A stretch of DNA of 64,000 nucleotides. Origin: Cystobacter ferrugineus (GTDB lineage: Bacteria; Myxococcota; Myxococcia; Myxococcales; Myxococcaceae). Positions 1-64,000 of the stretch are shown here, one piece after another. Both the position numbers and the translations under genes were made by a program. Under the pieces are notes generated by a model. That model searched no databases and was not told the origin of the DNA. It saw only the letters and a list, made by a program, of their open reading frames with translations. The number at the start of each line of letters is the position of its first letter. Within the stretch, counting starts at the first letter, position 1. Location: contig NZ_MPIN01000001.1 in assembly GCF_001887355.1 (NCBI RefSeq), positions 845,932-909,931 on the forward strand. Direction: 5' to 3'.

Positions 1-1431
1 CACAAGCGGCTGCTGGGGGTGGGGACGCTGCACGACCTGCGCCCCGGGCTGGATGACCTCAAGGCCGGCCGCATCCCCGAGGGGAACATCCAGCTCGAGC
101 TGGAGTCGGCCGAGTCCGAGGACGGCATCCGCAAGGCCCTGCGCAACGTGGCCGACGTGGAGCTCGTCTCCATGACGCCGGTGGTTGCCGCCGCCCCCGC
201 GGCCAACCCCGCGAGCGCGCTGCAGGCCTCGGCGGAGGCCTCCCGGGGCGCCACCGCGACGGGGGCGGATGGCGTGCGCACGGTGCGCGTGCGCACGGAG
301 CTGTTGGATCATTTCCTGGACACCGCGGGCGAGTTGTTGCTGGCCACCGCGCGCCTGCGCGAGCTGGGCAAGATGCTGCCGGAGGGCTCGCGCCCGCCCA
401 TCGAGGAGGGCGTGTACCGGCTGCACACGCTGGTGAAGGATCTGCACGACAAGGTGATGAGCGCGCGCATGACGCCGCTGTCGACCATCACCGACCGGCT
501 GCCCCGCGCGGCGCGCGACATCGCCCGGCGCAAGGAGCGCGAGGTGGAGCTGGTCATCACCGGCGCGGAGATCGAGCTGGACCGGGCCATCCTCGACGAC
601 CTGGCGGATCCACTGCTGCACCTGTTGCGCAACTGCATCGACCATGGCCTGGAGTCGCCCGAGGAGCGCGTGGCGGCGGGCAAGCCGCCCCGGGGCCGGG
701 TGGTGGTGTCGGTGCGGCGCGTGCGCGACCGCGTGGTGCTGGAGATGGAGGACGATGGCCGCGGCATGAACGTGGCGAAGCTCAAGGAGGCGGCGGTGGC
801 CCGGGGCGCCGTGTCGCCCGAGGCCGCCGCGCGCATGGCGGACCGGGAAGCGCTCATGCTCTCGTGCCTGCCCGGCGTGTCCACCGCGAAGGACGTCTCG
901 GAGATCTCCGGCCGCGGCGTGGGCATGGACGCCGTCAAGCGCGTGGCGGAGAACGTGGGCGGGACGCTGGAAATCGAGAGCGAGCTGGGCCGCGGCTCGC
1001 GCTTCACCCTGCGGCTGCCCCTGACGGTGGCCGTGGTGCAGCTGCTGCTCGTGTCGGTGGGGGAGGAAGTGTTCGGCCTGCCCATCGCCAAGGTGGTGGG
1101 CGCGCTGGAGGCCGACTCGGAGAAGCTCGAGCGCAGCCGGCAGATTCCGCTCCTGCCCCACAACCAGGGCCTGCTGCCGGTGTACGCCCTGGGCGAGCTG
1201 GTGGGAGTCGAGGCGTCGCCCCGCCGGGGGGGCGTGCGGCCCTATGTGGTGATGGAAGGCGATTCCGGCCGCGTCGCGCTCGCGGTCGACAAACTGATGG
1301 GGCAGGAAGAAGCGGTGCTCAAGCCGCTCTCCCGGCCCCTGGACTTGCTCCCAGGGCTTTCAGGGGTCACCATCCTGGGCACGGGCCGGCCGGTCTTCAT
1401 CCTGGACGTGCCAAGGTTGCTATCCGCGTGA
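1..1431 (+). CDS. CheA-type chemotaxis histidine kinase, C-terminal part (5' end outside window)
   Basis: The reading frame is open from base 1, so the N-terminus with the phosphoacceptor Hpt domain lies upstream of the window. What remains is a dimerisation segment (ELLDHFLDTAGELLLATARLR), a GHKL ATPase domain with its N box (LLRNCIDHGLESPEER), a G1 box (DDGRGM) and a G2-like box (SGRGVGMDAVK), and a C-terminal CheW-like domain beginning near LPLTVAVVQLLLV. An Ala-rich linker precedes the dimerisation segment. The kinase would phosphorylate a response regulator in the cytoplasm, downstream of chemoreceptors. The stop overlaps the CheC-like gene by 4 bases (GTGA), so the two are probably translationally coupled. 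The pathway it serves (motility, development or other) cannot be told from this fragment. Confidence 0.93.
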   Translation, partial: HKRLLGVGTLHDLRPGLDDLKAGRIPEGNIQLELESAESEDGIRKALRNVADVELVSMTPVVAAAPAANPASALQASAEASRGATATGADGVRTVRVRTELLDHFLDTAGELLLATARLRELGKMLPEGSRPPIEEGVYRLHTLVKDLHDKVMSARMTPLSTITDRLPRAARDIARRKEREVELVITGAEIELDRAILDDLADPLLHLLRNCIDHGLESPEERVAAGKPPRGRVVVSVRRVRDRVVLEMEDDGRGMNVAKLKEAAVARGAVSPEAAARMADREALMLSCLPGVSTAKDVSEISGRGVGMDAVKRVAENVGGTLEIESELGRGSRFTLRLPLTVAVVQLLLVSVGEEVFGLPIAKVVGALEADSEKLERSRQIPLLPHNQGLLPVYALGELVGVEASPRRGGVRPYVVMEGDSGRVALAVDKLMGQEEAVLKPLSRPLDLLPGLSGVTILGTGRPVFILDVPRLLSA

Positions 1432-2024
1432 GCCCTCTTCCGAGCGACATTCAGCTGGACGCCCTCCGAGAGGTGGCGAATATCGGCTGCGGCCATGCCA
1501 TCAACGCGCTCGCGCGGTTGGTGGGTGGCCGCACCGTGAACCTGTCCATTCCCCGCGCCCTCGTGGCCGAGATCCCAGAGCTGACGGAGCTGCTGGGCGG
1601 GGCCGATGCGTCCGTGGTGGCGGCGAAGCTGGGCATGGACGGCGAGCTGAGCGGGGTGCTGCTGCTGGTGATGCCCACCGACGACAGCGTGGCGCTGGAG
1701 TCCCTGCTGCTACGGCGGGAGGACGCGCCGCTCGAGGAGCGCGAGAGCGCCCTGTCCGAGGCCGCCAACATCGTGGCGAGCGCGTGCCTGTCGGCCATCG
1801 GCATGCTCACCGGGTGGCGGCTGCTGCCCACGGTGCCGATGCTCCTGCGGGGCACGGCGGGCCCGGTGCTGACCGACGTGATGCGGGCCACCGGGAGCGA
1901 TGGCCGGGTCGTGGTGCTCGAGACGCGCTTCTCGTCCGTGGGCGTGCCCGCGGTGGCCGGCCAGATGTTGCTGCTGTTGGATCAGGAAAGCTCCCGGGCG
2001 CTGCTCTCCCGTCTGGGCGTGTAG
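1428..2024 (+). CDS. CheC-like chemotaxis phosphatase
   Basis: This 198-residue protein has the two pseudo-symmetric CheC active-site motifs. The first is D-x3-E-x2-N near residue 10 (DALREVAN) and the second is S-x3-E-x2-N in the middle (SALSEAAN), each followed by a conserved Pro about 20 residues later (NLSIP and PTVP). CheC-family proteins dephosphorylate CheY~P in the cytoplasm. The GTG start at 1428 overlaps the kinase stop; the frame stays open further upstream, but that part is antisense-like composition inside cheA. Its partner CheD is not seen here. CheX is an alternative family name, but two intact active sites favour CheC. Confidence 0.85.
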   Translation: MSPLPSDIQLDALREVANIGCGHAINALARLVGGRTVNLSIPRALVAEIPELTELLGGADASVVAAKLGMDGELSGVLLLVMPTDDSVALESLLLRREDAPLEERESALSEAANIVASACLSAIGMLTGWRLLPTVPMLLRGTAGPVLTDVMRATGSDGRVVVLETRFSSVGVPAVAGQMLLLLDQESSRALLSRLGV

Positions 2025-2127
2025 CCGGGCGACCGTCCGGGCTCGCGGCAGGTTGCGACCCCCTCCCTCCATTCCCAGCTTCCCTGGTGCATGGGGCGGC
2101 CTCTCGGCGCTCCAGGGGGAGGCGTTC

Positions 2128-2544
2128 ATGAGGAAGATCATCAGCGGCGCGCTCTGGAGCGCGATGGTGCTCGCGGGATGCCAGACCGGAGGCGCGGTGG
2201 CCACGCGTGACACCCCGGTCGTCCTGGAGCAGAGCGCTCGCAACCCCAGCTCGCTCGAGCGCGGACTCCAGCTACGGGGCACCGTGGACCAGGACTACGC
2301 GGACATGCTCGTGATGGAAGACGAGTGGGGCGAGAAGCGCTACCTGCGCATCGGCAGCCAGACGCGCTACTACCAGTCCGGCAAGCAGGTGAGCCGCACG
2401 TTCCTCGCTCCGGGCTCCACCGTGCGCGCCTCGTTCGACGACAACAACCGGGAGACGATCGCTCGCGAAATCCACATCGTGGGCGACATCCAGGTGGATG
2501 CGCCGGTGCAACTGCCCACCCGCTCCGGCGCGCCCATTCCCTGA
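2128..2544 (+). CDS. Small secreted lipoprotein of unknown function
   Basis: This 138-residue protein begins with a lipoprotein signal peptide and lipobox (MVLAGC, Cys18). The mature part is short and polar, with a compact beta-rich look (LQLRGTVDQDYADMLVMEDEWGEKRYLRI). It could be a small OB- or SH3-like fold, but I do not recognise the family. The ATG at 2128 follows a GGGGAGGCG ribosome-binding site and sits about 100 bases after the CheC-like gene. The frame is open further upstream, but that part lies in the CheC gene and is not coding. Its location is presumably the inner or outer membrane facing the periplasm. Confidence 0.7.
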   Translation: MRKIISGALWSAMVLAGCQTGGAVATRDTPVVLEQSARNPSSLERGLQLRGTVDQDYADMLVMEDEWGEKRYLRIGSQTRYYQSGKQVSRTFLAPGSTVRASFDDNNRETIAREIHIVGDIQVDAPVQLPTRSGAPIP

Positions 2545-2764
2545 CGTGAAACGTCCCATGGCTCGCGCGCGTTTCGGGTGCGCAGCGCCCTGGCGCGCCG
2601 TGTCATTTCCACTGGGAGCCTCGGCGATTCCTCCTCGCCGTGTGGTGGATCGCGCGCGGCGCGGCGAAAATCCGAGGAGGACCTGTCGGGTTCGGCGCTG
2701 AATCGTGACACTCCAAGTATCGGAGGTTTTCATTCTGAAACGGGTGTGAAAAGGTGCGGCCGCG

Positions 2765-4369
2765 ATGATGGTTGATTGGTCGTCTCGCCGTCCCCCGGCT
2801 CCACGCGCGAACACTCGTCATCCGGTCGTGACCTCACTGCTCCTCCCCCTGGCGATCTCGGGCTGCCTCCACGCGCCGCCCTCCGCCGAGAAGGTGACGT
2901 CCGAGGTTCACACGGAGGCGGCGGTTTCCGTTCCCGTGGCGCAGCCCGAGCGTGTGGTGGCTCCCGCGGTGGCGCCCCGCCCCTGGTCCGACGAGGTGCT
3001 CTACTTCGTCGTCGTGGATCGCTTCGCGGATGGCGATGCGACCAACAACCTCCAGGTGGACGTGAAGGCCCCGGGCACCTTCCACGGCGGAGACTTCAAG
3101 GGTCTGCGCGAGCAGCTCGACGAGCTGTCCTCGCTGGGCGTGACGGCGCTGTGGATCACCCCCGTGGTGAAGAACATCGACGGCTTCGTCACCGGCGCGG
3201 GTTTTCCGGACTGGGGCTACCACGGCTACTGGGCCGAGGACTTCCACCAGCTCGACCCGCGCTTCGGCTCCGAGCAGGAGCTGAAGGCCCTGGTGGACGC
3301 CGCCCACCAGCGCGGCATCCGCGTGCTGCTGGACGTGGTGTACAACCACCCGGGCTACAACTCGCACTACCTGAAGGATCCCCAGACGAGTGGGTGGCTG
3401 CGCTCGGAGGAGCAGGGGACGTGCGGCCAGGACGACGTGACGAGCTGCGTGTCCGGCCTGCCCGACTTCAAGACGGAACGGCCCGAGGTGGCCAGCTACC
3501 TGCTCGACGCGCAGCTCGCCTGGGGCAAGCGCTCGGGGGTGGATGGCTTCCGCCTGGACACGGTGAAGCACGTGGACCACCCCTTCTGGCGGGAGCACCG
3601 CCGCCGCACCCGCGAGGAGCTGGGCCCTGACTTCTTCCTGCTCGGCGAGGTGTGGGGTGGGGACCGCGAGTCACTCGACCCGTGGTTCTCCGGGGACGAG
3701 CTGGATGCCGGCTTCGACTTCAGCTTCCAGGGCAGCGCGCTCGCGTGGTTGCAGGGGCGCGGACGCACCGTGGCCTTCGACGCCTATCTCCGCTCGCGCC
3801 ACAAGGTCCGCAAGGGCTACCTCCTGTCGCACTTCCTGTCCTCGCACGACGTGCCCGGCGCGCTCTTCCAGCTCTCGGGAGACAAGGCGCGCTTCCGGCT
3901 CGCGGCGCTGCTGCAGCTCACCACCACGGGCATGCCCGCCATCTACTACGGCGAGGAAGTGGGGCGCCCGGGAGGAGACTGGCCCGCCAACCGCGGAGAC
4001 ATGCCGTGGGGCGAGCGCCATGTGGCACCCGGAGCCGGGCTGCCGCGCGATGAGTCCCTTCGCCAGTTCTACCAGAAGCTCATCGCGCTCCGGCGGGCCC
4101 ATCCCGCGCTCTCGCGGGGCTCGCACAAGGGCCTGGCGACCGAAGGGGATGTTTACACTTTCTTGCGCCACGACTCCGAGTCCGGTGACGCGGTGGTTGT
4201 CGTGGTGAATCGCGGTGATAAGAAGGCGTCCGTCTCGGTCCCCTGGCCCGAGGCGTGGGGTGGCGCGGCCGCGCGAGACCTGCTCGACGGAGGCGGACTG
4301 GAGCCCGGTCCGACCCTGGAGATCACCGTCGAGGCGCTGTCTGCCCGCATCCTGGGTCGAGCCCTGTGA
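2765..4369 (+). CDS. GH13 alpha-amylase family lipoprotein
   Basis: This 534-residue protein is a secreted alpha-glucan hydrolase. An N-terminal signal leads to a lipobox (LAISGC, Cys34), so the enzyme is probably membrane-anchored. The (beta/alpha)8 barrel carries all four GH13 regions: DVVYNH (about 190-195), GFRLD with nucleophile Asp265, GEVW with acid/base Glu295, and SSHD with Asp362. A short C-terminal beta domain follows. It opens a co-directional run with malK, malE, malF and malG, so starch or maltodextrin is the likely substrate. The ATG at 2765 is preferred because later starts would leave a signal peptide without a basic N-region. Alpha-amylase, maltogenic amylase and cyclomaltodextrinase cannot be separated by eye. 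Confidence 0.9.
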   Translation: MMVDWSSRRPPAPRANTRHPVVTSLLLPLAISGCLHAPPSAEKVTSEVHTEAAVSVPVAQPERVVAPAVAPRPWSDEVLYFVVVDRFADGDATNNLQVDVKAPGTFHGGDFKGLREQLDELSSLGVTALWITPVVKNIDGFVTGAGFPDWGYHGYWAEDFHQLDPRFGSEQELKALVDAAHQRGIRVLLDVVYNHPGYNSHYLKDPQTSGWLRSEEQGTCGQDDVTSCVSGLPDFKTERPEVASYLLDAQLAWGKRSGVDGFRLDTVKHVDHPFWREHRRRTREELGPDFFLLGEVWGGDRESLDPWFSGDELDAGFDFSFQGSALAWLQGRGRTVAFDAYLRSRHKVRKGYLLSHFLSSHDVPGALFQLSGDKARFRLAALLQLTTTGMPAIYYGEEVGRPGGDWPANRGDMPWGERHVAPGAGLPRDESLRQFYQKLIALRRAHPALSRGSHKGLATEGDVYTFLRHDSESGDAVVVVVNRGDKKASVSVPWPEAWGGAAARDLLDGGGLEPGPTLEITVEALSARILGRAL

Positions 4370-4401
4370 AGTTCGTGCGGTGTTCCAGCAGGCAGAGGGG
4401 C

Positions 4402-4425
4402 CCCTCCGAGCGGGCCCTCGGAGGG
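4402..4425 (+). promoter_or_regulatory. Hairpin overlapping the malK ribosome-binding site
   Basis: A perfect 9-bp stem (CCCTCCGAG / CTCGGAGGG) with a 6-base loop lies between the amylase stop and the malK start. Its 3' arm contains the GGAGGG Shine-Dalgarno sequence. There is no T-run after it, so it does not look like a simple intrinsic terminator. It could lower translation of the transporter genes or mark an RNA processing site. Confidence 0.45.
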
Positions 4426-4434
4426 AGAGCCTGA

Positions 4435-5529
<1,095 letters not shown>

Positions 5530-5575
5530 GCCCGCGCCTCCTTCCTACCCCTTCCTCTTCCTAGGACTCCCCCAC

Positions 5576-6808
5576 ATGAAGAACCTGCGATGGATGTTCG
5601 CGGCCGCGAGTGCCTGTGTGCTCGCCTTCCTGCCCTCGGCCTCTTCCGCCGCCGAGACGAAGGAACTCGTCCTCTGGCACGGCTACCGCGCCGAGGAGAA
5701 GGCCGCGCTGGAGAAGCTGGTGGGCCAGTTCAACTCCGCCCACGCCGCCGAGGGCATCAAGGTGACCACGCTGGCGGTGCCGTATGACGCCTACGCGGAC
5801 AAGATCTCCGCCACGGTGCCGCGCGGCAAGGGCCCGGACGTCTTCATCTTCGCCCAGGACCGGTTGGGCGGATGGATCGAGGCGGGCAACACCGTGGAGC
5901 CCATCGACTTCTACCTGGACGACGAGCTCAAGAAGCGCTTCATCCCCTCCACGCTCCAGGCGATGGTCTACCGCGGCACCACCTACGGCCTGCCGCTCAA
6001 CTACAAGTCCATCACGCTCATCTACAACAAGAAGCTGGTGCCCACGCCGCCCAAGACGAGCGGCGAGCTGGTGACGATGGCCAAGAAGATCACCGACAAG
6101 AAGGCGGGCCGCTTCGGTCTGGCCTACGCCTACGGTGACTTCTACTACCACGCGGCGCTGATGAACGGCTTTGGCGGGGGCGTGTTCGGCGCGGACGGCG
6201 CGCCCACGATGAACTCGCCGGCCAACGTCAAGGCGGCGGACCAGCTCCTCAAGTGGATGGACAAGGACGGGATTCTTCCGGCCGAGCCGACCACCGCGCT
6301 CATCACCTCGCTCTTCAACGAGGGCAAGGCGGGCATGGTGTTCTCCGGCCCGTGGTTCCTCGGGGAGATCGCCAAGGGCGTGGACTACGGCCTCGCGCCG
6401 CTGCCCACGCTGGACGAGGCGGGCGGCAAGCCCATGCGTCCGTGGACGACGGTGGAGGGCGTCTATGTCGCCGCGCCGTCGAAGAACAAGGACGCGGCGT
6501 TCGAGCTGGCCAAGTTCCTCACCAGCACCGAGGGCGCCAAGGTGCTCGCGCTCGAGGGCCGTCAGAGCCCCGCCAACCAGGCGGTGTACTCCGACCCGAA
6601 GGTGGCCGCCGACGCGCAGCTCAAGGCGTTCCGCGCCCAGGTCGACACGGCGGTGCCCATGCCCAACGTGCCGGAGATGTCGATGGTCTGGGGCCATGCC
6701 ACCTCGGCGATGAGCTCCATCCTCAAGAAGACCGCGACCCCCAAGGCCGCCCTGGACGCCGCCCAGAAGGGTGTCGCCAAGGACGTGGCCAGCCTGCGCA
6801 AGAAGTGA
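5576..6808 (+). CDS. malE: Maltodextrin/sugar ABC transporter periplasmic binding protein
   Basis: The 410-residue protein has a Sec signal peptide ending near SASSAAE and a family 1 solute-binding fold (ELVLWHGYRAEEKAALEKL at the mature start). Motifs typical of MalE relatives include FIFAQDRLGGWIEAG, the hinge-like YGLPLNYKSITLIYNKKL, and GKAGMVFSGPWFLGE near residue 250. It would capture malto-oligosaccharides in the periplasm and pass them to MalFG. It lies 46 bases after malK and 10 bases before malF in an apparent operon. The ligand is inferred from the neighbouring glucan hydrolases. Confidence 0.93.
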   Translation: MKNLRWMFAAASACVLAFLPSASSAAETKELVLWHGYRAEEKAALEKLVGQFNSAHAAEGIKVTTLAVPYDAYADKISATVPRGKGPDVFIFAQDRLGGWIEAGNTVEPIDFYLDDELKKRFIPSTLQAMVYRGTTYGLPLNYKSITLIYNKKLVPTPPKTSGELVTMAKKITDKKAGRFGLAYAYGDFYYHAALMNGFGGGVFGADGAPTMNSPANVKAADQLLKWMDKDGILPAEPTTALITSLFNEGKAGMVFSGPWFLGEIAKGVDYGLAPLPTLDEAGGKPMRPWTTVEGVYVAAPSKNKDAAFELAKFLTSTEGAKVLALEGRQSPANQAVYSDPKVAADAQLKAFRAQVDTAVPMPNVPEMSMVWGHATSAMSSILKKTATPKAALDAAQKGVAKDVASLRKK

Positions 6809-6818
6809 GAGGTAGAGC

Positions 6819-8873
6819 GTGAGAAACCCGGTCCCCCACCCTCCCAGCAGCGAACCTGGGAATCCCGCCGCCCTGCTCACCGACAGCAGCGGCCTCGATG
6901 GTGCCCCCGGTTCGGGCGAACCCTCCGGAGGCGCGGGTGCGCTTCGCCGCTGGCGGGTGCTCGTGGGCCTGTTCCTCTCGCTCGGCGTGGCGCTGTTCAT
7001 CGCCCAGGGCCTCCTGGCCAAGGCGTTGGACAGCGTCTCCACCGAACGCGCGGATCGTCAGTCCTTCGTCTCCCTGCGCGCCCTGGAGGATCTCGTCCAG
7101 CGCGCCGGGGGCTCGGGCGACGCGGTGCGCGCCGTGGTGGATTCGTGGAAGACGCAACTGCCCGCCGGCAGCGCGGTGCGGGTGGTGGCCTTCTCGGGCA
7201 TCCGGCTGGAGGCGTCCACCTTCCCCGAGGACGTGGGGGAGCGCGCGGCGCCGCGCCGGCTGTCGCGCGAGGAGAAGCCCCTCTATGACCGGGGCCAGCG
7301 GCTGCGCGCCGCGGTGGAGACCAACCGCGAGGAGGGCAGTGCGCGCAAGCTGGAGGTGGAGGCCGAGGCGCTGCCCGACGGCGGACGCCTGCTGAGCGCC
7401 CCGGTGGAAGTGGAGGGCTCGGTGGTGGGCATGGTGGAGCTGGCCACGGCGCCGCTCGCGGCCCCGCTGAAGCCCTCGCTGCCGACGCTGTTGTTGTGCT
7501 GGCTGTTGCCGCTGGCGCTGTGCGCCGTGGCGTCCTTCGTGGTGCGGCGCCAGGGCGTGCTCGTCGCCGTGTCGGTGGTGGCGCTCGTGGTGGGCCTGGG
7601 CGCCTATGGCTCCTACTCGCTGGGCACGCTGGGCGCCGAGGTGCGGGGCACGCAGACGCTCGTGGCCGAGCAGGTGCGCGCCATGTCCGAGCGGGCCCAG
7701 GCGGTGATGGCGGAGCGGCAGCTCGCCACCGAGCCCGCGCTGCGGCCCGGGGACTGGGACGCGGATGCGTACCGCCGTCCGCTGGGACTGGTGAGCCCCG
7801 AGGGGCAGGTGAATGAGTCGGTGGTGTCCGCGCGCATGGAGGAGCTGCGCTCGGGCGTGAGCCGCGCGATCACGGGTCTGGGCGTGGCGGCGCTCGTCGT
7901 GCTGCTCTTCATCGGCCTGGGCGGCGTGCACCGCACGGTGGCCACGGTGGTGGAGAACCGCACCGCCTACCTCTACATCGCTCCGGCGATGGTGGGCATG
8001 CTGGTGCTCGTCTTCTTCCCGTTCTTCTACGGCATCGCCCTGTCGTTCACCGACTCCACGCTCTACAACGCGGGCCAGCCGTTCATGAACCTGTGGGTCG
8101 GCCTGCGCAACTACGTGGAGATCCTCGGCGACTTCAACATCGTGAAGCGCGCGCAGGACGGCTCGCTCGTCTTCAACTACCTCAACTTCTACTACACGCT
8201 CTTCTTCACGGTGGTGTGGACCATCACCAACGTGGTGCTCGGCGTGACGCTGGGCCTGGTGCTGGCGCTGATCCTCAACGTGGACAAGCTGGCCCTGCGG
8301 CCCGTCTACCGCGTGCTGCTCATCCTGCCCTGGGCCATGCCCAACTACATCACCGCGCTCATCTGGAAGGGCATGTTCCACCAGCAGTTCGGCGTGGTGA
8401 ACCACATCATCCGCATGTTCGGCGGCCAGGGCCTGTCCTGGTACGACACGCCCTTCACCTCGTTCCTCACGGTGCTCGCCACCAACGGCTGGTTGAGCTT
8501 CCCCTTCATGATGGTGGTGTCGCTCGGCGCGCTCCAGTCCATCCCCATGGAGCTGTACGAGGCGGCGCGCGTGGATGGCGCCAGCCGCTGGCAGCAGTTC
8601 ACCGCCATCACCCTGCCGGCGCTCAAGCCCGCGCTCGTGCCCGCCGTCATCCTCTCGGTGGTGTGGACCTTCAACCAGTTCAACGTCATCTTCCTGGTGA
8701 CGGAAGGTGAGCCGAGCCACTCGACGGAGATCCTCATCACCCAGGCGTACAAGTACGCCTTCCAGCTCTACCGCCATGGCTACGCGGCGGCCTACTCCAC
8801 CATCATCTTCGGCATCCTGTTGCTCTACAGCATGGTGCAGAACCGGGTCTCGCGCGCCACGGAGGCCGCCTGA
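6819..8873 (+). CDS. malF: Sugar ABC transporter permease MalF with long N-terminal sensor-like extension
   Basis: The C-terminal 300 residues are a standard MalF-type permease: it starts at AYLYIAPAMVGMLVLVFFPF (about residue 385) and carries the EAA loop EAARVDGASRWQQF near residue 582. The first 380 residues are unusual. They contain a Pro/Gly/Ser-rich N-terminus, a membrane segment (about 46-68), a predicted extracytoplasmic domain of about 150 residues, two more membrane segments (about 225-275), a second extracytoplasmic piece, and a fourth membrane segment near 350-370. The layout resembles the input half of a sensor kinase or chemoreceptor. At 684 residues it is longer than most MalF proteins. 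The GTG start at 6819 follows an AGAGGTAGAG ribosome-binding site; its stop overlaps malG by one base. Confidence 0.93.
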   Translation: MRNPVPHPPSSEPGNPAALLTDSSGLDGAPGSGEPSGGAGALRRWRVLVGLFLSLGVALFIAQGLLAKALDSVSTERADRQSFVSLRALEDLVQRAGGSGDAVRAVVDSWKTQLPAGSAVRVVAFSGIRLEASTFPEDVGERAAPRRLSREEKPLYDRGQRLRAAVETNREEGSARKLEVEAEALPDGGRLLSAPVEVEGSVVGMVELATAPLAAPLKPSLPTLLLCWLLPLALCAVASFVVRRQGVLVAVSVVALVVGLGAYGSYSLGTLGAEVRGTQTLVAEQVRAMSERAQAVMAERQLATEPALRPGDWDADAYRRPLGLVSPEGQVNESVVSARMEELRSGVSRAITGLGVAALVVLLFIGLGGVHRTVATVVENRTAYLYIAPAMVGMLVLVFFPFFYGIALSFTDSTLYNAGQPFMNLWVGLRNYVEILGDFNIVKRAQDGSLVFNYLNFYYTLFFTVVWTITNVVLGVTLGLVLALILNVDKLALRPVYRVLLILPWAMPNYITALIWKGMFHQQFGVVNHIIRMFGGQGLSWYDTPFTSFLTVLATNGWLSFPFMMVVSLGALQSIPMELYEAARVDGASRWQQFTAITLPALKPALVPAVILSVVWTFNQFNVIFLVTEGEPSHSTEILITQAYKYAFQLYRHGYAAAYSTIIFGILLLYSMVQNRVSRATEAA

Positions 8874-9751
8874 TGTTCTCGCGTCGTGACGGAATCCCCC
8901 ACTGGCCGCTGCACGTGCTGCTGGTGCTCTTCACCCTCTTCGCGCTCTATCCCATCCTCTGGGTCATCTCGATCGCGTTCTCCGGGCGGCAGAGCCTCGC
9001 CATCACCACGCTGCCCGAGTCGCCCACCGCGCTCGAGCGCGTGCGCGCCATCATCCCGTGGCCCGAGACGTGGTCGGCCTCCAACTTCACCTCGGTGATG
9101 ACGGAGCAGCCCTTCGGCCACTGGCTGTTCAACAGCGCCGTCATCGCGCTGGGCACCACCGTGGTGGGCGTGTTCCTCGCGTGCACCGCGGCGTACGCCT
9201 TCAGCCGCTTCAAGTTCGTGGGGCAGCGCACCGGCATGATGGCCTTCCTCGTGTCCCAGATGTTCCCGGGCACGCTCATGCTCATTCCGCTCTACATCAT
9301 CCTGGTGCAGTGGCTGGGGCTGGGCAGCTCGCGCCTGGGGCTGATGATCGTCTACGCCACCACGTCCATTCCCTTCAGCGTGTGGATGCTCAAGGGCTAC
9401 TTCGACACCATTCCCAAGGACCTGGAGGAGGCGGCGCTGATGGAGGGCGCCTCGGTGGGGAAGATCTTCTGGACCATCATCCTGCCGCTGGCCAAGCCCG
9501 CGGTGGCGGTGACGGCGCTCTTCTCGTTCATGACGGCGTGGAACGAGTTCATCCTCGCGGCCACCTTCATGGACCAGGAAGCCATGTACACGGCGCCCGT
9601 GGGCCTGCGCTTCTTCGTGGGTGGCTACTCGCAGCAGTGGGGCTACTTCGCCGCGGGCTCCATCATCGTGTCCATCCCCGTCGTCTTCCTGTTCCTCTTC
9701 CTGCAGAAGTACCTGGTGTCCGGGCTCACCGCCGGCAGCGTCAAGGGCTAG
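8873..9751 (+). CDS. malG: Sugar ABC transporter permease MalG
   Basis: This 292-residue membrane protein is the second permease subunit. It has six membrane segments and the EAA motif EEAALMEGASVGKIFWTIILP near residue 185, followed by the usual P-x3-P region (LPLAKPAVAV). It ends in FLQKYLVSGLTAGSVKG, the typical MalG tail that inserts into the MalK dimer. The ATG overlaps the malF stop (TGATG), indicating coupling. With MalF and MalK it would form the inner-membrane channel. Confidence 0.96.
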   Translation: MFSRRDGIPHWPLHVLLVLFTLFALYPILWVISIAFSGRQSLAITTLPESPTALERVRAIIPWPETWSASNFTSVMTEQPFGHWLFNSAVIALGTTVVGVFLACTAAYAFSRFKFVGQRTGMMAFLVSQMFPGTLMLIPLYIILVQWLGLGSSRLGLMIVYATTSIPFSVWMLKGYFDTIPKDLEEAALMEGASVGKIFWTIILPLAKPAVAVTALFSFMTAWNEFILAATFMDQEAMYTAPVGLRFFVGGYSQQWGYFAAGSIIVSIPVVFLFLFLQKYLVSGLTAGSVKG

Positions 9752-9815
9752 CCCGTCCGCCGCACCCCGTCCTGGCCTTACCCCGCTTGTGCCTTACCCC
9801 AAGGAGAAGTGCCTG

Positions 9816-10649
9816 ATGAAGACGTCCCGACTCGCGTGCTTCACGCTCACCGCGGCGCTGCTGGGCGCGCCCGCCCTGGCCGCCGACAAGGTGTCCTTCA
9901 AGGACCCCACCGGTGATGACAACGGCCCGGGCACCTACAAGTACCCGACCGACCCCGTCTACAAGCGCGGCTCGTTCGACCTGACCGACTTCTCCCTGGC
10001 CAGGAAGGGCGAGAAGCTCGACATCTCCCTGGGCTTCAACACCACCCTGGAGGATCCCTGGAAGACGGGCAGTGGCTTCTCCGTGCAGATGGCCTTCATC
10101 TTCATCGACACGGACGGCAAGGAGGGCAGCGGCTCCACCGAGTCCCTTCCCGGGCTCAACGTGAAGTTCGCCCCCCAGTTCGCCTGGGAGAAGGTCATCG
10201 TCATCTCGCCGCAGGGCGCCTCGCGCGTGAAGGCCGAGGTCGGCTCCAAGGCCGGCGCCGCGAAGGACAACGTCCTCGTCCCGGATCGCGTCAAGGGCTC
10301 GGGCCGCAAGGTCACCGCCACCGTCAACGCGCCGGGCCTCCAGGGCGAGCCCTCGCAGTGGCGCTACCAGGTGCTCATCCAGTCCAACGAGGGCTTCCCC
10401 TCGGGCAATGATCTGCTGACCCGCAAGGTGAACGAGTACGAGGGCCAGCACCGCTTCGGTGGCGGCAACGACGGCGAGTGCGATCCGCACGTCATGGACA
10501 TGCTCGCGGGCGCGGGCAAGGGCGATGCCTCCGAGGTGAAGGCCCAGCACGAGGCGCTCGCCTTCGAGTGCGCCGAGGAGGGCGCGGTGAAGAAGCAGGC
10601 CACGCTCACCATGGTGGGCGGTGAGGCGGCTCCGGCGGAGAAGAAGTAG
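9816..10649 (+). CDS. Secreted protein with glucodextranase C-terminal-like carbohydrate-binding domain
   Basis: The 277-residue protein has a Sec signal peptide (ending ALAADK) with no lipobox Cys. The mature protein starts with DPTGDDNGPGTYKYPTD, which resembles the C-terminal binding module of glucodextranase and related amylolytic enzymes. An AFIFIDTD-x-GSGSTESLPG stretch also fits that module. No hydrolase domain is present, so it is probably a stand-alone alpha-glucan-binding or processing protein in the periplasm or outside the cell. It follows malG by 64 bases behind an AAGGAGAAG ribosome-binding site and precedes the outer-membrane barrel gene. A C-terminal segment with two cysteines (GECDPHV and FECAEE) is unassigned. 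Confidence 0.75.
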   Translation: MKTSRLACFTLTAALLGAPALAADKVSFKDPTGDDNGPGTYKYPTDPVYKRGSFDLTDFSLARKGEKLDISLGFNTTLEDPWKTGSGFSVQMAFIFIDTDGKEGSGSTESLPGLNVKFAPQFAWEKVIVISPQGASRVKAEVGSKAGAAKDNVLVPDRVKGSGRKVTATVNAPGLQGEPSQWRYQVLIQSNEGFPSGNDLLTRKVNEYEGQHRFGGGNDGECDPHVMDMLAGAGKGDASEVKAQHEALAFECAEEGAVKKQATLTMVGGEAAPAEKK

Positions 10650-10727
10650 TCCAGCGAGAGATGAGGGTTGTTCCGGCGCGGGCGGCCTGGCCTCCCGCAC
10701 CGGGTGTTTCAACGGAGGGGAATCCAC

Positions 10728-12953
10728 ATGATGACGAGTTCCAAGCGCAAGGGCGTCGCCGCCCTGGCCGCTGTCACTACCCTATTGCCCGCGGTGCCCT
10801 CGCTCGCCCAGGACGGCCCGCGCCTGCAGATTGGTGGAACCACCTATACGAAGTGGCTCTACGGTAATCAGCGCAACCAGGGCGCGCTCTACAACTTCAC
10901 CACCATTCCGGGTGAAGGTTACGGAGATAACGGTATCGGCACGGAGCTGGAGTTGCTGCTCAATGCCCGTATCTCCAGCCAGGTCGAGGTGCGCGGCCGC
11001 ATCCACAGCCGCTTCAACCAGAACTTCTGGACGAACTTCGGTGGCTTCGGTGCGCAGGGCGACAACTGCGTCGGAGGCAACTGCGGTGAGTTCGATGCGC
11101 GCTCCAGCCAGTACATCAAGCTGCGCGGCATCGCCGTCACGCTGACGCCTGGCTACCTCATCGACTCGGCCACCATCGGCGCCAACGACTTCGGCCAGTT
11201 CGACCCGTACGTCGTCGGACGCATCCGCTACATCGACCGGGACAACGCCTCGGGCATCCTCGTGCAGAGCTCGGCGTTCGATCGCCGGCTGTCGTGGGAC
11301 GCGGCCGCCATCGCGCTGCCACGCCTGTGGGCCGGCCCCAACTTCAAGACGGGTGAGTACCACGCCCGGGACGCGTCCTACGTGTTCCAGACGCGCTACA
11401 CCCTGAATGACAACTTCGACTTCGGGGGCATCTTCCAGTACGCCGACGACCGGGAGATCAGCCTCACCGACACGAACCTGGACGACGGGCGGGATCTCTA
11501 CCCGCGCTTCCGCAACGGCGTGGGCGCCCTGAAGGCCGGCTTCCACCTGGGCAGCATCCTGGACGTGCGCGGCGCCTTCTACCGCTCCTACGCGCACGCC
11601 GAGAACACCAACTACTTCGGCACCAGCGGCGACAAGAACAATAGCTGGGTGCCCAAGAGCTTCGGCCTCAACGGCTACTCGCCCGTGCCTGCGGGCCGGC
11701 ATGAGGACAACACCTGGCGGGTGGACCTCACGCTCAACGATCCGTTCGACATCGGCCTGTCGCTCAACGTGCAGGGCTTCAGCATCGGCGCCGACTACGT
11801 GTCCATCATGGCCGCCCGGCGCGAGTCGGACGTGCTGCTCACCGAGGGCACCGACGGCAGCTTCGCCTTCCCCGGCCCCAACAACCGCTCCTATGGCGTC
11901 TACGGGGGCAACCCCGCGGTCATCGGCTACGGCGGGTGGACGAACGAGAGCCAGCAGGTGGCCACGATCAACGTGGACAACGAGTTCACCGACTTCGACG
12001 AGCCCATGGCCCAGACGGTCATCGGCTGGAAGGGCGTGACGTTCAACCCGGTGTACAGCAACGGCGCGCTGGACATCGCCGGCGAGTACTCGTTCATCAC
12101 CTACAACACCAACTGGCAGGCCTGGGGCGACGACAACCGGGGCATCAAGGACACGGACTACCCCGGCGCCGAGCTGGACTCGGGCGTGCTGCACAACTTC
12201 CGCTCCGCCTACCAGCCCTTCCAGGACAAGCAGACCCACATCGCGGTGCTCAAGGCCCGCTACGTGCTGGACATCGGCCGGGGCATCGATGTGTTCGGCA
12301 AGGTGAAGTACATCCACGAGAGCGACAAGCGCCTGAACAACAAGAAGTACCTGCCCTATCAGGACGGGGACTGCCCGGCGGACGCCTCCACCAACTGCCA
12401 GAACAACGTGCGCTACTACGACTCCGAGGGGCGCTTCTCCACGGCCGAGCTCTACACCAATCCGAACCGTCTCCCCGATGGCTCGGGCTACGGCTTCAAG
12501 CCCTTCGACGACATCTCGGATGACGACCGCCTGCTCAACTACTCGAGCTTCAACCTGGGCGCGGGCTACCAGCTCACCGACGACCTGTACGCGTCCCTGA
12601 GCTACACCAAGTTCCTGGCGGACCTGAAGGATGGCAACACGGCCTTCCAGTCGTACGGGTTGCACCAGATGGTGTCGGGCAAGCACGACAAGAACATGGT
12701 GGCGCTCAAGGCCAAGTACATCCTGGCGGGCGTGGAGTTCGGTCTCGAGGGCCAGTACATCTTCGGCACCTTCGAGCCGGACTACGGCGGCGGCTTCGTG
12801 CCCACGCTGGCCGACGAGACCATCGCCAAGGAGAAGAATGTTCCGGTGGGCTCGCCGGGCTTCGTCACCCGCGACACCTACGGCTGGAACAGCCTGGAGA
12901 ACCGCTTCTTCGCCCAGACGCGGCTCAAGGCCTTCATGAAGGCGCAGTTCTAA
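10728..12953 (+). CDS. Large outer-membrane beta-barrel protein, likely maltodextrin channel
   Basis: The 741-residue protein has a cleavable signal peptide (ending SLAQDG) and a long sequence of alternating aromatic and polar strands rich in Tyr, Phe, Asp and Gly. It ends in Phe (FMKAQF), the usual C-terminal signature of outer-membrane barrels. I do not recognise it as LamB or SusC. Its place inside the mal operon makes it the best candidate for the outer-membrane passage of malto-oligosaccharides; this is inference. ATG 10728 is preceded by AACGGAGGGG, which fixes the start. The frame is open for 60 bases upstream but that part lacks a signal-like sequence. Confidence 0.75.
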   Translation: MMTSSKRKGVAALAAVTTLLPAVPSLAQDGPRLQIGGTTYTKWLYGNQRNQGALYNFTTIPGEGYGDNGIGTELELLLNARISSQVEVRGRIHSRFNQNFWTNFGGFGAQGDNCVGGNCGEFDARSSQYIKLRGIAVTLTPGYLIDSATIGANDFGQFDPYVVGRIRYIDRDNASGILVQSSAFDRRLSWDAAAIALPRLWAGPNFKTGEYHARDASYVFQTRYTLNDNFDFGGIFQYADDREISLTDTNLDDGRDLYPRFRNGVGALKAGFHLGSILDVRGAFYRSYAHAENTNYFGTSGDKNNSWVPKSFGLNGYSPVPAGRHEDNTWRVDLTLNDPFDIGLSLNVQGFSIGADYVSIMAARRESDVLLTEGTDGSFAFPGPNNRSYGVYGGNPAVIGYGGWTNESQQVATINVDNEFTDFDEPMAQTVIGWKGVTFNPVYSNGALDIAGEYSFITYNTNWQAWGDDNRGIKDTDYPGAELDSGVLHNFRSAYQPFQDKQTHIAVLKARYVLDIGRGIDVFGKVKYIHESDKRLNNKKYLPYQDGDCPADASTNCQNNVRYYDSEGRFSTAELYTNPNRLPDGSGYGFKPFDDISDDDRLLNYSSFNLGAGYQLTDDLYASLSYTKFLADLKDGNTAFQSYGLHQMVSGKHDKNMVALKAKYILAGVEFGLEGQYIFGTFEPDYGGGFVPTLADETIAKEKNVPVGSPGFVTRDTYGWNSLENRFFAQTRLKAFMKAQF

Positions 12954-12978
12954 TCCTCTCCGTCTGGTCGTCCCCGAG

Positions 12979-13008
12979 GGCCCGGCGCGCGGCGACGCCC
13001 GCCGGGCC
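12979..13008 (+). terminator. GC-rich hairpin after the barrel gene
   Basis: A 9-bp perfect stem (GGCCCGGCG / CGCCGGGCC) with a 12-base loop lies 26 bases after the barrel stop and is followed only by TTCGT. The weak T-run makes it an attenuator or partial terminator at best. Confidence 0.4.
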
Positions 13009-13046
13009 TTCGTCATGTCCGCTCCCCGCCAGGAAGGCCCCTCCCC

Positions 13047-14078
13047 ATGCCCCTCCGATCCGTGCCGCCGCGCTTCCTCTCCCTCCTGTTGCTCGCCGTC
13101 CTGGCCTCCGCCTGTCGTGGCACGCGCGGAGCCACGCCGCTCTTCTCCCTGGAAGACCCCAGGGGGGATGATCATGGCGACGGCGAGCTGAGCTACCCGC
13201 TGCGCGAGGACCTGGGCCCGGGCGCGATGGATCTGCTCTCGCTGCGCGCCTGGCCCGAGAGCGGGGGAACGCGCTTCGAGGCCACCTTCGCCCGCCCCAT
13301 CGCCTCGCCCACCGCGCGCACCGTGGATGGCGTGGGCACCACCCTGGTGGATCAGGCCCGCCTCGGCTTCTACACCTTCAACCTGGACGTGTACGTGGAC
13401 CAGGACCGGCGCGAGGGCTCGGGGAGCACGGACACGCTCCCGGGCCGGCGCCTCGTGCTCGCTCCGGGCAGCGCCTGGGAGAAGGCCATCCTCCTGTCGC
13501 CCCGTCCCCTCGAGGCACGGGACTCGCTGCGCGCGCTCTGGCGAGAGGCGGCGCTCGCCGAGGCCCAGCGGACCCAGGGCTCGCTCGGCGGGCCCGCGTT
13601 GAAGGCCCTGGAGGCGGAGGTCGAGCGGCGCATCGACGCGAGCGTCTTCTTCCCCACGCGAGCCAACGTCACCGGCGCTCGGGTGTCCTTCTTCGTGCCG
13701 GAGTCGTTCCTGGGCGGCCCGGCGAGCGCGTCCTGGGGCTACGCGGTGGCGGTGACGGGGGCGGTGCTCACCCGGCGTGTGTCGATGCCGGCCTTCCTCT
13801 GGGGCGTGGCGGCGCCGCCCGAGCAGGGGGTGATGGTGCTGGGCATCGGCCCGGGCGTGTCCCACGAGCGCTTCGGCGGGGGACGCGTGGGCGGCGCGCC
13901 CCAGTCGCCGGTGGTGGATTTGATGGTGCCCGAGGGCGTGCGGCAGGAGGACGTGCTCGGGCCCGAGGCGCCGCCATGGCCGGCGGTGGTGCCCGACGCG
14001 TCGCTACCGCAGGCGCCAGATGCCGGTGGCGCGGCCGGGCAGGGTGAGGCTCCAGGCGGTGCCGCTCCGCCCGGGTGA
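13047..14078 (+). CDS. Lipoprotein with glucodextranase C-terminal-like domain
   Basis: The 343-residue protein has a lipoprotein signal and lipobox (LASAC, Cys23). The mature start (FSLEDPRGDDHGDGELSYPL) is clearly related to the protein encoded at 9816-10649, including the D-x-R-EGSGSTDTLPGRR counterpart, so both probably bind the same kind of glucan. An insert of about 60 residues rich in Ala/Leu/Arg and a Pro/Ala/Gly-rich tail distinguish it. If exported to the outer surface it would act as a starch-binding lipoprotein beside the barrel. Its last 75 bases overlap the 3' end of the opposite-strand amylase gene. Confidence 0.75.
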   Translation: MPLRSVPPRFLSLLLLAVLASACRGTRGATPLFSLEDPRGDDHGDGELSYPLREDLGPGAMDLLSLRAWPESGGTRFEATFARPIASPTARTVDGVGTTLVDQARLGFYTFNLDVYVDQDRREGSGSTDTLPGRRLVLAPGSAWEKAILLSPRPLEARDSLRALWREAALAEAQRTQGSLGGPALKALEAEVERRIDASVFFPTRANVTGARVSFFVPESFLGGPASASWGYAVAVTGAVLTRRVSMPAFLWGVAAPPEQGVMVLGIGPGVSHERFGGGRVGGAPQSPVVDLMVPEGVRQEDVLGPEAPPWPAVVPDASLPQAPDAGGAAGQGEAPGGAAPPG

Positions 14079-15659
14079 GCCCACGGAGGCGTCCGTGAAG
14101 AGGGGCTCGAGGGACTCCGCCTCCAGCTCGAGCGGCCCCGTGGTCTCGGAGGTGTCGCCGAGGTTGTGCACGACGAGCACGCGCTCGCTCCCGAGCGTGC
14201 GCAGGAAGGCGAGGGTGGGCGCGCGGCCTCGGGTGGAGGTGAGCAGGGTGAGACCGCCGCGCTCCAGGGCCGGCGAGGCGTGGCGGGCCCGGATGAGCGC
14301 GCGGTAGCGCGACAGCAGCGAGCCCGGATCATCCGTCTGCGTGGCCACGTTGGTGCGCTCGTGGCCCGGGGCGAGCGCGAACCAGGGCGAGCCGGTGGTG
14401 AAGCCGCCACTCGCGCTCGAGTCCCAGGGCATGGGGGTGCGCTTGTCCTCGTCCCGGGAGGTGGGGCCATTGGCCAGGCCCAACTCCTCGCCGTAATAGA
14501 GGAAGGGCGAGCCGGGCAGCGTGAGCATCACGGACGCCGCGGTCACCAGGGGTCCGGGCTTGCCGGCGAGCTGCGTGGCCACGCGGATGTTGTCGTGGTT
14601 GGTGAGGAAGGGCGCGTCCGCCACGCCCGCGGGGTAGCGTCCGCTCATCTCCGACAGCTTCAGGGCGATGCCGTTGCCGTCTCCGCTCTGGGCCGCCTTG
14701 AGCAGCGCCTCGGAGAGCGGGAAGTTGAAGTTGAGCGGCAGTTCGTCTCCCTGGGGCAGCCGCGCCGTGGAGCCGTAGTAGGTGGCGATGAGGGGGGTGG
14801 TGGTCCAGGCCTCGCCCACGAGCACCGCGTCGGGCTTCACGCTCCGCACGTGCTCGGAGAACTCCCTCCAGAAGGCGTGCGTCTCGGCGGTGTCGGCCTG
14901 GCCGGTGAGGCCGCCGCCCGTTTCGATGAGGTAGCGAGCCGCGTCCAGCCGGAAACCATCCACTCCCTTGGCCAGCCAGAAGGAGGCGAGGCGTTTGACT
15001 TCCTCGCGCACCGCGGGCGTGCGCAGGTTGAGGTCCGGCATGCCGCTCCAGAAGACGCCGTAGTAGTAGGCGCCGTTGAGCGCGTGCCACGTGGAGCCGT
15101 TGGCGAAGATGTCCCAGGGTGGCTTCCAGCCCAGATCCTTGTCGCTCCACTGGTACCAGTCGCGCCGGGCCGAGCCGGGCGAGGACGCGGAGTCGATGAA
15201 CCACGGGTGCTGCGAGCTGCTGTGGTTGATGACCAGGTCCACGATGACGCGCATTCCGCGGCGGTGGGCCTCGGCGCACAGGCGCTCGAGATCCTCGTTG
15301 GTGCCGTAGTCCGGGTTGACGCGCTCGTAGTCCGTCACGTCGTAGCCGTGGTAGCTCGGCGAGGCGAACACGGGCATGAGCCACAGCGCGTCCACGCCCA
15401 GGTCCGTCGTGGTGCTCGGGTCTCCATCGTTGAGGTAATCCAGCCGGGAGATGAGGCCGGGCAGGTCTCCCTTCCCGTCCCCGTTGGAGTCCTGGAAGCT
15501 GCGCACGAACAGCTCATAGAAGACGGCGTGCGTGTACCAGGCGTCACTCGCGGGCGCGGCGAGTTCCACTCGAGCGGGCGGCGGTTCGTTCGGATTCGAG
15601 GGACCCGTGACGCAGGATGTCACGGCGAGGAGGGGCAGCAGACGCGAGGCGCGGAGCAT
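14004..15659 (-). CDS. GH13 alpha-glucosidase/alpha-amylase-type lipoprotein
   Basis: The 551-residue enzyme has a lipobox (LAVTSC, Cys16) and a full GH13 barrel. The conserved regions are DLVINH (141-146), GFRLD with nucleophile Asp239, GEAW with acid/base Glu283, and NHD with Asp356. The QDSNGDGKGDLPGL loop near residue 56 is typical of the oligo-1,6-glucosidase/trehalose synthase side of GH13, so exo- or oligosaccharide-acting activity is likely. It is transcribed divergently from the pullulanase (205 bases between them), so it may share control with it. Its 3' end overlaps the convergent lipoprotein gene by 75 bases. The exact specificity cannot be told. Confidence 0.9.
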   Translation of the reverse strand: MLRASRLLPLLAVTSCVTGPSNPNEPPPARVELAAPASDAWYTHAVFYELFVRSFQDSNGDGKGDLPGLISRLDYLNDGDPSTTTDLGVDALWLMPVFASPSYHGYDVTDYERVNPDYGTNEDLERLCAEAHRRGMRVIVDLVINHSSSQHPWFIDSASSPGSARRDWYQWSDKDLGWKPPWDIFANGSTWHALNGAYYYGVFWSGMPDLNLRTPAVREEVKRLASFWLAKGVDGFRLDAARYLIETGGGLTGQADTAETHAFWREFSEHVRSVKPDAVLVGEAWTTTPLIATYYGSTARLPQGDELPLNFNFPLSEALLKAAQSGDGNGIALKLSEMSGRYPAGVADAPFLTNHDNIRVATQLAGKPGPLVTAASVMLTLPGSPFLYYGEELGLANGPTSRDEDKRTPMPWDSSASGGFTTGSPWFALAPGHERTNVATQTDDPGSLLSRYRALIRARHASPALERGGLTLLTSTRGRAPTLAFLRTLGSERVLVVHNLGDTSETTGPLELEAESLEPLFTDASVGSPGRSGTAWSLTLPGRATGIWRLR

Positions 15660-15864
15660 GGTGGCGCTGGCTTACCAGCGTCCTTCGCCCGGGAGCCAGT
15701 GGCCTCAGGTGAAGGAGTGGGTGGCCTCTGCTATACGCTCGCGAGGCACCGCGGTGCTTCCGTGTCTTCGTGAGGCGGTCGCGCCGGGGTGCCTGCCTTC
15801 ACCCCCGATGGATGTCCGGCCGTCCGTGTCTCCGCGGCGGCTGGCTCACGCAAAAGGCGTATTC

Positions 15865-19305
<3,441 letters not shown>

Positions 19306-19341
19306 TTCACGGGCGGTCATGACGCACCCGTGAGGGAAGAG

Positions 19342-19373
19342 AAGGGCCCCGGAGGGAAGTCCGGGGCCCTTTT
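19342..19373 (+). terminator. Intrinsic terminator after pullulanase
   Basis: A perfect 12-bp stem (AAGGGCCCCGGA / TCCGGGGCCCTT) with a 6-base loop is followed by further T residues (TTTT at 19370-19373). It lies 37 bases after the pullulanase stop and closes the starch locus before larB. Confidence 0.88.
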
Positions 19374-19439
19374 CATTGCCGCACAGCGCGAGCGCTTGCC
19401 GCGTGCGGCCCCGTGCGGAGTGGAGTAGAGGGAGCGGCC

Positions 19440-20192
19440 ATGGATGAGAAGACGCTCACCCGACTGCTCGAGCAGGTGAAGGGCGGCAAGGTCTCAGTGG
19501 ATGCCGCCGTGGGGCAACTCAAGGACCTGCCCTTCGCCGAGCTGGGCTATGCGACGTTGGACACGCACCGCAGCCTGCGCTTCGGCTTTCCCGAGGTGGT
19601 GCTGGGTGAGCCGAAGACGGTGGAGCAGTTGCTCGGCATCGTGGCCACGCTGGTGGAACGCAAGCAGACGGTGCTGGTGACGCGGCTGCAGCCGGACAAG
19701 GCCGAGGCGCTCCTGGCCGCCCATCCCAAGGGCGAGTACCACGCGGTGGCGCGCATCTTCCACCTGAAGCAGGGCAAGCCCAAGGCGGGCCGGGTGGCGG
19801 TGGTGACGGCGGGGACGAGCGACATTCCCGTCGCCGAGGAGGCGGTGCTCACCGCGCAGGCGATGGGGGCCACGGTGACGCGCGTGTACGACGTGGGCGT
19901 GGCGGGCATCCACCGGCTCTTGCGGCGGCGCGAGGAGATCCAATCCGCGCACGCGGCGGTGGTGGTGGCGGGCATGGAGGGGGCGCTGGCGAGCGCGGTG
20001 GGAGGGCTCGTGGGCATTCCCGTGGTGGCGGTGCCGACGTCGGTGGGGTACGGGGCCAACTTCGGCGGGGTATCCGCGCTGCTGGCGATGGTGAACTCGT
20101 GCGCCTCGAACGTGGCGACGATGAACATCGACAACGGCTTCGGGGGCGGCTTCTACGCGGCGCTCATCTCGCGCACGCGCGGGCAGCGCTGA
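19440..20192 (+). CDS. larB: Nickel-pincer cofactor biosynthesis protein LarB
   Basis: The 250-residue protein matches LarB throughout. It has an N-terminal helical part ([19 protein letters not shown]) and a C-terminal AIR-carboxylase-like domain with [25 protein letters not shown] and [13 protein letters not shown]. LarB carboxylates and hydrolyses nicotinic acid adenine dinucleotide in the first step of the nickel-pincer cofactor made for lactate racemase and related enzymes. The ATG at 19440 follows GAGGGAGCGG. larC starts 11 bases downstream. LarA and LarE are not encoded in this window. Confidence 0.93.
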
Positions 20193-20203
20193 GGGACACG
20201 GGC

Positions 20204-21376
20204 ATGCGCAAGGTTCTCTATCTGGAGCCCGTGGGCGGTATCGCCGGGGACATGTTCCTGGCGGCGGGCATCGATCTGGGCGTGTCGCCGGAGGCGCTCA
20301 CCCAGGCGCTCGGTGGGCTCGGGGTGCCGGGCTGGAAGCTGGCGGTGAGCCGGGCGGTGCGGCACGCCATCAGCGGTACGCACCTGGACGTGGTGCTGGA
20401 CGAGCGCGAGGCGCATCCCCACCGGGCCTATGCGGACATCCGCGCGCTCATCGAGGCGGCACCCACGCTGCCGCCCCGGGCCAAGGAGCGGGCGCTGGCG
20501 GTGTTCCGCGCCATCGGCGAGGCGGAGGCGAAGGTGCACGGCGTGTCGCTCGACGCCATCCACTTCCACGAGGTGGGCGCGGTGGACTCCATCGTGGACA
20601 TCTGCGGGGCCGCGGTGGTGCTGGAACTGCTAGGCGACCCCGAGGTGTACGCCGCGCCGCCGCCGCTGGGCAGTGGCACCATCCGGGTGGCGCACGGCAA
20701 CATGCCGATTCCAGTGCCGGCCACGCTGGAACTGCTCCGGGAGCTGCCGGTGCGCTTCGAGGGGGTGGGGGAGCTGACGACGCCCACGGGAGCGGCGCTG
20801 CTCAAGGTGCTCGCTCGCATCGCCCCGCCGCCGGCGGACTTCCGCATGGAGCGCATTGGCTACGGCGTGGGGACGAAGGACTTCCGCGACCGGCCCAACG
20901 TGTTGCGCGCCACCCTGGGCCGGGCCGAGGGCCAGACGGAGGGCCTCTGGGTGCTCGAGGCGAACCTGGACGACAGCACGCCGCAACTGCTCGGCTATCT
21001 GCTGGAGCATGTGTTGACGCGGGGCGCGTTGGACGCCTGGGTGGTGCCCGCGACGATGAAGAAGGCGCGGCCGGGGCATGTGCTGAGTGTGCTGGTGGAG
21101 TCGAGCGTGAAGGAGGCCGTGGTGGACCTGCTGCTGCGTGAGTCCACGACGCTCGGCGTGCGCTCCTATGCCGTGGAACGGCGGGCCCTGGAGCGCGACT
21201 GGGTGGAGGTCGAGACGCCGTGGGGTCCAGTGCGGGTGAAGCGCGGCCTGCGCGACGGCGTGGTGCTCAACGTCCACCCCGAGTTCGAGGACTGCCGCCG
21301 GGTGGCCGAGTCCGCCGGGGTTCCCCTCAAGCAGGTGATGGCGGCGGCACTGGCGGCACTCGGCTCCGGACGCTGA
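20204..21376 (+). CDS. larC: Nickel insertion protein LarC
   Basis: The 390-residue protein is a full-length single-frame LarC, the CTP-dependent cyclometallase that inserts nickel into the pincer cofactor. It shows [15 protein letters not shown] at the N-terminus, the conserved [14 protein letters not shown] block, [17 protein letters not shown] and a C-terminal domain with [16 protein letters not shown]. In some Lactobacillus species larC is split into two reading frames joined by frameshifting; here it is continuous. It follows larB by 11 bases, in the same operon. Confidence 0.93.
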
Positions 21377-21424
21377 CTTTCCTCGCGCCGTTCTCTTTCT
21401 CATTCCTTCCTTTCCCACGAGCCC

Positions 21425-22501
21425 ATGCACCCGACCCTCATCACCGAACTGCGCTTCGAGCCCCTCAACCTCCCGCTCACCGAGCCCTTCGCCATCGCCA
21501 CGGGGGCCCCGGAGCGAGCGGACAACGTGCTGGTGCGGCTCACCCTCGCGGACGGCACGGTGGGGTTGGGCGAGGCGGCGCCCTTCACGGCCGTCTCCGG
21601 TGAGACGCAGGCCAGCACGCTCGAGGCCATGGCCTCCGTGCGCGATGCCCTGGTGGGCCGGGACGCGAGCGGCTGGAGGCCCATCGGCGCGTGGCTCACA
21701 GAGGCGCTGCCCCGGGCTCCGTCGGCGCGCTGTGGCATCGAGCTGGCGCTGCTGGACGCGCTGGGCCGCCACCACCGCATGCCCCTGGCCACCCTGTTCG
21801 GAGGAGCGGGCCGCGCGCTGGACATCGACATGACGGTGACGGCGGGGGACGAGGCGCACGCGGCCGCGTCGGCCCGGGCCATCGTCGCGCGGGGCATCCG
21901 CACCCTCAAGGTGAAGGTGGGTGCGCTGACTCCGGAGGAGGACGTGCGGCGCATGGTCATCATCCGCCGGGAGGCGCCCGGGGCCCGGCTGTTCGCGGAC
22001 GCCAACGGGGGCTACACGGTGGCGGGCGCGCGTGCCTTCCTGTCCGGCCTGGAGGCGGCGGGCGTGCCGCTGGCGCTCTTCGAGCAGCCCGTGTCGCGCG
22101 AGGACTGGGAGGGCATGGCCGAGCTGACGCGCGCCTCGCGGGTGCCCATCTGCGCGGACGAGTCGGCGCGCACGGTGGCGGACGTGGTGCGCCTGGGCCG
22201 CGAGGGCGGCGCGCACGGGGTGAACCTCAAGCTGATGAAGAGCGGAGTGGTGGAGTCGCTGGCCATGTGGAACGTGGCGCGCGCCTTCGGCATGGAGCTG
22301 ATGATGGGCGGCATGCTCGAGAGCACCCTGGCGATGAGCAGCGCGGTGCACTTCGCCGCGGGGTTGGGCGGTTTCGATTACGCGGACCTGGACACCCACC
22401 TCTTCATTCGCGAGCATTCCTTCCGCGGGGGGTTGCGGTGCGAGGGGGGACGGGTGGACGTCGGTCACGTCCAGGCCGGCCATGGTGTCGAGCTGGAGTG
22501 A
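21425..22501 (+). CDS. Dipeptide epimerase (enolase superfamily, L-Ala-D/L-Glu epimerase type)
   Basis: The 358-residue enzyme belongs to the muconate-lactonising subgroup of the enolase superfamily. The two acid/base lysines are Lys164 (in LKVKVG) and Lys269 (in VNLKL), and the metal ligands are Asp192 (ADANGGY), Glu220 (FEQPV) and Asp245 (CADES). Enzymes of this kind interconvert L-Ala-D-Glu and L-Ala-L-Glu during murein peptide recycling, though other dipeptides are used in some lineages. It follows larC by 48 bases and precedes a flavin monooxygenase gene. The racemase-like chemistry next to lar genes may be coincidental. Confidence 0.85.
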   Translation: MHPTLITELRFEPLNLPLTEPFAIATGAPERADNVLVRLTLADGTVGLGEAAPFTAVSGETQASTLEAMASVRDALVGRDASGWRPIGAWLTEALPRAPSARCGIELALLDALGRHHRMPLATLFGGAGRALDIDMTVTAGDEAHAAASARAIVARGIRTLKVKVGALTPEEDVRRMVIIRREAPGARLFADANGGYTVAGARAFLSGLEAAGVPLALFEQPVSREDWEGMAELTRASRVPICADESARTVADVVRLGREGGAHGVNLKLMKSGVVESLAMWNVARAFGMELMMGGMLESTLAMSSAVHFAAGLGGFDYADLDTHLFIREHSFRGGLRCEGGRVDVGHVQAGHGVELE

Positions 22502-22514
22502 GCGAGGACGGCAC

Positions 22515-24164
22515 ATGCTGGACGCATTGGTGGTGGGCGCCGGGCCGACGGGCCTGACGATGGCATCGGAGCTGGCGCGGCATGGGCTGAGCTGTCGCGT
22601 GGTGGAGCAACTCCCGGCCCCTTCGCCGCTCTCGCGCGCGCTGGCGGTGCAGGCCCGCACGCTCGAGATCTTCGAGGACCTGGGCATCGTGGAGCAGGCC
22701 CTCGCCCTCGGGCGCGAGGTCCAGGGCTTCAACGTGGTGGGCCAGGGCGGAGCGCGCGCGCGTGTTTCCCTGCGCGGCTTCACCTCGCTGGAGACGCGCT
22801 ACCCCTTCATCCTCATGCTTCCGCAGGACGCCACCGAGGCGCTGCTCACCGAGCACCTGGGCTCCTTCGGCCCGCGGGTGGAGCGGGGCGTGGGGCTGGA
22901 GGGCTTCGAGCAGGGGACGGAAGGGGTCGTGGCCACCTTGATGCACGAGGATGGCCGGACGGAGCGCGTGTCCGCGCGGTGGCTGCTGGGCTGTGACGGC
23001 GCCCGCAGCCGGGTGCGCAAGGGGTTGGGCCTGCCCTTCGAGGGCTCGACGTATGAGGACTCGTGCGTGCTGGCGGACGTGCGCGTCGAGTGGTCCCTGG
23101 GTGAGGGCGAACTGGTCATCATGCCGTCCGCGCATGGCGTGGTGGGAGCCTTCCCCATGCCTGGGGGGCAGCGCTACCGGTTGTTCTTCATCCGGCCGCG
23201 CGAGGACGTCGCCGACGCCGCCGACGACGTGGCGCCCCTCGCCCTGGAGGAGATCCAGGCGCTGGTGGACCAGATGGTGCCCGTGCCCACGCGCGTGAGT
23301 GAGCCGCGGTGGATGTCGCGCTACCGGCTGCACAGCCGGGGCGTGACGCGCTACCGCCAGGGCCGTGTGTTCCTCGCCGGCGACGCCGCGCACATCCACA
23401 GCCCCGTGGGGGGCCAGGGGATGAACACGGGCATCCAGGATGCCTACAACCTCGCCTGGAAGCTGGCGCTCGTCACCCGGGGCCGCGCGCCGGAGTCCCT
23501 GCTCGACACGTACGAGCTGGAGCGGCACCCCGTGGGACGCCATCTGTTGCATGGCACGGACCGGGCCTTCTCCCTCATGGCGCGAGGGGGGCTTGGGGCG
23601 CGGCTGTTCCGTGCCCACGTGGTGCCCCGGGTCGCCACCCGCCTGTTCAGCAGTGCCATCGCGCAGCGCCGCGTGTGGCGTTTCGTCTCCCAGCTCACCA
23701 TCCGCTACCGCGAGAGCCCCCTGTCTTCCGAGCACCTGTGGGGCGAGGACGTGGGAGGTGTGAGCAGGCGGCAAGGTCCCGGGCCCGGGGAGCGGGTCCC
23801 GGAGATGCCCATCCGGGGCGAGGGCGTGGAGCGCCTGCACCAGGTACTGCGCGGACCCCAGCACACGCTGCTGCTGTTCACGGGCCTGTCGTTCGAGGCC
23901 CCGCGGCGTGAGGAGCTGGTCGCGCTCGCGGGCCGGCTGGAGCAGCAGTACGGGCCCTGGTTGAAGGCGCGCGTGGTGGTGGCCGGAGAGCGCACCCCCT
24001 CCTCCCGGGTGCTGGCCGACGAGGACGGCGCGGTGCATCGCCGCTTCGGCGCGGGGGCGGAGGGGTTCTACCTGGTGCGGCCCGATGGGTATGTGGGCCA
24101 CCGCGAGTGGCCGCTCGAGACGAAGCGGCTGGAAGCGGAGCTCGCGCGCCGGCTGGGCCGGTAG
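22515..24164 (+). CDS. FAD-dependent monooxygenase (aromatic hydroxylase family)
   Basis: The 549-residue protein is a group A flavin monooxygenase. It has the N-terminal Rossmann fold (LVVGAGPTGLTMASELARHG), the DG motif (LLGCDGARSRVRKGLG) and the GD motif (VFLAGDAAHIHSPVGGQGMN) that binds FAD ribityl. A thioredoxin-like C-terminal domain follows, as in MhpA and phenol hydroxylase relatives. It would hydroxylate an aromatic or polyketide-like substrate using NAD(P)H and oxygen; the substrate is unknown. The ATG at 22515 begins the Rossmann strand after GCGAGGACG; an in-frame ATG at 22482 would overlap the epimerase gene. The stop directly abuts the stop of the opposite-strand EamA gene. Confidence 0.88.
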   Translation: MLDALVVGAGPTGLTMASELARHGLSCRVVEQLPAPSPLSRALAVQARTLEIFEDLGIVEQALALGREVQGFNVVGQGGARARVSLRGFTSLETRYPFILMLPQDATEALLTEHLGSFGPRVERGVGLEGFEQGTEGVVATLMHEDGRTERVSARWLLGCDGARSRVRKGLGLPFEGSTYEDSCVLADVRVEWSLGEGELVIMPSAHGVVGAFPMPGGQRYRLFFIRPREDVADAADDVAPLALEEIQALVDQMVPVPTRVSEPRWMSRYRLHSRGVTRYRQGRVFLAGDAAHIHSPVGGQGMNTGIQDAYNLAWKLALVTRGRAPESLLDTYELERHPVGRHLLHGTDRAFSLMARGGLGARLFRAHVVPRVATRLFSSAIAQRRVWRFVSQLTIRYRESPLSSEHLWGEDVGGVSRRQGPGPGERVPEMPIRGEGVERLHQVLRGPQHTLLLFTGLSFEAPRREELVALAGRLEQQYGPWLKARVVVAGERTPSSRVLADEDGAVHRRFGAGAEGFYLVRPDGYVGHREWPLETKRLEAELARRLGR

Positions 24165-25010
24165 TCAGGTCTCTTCCTGGGCGGGCGGTCTGCTGCCCGA
24201 GGACGCGGCCCACAGCGTGCGCCAGGCGGTGGCCAGGAGGATGATGGCGCCGCCCACGAGCGCCCAGGGGCCGGGCCGCTCGCCCGCGAAGAGGAAGGTC
24301 CACACGGGGTTGAGCACCGGCTCGAGCAGGATGATCAGCGAGGCCTCCAGGGCGGGGGTCTCGCGCAGACCGCGCTCGAAGAGCGCATAGGCGCACCCGA
24401 GCTGGAACACGCCGAGGAAGACGAGCATCCCGAGGTCCATCGCCGTGGGGCGGGGCCCCTCGAGGGCGGGCACGAGCGTGGCGAGCCCCGCGAGGACGTT
24501 GCCCCACACGAGCACGGAGGTGCCCTCGCCCCGGGTCGCGCGCAGCCCGAGGATGCACATCGCGAAGGAGACGCCCGAGCCCAGGGCCACCATGTTGCCC
24601 CAGAACTGGCCGGGGTTGAGCTGGTCGAGGAAGAAGAGGCTCAGGCCGAGCAGGAACACGGGCACGGCCATCCACTCGCCACGTGAGGGCCGCTCGCCGA
24701 GCACCAGGGGCGAGAGCAGCAGCACGTAGAGCGGCGCGGTGTCCTGCAGGAAGATGGCGTTGGCCGAGGTGGTGAGCTTGTTGGCCACGATGAACGTCAC
24801 CACCGTGGTGGCGTAGGCGAACGTGGCCAGGAGTCCGCGAGCCGAGGGCCGCTTGCGCCCCTCGGGGAGGGCGAGCGCGAGCGCCACGGCGGCGATGAGC
24901 GAGCGGCCGGAGGCGAGCTGCCAGCCGGTCAGACTGGACAGCTTCACGAGGACGCCCGCGGTGGACCAGAGCGTGGCGGCGGCGAGCAGATAGAGGCGGG
25001 AGGGGTGCAT
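24165..25010 (-). CDS. EamA/DMT-family drug/metabolite exporter
   Basis: The 281-residue membrane protein has about ten hydrophobic segments arranged as two EamA repeats (about 5-130 and 140-265). Motifs typical of the family are ATLWSTAGVLVKL near the N-terminus, LQDTAPLYVLLLSPLVLGERP closing the first repeat and IILLEPVLNPVWTFLFAGERP closing the second. Members export amino acids, purines or other small metabolites; the substrate is not predictable. The ATG at 25010 starts repeat one; the long open frame further upstream is antisense to the next gene. It converges on the monooxygenase gene with no gap. Confidence 0.9.
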   Translation of the reverse strand: MHPSRLYLLAAATLWSTAGVLVKLSSLTGWQLASGRSLIAAVALALALPEGRKRPSARGLLATFAYATTVVTFIVANKLTTSANAIFLQDTAPLYVLLLSPLVLGERPSRGEWMAVPVFLLGLSLFFLDQLNPGQFWGNMVALGSGVSFAMCILGLRATRGEGTSVLVWGNVLAGLATLVPALEGPRPTAMDLGMLVFLGVFQLGCAYALFERGLRETPALEASLIILLEPVLNPVWTFLFAGERPGPWALVGGAIILLATAWRTLWAASSGSRPPAQEET

Positions 25011-25136
25011 GGGCGGGACGCGAGCCCCTGAGTATGTCGCGAATGTCCGGTTCGTGGATGAGTCTGCAAGATTGTTTTGCGCAATGCGTAAGGGTGCAGT
25101 CAGATGGACGGACTGGCTGTCCTGGGAGGCAACGAC

Positions 25137-25667
25137 ATGGCCGAGAAGTGGGACAAGCAGTTGATGGACTTCCTCAAGCGCACGGGCGAGGAACTCAAGC
25201 GCACGGGCGAGGACCTCAAGACCGAGGCGCAGCGGCTGCTCGTGGAGGTGCAGGACCCGAGCAACCAGGCCAAGGTGAAGGAGGGCCTGCAGAACCTGCG
25301 CGTCTGGGCGGTGGCGACGGGCAAGCAGGCCGCGGAGCACCTGGAGTCCGCCGCGCGCCGCGTGGAGGAGACCGTCGAGGGCGCCTTCGACAGACATTCG
25401 TCTTCCGCGGCTCCCCCGTCCCCGGTGCCCCCCGCGGCACGGACCCCGTCGGCGCCTCCCCCGCCTCCTCCAGTGCCCCCCACGCCTCCGGTGCCTCCCG
25501 AGGCCAAGGCCGCCGCCAAGGCGGGCGCGTCCAAGTCGATTGGCCGCAAGAAGCCCTTGGCCAAGACCGCTCCCGCCAAGACCGCCGCCGCGAAGAAGCC
25601 GGCGGCCAAGAAGGCGAGCTCCCCCAAGTCGATCGGCCGCAAGAAGCCCGCCCGTCCGGCCTCCTGA
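25137..25667 (+). CDS. Histone H1-like Lys/Ala/Pro-rich protein
   Basis: The 176-residue protein has three parts. Residues 1-85 are an amphipathic helical segment with a short repeat (FLKRTGEELKRTGEDLKTE). Residues 90-125 are a Pro/Ala/Ser linker. The tail is basic (AKTAPAKTAAAKKPAAKKAS) and flanked by two copies of KSIGRKKP. Such tails bind DNA or another polyanion nonspecifically, as in eukaryotic H1 and bacterial H1-like proteins. The function here is inferred from composition only. The ATG at 25137 follows GGGAGGC. It lies directly before grpE-dnaK. Confidence 0.7.
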   Translation: MAEKWDKQLMDFLKRTGEELKRTGEDLKTEAQRLLVEVQDPSNQAKVKEGLQNLRVWAVATGKQAAEHLESAARRVEETVEGAFDRHSSSAAPPSPVPPAARTPSAPPPPPPVPPTPPVPPEAKAAAKAGASKSIGRKKPLAKTAPAKTAAAKKPAAKKASSPKSIGRKKPARPAS

Positions 25668-25751
25668 GGTCAACGAGCGGCCGTCGGAGCGGGGCCCGGG
25701 GTCTTGGCCGGGGGCGTTGGATCAACCCGCGCCCCATGCCATAGTGCGCGC

Positions 25752-26630
25752 GTGGCCGGCTCGAACCGTGATTCGAAGGGTAGCTTCCAGGCGGAAATCT
25801 CTCAGGACGTCATCGACGAGGCGCTCAAGAGCGTCGAGCGGCGTGCCCATCCTCCCGAGAGTGGGGATGGGGATGTTCCCGAGGGGGGCAGAACGCTGGA
25901 AATGGACATCCCCGAGGGCATGACCCTGGAGGTGGACGTTCCTCCGTCCGTCTTCGGCGAGAGCGAGTCCGGCTCGGGCGCGCCCTCCATGGCCGCCCTG
26001 ACCGATACGCGCCAGCGTTTGGAGGCCGTCCAGCGCGAGCTGGAGGAGGCCCGCGCCCAGCTCGAGTTCAGCCAGACCAAGAGCCGCGAGACGATGGAGC
26101 GCCTCAAGGAGAGCCACGAGCGCGCCCTGCGCGCCACGGCCGACCTGGAGAACTACAAGAAGCGCGCGCAGAAGGAGAAGGAGGAGATCCAGAAGTTCGG
26201 CCTCGAGCGCCTGCTCAAGGACTTCCTCCCGGTGCTCGACAACCTGGATCGCGCGCTGGAGGCGTCCCAGAAGTCCACCGACTTCGAGGCCTTCCGCACC
26301 GGCGTGGAGATGACGCGCAAGCTGTTCGACAGCGCCATGGGCAAGCAGGGCGTCAAGGGCTTCTCCGCCGTGGGCCAGCCCTTCGATCCGCGCCTGCACG
26401 AGGCCATGCAGCAGGTGGAGAGCGCCACCGTGCCTCCGGGGCACGTCGTCTACGAGGCCGTGCGCGGCTACATGCTCAATGATCGGCTCATGCGGCCCGC
26501 GCTGGTGGTGGTGGCGCGTGCTCCCGAGGGAGCCAGGCCCGAGCCGGTTTCCAGCAAAACGCCGGGGAGTGCGCCCACGGGGGGGGCCACTTCCGCGCAG
26601 CCCGGCAACACACCCAGCGAGGGTCAGTAG
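25752..26630 (+). CDS. grpE: Nucleotide exchange factor GrpE
   Basis: The 292-residue protein is longer than typical GrpE (about 200). It has an acidic N-terminal extension of about 85 residues (with EMDIPEG and EVDVPPS repeats), a long coiled-coil helix (about 90-150), the GrpE core with [13 protein letters not shown] and [12 protein letters not shown], and a Pro/Gly/Ser-rich tail. It releases ADP from DnaK. The dnaK gene starts 6 bases later. The GTG at 25752 is chosen; a possible promoter (TTGGAT - 17 bases - CATAGT, 25717-25745) would then give an almost leaderless message, so the start is uncertain. Confidence 0.9.
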
Positions 26631-26636
26631 AACGCC

Positions 26637-28469
26637 ATGGGCAAGGTCATTGGAATCGATCTGGGGACGACGAACTCGTGCGTGGCCGTGATGGAAGGCG
26701 GCGAGCCGGTGGTCATCCCCAACAGCGAGGGCAGCCGCACCACCCCGTCGATGGTGGGTTTCACCGAGTCGGGTGAGCGGCTGGTGGGGCAGATCGCCAA
26801 GCGGCAGGCCATCACCAATCCGGAGAACACCGTCTTCGCCGTCAAGCGGCTCATCGGCCGCAAGTTCGACTCGCCCGAGGCCAAGAAGGCCATCAGCGTG
26901 AGTCCCTTCCGCGTGGTGCCCAGCCCCAACGGGGACGCGTGGGTGGAGAGCCGCGGCAAGAGCTACAGCCCGCCGGAGATCAGCGCCATCGTGCTGATGA
27001 AGATGAAGCAGACGGCGGAGGACTATCTCGGCGAGCCCGTCACCGAGGCGGTCATCACCGTGCCCGCCTACTTCAATGACAGCCAGCGCCAGGCGACCAA
27101 GGACGCGGGCCGCATCGCCGGCCTCAACGTGCTGCGCATCATCAACGAGCCCACGGCCGCGGCGCTCGCCTATGGTCTGGACAAGGTGCGCGAGACGAAC
27201 GCCGAGCGCATCGCGGTGTACGACCTGGGCGGCGGCACGTTCGATATCTCCATCCTGGAGCTCAACTCGGGCGTCTTCGAGGTCAAGAGCACCAACGGCG
27301 ACACGTTCCTGGGCGGTGAGGACTTCGACCAGCGCCTCATCGACTTCCTGGCCAAACGCTTCGCCGAGCAGAACAACGGCCTGGACCTGCGCAAGGACCG
27401 CATGGCGCTGCAGCGCCTGAAGGAAGCGGCCGAGCGCGCCAAGCACGAGCTGTCCAGCGCGACGGAGACCGAGGTCAACCTCCCCTTCATCACCGCGGAC
27501 GCCACCGGCCCCAAGCACCTCACCGAGACGATCGAGCGCACCACCTTCGAGTCCCTGGTGGCCGACCTGGTGGAGCGCTCCATCGAGCCGTGCCGCATCG
27601 CGCTCAAGGACGCGGGCATTCCGGCACAGCAGATCCACCAGGTGTTGCTGGTGGGCGGCATGACGCGCATGCCGGCGGTGCAGCAGAAGGTGAAGGAGTT
27701 CTTCGGCAAGGAGCCGCACAAGGGCATCAACCCGGACGAGGTCGTCGCCGTGGGCGCGGCCATCCAGGGCGGCGTGCTCAAGGGCGAGGTGAAGGACGTC
27801 CTCCTCTTGGACGTGACGCCGCTGTCCCTGGGCGTGGAGACGGCGGGCGGTGTCTTCACGAAGATCATCGACAAGAACACCACCATCCCGTGCAAGAAGG
27901 GCCAGGTGTTCTCCACCGCGGTGGACAACCAGCCGCTGGTGAGCGTGCACGTGTTGCAGGGCGAGCGCGAGATGGCGGTGGACAACAAGACGCTGGCGCG
28001 CTTCGAGCTGGTGGGCATCCCTCCGGCGCCCCGTGGCGTGCCGCAGATCGAGGTCTCCTTCGACATCGACGTGAACGGCATCGTGCACGTGAGCGCCAAG
28101 GACCTGGGCACCGGCAAGGTGCAGCAGGTGCGCGTGGTGGGCAACTCGGGTCTGACCGAGTCGGAGATCCAGTCGATGATCTCCGACGCCCAGGCCAACC
28201 AGTCCAACGACAAGCTGAAGAAGGAGCTGGCCGAGCTGCGCAACAACGCCGACTCGCTCATCTACACCACGGAGAAGAGCCTCGAGGAGTACGGCAACGT
28301 CCTCCAGGAGAAGGACCGCACGGAGATCAAGGCCGACGTGGACCACCTCAAGGAGACGCTCAAGGGGTCGGACGCGGAGGCGGTGCGCGAGGCCTACCAG
28401 AAGCTGGAGACGAGCGCCTACCGCATCGCGGACGCCCTCTACGCCGACCAGTCCAAGGCGAGCTCGTGA
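26637..28469 (+). CDS. dnaK: Hsp70 chaperone DnaK
   Basis: The 610-residue protein is a full Hsp70. It has the N-terminal ATPase domain ([47 protein letters not shown]), the substrate-binding beta domain ([17 protein letters not shown]) and a helical lid. The C-terminal tail is short and lacks the EEVKD-like end of the E. coli protein. It is co-transcribed with grpE; no dnaJ follows. Myxobacteria carry many DnaK paralogues, so this need not be the housekeeping copy. Confidence 0.97.
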
Positions 28470-28522
28470 GGTGACGCGGGGCCTCTTCCCGTGGCCCGTG
28501 TCTCCGGTGTTCAATACGCCCC

Positions 28523-30016
28523 GTGGATTTCCCTTCGCTCGAAGCCGAGGTCGCCTTCCTGCGCGGCCTGACCGCCGTGGTGCGGATGGCGGATGACATC
28601 CTCGAGGACTGCCTGGAGCGGGGGTTGAACCTCGACGCGGCGGTGGATGTCTTCCTCACGCAGTGCACCCGGCTGGTGCACGCCTCGTCGGGTTTCATCA
28701 GCCTCCGGGGGACCACGGGCCCGGTGCTCACCCGCGTCTCGGGCCGGCTGGGGGTGGACGTCTTCGAGGCCGCGGGTTGGAAGGGCTGCCGCCGCCTGTC
28801 CCCGGAGCGCATGCTCTTCTGTGCTCCGCTGGCGCTCGGCCGCCTGGAGCTGGGCACGATGGGGCTGGTGGTGGACGGCCGCTTCGACGATGGCGGCACG
28901 CTGGTGATGAAGCTGGTGGACGCCATGGCGGATCAGCTCGACAACGCGCTCCTGGCCTTCATCGCGCTGGCCGACGGGCGCAACGTGCTGGAGCGGCTGG
29001 ACGAGCTGGCTCCCGAGGATCCCCTGACGGGAACGCGCGGACGGATCGGCCGCTATGAGCTGGTGACGCCGCTGGGCTCGGGCGGCATGGCGCAGGTGCT
29101 GGTGGCGCGCACGCGGGGGCCGGAGGGGCTCGGCCGACTGGTGGCGCTCAAGCGGATCCTCCCCCACCTGGCGTCGGATCCGGACATGGTGAAGCAGTTC
29201 CTGGACGAGGCGCGGATCGGCCTGCGGCTGTCCCACCCCAACCTCATCACCTTCCACGACTTCGGTGAGTCGCAGGGGGCGTACTACCTGGTGATGGAGC
29301 TGGTGCGCGGGGTGGACTTCGATCGGCTGCTGGCGGTCACCCGGCCCTCCCCGGCGGTGGTGGTGTCCATCGTGGTGCAGGCCCTCCACGGCCTGCACGC
29401 GGCCCACCAGGCGCGCGGCGAGGATGGGCACCCGTTGCAGTTGGTGCACCGGGACCTGTCCCCGCACAACCTGATGGTGGGCTTCGACGGGCGGGTGAAG
29501 GTGCTGGACTTCGGCGTGGCCAAGGCGCGCGCCCAGCGCACGGTCACGCTGCCGGGCATCGTCAAGGGCAAGCCGCTCTACATGTCGCCGGAACAGGCCC
29601 GGGGACAGTGCCTGGACGCGCGCAGCGATCTCTTCGCCATGGGACTCATCCTCTACGAGGCGCTCACCGGCACGCGTGCCTTCGACCGGGGCGAGGAGGT
29701 GGAGTCCATGCACGCCATCTGCCTGGATCGGTTGACCCGGCCCGAGGGCATGTCGCTCGGGCTGTGGGAGGTGTTGGACAAGGCCCTGGCGAAGAAGCCG
29801 GAGCAGCGCTTCGCGCATGCGCTCCAGATGGCCGAGGCCCTGCTGCGGGTGTGCCCTCCGGCGCGGGAGGGGGACGTGGGGCAGCTCATGGCCACGCACT
29901 TCCCCGAGCGCCTGCATGGCTTCGAGCGTCTGGAGCGCGTCCACCTCGGCTCGGGCAAGCTGTCCGGCCCGCCGACGAATGCGCGCTCCGCCGTTCCAGT
30001 GGACTCGAAGCGCTGA
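28523..30016 (+). CDS. Serine/threonine protein kinase with N-terminal GAF-like domain
   Basis: The 497-residue protein has a GAF-like sensory module (about 20-150, LDAAVDVFLTQCTRLVHASSG) and a Pkn-type kinase domain (about 173-450). Key kinase residues are the Gly loop GSGGMAQV, Lys210 (VALKRI), catalytic Asp311 in HRDLSPHN and metal-binding Asp329 in DFG. The SPEQARG motif closes the activation segment. No membrane segment is seen, so it is cytoplasmic. It sits 53 bases after dnaK and may respond to the same stress, which is inference. The GTG at 28523 starts the first helix. Confidence 0.92.
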   Translation: MDFPSLEAEVAFLRGLTAVVRMADDILEDCLERGLNLDAAVDVFLTQCTRLVHASSGFISLRGTTGPVLTRVSGRLGVDVFEAAGWKGCRRLSPERMLFCAPLALGRLELGTMGLVVDGRFDDGGTLVMKLVDAMADQLDNALLAFIALADGRNVLERLDELAPEDPLTGTRGRIGRYELVTPLGSGGMAQVLVARTRGPEGLGRLVALKRILPHLASDPDMVKQFLDEARIGLRLSHPNLITFHDFGESQGAYYLVMELVRGVDFDRLLAVTRPSPAVVVSIVVQALHGLHAAHQARGEDGHPLQLVHRDLSPHNLMVGFDGRVKVLDFGVAKARAQRTVTLPGIVKGKPLYMSPEQARGQCLDARSDLFAMGLILYEALTGTRAFDRGEEVESMHAICLDRLTRPEGMSLGLWEVLDKALAKKPEQRFAHALQMAEALLRVCPPAREGDVGQLMATHFPERLHGFERLERVHLGSGKLSGPPTNARSAVPVDSKR

Positions 30017-30019
30017 GGC

Positions 30020-30724
30020 TCAGAATCCACGCTTCTTCGGATCCTGCTCGCCGCTGAGGTTCAACCGGCGCTGGGGGTTCTGGTCGGAGTCTCCCCGCAT
30101 GCTCAGCCGGCGCGTGTCCTCATAGAGCTCGTCCTCGACGATGACGGTGGGCTCTTCCTCCGTGGACGAGGCGCGCATCTCGGGCCGGGTGCCCTCGTGG
30201 CGCAGGGGCAGGCCGATGCCGGGCTCCTGGGGGAGGACTTCCGGCGTGGGCCGCTCGATGGCGCGATCCCTGGCCCGGTCTTCTTCCGTCAGGAAGGGGC
30301 TGGCCTGGGCGCCCTCGGTGTTGTGTGCTCCGATGCCCTGGTTGCCCAGGTCATCGGTTCGCAGGCCCTCGATGCGGCGGCTCATGGGCAGGGCCGCATA
30401 GGCGTCCGGGTCGCTCCGGGCCATGTCCCGCTCCACCGCGGCGGTGCTGGCGGGGGCTCCCCCGACCCGGCCCGAGTCCAGGGGATCGACGTTGTGGAGC
30501 TCGGTGGTGGAGAACGGACGCAGGCTGTCCTTGCCGTGGGCCAGGATGATTTCCCCCTCCACGATGTCCGCGACCTCCGAGTAGCGCACGGAGTAGTCCT
30601 TGGGGAAGAAAAGTCCCTTCTCGATGTGGAACTCGCTCTCGCCGACGGCGTACACCCTGCCCAACCGGTGCCCGTCGATGCTGCGAACGGTCATGCCTTC
30701 CTTGATTCCATCGCGTTGATACAT
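30020..30724 (-). CDS. PRC-barrel/DUF2171-like protein with acidic disordered tail
   Basis: The 234-residue protein has a compact N-terminal beta domain (GMTVRSIDGHRLGRVYAVG and YSVRYSEVADIVEGEIIL), similar to PRC-barrel or DUF2171 proteins. The rest is charged and apparently unstructured, with many Arg/Glu/Asp/Pro and the C-terminal DPKKRGF. The family is tentative and no function is claimed. The ATG at 30724 follows a GAGGCGG ribosome-binding site. It converges with the kinase gene (3-base gap) and diverges from livK. Confidence 0.6.
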   Translation of the reverse strand: MYQRDGIKEGMTVRSIDGHRLGRVYAVGESEFHIEKGLFFPKDYSVRYSEVADIVEGEIILAHGKDSLRPFSTTELHNVDPLDSGRVGGAPASTAAVERDMARSDPDAYAALPMSRRIEGLRTDDLGNQGIGAHNTEGAQASPFLTEEDRARDRAIERPTPEVLPQEPGIGLPLRHEGTRPEMRASSTEEEPTVIVEDELYEDTRRLSMRGDSDQNPQRRLNLSGEQDPKKRGF

Positions 30725-30903
30725 GATCCGCCTCCTCGCGGTTGGCTCCAGGGGAAAGATGGAGATCCCACCAGGGGAAGGGCACCTTCCCGAGGGGGGT
30801 CCTGGGGGAGGCGCTTGCCGGGCTGGCGGCTCCACGGGGGGCGGGAAGGCTGTCTTTGGGACCGAGAAAAGGCCCCGGGAGGCCCGGTCGGACGGTTGCG
30901 TGC

Positions 30904-30932
30904 TTGACCCCTCAATCGCCTCCCCATAGAAA
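30904..30932 (+). promoter_or_regulatory. Putative sigma70-type promoter for liv operon
   Basis: TTGACC (30904-30909), a 17-base spacer and TAGAAA (30927-30932) lie in the divergent 250-base region, about 43 bases before the livK ATG. It matches 5/6 and 4/6 of the consensus. The rest of 30725-30974 shows no other clear signal. Confidence 0.5.
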
Positions 30933-30974
30933 ACCAGGGCTTTGCCGCACACTTGGTCCCGTGAGGTAGCCCCC

Positions 30975-32177
30975 ATGCGCCGTTTCACTCCGCTATTCCT
31001 CGCAGCGTTCGCTCTCTTTTCGGCTGGTTGTGAAAAGAAGTCCCAGCCCACTCCCGCTGATACGGGTCCGCAGGGTCAGGCGACCCAGCCTGCTCCCACG
31101 GGAGGCACGCCGCCCGCCTCCGAGACCCTGCTGCTCGGTGAGGTGAGCAGTCTCACGGGCTCCCAGGCGAGCTTCGGTGTGTCGACGCAGCGCGGTGTGG
31201 AAATGGCCATCAAGGAGGCCAATGCCGCAGGCGGGGTGAAGGGCAAGAAGATCGCGGTGCGCGTCTACGACAACCAGAGCAAGCCCGAGGAGGCGGCCCA
31301 GGCCGCTACCCGCCTCGTCACCCAGGACAAGGTGCTGGCCATCATCGGTGATGTGGCCTCGTCCAACTCCCTGGCCATGGCCGACAAGGCGCAGGCGGCC
31401 CAGGTGCCGATGGTTTCCCCCGCCTCGACCAACCCCGCCGTGACGCAGAAGGGTGACTACATCTTCCGCGTCTGTTTCATCGACCCGTTCCAGGGCTTCG
31501 TGATGGCGAAGTTCGCGCGCGAGAACCTGAAGCTGGACCGGGTCGCCATCCTCCAGGACAACAAGAGCGCCTACTCCATCGGCCTCGCCGAGGTGTTCGC
31601 CCAGAAGTTCGCGGAGATGGGGGGCAAGGTGCTGGCGACGGAGAGCTTCGCGCAGGGCGACACCGACTTCCGCGCGCAGCTCACCGCCATCAAGAAGACG
31701 AAGCCGCAGGGCATCTACGTTCCGGGCTACTACAACGACGTGGGCCTCATCGCCCGCCAGGCGCGCGAGCTGGGCCTGACGGTGCCGATGATGGGCGGGG
31801 ACGGCTGGGACTCGGACAAGCTGTTCGAGCTGGCCGGCAACGCGCTGGATGGCAGCTACTTCTCCAATCACTACTCGCCGCAGAACCCGGATCCGCGCGT
31901 GCAGAAGTTCATCGCGGACTACAAGGCGGCCTACGGGAACACGCCGGACGCGCTGGCGGCGCTGGGGTATGACGCGGCTCGCGTGGTGATCGCCGCGATG
32001 GAGAAGAGCAAGGACCTGACCGGCCCCTCCATCCGCGAGGCCATCGCGCAGACGAAGGACTTCCCGGGCGTGGCCGGCACCATCACGCTGGATGAGAACC
32101 GCAACGCCGTGAAGTCCGCGGCGATCCTCAAGGTTGGCGACGGCAAGGCCGAGTTCGTCACCACCGTCAATCCGTAA
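30975..32177 (+). CDS. livK: Branched-chain amino acid ABC transporter binding lipoprotein
   Basis: The 400-residue protein has a lipoprotein signal with lipobox (LFSAGC, Cys19), a Pro/Thr-rich linker and a type I periplasmic binding fold. It starts with LLLGEVSSLTGSQASFG and shows GVEMAIKEANAAGGVKG and VRVYDNQSKPEEAAQAATRL, all typical of LivK/LivJ. It would bind leucine, isoleucine, valine or a related ligand and deliver it to LivHM. It heads a five-gene operon; its stop overlaps livH by one base (TAATG). Other ligands such as urea or short amides are possible for this family. Confidence 0.94.
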   Translation: MRRFTPLFLAAFALFSAGCEKKSQPTPADTGPQGQATQPAPTGGTPPASETLLLGEVSSLTGSQASFGVSTQRGVEMAIKEANAAGGVKGKKIAVRVYDNQSKPEEAAQAATRLVTQDKVLAIIGDVASSNSLAMADKAQAAQVPMVSPASTNPAVTQKGDYIFRVCFIDPFQGFVMAKFARENLKLDRVAILQDNKSAYSIGLAEVFAQKFAEMGGKVLATESFAQGDTDFRAQLTAIKKTKPQGIYVPGYYNDVGLIARQARELGLTVPMMGGDGWDSDKLFELAGNALDGSYFSNHYSPQNPDPRVQKFIADYKAAYGNTPDALAALGYDAARVVIAAMEKSKDLTGPSIREAIAQTKDFPGVAGTITLDENRNAVKSAAILKVGDGKAEFVTTVNP

Positions 32178-33106
32178 TGTCCCAGCTCATCCAGCACCTC
32201 ATCAATGGCATCGCCGCGGGCACGATCTACGCACTGGTCGCGCTCGGCTACACGATGGTGTACGGCGTGCTCAAGCTCATCAACTTCGCCCACGGCGACG
32301 TGATGATGGTCGGCGTGTACATGGGCTACGCGACGGCGATGATGCTCGGACGGCAGGCGCGGGGCTCGGTGGGCGGCGTGCTGCTCATCTTCCTCGTGGC
32401 CATGGCGGGCTGCGCGCTCATGGGCTTCCTCATCGAGCGCTTCGCCTACCGGCCGCTGCGCGAGAAGCCCCGGCTCACCGCGCTCATCACCGCCATCGGC
32501 ATCTCGTTCACGCTGTCCTACGGCTTCCAGCTGGACATCGGCTTCCTGCCGGGCTCGGCGCCGCGCGCCTTCCCGCAGGTCATCCAGCCGGCGCAGTGGT
32601 TCACGCTCGGGGACCCCGAGTTCCCGGATGTGGTGCTGTGGAACTGGCAGGTCATCTCGCTCCTGCTGGCGGTGGCGCTGATGGGGGGGCTGCAATTCCT
32701 CGTCTACCGCACCCGCTTCGGGCGGGCGATGCGCGCGGTGTCCTTCGATCACCGCGTGGCGGCGCTGATGGGCATTCCCACCGATCGGGTCATCTCGGTG
32801 ACGTTCATGATCGGCAGCGCGCTGGCGGCGGGGGCGGGTCTGCTCTACGCCATCAAGGACACCTCGGTGAGTCCGCTGATGGGGCTGTACGTGGGCCTCA
32901 AGGCCTTCGTGGCGGCGGTCATCGGCGGCATCGGCAACGTGCCGGGCGCCATGGTGGGCGGCCTCCTGCTGGGGCTCGTGGAGGAGTTCGTGGTGGGCTA
33001 TGCCGCGAGCACCTGGCGTGACGCGGTGGCCTTTGGCTTCCTGATCCTCGTGCTGCTCGTCCGTCCCGGAGGCCTGTTCGGCCGGGTCGCGGCGGAGAAG
33101 GTCTGA
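32177..33106 (+). CDS. livH: Branched-chain amino acid ABC transporter permease LivH
   Basis: The 309-residue membrane protein has about eight hydrophobic segments. It shows YALVALGYTMVYGVLKLINFAHGD near residue 16 and a C-terminal FVAAVIGGIGNVPGAMVGGLLLG block, both hallmarks of LivH. An insert near residue 115-150 (GFLPGSAPRAFPQV) is seen in several relatives. Its start overlaps the livK stop and livM follows 8 bases later. Confidence 0.95.
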   Translation: MSQLIQHLINGIAAGTIYALVALGYTMVYGVLKLINFAHGDVMMVGVYMGYATAMMLGRQARGSVGGVLLIFLVAMAGCALMGFLIERFAYRPLREKPRLTALITAIGISFTLSYGFQLDIGFLPGSAPRAFPQVIQPAQWFTLGDPEFPDVVLWNWQVISLLLAVALMGGLQFLVYRTRFGRAMRAVSFDHRVAALMGIPTDRVISVTFMIGSALAAGAGLLYAIKDTSVSPLMGLYVGLKAFVAAVIGGIGNVPGAMVGGLLLGLVEEFVVGYAASTWRDAVAFGFLILVLLVRPGGLFGRVAAEKV

Positions 33107-33114
33107 CGCCGCGC

Positions 33115-34170
33115 ATGGAAACGGCCATCGACGTGTCTTCTTCCTCCCGGGTGCCCGCCTCTCTGCGCGGCATCCTCCCGGTCCTCATCGCGCTGCCGGT
33201 GCTGCTGGTGTTGGAGCTGCTGCTGCGCGACTCCCAGTTCACCTCCTACCTGCTATGCGTCATGGGGGTGAACGTCCTGCTCGCGGTGAGCCTCAACATC
33301 GTGAACGGGATGACGGGCCAGTTCTCCATTGGCCACGCGGGGTTCATGGCGGTGGGCGCCTACATCGCGGGCATCACGTCGCTCGCGTTGAAGGACGTGG
33401 CCATCTCCTTCCTGCCGGTGGCGGTGAGCGACCAGGTGTTGCTGCTGGTGGCGCTGCTGGTGGCGGGTGCTGCCGCGGCGCTGGCGGGTTTCCTGGTGGG
33501 ACTGCCCTCGCTGCGCCTGCGCGGGGACTACCTGGCCATCGTGACGTTGGGCTTCGGGGAGATCATCCGTGTCGTGGTGACCAACACGCAGGCGTTCGGC
33601 CGCGCGCTGGGACTGACCGGCATTCCCCAGACGTCCTCGGTGGCCATGGTGGGCCTGTGGGTGTTCCTGGGCGTGCTGGTGGCGCGCCGCATCGCCGGCT
33701 CCAGCCACGGCCGCAGCCTGCTGGCCATCCGCGAGGACGAGGTGGCGGCCGAGGCGATGGGCGTGAACACCACGGGCTACAAGGTGCGCGCCTTCGTGGT
33801 GTCCTCGTTCTTCGCGGGCGTGGCGGGCGGACTGTTCGCCCACTTCGTGCCCATCATCAACCCGGGCTCCTTCACCTTCGTGAAGTCGATGGAGGTGGTG
33901 GTGATGGTGGTGCTCGGAGGCCTGGGCTCCACCACGGGCGCCATCGTGGCGGCGGTGTTCCTCACCCTGCTGCCCGAGGCCATGCGCTCGGCGTTCTCCC
34001 TGGTGGGCCCGGAGAGCAACCTGGCTCAGCAGGTGGATCAGATCCGCATGCCCATCTACGGCTTGTTGCTGGTGGTGTTGATGCTGGCGCGGCCCCAGGG
34101 GTTGCTTGGATCGAAGGAACTGTGGGACGTCGTGCCACGCTGGCTGCCTCGGCGCCGCAAGGGGATGTGA
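33115..34170 (+). CDS. livM: Branched-chain amino acid ABC transporter permease LivM
   Basis: The 351-residue membrane protein has LivM signatures: VSLNIVNGMTGQFSIGHAGFMAVGAY near residue 60, LRLRGDYLAIVTLGFGEIIR and the C-terminal VVMVVLGGLGSTTGAIVAA block. It has eight to ten membrane segments. It pairs with LivH to form the channel. Its stop overlaps the livG start by one base (TGATG). Confidence 0.95.
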   Translation: METAIDVSSSSRVPASLRGILPVLIALPVLLVLELLLRDSQFTSYLLCVMGVNVLLAVSLNIVNGMTGQFSIGHAGFMAVGAYIAGITSLALKDVAISFLPVAVSDQVLLLVALLVAGAAAALAGFLVGLPSLRLRGDYLAIVTLGFGEIIRVVVTNTQAFGRALGLTGIPQTSSVAMVGLWVFLGVLVARRIAGSSHGRSLLAIREDEVAAEAMGVNTTGYKVRAFVVSSFFAGVAGGLFAHFVPIINPGSFTFVKSMEVVVMVVLGGLGSTTGAIVAAVFLTLLPEAMRSAFSLVGPESNLAQQVDQIRMPIYGLLLVVLMLARPQGLLGSKELWDVVPRWLPRRRKGM

Positions 34171-35036
34171 TGAGCGGACCACTGCTCGAAGCCGTGGGAG
34201 TGAGCATCCAGTTCGGAGGCCTCAAGGCGCTCTCGGACTTCAACCTCGCCATCCACCCGGGAGACCTGCAGGGGCTCATCGGACCCAATGGCGCGGGCAA
34301 GACGACCGCGTTCAACGTGCTCACCGGCGTGTACCGGCCCACCCAGGGCGAGGTGCGCGTGAATGGAGAGCGGGTGAACGGGCGGCTGCCGCATCAAATC
34401 AACCACGCGGGGCTCGCGCGCACCTTCCAGAACATCCGCCTGTTCCGGGCGCTCACGGCGCTGGACAACGTGAAGGTGGCGTGCCGGGCGCAGGGCGCGC
34501 TGCACCAGGGCGGAGACGTGGGGCTGGGGGCGAAGCTGCGCGAGGCCCTCGGCAACTACCGCGACTGGTGGCGGGCGATGCTGCTGACGCCGGGCTTCCA
34601 GGAAGAGGAGCGCGAGCTGACCCGGCAGGCCGAGCACCTGCTGGAGGTGATGGGGCTCGCGCACCGCCGGGACGAGGAGGCGCGCAACCTGCCCTACGGC
34701 GAGCAGCGGCGCCTGGAGATCGCCCGGGCCCTGGGCACGCGGCCGCGGGTGTTGCTGCTGGACGAGCCGGCGGCGGGCATGAACACGCGCGAGAAGGCGG
34801 ACCTGATGGTGCTCATCCGCAAGCTCCGGGATGACTTCAAGTTGGGCATCCTCGTCATCGAGCACGACATGAAGCTCGTGATGGGCATCTGCGAGAAGAT
34901 CACGGTGCTCGACCACGGCGAGAAGATCGCCTGGGGAGCGCCGGCCGAGGTGCGCAGTGACCGCAAGGTCATCGAGGCGTACCTGGGAGACAGCTATCTG
35001 GAGTCACAAGGACAGTCGCACGGAGGCCCGGCGTGA
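34170..35036 (+). CDS. livG: Branched-chain amino acid ABC transporter ATPase LivG
   Basis: The 288-residue ATPase has Walker A (GPNGAGKTT), Q-loop (ARTFQNIRLF), a divergent signature (LPYGEQRRLEIARAL), Walker B with LLLDEPAAGMN and the switch His (IEHDMKLVM). The GMN after Walker B and the LPYGEQ signature are typical of LivG rather than LivF. An insert near residue 105-145 (about 40 residues) is common in this family. The ATG at 34170 overlaps the livM stop. Confidence 0.96.
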   Translation: MSGPLLEAVGVSIQFGGLKALSDFNLAIHPGDLQGLIGPNGAGKTTAFNVLTGVYRPTQGEVRVNGERVNGRLPHQINHAGLARTFQNIRLFRALTALDNVKVACRAQGALHQGGDVGLGAKLREALGNYRDWWRAMLLTPGFQEEERELTRQAEHLLEVMGLAHRRDEEARNLPYGEQRRLEIARALGTRPRVLLLDEPAAGMNTREKADLMVLIRKLRDDFKLGILVIEHDMKLVMGICEKITVLDHGEKIAWGAPAEVRSDRKVIEAYLGDSYLESQGQSHGGPA

Positions 35037-35788
35037 GCGAGGCGCAGGTGAAGCTGTTGGGCACGCGCCCCGAGTTTCCGCCGCTGCTGGCGGTGGAGGG
35101 GGTGAAGGTCTCCTACGGGGCCATCCAGGCGCTGCGGGGCGTGACGCTGACGGTGGGCAAGGGCGAGGTGGTGGCGCTCATCGGCGCCAACGGCGCGGGC
35201 AAGACGAGCACGCTGCGCGCGGTGAGCGGGATGCTCAAGCCGGTGGGCGGGCGCATCTCCTTCTCGGGTGAGGACATCACCGGGAGGAAGGCGCACCAAC
35301 TCGTGCCCAAGGGCATGGCGCACGCCCCCGAGGGCCGGGGCATCTTCCCGAACCTCACGGTGCTGGAGAACCTGGAGCTGGGGGCCTACCTGCGCAATGA
35401 CGCGGACGGCATCGCGGCGGACATGGAGAAGAGCTACGTGCTCTTTCCGCGGCTCAAGGATCGGCGCAAGCAACTGGCGGGGACGCTGTCGGGAGGCGAG
35501 CAGCAGATGCTGGCCATTGCCCGCGCGCTGCTCAGCCGGCCCACGCTGCTGCTGTTGGACGAGCCTTCGCTGGGGCTGGCGCCGCAGGTGACGGAGACCA
35601 TCTTCCGCAACCTCCGGGACGTGAACGCCGCGGGGGTGAGCATCCTGCTGGTGGAGCAGAACGCCCACCTGGCGTTGAACTTCGCCCACTACGGCTACGT
35701 GCTGGAGACGGGCGAGGTGGTGATGGCGGGAGCGGGCAGGGCGCTCCTGGACAGCCCGGAGATCCGCAAGGCCTACCTGGGCGAGTAA
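35033..35788 (+). CDS. livF: Branched-chain amino acid ABC transporter ATPase LivF
   Basis: The 251-residue ATPase has Walker A (GANGAGKTS), HAPEGRGIFPNLTVLENL, signature LSGGEQQMLAIARALL, Walker B with LLLDEPSLGLAP and the switch region VEQNAHLAL, which has Gln-Asn in place of His as is normal in LivF. The GTG start at 35033 overlaps livG by 4 bases (GTGA). It ends the operon. Confidence 0.96.
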   Translation: MSEAQVKLLGTRPEFPPLLAVEGVKVSYGAIQALRGVTLTVGKGEVVALIGANGAGKTSTLRAVSGMLKPVGGRISFSGEDITGRKAHQLVPKGMAHAPEGRGIFPNLTVLENLELGAYLRNDADGIAADMEKSYVLFPRLKDRRKQLAGTLSGGEQQMLAIARALLSRPTLLLLDEPSLGLAPQVTETIFRNLRDVNAAGVSILLVEQNAHLALNFAHYGYVLETGEVVMAGAGRALLDSPEIRKAYLGE

Positions 35789-35810
35789 CGGGACTCGCCC
35801 CGGGGCGGCG

Positions 35811-36863
35811 TCAGGGCAGCACGCCGAGGATGCTCACGCCGCCGGGGCCGACCGAGAGGGAGGCGACTCCCGGGGTGGGCGTGGCCTGACGCTCCTGCAA
35901 CCAGAGGTAGACGCCCGCTCCGGCGAGCGCGGCGCCCACGGCGGCGCTCACGCCCGAGAGGACGCGGCGGGAGGCGGCCTTCTCGCGCAGGGCGGCGATC
36001 TGGGCCACGTCCTTGGACGTGGGGTAGCGGCCATCGGCGTAGTAGGCGTTGGAGTCGCGCATGGCCTTGTCGCCGTCGAAGACGAGGAAGCCCGCGAGCC
36101 CCAGGGCGGCGACGCCCACGCCCGCGGCGGTATAGGCGACGGGCGTCTTCCAGCTTCGTCCGGAGGAAGAGTCGCGGACGGAGGGGACGAGGGTTTCCTC
36201 GACCGCGACGGGAGCGGGAGCCGCGGCGACAGGCGGCGCCGCGGGGGCAGGTGCCTCGGCGACGGGAGGAGCGGGCGGCGGCGGCTCGGTGCGTGGAGGC
36301 GATCTCCTGGGAAGGATGCGCAGTTGCCTGAGCAGGCGGATGGCGAAGGGCCTGTTCCTGATGTCCGCACCATCGCCCGCGTCCTCTTTCAGGAGCTGAG
36401 CCGGAGCGCTCAGCCGGAGGGTCATCTTCCGGAGCTCTTCACCACGGGTGTCCACCACATGGCCGGAGACGTACGTGGGGACGCCGAGCTTGACGGTGAC
36501 GAGGAGCGAGTGACCCGACTGGGTGTTGGCGGCGAGCCGGCCGAGACACTCGAGGGATTCCTTGTTGGCGGAGACGCACGACTTCTTGGGCTCCTTCTCG
36601 AGGAAGGCGCTGACCTGCTCGTCGGGGACATGGTTCACGCCCGTGCGAGCGATCGCGGCCGTGCAGGCGTCCTCGTAGTTCTGGGCCTTCTTCTTGTCCT
36701 TCTCGCCGATGACGACGCACGGGTGGACGGCGACGAGGCGGATGTCGTCCTGCGCGGCGGCGTCGCGTGAGTGCACGGTGGGGGCGAGCAGCAGGGCGAG
36801 CGTGAGGAGAACGGAAGGGGAGGCGCGGGAGATCAGGGCGGACTCCTCGGAGTAGAGGAACAC
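35811..36863 (-). CDS. Secreted or membrane protein of unknown function
   Basis: The 350-residue protein has a signal peptide (VLLTLALLLAPTVHS), a periplasmic domain of about 150 residues with three cysteines (HPCVV, DACTAA, SLECLGR), a Pro/Ala-rich linker (about 190-225) and two C-terminal hydrophobic segments (about 237-260 and 300-325) separated by a charged loop. The domain order resembles myxobacterial PEGA-like or anchoring proteins that end in two membrane segments, but I do not recognise the family. The GTG start at 36863 has no clear ribosome-binding site and is uncertain. It converges with livF (22-base gap) and diverges from the next lipoprotein. Confidence 0.6.
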   Translation of the reverse strand: MFLYSEESALISRASPSVLLTLALLLAPTVHSRDAAAQDDIRLVAVHPCVVIGEKDKKKAQNYEDACTAAIARTGVNHVPDEQVSAFLEKEPKKSCVSANKESLECLGRLAANTQSGHSLLVTVKLGVPTYVSGHVVDTRGEELRKMTLRLSAPAQLLKEDAGDGADIRNRPFAIRLLRQLRILPRRSPPRTEPPPPAPPVAEAPAPAAPPVAAAPAPVAVEETLVPSVRDSSSGRSWKTPVAYTAAGVGVAALGLAGFLVFDGDKAMRDSNAYYADGRYPTSKDVAQIAALREKAASRRVLSGVSAAVGAALAGAGVYLWLQERQATPTPGVASLSVGPGGVSILGVLP

Positions 36864-36980
36864 TTGTGCGGAATCAGGTCATCGCAGGGCGGTTCCCAGG
36901 ACGCAACCTTCCGCGAGCAGGAGCCCCATGCTATCCACGAAGACTGGACCGTCCAAGAGTGTGAAGAGGTGACTGTCGTG

Positions 36981-39086
36981 ATGTGGCGCAAGGTCCTCGG
37001 ACTGTTGCTGATGGGCGCGCTCTCCGCGTGCACGCAGCCGATCAACCGGTGCGAGACCGCGGCCGACTGCCGGTCCGGTGCACTGTGCCTGCAGAACGTT
37101 TGTGTCTACGACGGTGAGATCGACAGCCAGGCGTGTGACCGGCCCTGCGCCACCTACGAGGCTTGTTCCGCGTTGACGTTGAAATGCCAGCCGCGGTTCA
37201 CGGGGCTGGTGGTGACTCCGGGTGACGCGACGGTGATCGACGGAGGAACGCTGTCCGTGCGGGCGGAGCTGCAGGTGACGCCCGGGTTCGCGGCGAACTT
37301 CCCCGCGACGCTGAACGTCGGAGTCACGCGAGGGGACGGAGGGACGGTCGCCTCGCTGGCGACGGCGACGGAAGGTGATGGGGTCTACACCACGCAGTGG
37401 AATCCCTCGGGAGAGGGAGCCTATCGGCTGACGGCGGCGTATCCCGAGCAGGGCGGGCCGAGCACCACGGTGGGGCTGACGGTGGACACGACGGGCCCTC
37501 TGCTGTCGGTGGTGCCGGCTGCCGCGCAGAGCCGGGAGCCGGATGGAGGCTTCATCTACAAGGACCCCGCGTCACCGAGTGCGTGGCGAAGGGATCAGAC
37601 GGCGACGGTGCGGGTCGAGTCCAGCTCGGCGGATCTGGATCCGCAAAGCGTGAGCGTGCTCGTGCGCGGATTCGATGGAGGGGTTGCGCTGGAGGGGCTG
37701 ACCCTGGTGCCGGCGACTCCGTGCGATGGGAAGGCGTATTGCGCGACGGTCGACGTGCCCCTGTGGAAGCCGGGCCTGCCTGCGTTCCGCGGCGAGTTCG
37801 CCGTCGAAGTGAGCGCGAAGGATCGGGTGGGGAACCAGACTTCCGGTCGGGGGAACATCCCCGTGACGCGCTGGAAGTGGCGACACGGTATCAACTCCGC
37901 CGTGATTACCGCCGCGCCCGCCGTGGGGAACAAAGGTGTCCTTTACGTCGGGACGACGAATATCAACAACAACGACGGTCGACTCCTCGTGCTCTCCGAT
38001 GATGGTCGTTTGTTGTGGGAGGCGAACACCGGTGCTGTTGTAGCGAGTCCCGCAGTGGGAAATATGTTGCCTGACGGCACGGAGCGCGTCTACGCCGCTC
38101 ATAGGAAGGCCGGCACAAATCGAGTTGGTTTTTACGCCGGGAGCAGTGCCTTCATCAGTTCGTGCGTTGATTTCGCTTCGACGACTGCGCTCGTTCAATC
38201 GGCATTGGCGATTGGCCAGGTTCCTGTAGGGAGCGCCTCGGAGACAGTCTATGGCGTCTATACAGGGCGCAGCGGTGGAACGCTCTTCGCTGTGCGTCCA
38301 GATGAAAGTGATCCCTTTTACCAATGCCCGTTGAATCCTGGTGTCGGCGATGTTGTTGCTCCGGGATCGATGCTTGCTTCAGGACTCTCTGTCGTTCTGG
38401 GGACTTCAACGGGCAGGCTAAAATCTTACGCTCTTGGATCCAGTGGACTTTGGGTTAGCTCGGCGCAATGGGATCGCCCGCTCGGAGTGCTAAATCCCAC
38501 GTCGATGGCCGTGGCGGATGGGCGGATATTCGGCGGCAGCAACGATGGATCCAACAGCAGGCTCTTCACCGCGCCGCTGGATGGTGGGCAGGACCCGACC
38601 AACACCCCCACCGGGTCTCCGGCCTGGAATGCCAGTATTGGTGGCTCGCCCGAGTCCCGGTTGGTCGTGGGCCTTCAGAGCAACAACCTGCTCGCGTTGG
38701 ATGCGGCCGATGGCGGAACCCAGACCATCCAGACTCCCTCCGAGATCATCAAAGGGACTCCCGTCTGGGGAGCGGGTGGCTACGTGTACACCGCCAGCTC
38801 GACGAGTGGAGTCATCCAGGCGCGTCGGCCGCTGGAGCACATCGAATGGCAATTCGACGCTGAATCTCCTATCGAAGCCTCGATGAACCTCGACTGTAGC
38901 CGGGCGGCGGATGGTGGCGTGGTGGCCGGCATGCCCGGTGTGCTGTACGCGGCGAGTCAGGACGGCAGGGTCTTCGCCATCGTCGTGGACAGCCCGGGAC
39001 TGGATTCCACGGCCCCCTGGCCCAAGTACCAGCACGATTCACGCAATACCGGCAATCCGGATACCCCTCTCACCTCTTGCCCCTAG
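36981..39086 (+). CDS. Cys-rich surface lipoprotein with PQQ-like beta-propeller
   Basis: The 701-residue protein has a lipobox (LSAC, Cys17) and then a disulfide-rich head (RCETAADCRSGALCLQNVC) of the kind found in many myxobacterial surface proteins. Ig-like segments (about 70-290) follow (VIDGGTLSVRAELQV). The C-terminal half has blades such as GVLYVGT, GRLLWEANTG and GVLYAASQDGRVFAI, which fit a PQQ-like propeller. Bases 37.9-38.5 kb use far more T- and A-ending codons than the flanks. The ATG at 36981 is preferred over a GTG three bases upstream by spacing from AGAGGTGA. No enzymatic function is suggested. Confidence 0.75.
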   Translation: MWRKVLGLLLMGALSACTQPINRCETAADCRSGALCLQNVCVYDGEIDSQACDRPCATYEACSALTLKCQPRFTGLVVTPGDATVIDGGTLSVRAELQVTPGFAANFPATLNVGVTRGDGGTVASLATATEGDGVYTTQWNPSGEGAYRLTAAYPEQGGPSTTVGLTVDTTGPLLSVVPAAAQSREPDGGFIYKDPASPSAWRRDQTATVRVESSSADLDPQSVSVLVRGFDGGVALEGLTLVPATPCDGKAYCATVDVPLWKPGLPAFRGEFAVEVSAKDRVGNQTSGRGNIPVTRWKWRHGINSAVITAAPAVGNKGVLYVGTTNINNNDGRLLVLSDDGRLLWEANTGAVVASPAVGNMLPDGTERVYAAHRKAGTNRVGFYAGSSAFISSCVDFASTTALVQSALAIGQVPVGSASETVYGVYTGRSGGTLFAVRPDESDPFYQCPLNPGVGDVVAPGSMLASGLSVVLGTSTGRLKSYALGSSGLWVSSAQWDRPLGVLNPTSMAVADGRIFGGSNDGSNSRLFTAPLDGGQDPTNTPTGSPAWNASIGGSPESRLVVGLQSNNLLALDAADGGTQTIQTPSEIIKGTPVWGAGGYVYTASSTSGVIQARRPLEHIEWQFDAESPIEASMNLDCSRAADGGVVAGMPGVLYAASQDGRVFAIVVDSPGLDSTAPWPKYQHDSRNTGNPDTPLTSCP

Positions 39087-39092
39087 GAGAAG

Positions 39093-39114
39093 CACGAGGC
39101 GGCTTGTCCTCGTG
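39093..39114 (+). terminator. Weak hairpin after the propeller lipoprotein
   Basis: A 7-bp stem (CACGAGG / CCTCGTG) with an 8-base loop lies just after the stop of the preceding gene. There is no T-run, so termination strength is doubtful. Confidence 0.3.
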
Positions 39115-39208
39115 TCGTCACTCCCAACACTCGAAGTAGAGACCCGGGGCGGACTCGTTTAGGGTTCGCCCGCTTCCATTCCACCTCAAACATTCTGGAC
39201 TCGCACCT

Positions 39209-39961
39209 ATGTCATCTTTGTCCCGCTTGTTCGCCGCCATCGTCACCCTGTCGCTGATTGGCCTCGCCTGCGCCACCTCGGGCTCCGCCACGTCGGGTTC
39301 TTCCTCCGTCGAGGAGGTTCCCAACGAGAACACGCCCACCGAGCGGCCCCAGATCCAGTTCCAGAAGATCACCGCCCCCGAGGGCTTCTCCGTGCTCCTC
39401 CCCGGCCAGCCCGAGGCCCAGCGCGGCAAGGTCGCCATCCCCGGTGGCGAGGTGCAGACCGCCTCCTGGGCCGTCAATGACATCACCGGCGTCCTCTACT
39501 CCATCAGCACGCTCGATTACCCCGAGAAGGTCGTCTCGGCCCACCCGGCCGCCGCCTTCTTCAACGAGGGCAAGGCCGGCCTCGTCGGCAAGCTCAACGG
39601 CACCGTCAAGTCCGAGGAGGACATCACCCTCCAGGGCTACCCCGGCAAGTCTCTCACCATCTCCTCCGACTCCGGAGAGGTGCGCGCGCAGAACTTCCTC
39701 GTCGGGCCGCGCCTCTACACCCTGCTCGTCCTCTACAACCCGAGCATCGGCGCTCCCCAGGCGGATCAGTTCTTCTCCTCGCTCGAGCTGATCAACCCTC
39801 CGCCCTCCATCTCGCCGGCGCCCAAGGGCTCGGCGGCCGCGGCCGACGGTGGGACTCCGGCGGGCGACGCGGGGACTCCCGCGGGTGACGCTGGCACCAC
39901 CCCCGGCACTCCCGCGACCGATGCCGGCACCCCGGCAGGTGACGCGGGCACCCGCCGGTAG
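39209..39961 (+). CDS. Lipoprotein with repetitive Gly/Thr/Pro/Ala/Asp tail
   Basis: The 250-residue protein has a lipobox (IGLAC, Cys21) and a domain of about 150 residues (PEGFSVLLPGQPEAQRGKV, then YPGKSLTISSD) that looks like a small lipid- or ligand-binding beta fold seen in other myxobacterial lipoproteins. The tail from about residue 205 repeats GTPAGDAGTPAGDA units with GTTPGTPATDA. The repeat is also visible at DNA level (39850-39955), so length variation by slippage is plausible. Its function is unknown. Confidence 0.65.
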   Translation: MSSLSRLFAAIVTLSLIGLACATSGSATSGSSSVEEVPNENTPTERPQIQFQKITAPEGFSVLLPGQPEAQRGKVAIPGGEVQTASWAVNDITGVLYSISTLDYPEKVVSAHPAAAFFNEGKAGLVGKLNGTVKSEEDITLQGYPGKSLTISSDSGEVRAQNFLVGPRLYTLLVLYNPSIGAPQADQFFSSLELINPPPSISPAPKGSAAAADGGTPAGDAGTPAGDAGTTPGTPATDAGTPAGDAGTRR

Positions 39962-39972
39962 TTGCCGTCCTC

Positions 39973-40003
39973 GGGACCCGCGAGGCCTGTGCCCGCGGGT
40001 CCC
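39973..40003. terminator. Hairpin between convergent genes
   Basis: A perfect 10-bp stem (GGGACCCGCG / CGCGGGTCCC) with an 11-base loop sits between the 3' ends of two convergent lipoprotein genes (stops at 39961 and 40010). It could act in both directions; no T-run is present. Confidence 0.55.
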
Positions 40004-40009
40004 CGTGCT

Positions 40010-42307
40010 TCACTGGGGCCAGTGGTAGCGCTTGCCCTTGTCACCCACGACCCAGATGTCCCCCGGATGGTTCGCCGCGATGTCCCGGAGCGGACTGGGC
40101 GCGGCCGGGTCGACCTCGAACACCTTCGTCCACGCACTGCCATTGTAATGGTAGACCTTGCCGAGCAGCGTGGTGACGTAGATGGAATGGCTCCCAAAGG
40201 CTACCACCGAGCTGAGATTTTCAGCCGGCGTGTTCGAGACCTTGCTCCAGGTCGAACCATCCCAACTGTACATGGTTCCATTGTTGCCCACGGCATAGGC
40301 CAGCTTGGGGTTCACGACCCAGACCCCCAGGAGGGAGAGTCCTCCGCTGGGAACGCTCTCTGTACCCCAGTTCCCCGAGCTGCTGTTGAACCGGTAGATA
40401 CGAGACGAGTTTGCCCCACCGACGGCGAACAGCGCGTCTTGTGAGAGGCCATGCACGTCGTACACTGCCTCGGACAGGGACTGGTTGTCGTAGTTGGTGC
40501 CTTGGGGCGTGAGCACCCGGAACGCACGTCCCTTGTCCGCGCCACCGTCGGAGTTCAATCCCACGAAGTGGGCTTCGATGTCGCTTCCAACGGGGATGGC
40601 GGTGACACCCCTGATGTGCGTATTCACCTCTTGTTGCCCATTGTTCGTGCACTGCTCGGTGCTCGGGGCGTACCGTGCCGTGAAGCCTGCGTTCCCTCCG
40701 AGCAGGGCGTCCCCTGAGCCGGGAGTCGCGGCGACGGTGTACACGTCGCCTCCCGTCGTACAGGTGCTGAGATCATCAAAATCTGTCTCCCCAGGCTTGC
40801 GCTGGTGGAGTTTGTTGGCGCCGGCGACCCACACGCCTCCATTTCCATGGAGCGCCACGGAGCGCCAAGGCTCCGAACCCGTCGAGGAGTGATTCGCCCA
40901 CTCCGGAGTCGTGGGACAGACGTCTCCCTCGTCCGTGTCGTTGTCGCAATCGTTGTCCGCCTGATCGCACACCTCGGCCGCATTCGGGTGGGTGAACCGG
41001 TTGTCATCATCGCAGTCCCCTCCCTGGGCTACGTAGCCGGCGGTTGGTGTTCCGCACGTCTGGATGACCGAGTCGTCCCGGCCGTATTGGTCGAGATCGT
41101 TGTCCGCGTAGTACTTCGTGGGGAGCGTCTTGGGGGTGCACTGGGTGCTTCCATCCGCCGCGCACTCCCGGATTCCCTCGCAGCCAAAGCCCGGGTCGCA
41201 CGTCTCACCTACGCCGAGGCCCTCGTCCTTCTGGCCGTCGCAGTTGTTGTCCAGTGTGTCGCAGAGTTCCGCGACACCGGGGTGCACGTTTTTATTCGTG
41301 TCATCGCAGTCATCCGAGCTGTCGACGTAGTTGCTACCGGGTGGCATGGTGCCGCAGTACTTTAGCTCCGTGTCTTTCGCGCCATGACCGTCCTGGTCCA
41401 GATCCAGGTACCAGGTGCTCGTCACGACCCTGCACTCGGACTTGGCGGTCGTGGCACATTCGAAGGTGCCCCCACATCCGAGGTCACCCGTGCAGGCGGT
41501 CCCGATCTTGAACCCCTCGTCAACCTCGTCGTCACAGTTGTCGTTCACCCCGTTGCACTGCTCGGCCGCGGCGCTGTAGCGCTCCTCGTTGTCGTCGTCG
41601 CAGTCGAGCTTGTTGTTCACGTAGCCCGCCGGTTGGGCGCACTGGCTCACGCCCGTCTTGGGGTCGCCTTCGCCGTCCCCATCCTGGTCGCGGTACCACT
41701 CGGGAGTGAGCTCCTGGCAGCTCATGGCTCCCTCGGTGTTGCAGGCCCAGGTCTGACACGTGATGCTCCCCGTGCCGCACTGCTGGCCGAGCTGCTCGAA
41801 GCCCTCGTTCGCCTTGCCGTCGCAGTTGTCATCCCGGGTGTTGCACAGCTCCTTCTGCCCGGGGTGCACCGTGGCTTCGTCGTCATTGCAGTCCGTGCCG
41901 CCACTGGCCTTGGAGACGTAGCCATCATCGTCCGCGTCATCCGCCACGAGCGTCAGCGCCGCGGAGGAGACGCCCCGGCCCACGTCGACGGAGTCCGACG
42001 CGGTGAACTCGGGCCCCTGCGAGCACTGCTGTTCGAACGCCGTCGCGGTGACGGTGAGCGTCGAGCCCCAGCCCTCCTCGCGGAACGCCGCCACCGTCAC
42101 CTTCTCGCCGCGCTTCTTCCCCGTGAGCTGCTCCCGGAGCTCCGTCGAGCGCTCCTCGCCCGTGCCTTGAGCATCCTTGACGCTCACCCGGATGCAGCCG
42201 GGTTTGAAGTTTGGAAAGGAGATGGTGAGCTTCACCGCTCCCTGATCACGACAGCCAACGCTCAAGCAGGCCACGAGGCCCACGAGAAGTACGAAACGTG
42301 AGGACAT
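40010..42307 (-). CDS. MopE-type metal-binding-repeat lipoprotein with C-terminal propeller
   Basis: The 765-residue protein has a lipobox (LSVGC, Cys19). After a domain of about 100 residues, four copies of a D-C-D-D ... C-D/N ... D-x-x-C-D-G-x-x-D-E motif follow (for example GGTDCNDDEATVHPG and RDDNCDGKANEGF), as in the MopE copper-binding protein family, interspersed with Cys-rich segments. The C-terminal third (about 480-765) has short blade-like repeats (WVAGANK, LYAVGNNGTMYSWDG, WVVGDKG) that fit a beta-propeller. It is probably exposed on the outer membrane and may bind Ca2+ or Cu. That ligand is inferred from motif similarity only. Confidence 0.8.
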   Translation of the reverse strand: MSSRFVLLVGLVACLSVGCRDQGAVKLTISFPNFKPGCIRVSVKDAQGTGEERSTELREQLTGKKRGEKVTVAAFREEGWGSTLTVTATAFEQQCSQGPEFTASDSVDVGRGVSSAALTLVADDADDDGYVSKASGGTDCNDDEATVHPGQKELCNTRDDNCDGKANEGFEQLGQQCGTGSITCQTWACNTEGAMSCQELTPEWYRDQDGDGEGDPKTGVSQCAQPAGYVNNKLDCDDDNEERYSAAAEQCNGVNDNCDDEVDEGFKIGTACTGDLGCGGTFECATTAKSECRVVTSTWYLDLDQDGHGAKDTELKYCGTMPPGSNYVDSSDDCDDTNKNVHPGVAELCDTLDNNCDGQKDEGLGVGETCDPGFGCEGIRECAADGSTQCTPKTLPTKYYADNDLDQYGRDDSVIQTCGTPTAGYVAQGGDCDDDNRFTHPNAAEVCDQADNDCDNDTDEGDVCPTTPEWANHSSTGSEPWRSVALHGNGGVWVAGANKLHQRKPGETDFDDLSTCTTGGDVYTVAATPGSGDALLGGNAGFTARYAPSTEQCTNNGQQEVNTHIRGVTAIPVGSDIEAHFVGLNSDGGADKGRAFRVLTPQGTNYDNQSLSEAVYDVHGLSQDALFAVGGANSSRIYRFNSSSGNWGTESVPSGGLSLLGVWVVNPKLAYAVGNNGTMYSWDGSTWSKVSNTPAENLSSVVAFGSHSIYVTTLLGKVYHYNGSAWTKVFEVDPAAPSPLRDIAANHPGDIWVVGDKGKRYHWPQ

Positions 42308-42422
42308 GGTCAGGCATCATGCCCTACTTCCGGGCTCATCGACCGCCCCCCACACCCCAGGTGTGACAGCGGGCGGCCCGGGGTCTCCTGTCCGTGGGGC
42401 GCGCAGGCGTGTGCGGCAACGC

Positions 42423-42986
42423 TCAGGGGGCCCGAGGGCCCAGGGGAACCCGGGCGCGGGGATGGTAGCGGCCGCCGAGGCTCTCGAAGAGCACGAGGCC
42501 GTCCACCCGCGCCTCGCCCCAGCGCGCCTCCTGGAGGGCGCGCACGCACCCGGCCAGCTCCCGGTCTCCCCGGGGCTGTTTCGCCCGCGCCAGCGTGAGG
42601 TGGGCCGCGTATTCGCGGTGCTCGGGCTCGAACCCCAGGGGCCGCAATCCCTCCGCCACGTCCGCCTGGAGCGCGCCCAGCGCGGCCGTGTTCCCCTCGA
42701 CTCCCGCCCACAACACCCGCGGGTGGGACGGTGCCCCGAAGCTCCCGCCCCCCTGGATGCTCAGCACCAGGGGCTCATGCCGCGGCCCCACCTGCTCGAG
42801 CACCTGCGTCACGCGGGCGGCCCGCTCGTCGTCCACCTCCCCCAGGAAGTTCAGGGTCAGGTGCAGGTTGGCCGGAGGAACCCAGCGTGCGCGCGGCGCC
42901 AGGCGGCGCAGCTGCTCCAGGGCCGCGGTGGCCGCCTCCTCGACGCTTCTGCCCAGGGTCACGGCGACGAAGAGGCGCATGCTCAT
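42423..42986 (-). CDS. thpR: RNA 2',3'-cyclic phosphodiesterase (ThpR/LigT family)
   Basis: The 187-residue protein has the two HxTx motifs of the 2H phosphoesterase fold: HLTL at 42-45 (in LHLTLNFLGEV) and HLTL at 129-132 (in AHLTLARAK). The family hydrolyses 2',3'-cyclic phosphate ends on RNA and was first described as an RNA ligase. Length and the N-terminal MRLFVAV are typical. It is a free-standing cytoplasmic enzyme. Confidence 0.92.
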   Translation of the reverse strand: MSMRLFVAVTLGRSVEEAATAALEQLRRLAPRARWVPPANLHLTLNFLGEVDDERAARVTQVLEQVGPRHEPLVLSIQGGGSFGAPSHPRVLWAGVEGNTAALGALQADVAEGLRPLGFEPEHREYAAHLTLARAKQPRGDRELAGCVRALQEARWGEARVDGLVLFESLGGRYHPRARVPLGPRAP

Positions 42987-43048
42987 CTCCTCCGAGGAAG
43001 CTCCCCCTGCGCTTCATCTGGACAACCCAGGGGGTGAAGCAATTGGGC

Positions 43049-44773
43049 TCACGGAAGCACGGTGATGCGCTTGTCCGTCGGCGGGGTCAGCGGGTTGTGG
43101 GCCTCGAGGTAGGCCGCGAAGGCGTCGAGATCGATGGGGCCCGTGCGCAGCTCCTGTCCCTGGGTGAAGACGCTGAACCCATCTCCTCCCGCGGCCAGGT
43201 AGTTCGTCTCCGTGACGCGGTAGGTGGCCGCCGGGTCCAGGGGCACACCGTTGAGCCGGATGGACGCCGGGTCCACCTTCTTGCCCATCGGTGCCGACAC
43301 GGACCAGGAGTAGGAGAAACCGGCCGACACCTGGAGGATGCGCGTGTTGGCGCCCTGGAATTGCTGCTCCAGCATCTCATGGATCTGCGCGCCGGTGAGC
43401 GTCACCGTGGTCACGCTGTTGGAGAAGGGCTGCACGGTGAAGGCCTGCCCGTAGGTGATGTTCCCGGCGGGGATGTCCGCGCGCACGCCTCCCGGGTTGG
43501 TGACGGCGATGACCGCGCCCCCCTTGTCCGGATCGCGCGTCGCCTCGAGAAACGCGTCCGCGATGGCGTTGCCCAGCAGCGACTCGCCCGACTGACCGGT
43601 GGGGATCGTGGTGCGCGGGGGCATCTTGAGATCGACGGGGGTCTGGCCGATGACGCGATTGGCCAGCGGGGCCGCGCGGGTGACGTAGTCCTTCACCATC
43701 GTGTCCACGGTGGGGTTCGCCGCGTCCCGCGTGACGATGTGGTTGCGCGCTTCCACCGACACCACGTCCTTGGTTCCGGTGTCCAACACCAGGTCCACCT
43801 GGGAGATGGCGCGCCCGAAGCTGGACGCGCTCGTCACGCGCCGGCCGTCGATGACGCAGTTGTAGGCCTCGTGCGTGTGGCCGGAGTGGATGAAGTCCAC
43901 CTCGGGATCCAGCCGCGAGACGATGTCCAGGATGGGACCGGAGACGCCCTGGCAGTCGTCGTACAGCTTGACGGCGGGATAGCCTCCCTCGTGGATGAGC
44001 ACCACGATGGCCTCGACGCCCTGGGCCTTCAGCCCGGGCACGAGCGCGTTGACCGTGTCGGCCTCGTCCTGGAAGGAGAGCCCGGCGATGCCGGTCGGGT
44101 TGACGATTCCCGGCGTGCCCTCGAGCGTCATGCCGATGAAGGCCACCTTCACGCCCTCGAACTCGCGAATCTCGTAGGCGGGAAGCAGCGTCTCCCGGGT
44201 GGCCGTGTTCGTGAACACGTTGGCCGAGAGGTACTTGAACTTCGCGCCGGAGAAGGACTCGCCGCTCTGGCACCCATCCACGGGGTGGCAGCCCCCGTTC
44301 TGCATGCGCAGCAGCTCGTCGCGGCCATCGTCGAACTCGTGGTTGCCCACGGAGGTGATGTCCAGGCCGATCTGGTTCAGCACGGCGACGGTGGGCTCGT
44401 CATGGAAGATGCCCGAGACGAGCGGCGAGGCGCCGATGAGGTCTCCCGCCGCCACGACCACGGTGTTGGGGTTCTGGGCCCGGAGCTGCTCGATATGGGC
44501 GGCGAAGTGGGCCGCGCCGCCCGCGTTCACGTTGACGGTGCCCCCGTCCTCGCCGGCCGTGGGGAGGGTCCCGTTGCTTCCGGTGGGCGGCTCCAGGTTG
44601 CCGTGGAAGTCGTTGAAGGCCAGAAGCTGGACGTGGATCTGCTTGGACTCGGGGGGCGTGGAGTCCCCTCCGCAACCGGCGTGCAGCGAGAACAAGGCGC
44701 CCGAGACGAGCGCTCCGAGCAGCAGGACGCGGGGGCGCGCCAGCGAGGAAGGGGAGAGCGGAGGAGCGGACAT
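43049..44773 (-). CDS. 5'-nucleotidase / 2',3'-cyclic-nucleotide phosphodiesterase lipoprotein
   Basis: The 574-residue enzyme has a lipobox (LHAGC, Cys34) and the metallophosphatase domain with NDFHGNL (54-60), GDLIGAS, GNHEFD and SGHTHEAYNC. The C-terminal 5'-nucleotidase domain (LLGNAIADAFL, NPGGVRADIPAG, YLAAGGDGFSVF) binds substrate. Such enzymes strip phosphate from extracellular nucleotides for salvage. It is probably anchored in the envelope. UshA, CpdB and YfkN-like proteins share this architecture, so the preferred substrate is uncertain. It follows proS by 93 bases on the same strand. Confidence 0.92.
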   Translation of the reverse strand: MSAPPLSPSSLARPRVLLLGALVSGALFSLHAGCGGDSTPPESKQIHVQLLAFNDFHGNLEPPTGSNGTLPTAGEDGGTVNVNAGGAAHFAAHIEQLRAQNPNTVVVAAGDLIGASPLVSGIFHDEPTVAVLNQIGLDITSVGNHEFDDGRDELLRMQNGGCHPVDGCQSGESFSGAKFKYLSANVFTNTATRETLLPAYEIREFEGVKVAFIGMTLEGTPGIVNPTGIAGLSFQDEADTVNALVPGLKAQGVEAIVVLIHEGGYPAVKLYDDCQGVSGPILDIVSRLDPEVDFIHSGHTHEAYNCVIDGRRVTSASSFGRAISQVDLVLDTGTKDVVSVEARNHIVTRDAANPTVDTMVKDYVTRAAPLANRVIGQTPVDLKMPPRTTIPTGQSGESLLGNAIADAFLEATRDPDKGGAVIAVTNPGGVRADIPAGNITYGQAFTVQPFSNSVTTVTLTGAQIHEMLEQQFQGANTRILQVSAGFSYSWSVSAPMGKKVDPASIRLNGVPLDPAATYRVTETNYLAAGGDGFSVFTQGQELRTGPIDLDAFAAYLEAHNPLTPPTDKRITVLP

Positions 44774-44833
44774 GGAGGCAGTCCATATCCGAAATCCGGC
44801 CCATCAGCACTCCCGGGCCGGACACAAGTGGAT

Positions 44834-44857
44834 GGGGGCGCACCTTCGGGCGCCCCC
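44834..44857 (-). terminator. Hairpin after proS
   Basis: An 8-bp GC stem (GGGGGCGC / GCGCCCCC) with an 8-base loop lies just after the proS stop in the transcript direction. It lacks a T-run; it could attenuate read-through into the nucleotidase gene. Confidence 0.4.
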
Positions 44858-44866
44858 CCGACGCGC

Positions 44867-46300
44867 TCAGTATGCCTTGGAGAAGACGATGCGTCCGGGA
44901 GACGGCTCACCCGTGACCACGCACTTGCCGGGCTCCTGGGGGAGCGCGAACGGCCGGTTGCGCGTCGTCAGGCCCGTCTCCTCCTTGATGCGCGCCTCGA
45001 CCTTGGGGTCCAGGTTCCAGTGCGCGAGCAGGAAGCCCGCGTCCGCCTTCTCCTTCATCTCCTCGTAGCTGTTGACCTCGAAGGTGTTGGCCTCGCGGAA
45101 GGCCTTGGCCTTGTCGAACAGCCCCTTCTGCATCGCGTCGAGCATCTCCTGGGCCTTGGCCACGGCCTGCTCCAGGGGGATGAACTCCTTCTGGCGCGCG
45201 TCGCGGCGCACCATGACGCACGTGCCCTTGGCCAGGTCCTTGGGGCCCAGCTCCACGCGCAGACACGTGCCCGTCAGCTCGTGTTCGTTGTACTTGAAGC
45301 CCGGGCTCTTGGTGTCGTCGTCGTCCACCACCACGCTCAGGCCCGCCTTCTTCAGGTCCGCGGCGAGCGCGTGCGTCTTCTCGAGCACCTGCGTCTTCTC
45401 CGCGTCGCTGGCCTTGCCGGAGATGGGGATGATGACCACGTGCACGGGGGCGAGCTTGGGCGGCACGATGAGGCCCGCGTCATCCGAGTGCGTCATGATG
45501 AGGCCGCCGATGAGGCGCGTGGACACGCCCCAGGACGTCTGCCACACGTGGTGCTGCTTGCCGTCGCGGCCCTGGAAGGTGGTGTCGAAGGCCTTGGCGA
45601 AGTTCTGCCCCAGGTTGTGGCTGGTGCCCGCCTGCAGCGCCTTCTTGTCCTGCATCATCGCCTCGATGCTGTAGGTGCGCAGCGCGCCGGCGAAGCGCTC
45701 CGACTCCGACTTGCGCCCCGTCATCACCGGCATCGCCATGTAGTCCTCGGCGAACGTCCGGTAGACCTCCAGCATCTGCAGCGTCTCCTTCTCCGCGTCC
45801 GCTTCCGTCTCGTGGCAGGTGTGGCCCTCCTGCCAGAGGAACTCGGTGGTGCGCAGGAACAGGCGCGTGCGCATCTCCCAGCGCATCACGTTGGCCCACT
45901 GGTTGATGAGCAGCGGCAGATCCCGGTAGCTCTGGATCCACTTGGAAAAGGAGCGGTTGATGATGGTCTCGCTCGTGGGCCGGATGACGTAGGGCTCCTC
46001 GAGCTTGGAGCCGCCCGCGTGCGTCACCACCGCGAGCTGCGGGTTGAAGCCCTCGACGTGCTCGGCCTCCTTCTTCAGGTAGCTCTCGGGGATGAGCAAC
46101 GGGAAGTAGGCGTTCTTGTGGCCCAGGTCCTTGAACATCTTGTCCAGGACGCGCTGCATGTTCTCCCAGATGGCATAGCCATTGGGACGGATGACCATGC
46201 AGCCCTTCACGTCCGAGTAGTCGGCGAGCTTGGCCTTCTGGACCAGGTCCACGTACCACTCGGAAAAGCCCTTCTCGCGCGGCGCCAGCTTCTCGGCCAT
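44867..46300 (-). CDS. proS: Prolyl-tRNA synthetase, short (archaeal/eukaryotic-like) type
   Basis: The 477-residue enzyme charges tRNA-Pro. It has class II motif 2 ([25 protein letters not shown]), the RPTSET sequence, motif 3 ([19 protein letters not shown]) and the C-terminal anticodon-binding and zinc-like domain ending in Tyr. It lacks the INS editing insertion of E. coli-type ProS, which is what the short type shows. The ATG at 46300 is preceded by GAAGGA ten bases upstream; the frame remains open into the GH16 gene but without similarity. Confidence 0.95.
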
Positions 46301-46392
46301 CTGCTTGAAATCCTTCGGAAATGAGTGAGGCCCGTTGCCTACGCCGGGCCCTGCCCAAAAGCAATGCCCCCCGAGGCCCTTGCGGTCAGGAT

Positions 46393-47766
46393 TCAGCGCT
46401 CCAGCTCGATGTCGTCGATGAAGGCCTCGTTGTTGCCCGCCAGGGGCTGGAAGGCCAGGCCCCACACGCCCGACAGCGTCAGTCCGTCCTCGGGCGCGCC
46501 CGTGGGCTGTCCGTCCGTGCGCCGGGTGAAGGCCGTCAGGGGCACGCTCACCCACTTCCAGCCCTTGAAGTCGTCCTGGAAGAGGGACTCGAAGCGCTCC
46601 GCCGCGTCGGCGCTCGGGCCGTTGTCGCGCAGCTCCACCCGGAACCGGTTGCCCGTCTGATAGCCCCTGAACCAGAAGTTCAGGTAGCGCACCCCCGTCC
46701 AGTCCTGGGGCTCGGAGAAGGTGCGCGCGGTGTACGCATACGCCGTGGCGCTCGTGGTGTAGTCCAGGTACAGCGACTTGCCCTGGTGTCCCTGGTTGGA
46801 CTGCCGGGCGGTGAGGCTCGCGCCCGGTCCCACCGTGCGCACCCACAGGGCGGCCTGTTCGGGGGTCTCGAAGCTCTCCAGCAGCTCGACGGGCGCGGCC
46901 GGGCTGTAGCGGAGGTGCTCGACGCTCACGACCAGGGGACTTCCCGGGTAGGTGAAGCGGCCCATCCAGGACGCGGTGGAGCCCGGGTTGCCGGGCCAGA
47001 AGTTCACGAGGGCCCGCCCCGGCACGGACGGCAGCGCTCCCTTGTGGCCCGTCTCGGAGTGGATGCGCTGGTCGTCGACGTACCAGTGGATGGCGTCGCG
47101 CGTCCACTCGATGCCGTAGGTGTGGAAGTCGTCCGCGGCGTCGAAGGGCAGGTTCACCCCCAGGTCATGCCGCTGCCCGTTGGTGATGTAGTTGAGGCGC
47201 AGGGCCTTGGTGTTCTGCCCGAGGATGGCCAGGTCGATGGCGTCCGAGCGCGTCGACTCGGCGGGACCCGTGGTGATGGCGAAGGCGGTCATCGTGCCCG
47301 GGGTGCGCACGGGCTTCATCCGCACCTCGTAGCGCCCATGGCCGTAATAGCGCTGGGTGGCGACCTCGCCCGAGGCGTAGGGCCGTCCGGAGCAGCCTCC
47401 CGTCGAGCAGGTCGCGGTGTCGAGGAGCAGGTCCAGCCGGCCGTCGGTGACGACCGCGTGGTCCGCGCGCCAGCCGGCGTTGAAGTCCCCGCTGTTCGCC
47501 CAGCCATCCGAGGGGCGCCAGCGTCCGAGGTCCAACGCGTCGAAGGGCTCATTGAAGGCGGAGTAGCCCTCGCGCCACTCCAGGGAGGGGGGCGCGCCGA
47601 GCTGGATGGGGGGCGGAGGGCCACTGGGGGTCTGCCCACCGGGGGGGTCTCCGCCGCCCGTGTTTCCGTCGCCTCCCGGATCGTCTCCATCCGGGGTTCC
47701 ATTCGAGCCACAGGCCGTCAGGAGCAGAGCGAGGGCCATCCGCTTCCATTTCGAGTCGTGAGCCAT
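46393..47766 (-). CDS. GH16 lichenase-like lipoprotein lacking both catalytic glutamates, with C-terminal CBM
   Basis: The 457-residue protein has a lipobox (LLTAC, Cys19), a Gly/Pro/Asp linker and a GH16 jelly roll (about 70-290). The lichenase active-site strand, normally DEIDIEFLG, reads DAIDLAILG (Asp175-Gly183) here, so nucleophile and acid/base glutamates correspond to Ala176 and Ala180. Flanking residues align well with lichenase ([10 protein letters not shown] before, LNYITNG and HTYGIEW after, and WYVDDQ). A second beta domain (about 295-457, ending [10 protein letters not shown]) resembles a CBM11-like carbohydrate-binding module. It is therefore probably a glucan-binding rather than a hydrolytic surface protein. 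An AGAGGAG ribosome-binding site precedes the ATG. Confidence 0.8.
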
Positions 47767-47837
47767 GGGTACTCCTCTTCCAGGATGAGTGGGGAGGCAG
47801 TGTAACCCAGGGCTCGCGCCGGCCGCGCGAGGGGGGC

Positions 47838-49109
47838 TCAGTAGGTGTTCGACGTGGCCTCGCGCACCTCGAACGTCATGTCGGCCTTGCGCAGCCGCTC
47901 GATGAGGCGGGTGCCCATGCCCGAGGCGGGGGTGAGGATGCCGCCCGCGGAGGGGACGTCATCGAAGGCGAGGCACAGCGCCGACTCGGCGAGCATCCGC
48001 GACGTCGCCGCGTAGCCCGGATCTCCCTTGCCGGCCACCTTGCCCTCCAGCTTCACCCGTCCTCCCGTCTTGGTCGACTGGCCCTCGCCGAGGAGCTTGA
48101 TGGAGAAGGAGCCCTTCTCGCGCTGCTCGGCCGAGGGGCCCTCGCCGGGGGCGGGCAGCACGCGCTGCTCGAGCTGCTTGCGCACGGGTGGCACGCTCGA
48201 GACCGCGAGGGAGGCTCCCAGGCCGACGGTCATGGCCGTGGCGGCGAGCAGTCCCTTGGAGCCGGGCCCGAAGCTGCTCGCCTCGGAGTAGAGGAAGTCC
48301 TTGCCCCAGGGGTGGCCGAGCAGGGCATTGGAGCGGCGCACCACGCGCGTGTTCACCGAGGCCATGAAGAAGGGGCCCGTCCAGCTCCCCAGCTCCTCGT
48401 CGTAGCGCACACCCATCTGGTCGCGCTCCTCGGGGCGGCCGCGCCGCGGCTCGGGGTCGAGCGCGTGGGGATTGCCGAGCACCCGGCGCAGGGATGGATC
48501 CTTCTGCATCTCGTCCATCATCTGCAGCATGCTCGCCACGGTGCCGCCGCTGACGCCGCCCTTCATCTTCGTCGTGTAGAAGCGCACCCGGTCACAGTGG
48601 CCCCCGTGCTGCTCGCGCATGTACTCCTGCATCATGAGCACGCCCAGGTCCGAGGGGATGGAGTCGAAGCCGCAGGTGTGCACGATGCGCGCGCCGCTCT
48701 GGCGGGCCTGGGCGTCGTGGGCGTCGATCATCCGGCGCATCCACTGCACCTCGCCCGTCAGGTCGCAGTAGTCGGTACCGCCGCGGGCACAGGCCGCCAC
48801 CAGCTCATTGCCGTAGCGCGCGTAGGGGCCCACGGTGCTGATGATGACTCGGGTGCGGCCCACCAGCGTGTCCAGCGAGGCCGCGTCCTGGGCGTTCGCG
48901 AGCAGCAGGGGCAGCTCGGCGCACGCGGCGTTGACGCCGGCGATCGTGGCGCGCACCTGCTCGAGCCTGGAGCGGTCCCGGCCCGCGATGGCCCAGCGTG
49001 CCCGGTGGGTGTCCTGGGTACGGGCGAGGTACTCCGCGACGAGGCGGCCGGTGAAGCCAGTGGCTCCCCAGACAATGACATCGAATTCGGGTTTGGCGGA
49101 CTTGGGCAT
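47838..49109 (-). CDS. Saccharopine dehydrogenase-like / trans-acting enoyl reductase family protein
   Basis: The 423-residue protein begins with a Rossmann fold (FDVIVWGATGFTGRLVAEYLA) and shows VISTVGPYARYGNELVAACARGGTDYCDLTGE and CGFDSIPSDLGV, as in the family of mycobacterial trans-acting enoyl reductases (Rv2953-like) and lipid saccharopine-dehydrogenase-like oxidoreductases. A moderately hydrophobic stretch near residue 275 (GLLAATAMTVGLGASLAV) suggests membrane association. It may act on lipids; no partner is nearby. The ATG at 49109 starts just before the Rossmann strand. Confidence 0.85.
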   Translation of the reverse strand: MPKSAKPEFDVIVWGATGFTGRLVAEYLARTQDTHRARWAIAGRDRSRLEQVRATIAGVNAACAELPLLLANAQDAASLDTLVGRTRVIISTVGPYARYGNELVAACARGGTDYCDLTGEVQWMRRMIDAHDAQARQSGARIVHTCGFDSIPSDLGVLMMQEYMREQHGGHCDRVRFYTTKMKGGVSGGTVASMLQMMDEMQKDPSLRRVLGNPHALDPEPRRGRPEERDQMGVRYDEELGSWTGPFFMASVNTRVVRRSNALLGHPWGKDFLYSEASSFGPGSKGLLAATAMTVGLGASLAVSSVPPVRKQLEQRVLPAPGEGPSAEQREKGSFSIKLLGEGQSTKTGGRVKLEGKVAGKGDPGYAATSRMLAESALCLAFDDVPSAGGILTPASGMGTRLIERLRKADMTFEVREATSNTY

Positions 49110-49300
49110 GGGCAAACGGTGCGGTTTGCCTGGAGGCCCTCCCGGGGTCAACGTTTCCGCGTGGCTTGTCACGGGTGCCGCGCTTATTCCCAACTTTCGC
49201 GAAGCCGGCAGACGAATGACTCGCCCGGCCGCTCCTCGGCCTGTCCTGGGAGGTAGGGAAGACTCGGCATGGGGGGGGCTGGCATCTTGCCCGCCACTTC

Positions 49301-50236
49301 ATGCGAATCGACCGACTCCTCGCCGGCCTGTTTCTCGCGACTCCTCTCGCGTGTGCTTCGTCCTCCTCCGCCTCGCGTCACGAGGCGCTGTCCGAGCCCT
49401 CCTCCCTTTCGATGACTCAATCCCCGGCCCGGACGGTCTCCGCCGTGGCACCCGGTCAAGAGGAGGTGGACTTGAGGGTGATGACCTTCAACATCCAGTC
49501 CGGCATCCAGGGACTCGACAGGGTGGCGGAGGTCATCCGCTCCGCCGCGCCCGACATCGTCGCGCTGCAGGAAGTGGATGTCCGCTCCATTCGGGCCAGT
49601 GGATTGGATCAGCCCGCCGTGCTCGCCGAGCGCACGGGGCTGCCGTATTACGCCCACTTCCGCACCACCTCGCTGTTTGGCGGGGACTATGGTGTGGCGC
49701 TCCTGTCGCGCTTCCCGCTGGAGTCCGTGCGGCAGCACCCGCTGCCCGTGGTGGAGGGCACCGAGCCGCGCACCCTGGCCCATGCCCTGGTGAAGGTGAA
49801 CGGGCAGGAGGTGAGTGTCTACGTCACCCACCTCACCCGGCGGCCCTTCAACAACGCCATCCGCGTGCGCCAGAGCGGGGCCATCATGGCGCTGGTGAGC
49901 CAGGATCCCCGGCCCAAGCTGCTCATGGGAGACATGAATGACACGCCCGAGTCCAACTCGTTGCGGCTCTTCAAGCGTGAGCTCATGGATGTGTTTGCCC
50001 AGCGCGGCGAGGGCTCCGACATCACCTACCCCCTGCCCATCATCCCCAGCCTGCGCCTCGACTACGTCCTGGCGAGCGAGCGCTTCATGCCCCGGCGCAG
50101 CAAGGTCCTGCGCGTGAAGGCCTCGGATCACTACCCGGTGGTGGCCGATCTCACCCTGCTCGGCCCCGTGCGCACGCCCAGCCCCCAGCTCGTCACGGGC
50201 GAGCCTGGCATGGCCTCCACTGCCAGCAGCCAGTAG
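49301..50236 (+). CDS. Endonuclease/exonuclease/phosphatase (EEP) family lipoprotein
   Basis: The 311-residue protein has a lipobox (ATPLAC, Cys18), a short linker and an EEP fold with the metal-site motifs FNIQSG, LQEVD, GDMNDTP and the terminal SDHYPV. Such secreted members hydrolyse DNA, phosphoesters or sphingomyelin-like lipids; the substrate here is unknown. It is divergent from the enoyl-reductase-like gene (191 bases) and ends 216 bases before the PKS operon. Confidence 0.87.
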   Translation: MRIDRLLAGLFLATPLACASSSSASRHEALSEPSSLSMTQSPARTVSAVAPGQEEVDLRVMTFNIQSGIQGLDRVAEVIRSAAPDIVALQEVDVRSIRASGLDQPAVLAERTGLPYYAHFRTTSLFGGDYGVALLSRFPLESVRQHPLPVVEGTEPRTLAHALVKVNGQEVSVYVTHLTRRPFNNAIRVRQSGAIMALVSQDPRPKLLMGDMNDTPESNSLRLFKRELMDVFAQRGEGSDITYPLPIIPSLRLDYVLASERFMPRRSKVLRVKASDHYPVVADLTLLGPVRTPSPQLVTGEPGMASTASSQ

Positions 50237-50301
50237 GAACTCCCCCCTCACACGGGGAGCCGTTGCACCAGGGTCTCATTGACTGTTCATTGAAAGACAT
50301 C

Positions 50302-50319
50302 CGTGACCCCAGGGTCACG
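50302..50319. promoter_or_regulatory. 18-bp palindrome, candidate operator of the PKS operon
   Basis: CGTGACCC-CA-GGGTCACG has perfect 8-bp arms around a 2-base centre. It lies 134 bases before the PKS start in a relatively AT-rich stretch. A dimeric repressor such as TetR/MarR/GntR type could bind here. TTGACT (50279-50284) just upstream looks like a -35 box but has no good -10 at 17 bases. The rest of 50237-50452 shows no clear feature. Confidence 0.45.
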
Positions 50320-50452
50320 TGTTGGATGGGCAAGTTGTCAGCCAGCCAGCATGTCCCGCGGGGGAGGGAGATCTGGGACATTCAATCTTCCGCTTCCCGG
50401 TCGCACCCTCGGGGTGGGGTGATTAACCGTCGATCCCCCACTCCTTTCAGGG

Positions 50453-51547
50453 ATGGCGTCGATGAACTCCGCAATCACCCAGGACTTCGCTCCCGTCATC
50501 CGTGCCGTGGAGCGACTGCTCCCGCAGCACTACTCCCCGCAGGATCAGATCATCGGGGCGCTGCGGGACCTGTGGGCCACGCGGCACTACAACGTCGAGC
50601 GCCTGGAGGAGTTGCATCGCTCGGTGCAGGTGGACGGCCGCTTCCTCGCCCTGCCCATCGAGCAGTACCACACGCTCACCACCTTCCAGCAACGCAATGA
50701 CGCGTGGATCAAGGTGGCCAGCGAGCTGGGCGAGCAGGTGGTGGGCAAGGCATTGGAGCGCACGGGGCTCACGCCGCGGGACGTGGACCACATCTTCTTC
50801 GTCACGGTGACGGGCATCTCCACGCCGAGCATCGACGCGCGGTTGATGAACCGCATGCGCATGCGCTCGGACGTGAAGCGCACGCCCATCTTCGGGCTGG
50901 GGTGCGTGGCGGGGGCGGCGGGCGTGTCGCGCGCCTCGGACTACCTGCGCGCGTGGAAGGACCAGACGGCGCTGCTCATCACCGTGGAGCTGTGTTCGCT
51001 GACGCTCCAGCGCGAGGACCTGTCCATCCCCAACATCATCGCCTCGGGGCTCTTCGGGGACGGGGCCGCGTGCGTGGTGTTGCAGGGGGCGGGCAAGGCC
51101 CCGGCGAACGCGGGCCCGCGGGTCGTGGCCACCCGCTCGGTGCTCTTCCCGGACACCGAGCGCATCATGGGCTGGGACGTGGTGGACTCGGGCTTCAAGG
51201 TGGTGCTGTCGGCCAAGGTGCCGCAGCTCGTGCGCGAGCACATCCGCCAGGACGTGGACGGCTTCCTCGCCGAGCAGGGGCTCACGCGCAAGGACATCAA
51301 GCACTGGGTGGCGCACACCGGCGGCCCCAAGGTGTTGCAGGCCTTCGAGGACTCGCTGGAGCTGGTGGCGGGCTCGCTGGAGCGCTCCTGGAAGTCCTTG
51401 CACGAGGTGGGCAACCTGTCCTCGGCCTCGGTGCTCTTCGTGTTGGGTGACACCCTGGCGGCGGGCGTGGCCCAGCCCGGCGACTGGGGCGTGATGATGG
51501 CCATGGGTCCGGGCTTCTGCGCTGAACTCGTGCTGCTGCGATGGTGA
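50453..51547 (+). CDS. Type III polyketide synthase (first cassette)
   Basis: The 364-residue protein is a chalcone-synthase-fold enzyme. The catalytic triad is Cys151 (GLGCVAGAAG), His288 (HWVAHTGGPK) and Asn321 (GNLSSAS). It would take an acyl starter from CoA or from the adjacent ACP, add malonyl units and cyclise the chain, giving pyrone, resorcinol or quinone-type products. The GCVAGAAG nucleophile region is like that of many bacterial type III PKSs such as PKS18. ACP and ligase genes follow on the same strand with 71- and -4-base spacing. The ATG at 50462 (MNSAITQ) has a better-spaced ribosome-binding site, so the start could be nine bases later. Confidence 0.92.
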   Translation: MASMNSAITQDFAPVIRAVERLLPQHYSPQDQIIGALRDLWATRHYNVERLEELHRSVQVDGRFLALPIEQYHTLTTFQQRNDAWIKVASELGEQVVGKALERTGLTPRDVDHIFFVTVTGISTPSIDARLMNRMRMRSDVKRTPIFGLGCVAGAAGVSRASDYLRAWKDQTALLITVELCSLTLQREDLSIPNIIASGLFGDGAACVVLQGAGKAPANAGPRVVATRSVLFPDTERIMGWDVVDSGFKVVLSAKVPQLVREHIRQDVDGFLAEQGLTRKDIKHWVAHTGGPKVLQAFEDSLELVAGSLERSWKSLHEVGNLSSASVLFVLGDTLAAGVAQPGDWGVMMAMGPGFCAELVLLRW

Positions 51548-51618
51548 GCCGGCGGGACGGCTCGCCCTCTTTCGAGGCTCCTGCCAGGGGGGCCTCGCTT
51601 CCTTGCCGGAGGTACGCC

Positions 51619-51900
51619 GTGGTTGAGCATGAGCTGGTGGTCCTCGATGAAATCCGCCGCATCGTTTCCCATGAGCTGGAGTGGAGTGGCCCGGTGGAGC
51701 CCGTGCATCACCTGATGCGCGACCTGCAACTCGACAGCCTGGGTCTCACGGTGCTGGCGGTGGAGCTGGAGAATCGCTTCCGCATCCGCCTGTCCATGGA
51801 GGACTCGGTGGGCGTGGTCACGGTGGGAGACCTCATGCACCTGGTGGCCTCGCGGCTGTCGGGTGGCACCCGGGACGCCTTCGTGGAAGGCGCGCCATGA
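51619..51900 (+). CDS. Acyl carrier protein (first cassette)
   Basis: The 93-residue protein has an ACP fold with the phosphopantetheine Ser40 in DLQLDSLGLTVLAVELE. It would carry the fatty acyl group made by the downstream ligase to the type III PKS. The GTG at 51619 is chosen because GGAGG (51607-51611) lies just upstream; an ATG at 51541 would overlap the PKS gene and add a non-ACP extension. Its stop overlaps the ligase start (ATGA). It is clearly different from the ACP of the second cassette in the segments outside DxxxDS. Confidence 0.9.
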   Translation: MVEHELVVLDEIRRIVSHELEWSGPVEPVHHLMRDLQLDSLGLTVLAVELENRFRIRLSMEDSVGVVTVGDLMHLVASRLSGGTRDAFVEGAP

Positions 51901-53651
51901 AGGGGCCCCCGCTGCCGCGCGTGAAGTACCCCACGCTCAACGAGGCCCTGGTGGGCGCGGCCCGTGGGCGGCTCGGGCTCATCTTCGTGGACGCGGCCGA
52001 GCGCGAGACGCATCTGCCCTGGGCCCAGGTGTACGAGCGGGCCCGCCGCACGGCCTCGGGGCTGCACCGTCTGGGAGTGCGGCCCGGGGATCGCGTGGCG
52101 CTGCTGCTGCCCACCTCGCCGGGCTTCATGGACGCGTTCTTCGGCACGCTCCTGGCGGGCGCGGTGCCGGTGCCGCTCTATCCCCCGGTGCGCCTGGGCC
52201 GGCTGGAGGAGTACCACCGCTCGACGGCGCGCATGTTGGAGGTGTCGGGCGCGGCCGTGGTGCTCACGGACTCGAAGGTGCGGCTGCTCCTGGGCGCGCC
52301 CGTGGCGGCGGCGCGTCCCCGGTTCGGGTGCCTGACGGTGGAGGACGTGTCGCGCGAGGGGGGGGAGCTGGCGCTGTCCGTCACGCCCCAGTCCCTCGGC
52401 CTCATCCAGTTCTCGTCGGGCTCCACGGTGGACCCCAAGCCGGTGGCGTTGCGCCACGACAACCTGATGGCGCAGCTCGCGGCGCTGGAGGCGGAGATTC
52501 CGCCGCCGCTCGAGGGCGACCCCGTGGGCGTGTCGTGGCTGCCGCTCTACCACGACATGGGCCTCATCGGTTGTCTGCTCTCGGCGCTGTACTACCCGGG
52601 GAGCATGGTGCTCATTCCGCCCGAGGTGTTCCTCGCGCGGCCGGCGCTGTGGCTGCGCGCCCTGTCGCGCCACCGCGGCTTCGTGTCGCCCGCGCCCAAC
52701 TTCGCCTACGGGCTGTGCCTCAAGCGGGTGAAGGACGCGGAGCTGGAGGGCGTGGACCTGTCGGCCTGGCGGCATGCGCTCAATGGCGCGGAGCCCGTGT
52801 CGCTGGAGACGCTGCGGCGCTTCGGCGAGCGCTTCGCGCGCTGGGGCTTCCAACCGGGGGCGATGCGGCCCGTGTATGGGCTGAGCGAGGCGTCGCTCGC
52901 CGTCACCTTCCCGGTGGCGGGCCGGGGGCCGTACGCGCTCGGAGTGGACGCGCGGGTGCTGGCCATGGAGCGGCGCGTGGTGGACGGCGAGCGCCCGGTG
53001 GTGTCCGTGGGGCGTCCGGTGCCGGGCGTCGAGGTGCAGGTGCGCGACTCGCTGGGCCACGTGTTGCCGGAGCGGCGCGTGGGGCGGGTGTTCGCCCGGG
53101 GCCCCTCGGTGATGGAGGGCTACTTCGGCCTGCCCGAGGCCACGGTGCGCGCGTTGGACGAGGCGGGCTGGCTGGACACGGGGGACCTGGGCTTCGAGGC
53201 GGACGGCGAGCTGTTCCTCACCGGCCGCGCGAAGGACCTGGTCATCATCCGCGGCGCCAACCACGCGCCCCAGGAGTTCGAGGAGGCGCTGGAGGGCGTG
53301 GAGGGCCTGCGCACGGGGTGCGCGGTGGCGCTGGGCTTCACCCCCGAGGACGGCCAGGACGAGGCCCTGCTGGTGCTCGCCGAGCATGCGCCGGGGGCGC
53401 GGGTGGAGGGCCTGGAGGAGCGGGTGCGCGAGGCGGTGGTGGCGAGCACGGGCGTGCGGCCCCACACGGTGCGGGTGCTGGAGCCGGGCACGCTGCCGCG
53501 CACGTCCAGCGGCAAGCTGCGCCGGGGCGAGGCCTTGCGGCGCTTCCTCGCCAATGAGCTGACCGCGCCCAAGAAGGTGAAGACGGTGGGGCTCATGGTG
53601 GAGATGGCCCGGAGCGCGCTGGCCTTCGCCCGGGCGGGGCGCGAGGAGTAG
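51897..53651 (+). CDS. Fatty-acyl-AMP ligase (first cassette)
   Basis: The 584-residue ANL enzyme has the acyl-adenylate core: FSSGSTVDPKPV (P-loop-like), WLPLYHDMGLIG, YGLSEASLAVT, DTGDLGFEADGELFLTGRAKDL and the A10 lysine in PRTSSGKLRR. GRAKDLVIIRGANHAPQ is typical of FAALs, which give acyl-AMP and load ACP or PKS instead of CoA. Its ATG overlaps the ACP stop by four bases, so ACP and ligase are coupled. A hairpin lies shortly after the stop. Confidence 0.92.
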   Translation: MKGPPLPRVKYPTLNEALVGAARGRLGLIFVDAAERETHLPWAQVYERARRTASGLHRLGVRPGDRVALLLPTSPGFMDAFFGTLLAGAVPVPLYPPVRLGRLEEYHRSTARMLEVSGAAVVLTDSKVRLLLGAPVAAARPRFGCLTVEDVSREGGELALSVTPQSLGLIQFSSGSTVDPKPVALRHDNLMAQLAALEAEIPPPLEGDPVGVSWLPLYHDMGLIGCLLSALYYPGSMVLIPPEVFLARPALWLRALSRHRGFVSPAPNFAYGLCLKRVKDAELEGVDLSAWRHALNGAEPVSLETLRRFGERFARWGFQPGAMRPVYGLSEASLAVTFPVAGRGPYALGVDARVLAMERRVVDGERPVVSVGRPVPGVEVQVRDSLGHVLPERRVGRVFARGPSVMEGYFGLPEATVRALDEAGWLDTGDLGFEADGELFLTGRAKDLVIIRGANHAPQEFEEALEGVEGLRTGCAVALGFTPEDGQDEALLVLAEHAPGARVEGLEERVREAVVASTGVRPHTVRVLEPGTLPRTSSGKLRRGEALRRFLANELTAPKKVKTVGLMVEMARSALAFARAGREE

Positions 53652-53671
53652 GCGCCCCGGGCGGCCCCCCG

Positions 53672-53717
53672 GAAAAACGAAGACGCCGGGCGCGCTGTGT
53701 GGGGCGCGCTCCGGCGT
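53672..53717 (-). terminator. Intrinsic terminator for the M43 peptidase gene
   Basis: A 13-bp stem with one bulge (ACGCCGGGCGCGC / GCGCGCTCCGGCGT, 53683-53717) is followed, on the minus strand, by CTTCGTTTTTCC. It lies between the convergent FAAL (+) and metallopeptidase (-) genes and may serve both. Confidence 0.65.
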
Positions 53718-53744
53718 CGGGACGGCGGGGACTTCAGCCGCGAA

Positions 53745-54626
53745 TCACAGACCGCGGTAGGTCTTCACCATCGAGTCCATGCGCTCGATCTGGCCCGCGG
53801 AGAAGGTGTTCATGCAGGCGTCGTCGCTGTAGTCCATGAAGTTGGTGATGGGATCCAGGCCGGCGGAGGAGCAGGTGTCGCGGCCCGTGGGGCAACCCGA
53901 CGCCGGAGTGGACTCGGCCGGGGTGTCGCTCACGCTGTCATTCGTGGTGGTGCAGCCGCCCTGGAAGGTGTGGTACAGGCCCAGCCAGTGGCCGACCTCG
54001 TGGGTGGCCGTGTCGCCCTGGTTGAAGGGGGCCGCGGTGCCGCCGGGCAGCGAGCTGTAGAGGATGACCACGCCGTCCATCTTCGGCTGCGACGAGTAGC
54101 TGGAGGGGAAGGTCGCCCAGCCCAGCAGGCCGCCGCCCATGTTGTTGGAGTAGACGTTGAGGTCGCCCGCGCCGCCCTTGCGCAGCGCGTTCTTCATCTG
54201 CGTCTCGTAGGTGCCGCCCGTGGTGGTGTACCAGGAGTTGTTGGCGGTGGTGTCCGTGCTCACGAGCGAGAACTTGAAGGGCGTCTTCGAGTAGGCGGCG
54301 TTGAGCACGGAGATCTGGTTGGCGATCGCCGTGGCGCTCAGGGCGCCCGCGCCCGAGGTGTTGGTGATGGTGTGCCAGTAGACCTTGATGGTCACCGAGC
54401 CCGGGGTGCGCGCCTGGCCCTTCACCGTCCCCGCGATGGCCTGCTCCACCGCGTTCCTCTCGGCCTCGCTCAGGTCCTTCGTCACGCAGCCGCGCGCGAA
54501 GCCCTGCTCCTGGGGCGCCGACTCCTCAACGGGCAGCTGATCCACCTCGGTACAGCCACCGAGCGCCAGGACCGAACCCAGGACCACCGCGAACTTGCCA
54601 CTCTTCGACACGACGCTGCGGGACAT
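53745..54626 (-). CDS. M43 (pappalysin-like) zinc metallopeptidase lipoprotein
   Basis: The 293-residue protein has a lipobox (ALGGC, Cys25) and the metzincin zinc motif HEVGHWLGLYH (209-219) with the Met-turn NFMDYSDD (Met264). The cysteines around 225-252 fit the disulfides of M43B cytophagalysin-like enzymes. It probably cleaves proteins outside the cell or on the surface. It sits alone between the two PKS cassettes on the same strand as the second. No functional link to lipid synthesis is visible. Confidence 0.92.
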   Translation of the reverse strand: MSRSVVSKSGKFAVVLGSVLALGGCTEVDQLPVEESAPQEQGFARGCVTKDLSEAERNAVEQAIAGTVKGQARTPGSVTIKVYWHTITNTSGAGALSATAIANQISVLNAAYSKTPFKFSLVSTDTTANNSWYTTTGGTYETQMKNALRKGGAGDLNVYSNNMGGGLLGWATFPSSYSSQPKMDGVVILYSSLPGGTAAPFNQGDTATHEVGHWLGLYHTFQGGCTTTNDSVSDTPAESTPASGCPTGRDTCSSAGLDPITNFMDYSDDACMNTFSAGQIERMDSMVKTYRGL

Positions 54627-54744
54627 TCCAACTCCTCGGGGGAAAGTTGGAAATCTTCTACTTCAGGGAATTAAGAACAGGCAAGGGAGCGAGCTCTTTT
54701 TCTAAAAGTATGAGAAACAACCAAAACGGGTGGGCTGGGATTTT

Positions 54745-56589
54745 TCAGTGCACCACGGCCACGGGGGGCGGCGGCTTCACCAGGAGGGAGAGGGCCTCGA
54801 ACTCCTCGATGTTCTGGCGGATGTAGGCGCGCTTGAGCTTGCCGCTGGTCGTCTTGGGCAGGGACTGGGGCGGCACGGGGACGACGCGGTTGGGACGGAC
54901 TCCGGCGCCCTGGAAGACGGTCTCCTCCACGTGCTTGCACAACTGGCGCAGCGCGTCGGGCTTGCTCTCGGTCGTCTCGCACACGATGACGATGTCCTCG
55001 GTGCCCGTCTGGGCGTTGTTGACGCCCACCGCCGCCACGCAGCCCACGCGCACGCCCGCCACGCGCCCGGCGGCGTTCTCCATGGTGTACGGGTGGTGGT
55101 TTTCCCCCGCCTTGATGATGAGATCCTTGCTGCGCCCGCAGATGAAGAGCTCTCCGCCGGCGAGGTAGCCCAGGTCTCCGGTGTACAGCCAGCCGTCGCG
55201 CAGCACCGCGTCCGTGGCCTCGGGGTTCTGGTAGTAGCCGCTGAAGAGGGACGTGCCGCGCAGGAGGATCTCCCCCTCATGGCGCTCGGGCACCGGGTGG
55301 CCCTCCTCGTCCACGATTCTCAACTCGATGCCCTTGAGCGGCCGGCCCACGCCGTGCACCACGAGCGCGTCGGTGTGGGGGCCCGGGGCCAGGGGCACGG
55401 CCTCGCGCCGCGTGGCCAGGGCCGTGCGCGAGAGCGTCTCGACGCGCAGGGGCTCGCCCCGCATGCGGCACGTCACCCCCACCACCATCTCCGCCATGCC
55501 GTAGGACGGCCGCCACGCCTCCGCCTCGAAGCCATGGGGGCCGAAGCGCTCGGTGAACTGGTGCACCGTGTCGGCGTGGATGAACTCCGCGGCGTTGTAG
55601 GCGCGCTTCCAGGCGCTCAGGTCCAGGCCGTCCAGCTCCGCGTCCTTGATCCGCTTGACGCACAACTGGTAGGCGAAGTTGGGCGCGAAGCACGAGGTGG
55701 CGCGAAAGGCGTGCATCGTCCACAGCCAGCGCGAGGGCTTGAGCAGGAAGCCGAAGGGCGGCAAGAGCGCCGTGGGCAGGCCGTGGACGAGCGAGGCCAG
55801 CACGCTCGCCACCAGACCCATGTCGTGGAAGAGCGGCAGCCAGCAGACCATCAGGTCATCCGAGTCCCACCCGCCGCCCTCGCCGATGGCCGCGCAGTTG
55901 GCCAGCAGCGCCCGGTGGGAGATCTGCACGCCCTTGGGCGCGTCCGTGGTGCCCGAGGTGAACTGGATGAAGGCCGTCTCGTTCGCGTCCAGGGTGGGCG
56001 GGGTGAGGGGCTCGGCGTCGGCCACCAGGTCCGTGGGGACGGCCACGAAGGGGGTGGGGTGGCCGGACTCGGGGGTGTACTCGGCGAGCGCCTCGTGCGC
56101 CAGGTCCACGAAGTCCGGATCGATGAGCATGGCGCGGGCGCCGAGCAGCCGCAGCTTCGCGCGCAGCCGCTCGCCCCAGGCCTGCACGGACACCTTGGAG
56201 GAGGGCAGCTCGATGAGACAGGGCGTGGCGCCCACCAGCCCGCAGGCCAGGAAGCACTCGAGGAACTCGGGGCTGGTGTCGAACGAGAGCACCACCCGGT
56301 CCCCGTGCCGCACGCCGCGCGCGCGCAGGTTGGCGCCCAGGCGCAGGGTGTTGTGCAGCAGGTCCCCCGCGGTGAGCACGGTGAGCCGCTCCTCCAGGTC
56401 CACGAAGTAGAGCAGGGGCTGGGAGGGGCGGGTGCGTCCCCAGTGCACCACGGCCTCGGCCAGCGAGTGCACGGGGGCGGGCTGGGCGCGCGTGGGGGCG
56501 CGAGGGGCGAGCTGCCGGCTCGGGTGACGCCCCGCTCCGGGGCCGAGTGCGATGGGACCCGTCTGTCGCCGCAGCGGCTCGTGGCTCAT
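54745..56589 (-). CDS. Fatty-acyl-AMP ligase / acyl-CoA synthetase (second cassette)
   Basis: The 614-residue ANL enzyme has FTSGTTDAPKGVQISH (P-loop), WLPLFHDMGLVASV, YGMAEMVVGVT, YTGDLGYLAGGELFICGRSKDLI and the A10 lysine in PKTTSGKLKR. An N-terminal extension of about 40 residues (Arg/Pro/Ala-rich) is unlike the first cassette. KDLIIKAGENHHPYTME is like FAALs, but CoA-ligase activity cannot be excluded. It follows the PKS by 55 bases. Given the ACP at the start of the operon, acyl-ACP formation is the likely role. Confidence 0.9.
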   Translation of the reverse strand: MSHEPLRRQTGPIALGPGAGRHPSRQLAPRAPTRAQPAPVHSLAEAVVHWGRTRPSQPLLYFVDLEERLTVLTAGDLLHNTLRLGANLRARGVRHGDRVVLSFDTSPEFLECFLACGLVGATPCLIELPSSKVSVQAWGERLRAKLRLLGARAMLIDPDFVDLAHEALAEYTPESGHPTPFVAVPTDLVADAEPLTPPTLDANETAFIQFTSGTTDAPKGVQISHRALLANCAAIGEGGGWDSDDLMVCWLPLFHDMGLVASVLASLVHGLPTALLPPFGFLLKPSRWLWTMHAFRATSCFAPNFAYQLCVKRIKDAELDGLDLSAWKRAYNAAEFIHADTVHQFTERFGPHGFEAEAWRPSYGMAEMVVGVTCRMRGEPLRVETLSRTALATRREAVPLAPGPHTDALVVHGVGRPLKGIELRIVDEEGHPVPERHEGEILLRGTSLFSGYYQNPEATDAVLRDGWLYTGDLGYLAGGELFICGRSKDLIIKAGENHHPYTMENAAGRVAGVRVGCVAAVGVNNAQTGTEDIVIVCETTESKPDALRQLCKHVEETVFQGAGVRPNRVVPVPPQSLPKTTSGKLKRAYIRQNIEEFEALSLLVKPPPPVAVVH

Positions 56590-56644
56590 GGCTGTGACCT
56601 CGGGGGTGTGACCGTGGTGAAGAAACGGCTCTGGAGAAACGGAC

Positions 56645-57706
56645 TCAGAAGCGGACCAGGATGCCCTCGACGGTCAGTCCGGGTCCAAATCCCATCATCA
56701 CGCCGTACTCGCCGCGCTGGGGGTTGTCCGAGCGCAGCACCTCCTCGAGCACCAGCAGCACGGTGGTGGCGCCGCAGTTGCCGTACTCGCTGAGCACGTG
56801 CCAGCTCGCGCGCATGCGCGACTTGTCCAGCTTGAGCTGCTTGCCCAGGCCCTCGAGGATCTTCGGCCCGCCCGGGTGGATGAGCCAGTGCTTGATGTCA
56901 CCGGCCTTGAGCCCCTCGGGGCCGAGCAGCTTCTCCAGGAAGTCGTCCACGTGCTCGGCGAGCACGAAGGGCACGTAGGGCGACAGGTTCATGCGGAACC
57001 CGTCGTTGTGCATGTTCCAGCCCATCAGCTCGTGCGTGTCGTAGAGCTGCTCGGTGTGCGAGCGCAGGAACTGCACGCCCTCACCGTCCGGGGCGCTGCC
57101 CATCACCACCGTGCACGCCGCGTCGCCGAACAGGCCGTGGATCACCACCTGCTCGGGGTCCGGCGTGTCGTGGTAGTGCAGCGAGCTGTACTCGGAGGCG
57201 TTGGCGATGACGTACTCGTCCGGGCGCGCGGCGACGCTGTCCATGGCGGTGCGCAGCACGGGGAAGGCCGCGAAGCAGCCCATGTGCCCCACGAAGGTGC
57301 GGCGGATGCTGGAGGGCAGCCCGAGCTTCTTGGCGATGTACAGGTCCAACCCAGGCCCCGAGTAGCCCGAGTTGGTCGTCATGGTGAAGGCGCCCACGCG
57401 CGAGCGCTCCAGCTCGCCCAGCGCCTTCTGCACCGACTCCCCGGTGACCTGGAGGCCGACGCGCTCGTACACGCGCACCCGGTCCCCCACGCCCATCCGG
57501 CCCTTCTTGAGCTCCACGCGGGGATCCCACGCGAAGAAGCGGCGGCGCACCCCGGTGTTCTGGATGATGCGCTGGGCGTTGGGGACGTTCTTGAACCAGT
57601 CCTTGAACAGCCCCTCGTAGATTTCTTCCTGCGTGAGCGACAGCGGGGGAACGGCCGAGGCGATGGACAGCAGGGTGGGGCGACGCTCGGGTGCTACCGG
57701 CGTCAT
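56645..57706 (-). CDS. Type III polyketide synthase (second cassette)
   Basis: The 353-residue enzyme has the chalcone-synthase triad Cys144 (GHMGCFAAFP), His277 (HWLIHPGGPKIL) and Asn310 (LSEYGNCGATTVLLVLEE). FGPGLTVEGILVRF at the C-terminus is very typical of the family. The region before the nucleophile is MGC, unlike GCVAG of the first PKS, so the two belong to different subfamilies rather than being a recent duplication. Its ATG overlaps the ACP stop by four bases. The starter is likely fatty acyl-ACP. Confidence 0.93.
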   Translation of the reverse strand: MTPVAPERRPTLLSIASAVPPLSLTQEEIYEGLFKDWFKNVPNAQRIIQNTGVRRRFFAWDPRVELKKGRMGVGDRVRVYERVGLQVTGESVQKALGELERSRVGAFTMTTNSGYSGPGLDLYIAKKLGLPSSIRRTFVGHMGCFAAFPVLRTAMDSVAARPDEYVIANASEYSSLHYHDTPDPEQVVIHGLFGDAACTVVMGSAPDGEGVQFLRSHTEQLYDTHELMGWNMHNDGFRMNLSPYVPFVLAEHVDDFLEKLLGPEGLKAGDIKHWLIHPGGPKILEGLGKQLKLDKSRMRASWHVLSEYGNCGATTVLLVLEEVLRSDNPQRGEYGVMMGFGPGLTVEGILVRF

Positions 57707-58041
57707 GCCGCCTCCGAGTCCAGTGCCTCGAGCCCGTCGCCCAGGGAGGCCTCGTCGCCCGTCACGTTCGCGTCCTGGGGCTGCGGCTGGCGCTCGTCGA
57801 TGAAGTCCACCAGGCTGCCCACCGTGTCATGTCCCCGGCGCGACGCCTTGATGTACCAGGGGGTGAACTCGATGTTGGCCACCTCGTCCTTGAGCCGGGA
57901 GATCATCGACTCCAGGTGGAAGGAGTCCATGCCCAGGTCGTACGTCATCGAGGAGAACTCGTTCACGTCGTCCGGGTACAGGCCCGTGTGGGTGGCCAGG
58001 ATGATGTTGCGAACGTGATCCAGAATCTCCTGCCGGTGCAT
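57703..58041 (-). CDS. Acyl carrier protein (second cassette)
   Basis: The 112-residue protein has the phosphopantetheine Ser40 in YDLGMDSFHLESMISRL and a C-terminal acidic extension of about 25 residues. The ATG at 58041 follows the strong ribosome-binding site AGGAGGT. It is the first gene of the minus-strand cassette and is coupled to the PKS. A promoter with an operator-like repeat lies 64-91 bases upstream. Confidence 0.88.
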   Translation of the reverse strand: MHRQEILDHVRNIILATHTGLYPDDVNEFSSMTYDLGMDSFHLESMISRLKDEVANIEFTPWYIKASRRGHDTVGSLVDFIDERQPQPQDANVTGDEASLGDGLEALDSEAA

Positions 58042-58104
58042 ACGGACCTCCTGCCGGGGGGCGGGGCTGCGATCATCGCCTTCCCCGTTCGGCCACTTTT
58101 CCAG

Positions 58105-58132
58105 ATTACAGCTCTGTAACATGTTCGGTCAA
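58105..58132 (-). promoter_or_regulatory. Promoter and inverted-repeat operator of the second PKS cassette
   Basis: On the minus strand, TTGACC (58127-58132), a 16-base spacer and TGTAAT (58105-58110) form a sigma70-like promoter. An inverted repeat TTACAG-N2-CTGTAA (58106-58119) overlaps the -10 and spacer, so a bound repressor would block transcription. Confidence 0.6.
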
Positions 58133-58184
58133 CCTGGAATATTCGAGCAAAAGCGTAATGCCTGATATCACCGTGAAGCATCTT

Positions 58185-59984
58185 TCACTCGACGTGATAC
58201 TGCCGGGCGACCTGGCTGACCTGGTGGGAGACCTTCTGGAGCATGTCGGCGGCTTCCTGGGTGGATTCCAGCCGTTCCAGGGACTGATCCATGCTGCGTG
58301 ACAGGTCGGCGATCGCATTGAAGATTTGAGCGAAGCCGGCGTTCTGCTGACTCACGGCGGCGGTGATTTGTGTAACGGCCTCGGAGCTGTCGTTCACCAT
58401 GAGCGAGAGCTGGCGCAGGCTGTCGCCCGAGGTCTTCACCTTGCCGAGGCCGCCCTCGACCTGGGCGGTGCTCACGTCCGTCATGGCGACGGCGTCGCCG
58501 ATGGCGTTGCCCACCTCGTCGAGGATGGTGGTGATGCGGCTGGTGGAGCGGATGGATTGATCGGCCAGGACGCGGATCTCCCGCGCCACCACGCCAAAGC
58601 CCTTGCCGTGCTCGCCCGAGCGCACCGCCTCGATGGCGGCGTTGAGGGCGAGCAGGTTGGACTGGTCGGCCAGGTCCTTCACCGTCTGGGTGATTTCACC
58701 GATCTGCACGGCGCTGGCCTGCAGGCGCTCCATCTTGCCGCGGATGGCGAACACCGAGTCGCGGATGGCGCTGAAGCCGGCGATGGTCTGCTCGATGGCG
58801 AGGGTGCCCGAGCGGCTGAGCTCCTCGGCGTGGCGCACCACGTTGAGCACCTCCTCGGCGCGCTGGGCGGTGAGGTCCGAGGTCTGCTTGATTTCCTGCG
58901 CGGTGACGTTGGTGTCCTGGATGGTGGTGGCCTGGGTGGTGAGCGCCATGCGCTGGGCCTCGTTGGCGTGGCGCAGGGTGGCGCCCGCCTCGACGAGCTG
59001 GGCGGCGGACTGCTGGAGCGCGCGGGGCAGGGCGCTGAGCTGCAACACCACGGCGTTGAGCCCGAAGGCCAGGTCGCCAATCTCGTCGCTGGACACCCAC
59101 TGGGCCGGGCGCACCTTGCCCACCGACAGGCCCTCGATGGCCTCGAGCACCGCGAGCGAGCCCTGCTCCTGCCGGCGTGCCAGCATCCACGCGGAGAGCG
59201 TGGCGAGGGTGAGCAGCATGATGACGAGCACGGCCACGGGGATGCTCAGCTCGGACAGCAGCGCGGCGCCGAGCCCCTCCAGCATGTAGGCCGCCTGGTG
59301 CTGCCCCACCGCCTGGAGGTCCTCGATGTAGCGGTTCTGCACGTTGCTCATCTGCACCGCCACGGTGAGGCCCCCGAGGACGATGAGCGACAGCACGCAG
59401 ACGGCGAAGGCGTAGGGGAGGAACCAGGACTGGCGCAGCCAGAAGAAGCCGCCGCCCACCACGCGCAGGTGGGGATGGCGCCCCTGCTCCTCGAGCGCCA
59501 GCGGCTGGGTCCAGCGCTCGATGGTGATGCCGGCGGGGAACGCCAGCAAGAGGCCCACGGACAGCCCGATGAGGCTGCCCCAGAGCACCAGCCACAGGCT
59601 CTTGTCGAAGAGCAGGCACACGCCGGTGCAGAAGAAGCACGCGCCGAAGGTGTACGAGCCGGCCATCACGTAGATGGCGATGCGCCAGGGCATCTGCAGC
59701 AGGCGGCCCAGGCGCAGGCCCTGGGGCTCGCCGGGGATGACACGCACGGCGTCGCGGTGCAGGTAGTGGATGGTCAGCGGCGGGTAGAGCACGCCGAAGA
59801 GCAGGATCGTGGGGGGCAGCAGCCAGAGGACGGACTGGACGACCTGCTCTCCCTGGAGCCCCAGCATCATTCCCACCAGGTAGGCCAGGAAGGGCGCCAG
59901 TGGCATCGCGCACGCGCGCATGAGCGCATCAATGCGTCCGGGCAGGGAGCGGTTGCTGCTGCTCAACGGATTGAAGAACGCCAT
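58185..59984 (-). CDS. Multi-spanning methyl-accepting chemotaxis-like protein
   Basis: The 599-residue protein has an N-terminal membrane part of about six segments (residues 20-290), without a typical large periplasmic sensor domain. A HAMP-like segment (about 285-340) and the MCP signalling hairpin follow, with the conserved tip region LADQSNLLALNAAIEAVRSGEHGKGFGVVAREIRVLADQS. It probably talks to a CheA/CheW pathway. The input is unknown; it may sense membrane state. No che genes are adjacent. Confidence 0.9.
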   Translation of the reverse strand: MAFFNPLSSSNRSLPGRIDALMRACAMPLAPFLAYLVGMMLGLQGEQVVQSVLWLLPPTILLFGVLYPPLTIHYLHRDAVRVIPGEPQGLRLGRLLQMPWRIAIYVMAGSYTFGACFFCTGVCLLFDKSLWLVLWGSLIGLSVGLLLAFPAGITIERWTQPLALEEQGRHPHLRVVGGGFFWLRQSWFLPYAFAVCVLSLIVLGGLTVAVQMSNVQNRYIEDLQAVGQHQAAYMLEGLGAALLSELSIPVAVLVIMLLTLATLSAWMLARRQEQGSLAVLEAIEGLSVGKVRPAQWVSSDEIGDLAFGLNAVVLQLSALPRALQQSAAQLVEAGATLRHANEAQRMALTTQATTIQDTNVTAQEIKQTSDLTAQRAEEVLNVVRHAEELSRSGTLAIEQTIAGFSAIRDSVFAIRGKMERLQASAVQIGEITQTVKDLADQSNLLALNAAIEAVRSGEHGKGFGVVAREIRVLADQSIRSTSRITTILDEVGNAIGDAVAMTDVSTAQVEGGLGKVKTSGDSLRQLSLMVNDSSEAVTQITAAVSQQNAGFAQIFNAIADLSRSMDQSLERLESTQEAADMLQKVSHQVSQVARQYHVE

Positions 59985-60181
59985 GGGAGTGCCTGAGGGG
60001 AGCGGTGAGGGCGTGGCCGCCGGGGAGGAGGGGCGCGTCCGTCAGACCGGAGGCTACCACCTTTCATTCCCCGACGTGGGAGGGGGGACCCGGTGATGTC
60101 ACCGGGAGTGGAGCCCTCGACACCTCGCGGGAAGCGACGCGTCCGCCCGCCTGCTTCACACAGGGAGCGGGAAGGCGCGGC

Positions 60182-60922
60182 TCAGAGCTTCAGACGCTTG
60201 AAGACGCGCTCGGGGATGGAGCGGATGAGGAACATGATGGGGCGCCAGAAGTCGGGCAGGTATACCTCGTCCTGGCCCGCGTCCACGGCGCGCAGGATGC
60301 CTCGGGCCACCGCCTCGGGCGAGGCGAAGAGCGCGTTCTTCTTCACGGCGGCCGTCATCGGCGTGTCCACGAAGCCCGGCTTCACCGTCACCACGGCCAC
60401 GCCCGCGGGCGCCAGGCGGTTGCGCAGGCCCTGGAGGAACACGCTCAAGGCGCCCTTGGATGCGCCGTACACGTAGTTGCTCTGCCGCCCCCGGTCTCCG
60501 GCCACCGAGGAGATGACCACGAGCGTGCCGGCGCGCTGGGCCTCGAAGCGGTTGGCCAGGGGAGTGAGCAGCGACACCGCGCTGAGGAAGTTGGTGCGCA
60601 GCACCTTCTCCGTCTCCCCATAGGAGCGCTGGGCCCGCTCCTGGTCCCCGAGCACCCCGTGGGCGAGCAGGGCGCCATCCAGTCCACCGAGCGCCGCCGT
60701 GGCGCGCTCCACCAGGGACTCGTGCTGGGCGAAGTCGTCCAGGTCCAACGCCTCGGCCTCCACCCGGGCCGCGCCTCGCGTGCGGGCATCCTGGGCCACG
60801 GCCTCCAACCGCTCGGAGTGACGGGCAACGAGGTACAGCGATGCGCCCCGCGCGGCCAAAAGCCGCACGGTGGCCTGGGCGATGGCGCTCGTGGCGCCGA
60901 GGACGAGGACCTTTTTCATCAT
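60182..60922 (-). CDS. dprE2: DprE2-like short-chain dehydrogenase (decaprenylphosphoryl-2-keto-ribose reductase type)
   Basis: The 246-residue protein is an SDR with the NAD(P)-binding VLVLGATSAIAQATVR, catalytic YVYGASKGAL and Ser in VISSVAG. ALLAHGVLGDQE and the C-terminus (FWRPIMFLIRSIPERVFKRL) match mycobacterial DprE2 closely. DprE2 reduces the 2-keto intermediate from DprE1 to give polyprenyl-phosphoryl-D-arabinose. The start codon is the first ATG of an ATGATG pair, 11 bases after the DprE1-like gene. Confidence 0.88.
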   Translation of the reverse strand: MMKKVLVLGATSAIAQATVRLLAARGASLYLVARHSERLEAVAQDARTRGAARVEAEALDLDDFAQHESLVERATAALGGLDGALLAHGVLGDQERAQRSYGETEKVLRTNFLSAVSLLTPLANRFEAQRAGTLVVISSVAGDRGRQSNYVYGASKGALSVFLQGLRNRLAPAGVAVVTVKPGFVDTPMTAAVKKNALFASPEAVARGILRAVDAGQDEVYLPDFWRPIMFLIRSIPERVFKRLKL

Positions 60923-60933
60923 GGAGCGACTGT

Positions 60934-62250
60934 CTATCCCGCGCCGCGCACCCGACGCCAGAACGACGAGGAGAACGCCGGGTCCACGTATTGGGCGAAG
61001 CGCTCGCGCTCCGGGAAGTACGCCGCGAAGCTCTCCGGGCTCATGCGCGAGTCCTTGGCCGGATACACCCGGCCGCCCACCTCGCGCGTGAGCCGGTCCA
61101 GCTCGTCCACGAGCTGGTACGTGCGCTCGCCCCGGTTGGCGAAGTCCAGCGCCAGCGAGTAGCCCGCCTTGGGAAAGCTCATCCACCCCGGCGACGGCAC
61201 GTCTCCGTACGTCTTGAGCACCGTGAGGAAGGAGGGCATGCCGCTGTGCGCGCTGCGATCCAGGATTTCCTTGAGCGCCGCCACGCCCACGTCACCCGGG
61301 GGCACGACGCACTGGAACTGCACGAAGCCCTGGCTGCCGTAGATGCGGTTCCAGTGGTGCACGCTGTCCAGGGGGAAGAAGTACGGCTCGTAGTGCATGA
61401 GCCCCTGGTTGCGCATCCGGTAGTGGAGCGCGTTGAAGGCCGCCACCGAGACGCGGTTGAGTGCCAGGCCCGGGAAGTCGAAGGGCACGGCGAGGCCCGA
61501 CAGGCGCGGGGGAGACGGCGCCCGGGAGCTGAACTGCGGGGGCGCGTGGTTGGCGCGGTGGAACAGGCCCCGGCCCAGGTGGCGGCCCCGGGCGAGGCTG
61601 TCCACCCAGGCCACGGTGTACTCGAAGTCCTGGAGCGACTCGCGCGTGAGCTTGAGGAAGCCTTCCAGGTTGGAGAAGGCGATCGTCTCCTGGTGCATGT
61701 AGGGGTTGCTCACGCGCCGTAGCTGGAGCTCCGCCCAGGTGATGAGCCCGGTGAGCCCGAGTCCGCCGATGGTGGCCTCGAACCAGTCCCGGTTCTCCTC
61801 GGGCGAGCACACCCGGCGCGAGCCATCCGAGCGCACCAGCTCGAAGCGGCGCAGGTGCCGCCCGAAGGTGCCCACGCGCACGTGGTTCTTGCCATGCACG
61901 TCATTGGCGATGGCGCCGCCCACCGTCACGAACTTCGTGCCCGGGGTCGCCGGCAGGAACCACCCCTGGTTCGTCACCAGCCGGAGGATGCCGTCCAGGG
62001 TGACACCCGACTCGCAGCGCAGCACACCCGTGGCCGGGTCGAAGCCCAGGAAGTGATCCAACCGCTCCGTCGTCAGCAACGAGCCGCCCTCGTTGAGGCA
62101 CGAGTCGCCATAGCTGCGGCCCAGGCCATGGGGCAGCAGCGAGCCGCCTTCCGGAGGCATGGGCAGCGGCTCGCTCGTCCACGTGACGGGGTGCGCCTTC
62201 TGCCCGGAGACACGGGGGTAGCGCCCCCAGGATTTCGGTTCCATCGCCAT
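60934..62250 (-). CDS. dprE1: DprE1-like FAD-dependent oxidase (decaprenylphosphoryl-ribose 2'-epimerase subunit)
   Basis: The 438-residue protein is a vanillyl-alcohol-oxidase-fold enzyme. It has GLGRSYGDSCLNEGG, VTVGGAIANDVHGKNH and AKDSR, all as in mycobacterial DprE1, and the aligned C-terminal half (HHWNRIYGSQGFVQFQ and VDELDRL). DprE1 oxidises polyprenyl-phosphoryl-ribose at C2'. The position of the mycobacterial benzothiazinone-target cysteine (NICVDF) is SLALDF here, so it is Ala367. ATG 62250 has the best spacing from GAGGAGG; neighbouring ATGs at 62256, 62253 and 62244 are also possible. Confidence 0.9.
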   Translation of the reverse strand: MAMEPKSWGRYPRVSGQKAHPVTWTSEPLPMPPEGGSLLPHGLGRSYGDSCLNEGGSLLTTERLDHFLGFDPATGVLRCESGVTLDGILRLVTNQGWFLPATPGTKFVTVGGAIANDVHGKNHVRVGTFGRHLRRFELVRSDGSRRVCSPEENRDWFEATIGGLGLTGLITWAELQLRRVSNPYMHQETIAFSNLEGFLKLTRESLQDFEYTVAWVDSLARGRHLGRGLFHRANHAPPQFSSRAPSPPRLSGLAVPFDFPGLALNRVSVAAFNALHYRMRNQGLMHYEPYFFPLDSVHHWNRIYGSQGFVQFQCVVPPGDVGVAALKEILDRSAHSGMPSFLTVLKTYGDVPSPGWMSFPKAGYSLALDFANRGERTYQLVDELDRLTREVGGRVYPAKDSRMSPESFAAYFPERERFAQYVDPAFSSSFWRRVRGAG

Positions 62251-62269
62251 CATCATCCTCCTCGGCTCC

Positions 62270-63610
62270 TCACGCCGCGGCCAGCAGCACACCGGCGGCG
62301 ATGACTCCCACCGCGTAGCTCACCTTGTCCTTGAGCGCGAACACGAGCGGGTCCTCGTTCACTTGTCCCCGGTGCGCCAGCAACCACACCCGGCCCACCC
62401 AGTACAGCATCACCGGACACAACAGCCACAGCCGTTCCGGGTGCGCATAGAGCGCCGTCACTTCCTTGCTGGTGATGTAGAGCGCGAGCACCAGCACGGA
62501 CAGGTAGCCACTGGACACGCCGAGCGCGGCGAGCTGCTCGTAGTCTCCGGACACGTAGCCCCGTCCGTGCGCCACCGACTCGTTGGCCAGCCGCAGCCGC
62601 CGCACCTCGCTCAGCCGCTTGACCAGCGCGAGCGACAGGAAGAGGAACATGGAGAAGCTGAAGAGCCAGCTCGACGTGGGGACGCCCACCGCGAGCGAGC
62701 CTCCGAAGATGCGCACCGTGTACAGCCCGGCGAGCACCAGCACGTCCAGCATCATCACCTGCTTGAGATAGAACGAGTAGGCGAGCGTGATGAGGTAGTA
62801 CGTGCCCAGCAGGGCGAGGAACTCGCGCGGCAGGAGCAGGGCCACCGCCGCTCCCGCGCCCAGCAGCCCCAGTCCCAGCCACGGCCCCGCCCCGAGCGGC
62901 AGCGCTCCCGAAGCGAAGGGCCGGCGGCGCTTGCTCGGGTGCTGGCGGTCCGAGTCCAGGTCCAGCAGGTCATTGAGCACGTACACGCTGGAGGCGCACA
63001 GGCTGAAGGCAATCATCCCCAGCAGCGCGTGCAGGAACAGGGTCGGGTTCATCGCCTTGTGCGCGGCGAGCAGCGGCACGAACACGAGCACGTTCTTGGC
63101 CCACTGGTGGATGCGCAGCGCCTTGAACAGCGCGCGGACGCGGGGCATGAACGGGGGCGCGTGACGTGCTTCCTCGTACGGGGCGCCGAGCGTCTCGCGC
63201 AGCCGGGCCTCGCGCGGGGCACCGGACAGCTCCTGGGTGCCATCGCTCGCGAGCACCGTCTCGAAGAGGCCCAGGTGCGCGGCCACCGCGTCCGCCACGC
63301 GCCGGTCCGCCACCGTGGCCAGCACCAGCCGGCGGCCGCTCGCCTTCTCCTCGGTGAGCCGCGACAGCAACGCCTCGTCATAGGGCAGCCGCGCGGGGTC
63401 CAACTCCACGTGCCGCGCCACCTCCGCCCGGCAGAAGGCCCGGCCCCGGAGGCGCCACCCCAGCGCGGCGGGAATCAGGTGCGGCTGACGCTTGAGCAGC
63501 CGCACGAGCCCCTCATGGAGCGAGTCCGTGCGGATGAGCACTCCGTCCAGCTCGGTGACGAGCGCTGGTGCGTCGGGGGCGGGGGTGGCGGAGGGCATCG
63601 GAGTCGGCAT
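62270..63610 (-). CDS. UbiA-family prenyltransferase with N-terminal HAD-like domain (DPPR synthase type)
   Basis: The 446-residue protein has a HAD-like N-terminal domain (about 10-140) and a UbiA membrane domain (about 150-446) with nine hydrophobic segments. The UbiA motifs are VYVLNDLLDLDSDRQHPSKR and DVLVLAGLYTVRIFGG. The family includes decaprenyl-phosphate phosphoribosyltransferase, the first step of decaprenyl-phosphoryl-arabinose synthesis, consistent with the neighbouring dprE1-dprE2-like genes. The HAD motif I reads ELDGVLIRTD, so the nucleophilic Asp is Glu20. The start is uncertain; GTG 63673 or ATG 63598 are alternatives. Confidence 0.88.
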   Translation of the reverse strand: MPTPMPSATPAPDAPALVTELDGVLIRTDSLHEGLVRLLKRQPHLIPAALGWRLRGRAFCRAEVARHVELDPARLPYDEALLSRLTEEKASGRRLVLATVADRRVADAVAAHLGLFETVLASDGTQELSGAPREARLRETLGAPYEEARHAPPFMPRVRALFKALRIHQWAKNVLVFVPLLAAHKAMNPTLFLHALLGMIAFSLCASSVYVLNDLLDLDSDRQHPSKRRRPFASGALPLGAGPWLGLGLLGAGAAVALLLPREFLALLGTYYLITLAYSFYLKQVMMLDVLVLAGLYTVRIFGGSLAVGVPTSSWLFSFSMFLFLSLALVKRLSEVRRLRLANESVAHGRGYVSGDYEQLAALGVSSGYLSVLVLALYITSKEVTALYAHPERLWLLCPVMLYWVGRVWLLAHRGQVNEDPLVFALKDKVSYAVGVIAAGVLLAAA

Positions 63611-63726
63611 GGAAGTCGGGCCGGAGGGTAGCGCGACGGGCCAGGACCGTGCCTCATTTCTCTGTTCGGCCACCCTGGTCGTCCGGCCAGGGGGCGGACA
63701 TCATCCCCCTCGGCTCTCGTCCCGGC

Positions 63727-64000
63727 TCACTCCGCGCGGGCGATGACGAGCGTCTGGAGCGGCACGTGGCGCATCGGCCGGGCGCTCTCGACGCGGAAGC
63801 CCGCATCGCCGAGGAAGCCCTCCAGCTCCGCGGGCGTGTATGCCGCCGCCTTCGAGGTGAGGAAGTAGTGCAGGCCGATGAGCGGGGCGGCGCTCGGCGG
63901 CTTCTCCACGTCCTCGCGCAGGTACTCGAGCACGGCCAGCGTCCCCTTGGGCGCGAGCGCGGCGCGCACCCGGCGCAGCAGGGCCACGTTCTGAGCGGGG
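63727..64000 (-). CDS. Methyltransferase C-terminal fragment (5' part outside window)
   Basis: The frame remains open to the window edge and ends at 63727, so only about 90 C-terminal residues are present. NVALLRRVRAALAPKGTLAVLEYL and ALLIGLHYFLTSKAA-type sequence fit the end of a SAM-dependent O- or C-methyltransferase domain with its beta-hairpin close (HVPLQTLVIARAE). The part binding SAM lies outside. It is on the same strand as the UbiA gene and 116 bases upstream of it. Confidence 0.75.
   Translation of the reverse strand, partial: PAQNVALLRRVRAALAPKGTLAVLEYLREDVEKPPSAAPLIGLHYFLTSKAAAYTPAELEGFLGDAGFRVESARPMRHVPLQTLVIARAE

Follow-up and report, generated by a model that had tools for sequence, protein, structure and literature searches.

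The 64,000-nucleotide stretch of Cystobacter ferrugineus DNA analyzed here (the window) carries two neighboring cassettes, each of which is probably a self-contained type III PKS system fed by acyl-ACP. Cassette 1 would be a reduced ftp-type set whose tailoring is supplied by a remote pair of genes, and cassette 2 would belong to a separate lineage that makes a second lipid. Type III PKSs as a group are generally portrayed as CoA-dependent enzymes. Gene models, domains, and spacing all agree with the original prediction that PKS1-ACP1-FAAL1 on the + strand and ACP2-PKS2-FAAL2 on the - strand converge on an M43 peptidase gene lying between them. The features are as follows:

50453-51547, + strand: PKS1, type III PKS, Pks11-like/ftp-like (Pfam chalcone/stilbene synthase domains; Cys151, His288, Asn321, Trp241)
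51619-51900, + strand: ACP1, carrier protein with a DS motif (Pfam PP-binding, ACP1-type profile)
51897-53651, + strand: FAAL1, fatty acyl-AMP ligase (Pfam AMP-binding; FAALs are the top solved relatives)
53745-54626, - strand: M43 metallopeptidase (Pfam M43; lipoprotein-like N terminus, read by eye)
54745-56589, - strand: FAAL2, second-lineage fatty acyl-AMP ligase (AMP-binding; FAALs are the top solved relatives; tree)
56645-57706, - strand: PKS2, second-lineage type III PKS (Pfam chalcone/stilbene synthase domains; tree; Cys144, His277, Asn310, Trp230)
57703-58041, - strand: ACP2, unusual carrier protein with a DS motif (weak NCBIfam matches, predicted fold)
58185-59984, - strand: methyl-accepting chemotaxis protein, MCP (Pfam; same strand as, and upstream of, ACP2)
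60182-60922, - strand: DprE2-like reductase, flank of the cassette-2 block (NCBIfam, score below the curated cut-off)
60934-62256, - strand: DprE1-like oxidase, context (NCBIfam, score below the curated cut-off)

In cassette 1, 71 bp separate PKS1 from ACP1, and ACP1 and FAAL1 overlap by 4 bp; in cassette 2, 55 bp lie between FAAL2 and PKS2, and PKS2 and ACP2 overlap by 4 bp. The M43 gene is 93 bp from FAAL1 and 118 bp from FAAL2. An in-frame ATG at 51541 is a possible alternative start for ACP1, and a longer ORF starting at 58122 is possible for ACP2. The tail-to-tail arrangement, with PKS1 and PKS2 5.1 kb apart, is seen in 4/4 genomes of the window genus, and match coordinates place the two synthase genes 9.4-27.8 kb apart in 6/6 genomes of the Archangium group. 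Because the layout is constant within the genus and the linkage is constant within the Archangium group, the locus represents more than chance. The recurrence of the paired cassettes, which the original prediction had proposed searching for, is thus borne out by a PKS1/PKS2 neighborhood kept in 10/10 genomes of two genera. Values of dN/dS are ≤0.6 in 19 of 20 gene comparisons, the exception being the M43 gene (0.89 vs G003). A scan of the locus for promoters and terminators returned 0 promoter-like and 2 terminator-like sites, which is not above shuffled sequence.

The two cassettes do differ in gene order, as had been noted, but as judged by identity and tree position they are different lineages and not order-shuffled copies. 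PKS1 and PKS2 share about 31-33% identity and fall on opposite sides of a branch labelled 100*, with PKS2 grouping with enzymes from Actinomycetota and Microvirga. The Cys-His-Asn triad of type III PKSs is present in both enzymes and in the aligned rows, and a model of PKS2 agrees with its place in the chalcone synthase superfamily. The best solved relative of PKS1 is M. tuberculosis Pks11 (310 bits), with CylI also among the closest, and the closest solved relatives of PKS2 are PKS18-like, M. tuberculosis PKS18 among them. Trp241 of PKS1 and Trp230 of PKS2 occupy the position equated, through Pks11 and MMAR_2474 Trp230, with ArsB Trp281, a marker of alkylresorcinol-type cyclization. The marker is weak because the solved entries for Pks11 are titled as methyl-branched alkylpyrone synthesis. 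In the alignment, PKS18 lacks a Trp at this position. For an assignment of PKS2 as an ordinary PKS18-like pyrone synthase, its solved relatives speak in favor and Trp230 against. For both FAAL1 and FAAL2, FAAL chains outrank acyl-CoA ligases among solved structures, and their scores to the NCBIfam FAAL models lie below the curated cut-offs.

Judged by the gene order described for its relatives, cassette 1 is a shortened version of an ftp-type operon that is widely inherited among myxobacteria, with PKS, ACP, and FAAL genes adjacent. PKS1 occurs in 114 of the 147 genomes of the class (E ≤ 1e-60), and FAAL1 lies within 4 kb of it in 98 of these; among the 16 where it does not, 10 retain ICMT and 4 carry FAAL1 on another contig. 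The usual order in annotated relatives, PKS1-ICMT-ACP1-FAAL1-FMO, matches the M. xanthus alkylresorcylic acid cluster, for which the relevant passage of PMC5006271 gives a stilbene synthase, a methyltransferase, an AMP-dependent synthetase, and a monooxygenase. The M. xanthus FtpA operon thus resembles cassette 1 in its described gene order and in combining a type III PKS with FAAL involvement (Hayashi 2011, by its title; PMC5006271, in the passage on this cluster), whereas the PKS, ACP, and FAAL of cassette 2 are of another lineage. Unlike in M. xanthus, the operon lacks the ICMT-like methyltransferase and the monooxygenase in 4/4 genomes of the window genus. A remote, diverged ICMT-FMO pair is present in three of these four genomes, and for the window genome it is on another contig. 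Across the set, ICMT and FMO are remote in G000, G002, G003, and G080-G082; G001 has no match for either. At threshold, ICMT also has no match genome-wide in 8 FAAL1-bearing genomes beyond the window genus and G080-G082. The methyltransferase and monooxygenase functions most likely come from the diverged pair. The case also shows that distant loci can share out the genes of an operon conserved in myxobacteria. Of the earlier description of two complete cassettes, then, the two sets stand, but the completeness of cassette 1 does not, its methyltransferase and monooxygenase being missing locally.

Cassette 2 is much more narrowly distributed in the class, with PKS2 in 14 of the 147 genomes and FAAL2 in 13 (E ≤ 1e-120), and its clade extends to Actinomycetota and Microvirga. 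The block MCP-ACP2-PKS2-FAAL2-M43 is present in 11 of the 14 PKS2 genomes. Among the 31 PKS2 relatives nearest in a single scan, 28 have both a FAAL and an ACP within 5 kb, 2 are without a nearby FAAL, and 2 are without a nearby ACP, whereas neither a FAAL nor an ACP lies within 5 kb in any of 49 distant relatives. Three myxobacterial relatives are solitary: L097, L100, and a third PKS encoded in this genome have neither a FAAL nor an ACP within 14-20 kb, yet they score 322-345 bits to PKS2, which is inside the near range. ACP2 of the window matches no Pfam family, PP-binding included, whereas ACP1 does. It nevertheless has the DS attachment motif and, in an AlphaFold model, the four-helix fold of a carrier protein. 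Nearly all Foldseek matches of this model are ACPs or ACP-containing complexes, the best at E 1.3e-3 and none below 0.001. Trp62 is invariant in 12 aligned members. At three loci an ACP2-like domain is fused to an acyl-CoA-dehydrogenase-like enzyme, and the domains of these three fusion proteins match Pfam PP-binding, one of them barely. The actinobacterial cluster context, in Couchioplanes, contains an acyl-CoA-dehydrogenase-like gene, a UbiG-like methyltransferase, and two class-III aminotransferases, a combination that suggests no product to us. Looking for earlier accounts of cassette 2 or of the pair in mainly open-access main texts, we found none that covers the PKS2/ACP2 family.

Mycobacterial loci mix the two types. 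Profile scores assign 6/6 mycobacterial ACPs to the ACP1 type and 15/15 others to the ACP2 type. Seven mycobacterial FAALs measured share 54-57% identity with FAAL1 and 36-39% with FAAL2, while the PKSs beside mycobacterial FAALs share about 50% with PKS2 and 30-33% with PKS1. In these loci a synthase of the PKS2 type stands with partners of the ACP1/FAAL1 type, and therefore ACP type tracks the FAAL and not the PKS. The argument for partner exchange is carried by the identities, the profile scores, and the wider trees, the PKS and FAAL trees with outside rows being quick searches that have SH-aLRT support only and include flagged long branches. In an AU test on a reduced PKS set, which asks only about sister position, placing the mycobacterial PKSs outside the other PKS2 rows is not rejected (p 0.195). 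The corresponding FAAL test compares three groups on an unrooted tree and is always satisfied by design. We tentatively suggest that ACP-dependent type III PKSs like that of cassette 2 may form one coherent class that has spread horizontally and uses a carrier type of its own, ACP2, marked by an invariant Trp before the third helix. The FAAL-ACP pair may then be an exchangeable loading unit taken up by different PKS lineages, as at the mycobacterial loci, with two orthogonal loading systems side by side in this myxobacterial lineage. The solitary relatives inside the near range make this proposal slightly less probable. Across phyla the synthase mostly keeps a FAAL and an ACP beside it, and FAAL-ACP pairs occur with different synthase lineages, which provides natural test pairs for carrier-protein recognition by type III PKSs.

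In the mechanism we propose, each FAAL would adenylate a fatty acid and transfer it to the phosphopantetheine arm of the ACP in the same cassette. From there, we infer, the acyl group moves in both cassettes to the PKS cysteine; the PKS would extend it with malonyl-CoA (or methylmalonyl-CoA), and cyclization would give an alkylresorcinol, alkylresorcylic acid, or alkylpyrone. The product of cassette 1 would be tailored in trans by the remote methyltransferase and monooxygenase pair. Cassette 2, presumably acquired as a block with the MCP and peptidase genes and flanked by the DprE2-like gene and cassette 1, would make a second lipid. The most likely outcome is two independent acyl-ACP-fed synthases yielding two phenolic or pyrone lipids; these may, as originally proposed, be two related lipids or differ in chain length. 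The genes may also be of use in engineering the production of resorcinol or pyrone lipids. The dedicated ACP and ligase beside each PKS fit the acyl-ACP loading that had been predicted. Supply of a type III PKS by a FAAL and ACP is supported but not new, since it is in print for M. xanthus: the M. xanthus FAAL is stated to acylate its ACP in vitro (PMC8460268), and FAAL involvement in alkylresorcylic acid synthesis appears in the title of Hayashi 2011 and in remarks of other papers.

A different role for the FAAL-ACP pairs would be in another step, such as acyl delivery for tailoring or esterification, with the PKSs themselves using acyl-CoA. Indeed, FtpA is reported, in the passage of PMC5916927 on starters, to use long-chain acyl-CoA, as are M. 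marinum enzymes, and therefore an ACP is not strictly needed. The absence of FAAL1 from some PKS1 loci and the solitary PKS2 relatives point the same way. However, the contrast between near and distant PKS2 relatives in the scan, the proximity of FAAL1 to PKS1 in 98/114 genomes, and the 4-bp gene overlaps argue against this reading, as does the acceptance of acyl-ACP by other type III PKSs in the relevant section of a review (PMC6274091). We consider it unlikely. Cooperation of both cassettes on one product, through a shared acyl-ACP, shared tailoring, or one product feeding the other synthase, would agree with the linkage retained in 10/10 genomes. We regard it as quite improbable, however, considering that ACP and FAAL are separate and of a different type in each cassette, that other genes intervene over separations of up to 27.8 kb in the Archangium group, and that PKS2 relatives lie on other contigs than PKS1 in G071, G080, and G082.

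Cassette 2 could also be a locally duplicated and then diverged copy of cassette 1. The two cassettes are neighbors in all ten genomes of the two genera, and a survey mentions that a gene of the alkylpyrone cluster is duplicated in Archangium, the gene meant being uncertain from its text (PMC12224551, PMC12766979). The gene multiplied beside cassette 2 in Archangium, however, is that of the M43 peptidase, the FAALs and ACPs are likewise of distinct lineages, and the PKS identities and tree lead us to reject this origin for cassette 2; we rate it as highly improbable, and the findings argue against a simple duplication reading of neighboring cassettes. Inherited proximity, in which cassette 2 landed once and has no functional tie to cassette 1, is compatible with two independent acyl-ACP-fed synthases, and we lean slightly toward it. 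Vertical descent alone could account for the linkage, the spacing varies, and cassette 2 occupies the same place, with the DprE2-like gene on one side and cassette 1 on the other. L111 and L112 have the DprE2-like gene near cassette 1 and no cassette 2, whereas in the window the cassette-2 block sits between them. Against this, the tight tail-to-tail layout is unchanged in 4/4 genomes of the genus, though these are close relatives. MCP matches of at least 65% are confined to the 11 genomes with a close cassette 2, the next best being 49%. The M43 gene adjoins FAAL2 in 11/11 of these genomes, but its relatives occur in 65 of the 147 genomes, far more widely than PKS2, and no role in lipid synthesis is therefore indicated.

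Other systems share parts of this design. In the cylindrocyclophane pathway (CylA/CylB/CylH/CylI), synthesis begins with a stand-alone FAAL and an ACP and finishes at a type III PKS, but in the portions of the reports concerned (PMC11837247, PMC8086630) type I PKSs elongate the chain between the ACP and the type III PKS; no type I PKS was found among the Pfam-scanned genes at 49.3-63.6 kb. ArsA/ArsB/ArsC and germicidin synthase are type III PKSs that accept acyl-ACP, but for ArsB and ArsC the fatty acid synthase provides it, and the relevant passage of the review mentions no dedicated FAAL (PMC6274091). Finally, the myxobacterial "alkylpyrone" cluster (BGC0001831, Hug 2019) appears in the survey text as a conserved type III PKS cluster of Archangium, Cystobacter, Melittangium, Myxococcus, and others, with 20-63% similarity to the reference cluster (PMC12224551/PMC12766979). 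Where that text speaks of duplication, we find two lineages.

The original prediction placed two facing cassettes, each with a type III polyketide synthase (PKS), an acyl carrier protein (ACP) and a fatty acyl-AMP ligase (FAAL), around one M43 peptidase, and all seven claimed genes are present and arranged as claimed:

50453-51547, + strand, PKS1
51619-51900, + strand, ACP1
51897-53651, + strand, FAAL1
53745-54626, - strand, M43 peptidase
54745-56589, - strand, FAAL2
56645-57706, - strand, PKS2
57703-58041, - strand, ACP2

Cassette 1 runs PKS1, ACP1, FAAL1 on the + strand, and the - strand reads ACP2, PKS2, FAAL2 and the M43 gene (cassette 2); in the + strand direction, the gaps from PKS1 through ACP2 are 71, -4, 93, 118, 55 and -4 bp. 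Residue alignment finds Cys-His-Asn in both synthases, and the predicted model of PKS2 (mean pLDDT 90.4) matches first PKS18 and the M. marinum relative of PKS18. The top-ranked solved structures for both FAAL1 and FAAL2 are FAALs, with NCBIfam scores below the curated cut-offs. No Pfam family recognises the window ACP2 in a Pfam scan; a DS motif and Trp62 are common to 12/12 aligned ACP2 relatives, and the Foldseek matches to its AlphaFold model (mean pLDDT 78.1) are ACPs, none with an E-value <0.001.

Supply of a type III PKS by a FAAL and an ACP is a mechanism already known, given the M. xanthus work and the cylindrocyclophane precedent. The title of Hayashi 2011 links a FAAL to an M. xanthus type III PKS, acyl transfer from the M. 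xanthus FAAL to its own ACP has been reported in vitro (PMC8460268), and cylindrocyclophane synthesis employs a FAAL, an ACP and a type III PKS (PMC11837247, PMC8086630). FtpA, a type III PKS of M. xanthus, is said to take acyl-CoA starters (PMC5916927). The paired arrangement is real and conserved, and its mechanism is a variation on one already described. One old operon together with one module from a different lineage accounts for the pair, and more interest lies in the FAAL-ACP-PKS2 family at large. A search of paper listings and accessible article passages found no description of the PKS2/ACP2/FAAL2 family, of FAAL-ACP partner exchange or of a split ftp-type operon.

PKS1 is matched in 114/147 genomes of the myxobacterial class set (E ≤ 1e-60). 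Taking the single best PKS1 match per genome, FAAL1 lies within 4 kb in 98/114, an ICMT-like methyltransferase in 93/114, and both in 83/114. The 16 genomes without FAAL1 near PKS1 keep the ICMT in 10 cases and neither gene in 6, and in 4/16 (G035, G037, G039, G065) the FAAL1 match is on a different contig. Most annotated relatives have the order PKS1-ICMT-ACP1-FAAL1-FMO, FMO being the monooxygenase of the ftp-type operon, which fits a published account (PMC5006271) of the alkylresorcylic acid cluster of M. xanthus, with genes for a stilbene synthase, a methyltransferase, an AMP-dependent synthetase and a monooxygenase. A second PKS1-like synthase (38%) at G118:C1:3811831-3813512 (L092) has its own ICMT adjacent, amid large genes.

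In 4/4 genomes of the window genus the cassette 1 operon lacks both ICMT and FMO. The window genome (12.05 Mb, 42 contigs) carries them on a contig other than that of the window, with families confirmed:

G000:C3:516143-517819 (L101 8641-10347), ICMT-like methyltransferase and FMO pair

Loci separate from PKS1 also hold ICMT and FMO in G002, G003, G080, G081 and G082, and in G001 neither is matched anywhere at the thresholds used. FAAL1 stands beside PKS1 with no ICMT match in eight further genomes, outside the window genus and G080-G082. At these thresholds each matching genome has a single FMO match and a single ICMT match, except for two ICMT matches in G118. The remote FMO shares 58-60% identity with the Archangium-group operon FMOs and 66-69% with the FMOs of G080-G082, whereas the window PKS1 is 82-84% identical to its counterpart in 6/6 Archangium-group genomes. 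The remote pair is therefore a diverged lineage and not a simple recent move. The diverged pair may complete cassette 1 in trans.

Cassette 2 is far less widespread, with PKS2 in 14/147 class genomes (E ≤ 1e-60) and FAAL2 in 13/147 (E ≤ 1e-120). A quick tree of 80 PKSs, with some long branches flagged, separates PKS1 and PKS2 by a branch with support of 100, and places PKS2 within a 38-row clade (support 99) of Myxococcota, Actinomycetota, Microvirga and unnamed MAGs. A survey mentions gene duplication in an Archangium cluster (PMC12224551, PMC12766979); if that duplication is PKS1 and PKS2, the present sequence data would speak for two lineages instead.

A check for recurrence of the pairing found PKS1 and PKS2 linked in 10/10 genomes of two genera, at 5.1 kb in 4/4 window-genus genomes and 9.4-27.8 kb in 6/6 of the Archangium group. 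PKS2 relatives (44-55%) and PKS1 are on different contigs in G071, G080 and G082, and in G121 PKS1 sits at a contig edge, where linkage is not judgeable. With MCP denoting the methyl-accepting chemotaxis protein gene, the order MCP-ACP2-PKS2-FAAL2-M43 recurs in the 11 genomes with a close PKS2 (62% or more), as read from annotated stretches in nine and with the MCP placed by match coordinates in G001 and G046. In L111 (Hyalangium versicolor) and L112 (G080), a DprE2-like gene adjoins cassette 1 with a small ORF alone between; therefore, the cassette 2 block occupies a place where these genomes carry none. Genes resembling DprE2, DprE1 and a UbiA-type phosphoribosyltransferase (60182-63598) adjoin the cassettes, and are near cassette 1 in several relatives too. 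Two to four M43 copies stand next to cassette 2 in five Archangium-group stretches (L064-L068), and the window M43 gene has a dN/dS of 0.89 versus G003. In L067 and L068 (G048, G051), PKS2 is 62% but FAAL2 76-77% identical to the window copies, a hint of PKS replacement or rapid change inside cassette 2.

Trp241 of PKS1 and Trp230 of PKS2 align at a position linked to resorcinol-type closure (PMC5916927, PMC6274091). Counting rows that include repeats of one genome, Trp is present in 35/36 PKS1 and 14/17 myxobacterial PKS2 rows, with Leu instead in 9/9 mycobacterial and 6/6 Microvirga rows. However, Pks11 also has Trp, and its structure entries are titled for methyl-branched alkylpyrone formation, so the residue is a weak guide to product.

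A genome-wide scan with the PKS2 alignment retained the best 80 of 330 relatives, leaving out more distant ones. FAAL partners were detected by similarity to FAAL1 and FAAL2 and ACPs by two home-made profiles, a search that dissimilar ligases or ACPs would escape: the 31 relatives scoring at least 285 bits have a FAAL within 5 kb in 29, an ACP in 29 and both in 28, and the 49 at or below 226 bits have neither (0/49 each). Four of the 31, all myxobacterial loci, had also contributed to the training set for ACP2, and contig edges cut some loci short. Three solitary relatives, absent from the 80-locus scan, score 322-345 bits and count against this co-occurrence, since no FAAL or ACP was recognised in the 14-20 kb read around each (20 kb for the one in the window genome). 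They are those of L097 and L100 and an intact third type III PKS of the window genome:

L194 6458-7594 (G000:C2), ~45% identical to PKS2 and 91% to the solitary PKS in L097

This lineage has either lost its partners, borrowed them in trans or dispensed with them; the third PKS could use ACP2 and FAAL2 in trans.

Nine mycobacterial loci suggest an exchange of FAAL-ACP partners: their PKS shares ~50% identity with PKS2 and 30-33% with PKS1. Their FAALs, in contrast, are 54-57% identical to FAAL1 versus 36-39% to FAAL2 (seven measured), match FAAL1 best in 9/9 and cluster with it at 100 in a tree. The ACP1-type profile wins in 6/6 mycobacterial ACPs and the ACP2-type in 15/15 others tested; a wider scan gives 9/9 and 20/20. 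The actinobacterial loci L137 and L142 have ACP2-type ACPs, yet a FAAL nearer FAAL1 than FAAL2, and the rule that ACP type follows FAAL type is therefore imperfect. In three loci an ACP2-like domain and an acyl-CoA-dehydrogenase-like enzyme form a single fusion protein, which fits processing of an ACP-bound acyl chain:

L128:6484-7992, Nannocystis, Pfam PP-binding (barely over the cut-off) and acyl-CoA dehydrogenase
L137:6905-8281, Microbispora, Pfam PP-binding and acyl-CoA dehydrogenase
L140:6898-8274, Microtetraspora, Pfam PP-binding and acyl-CoA dehydrogenase
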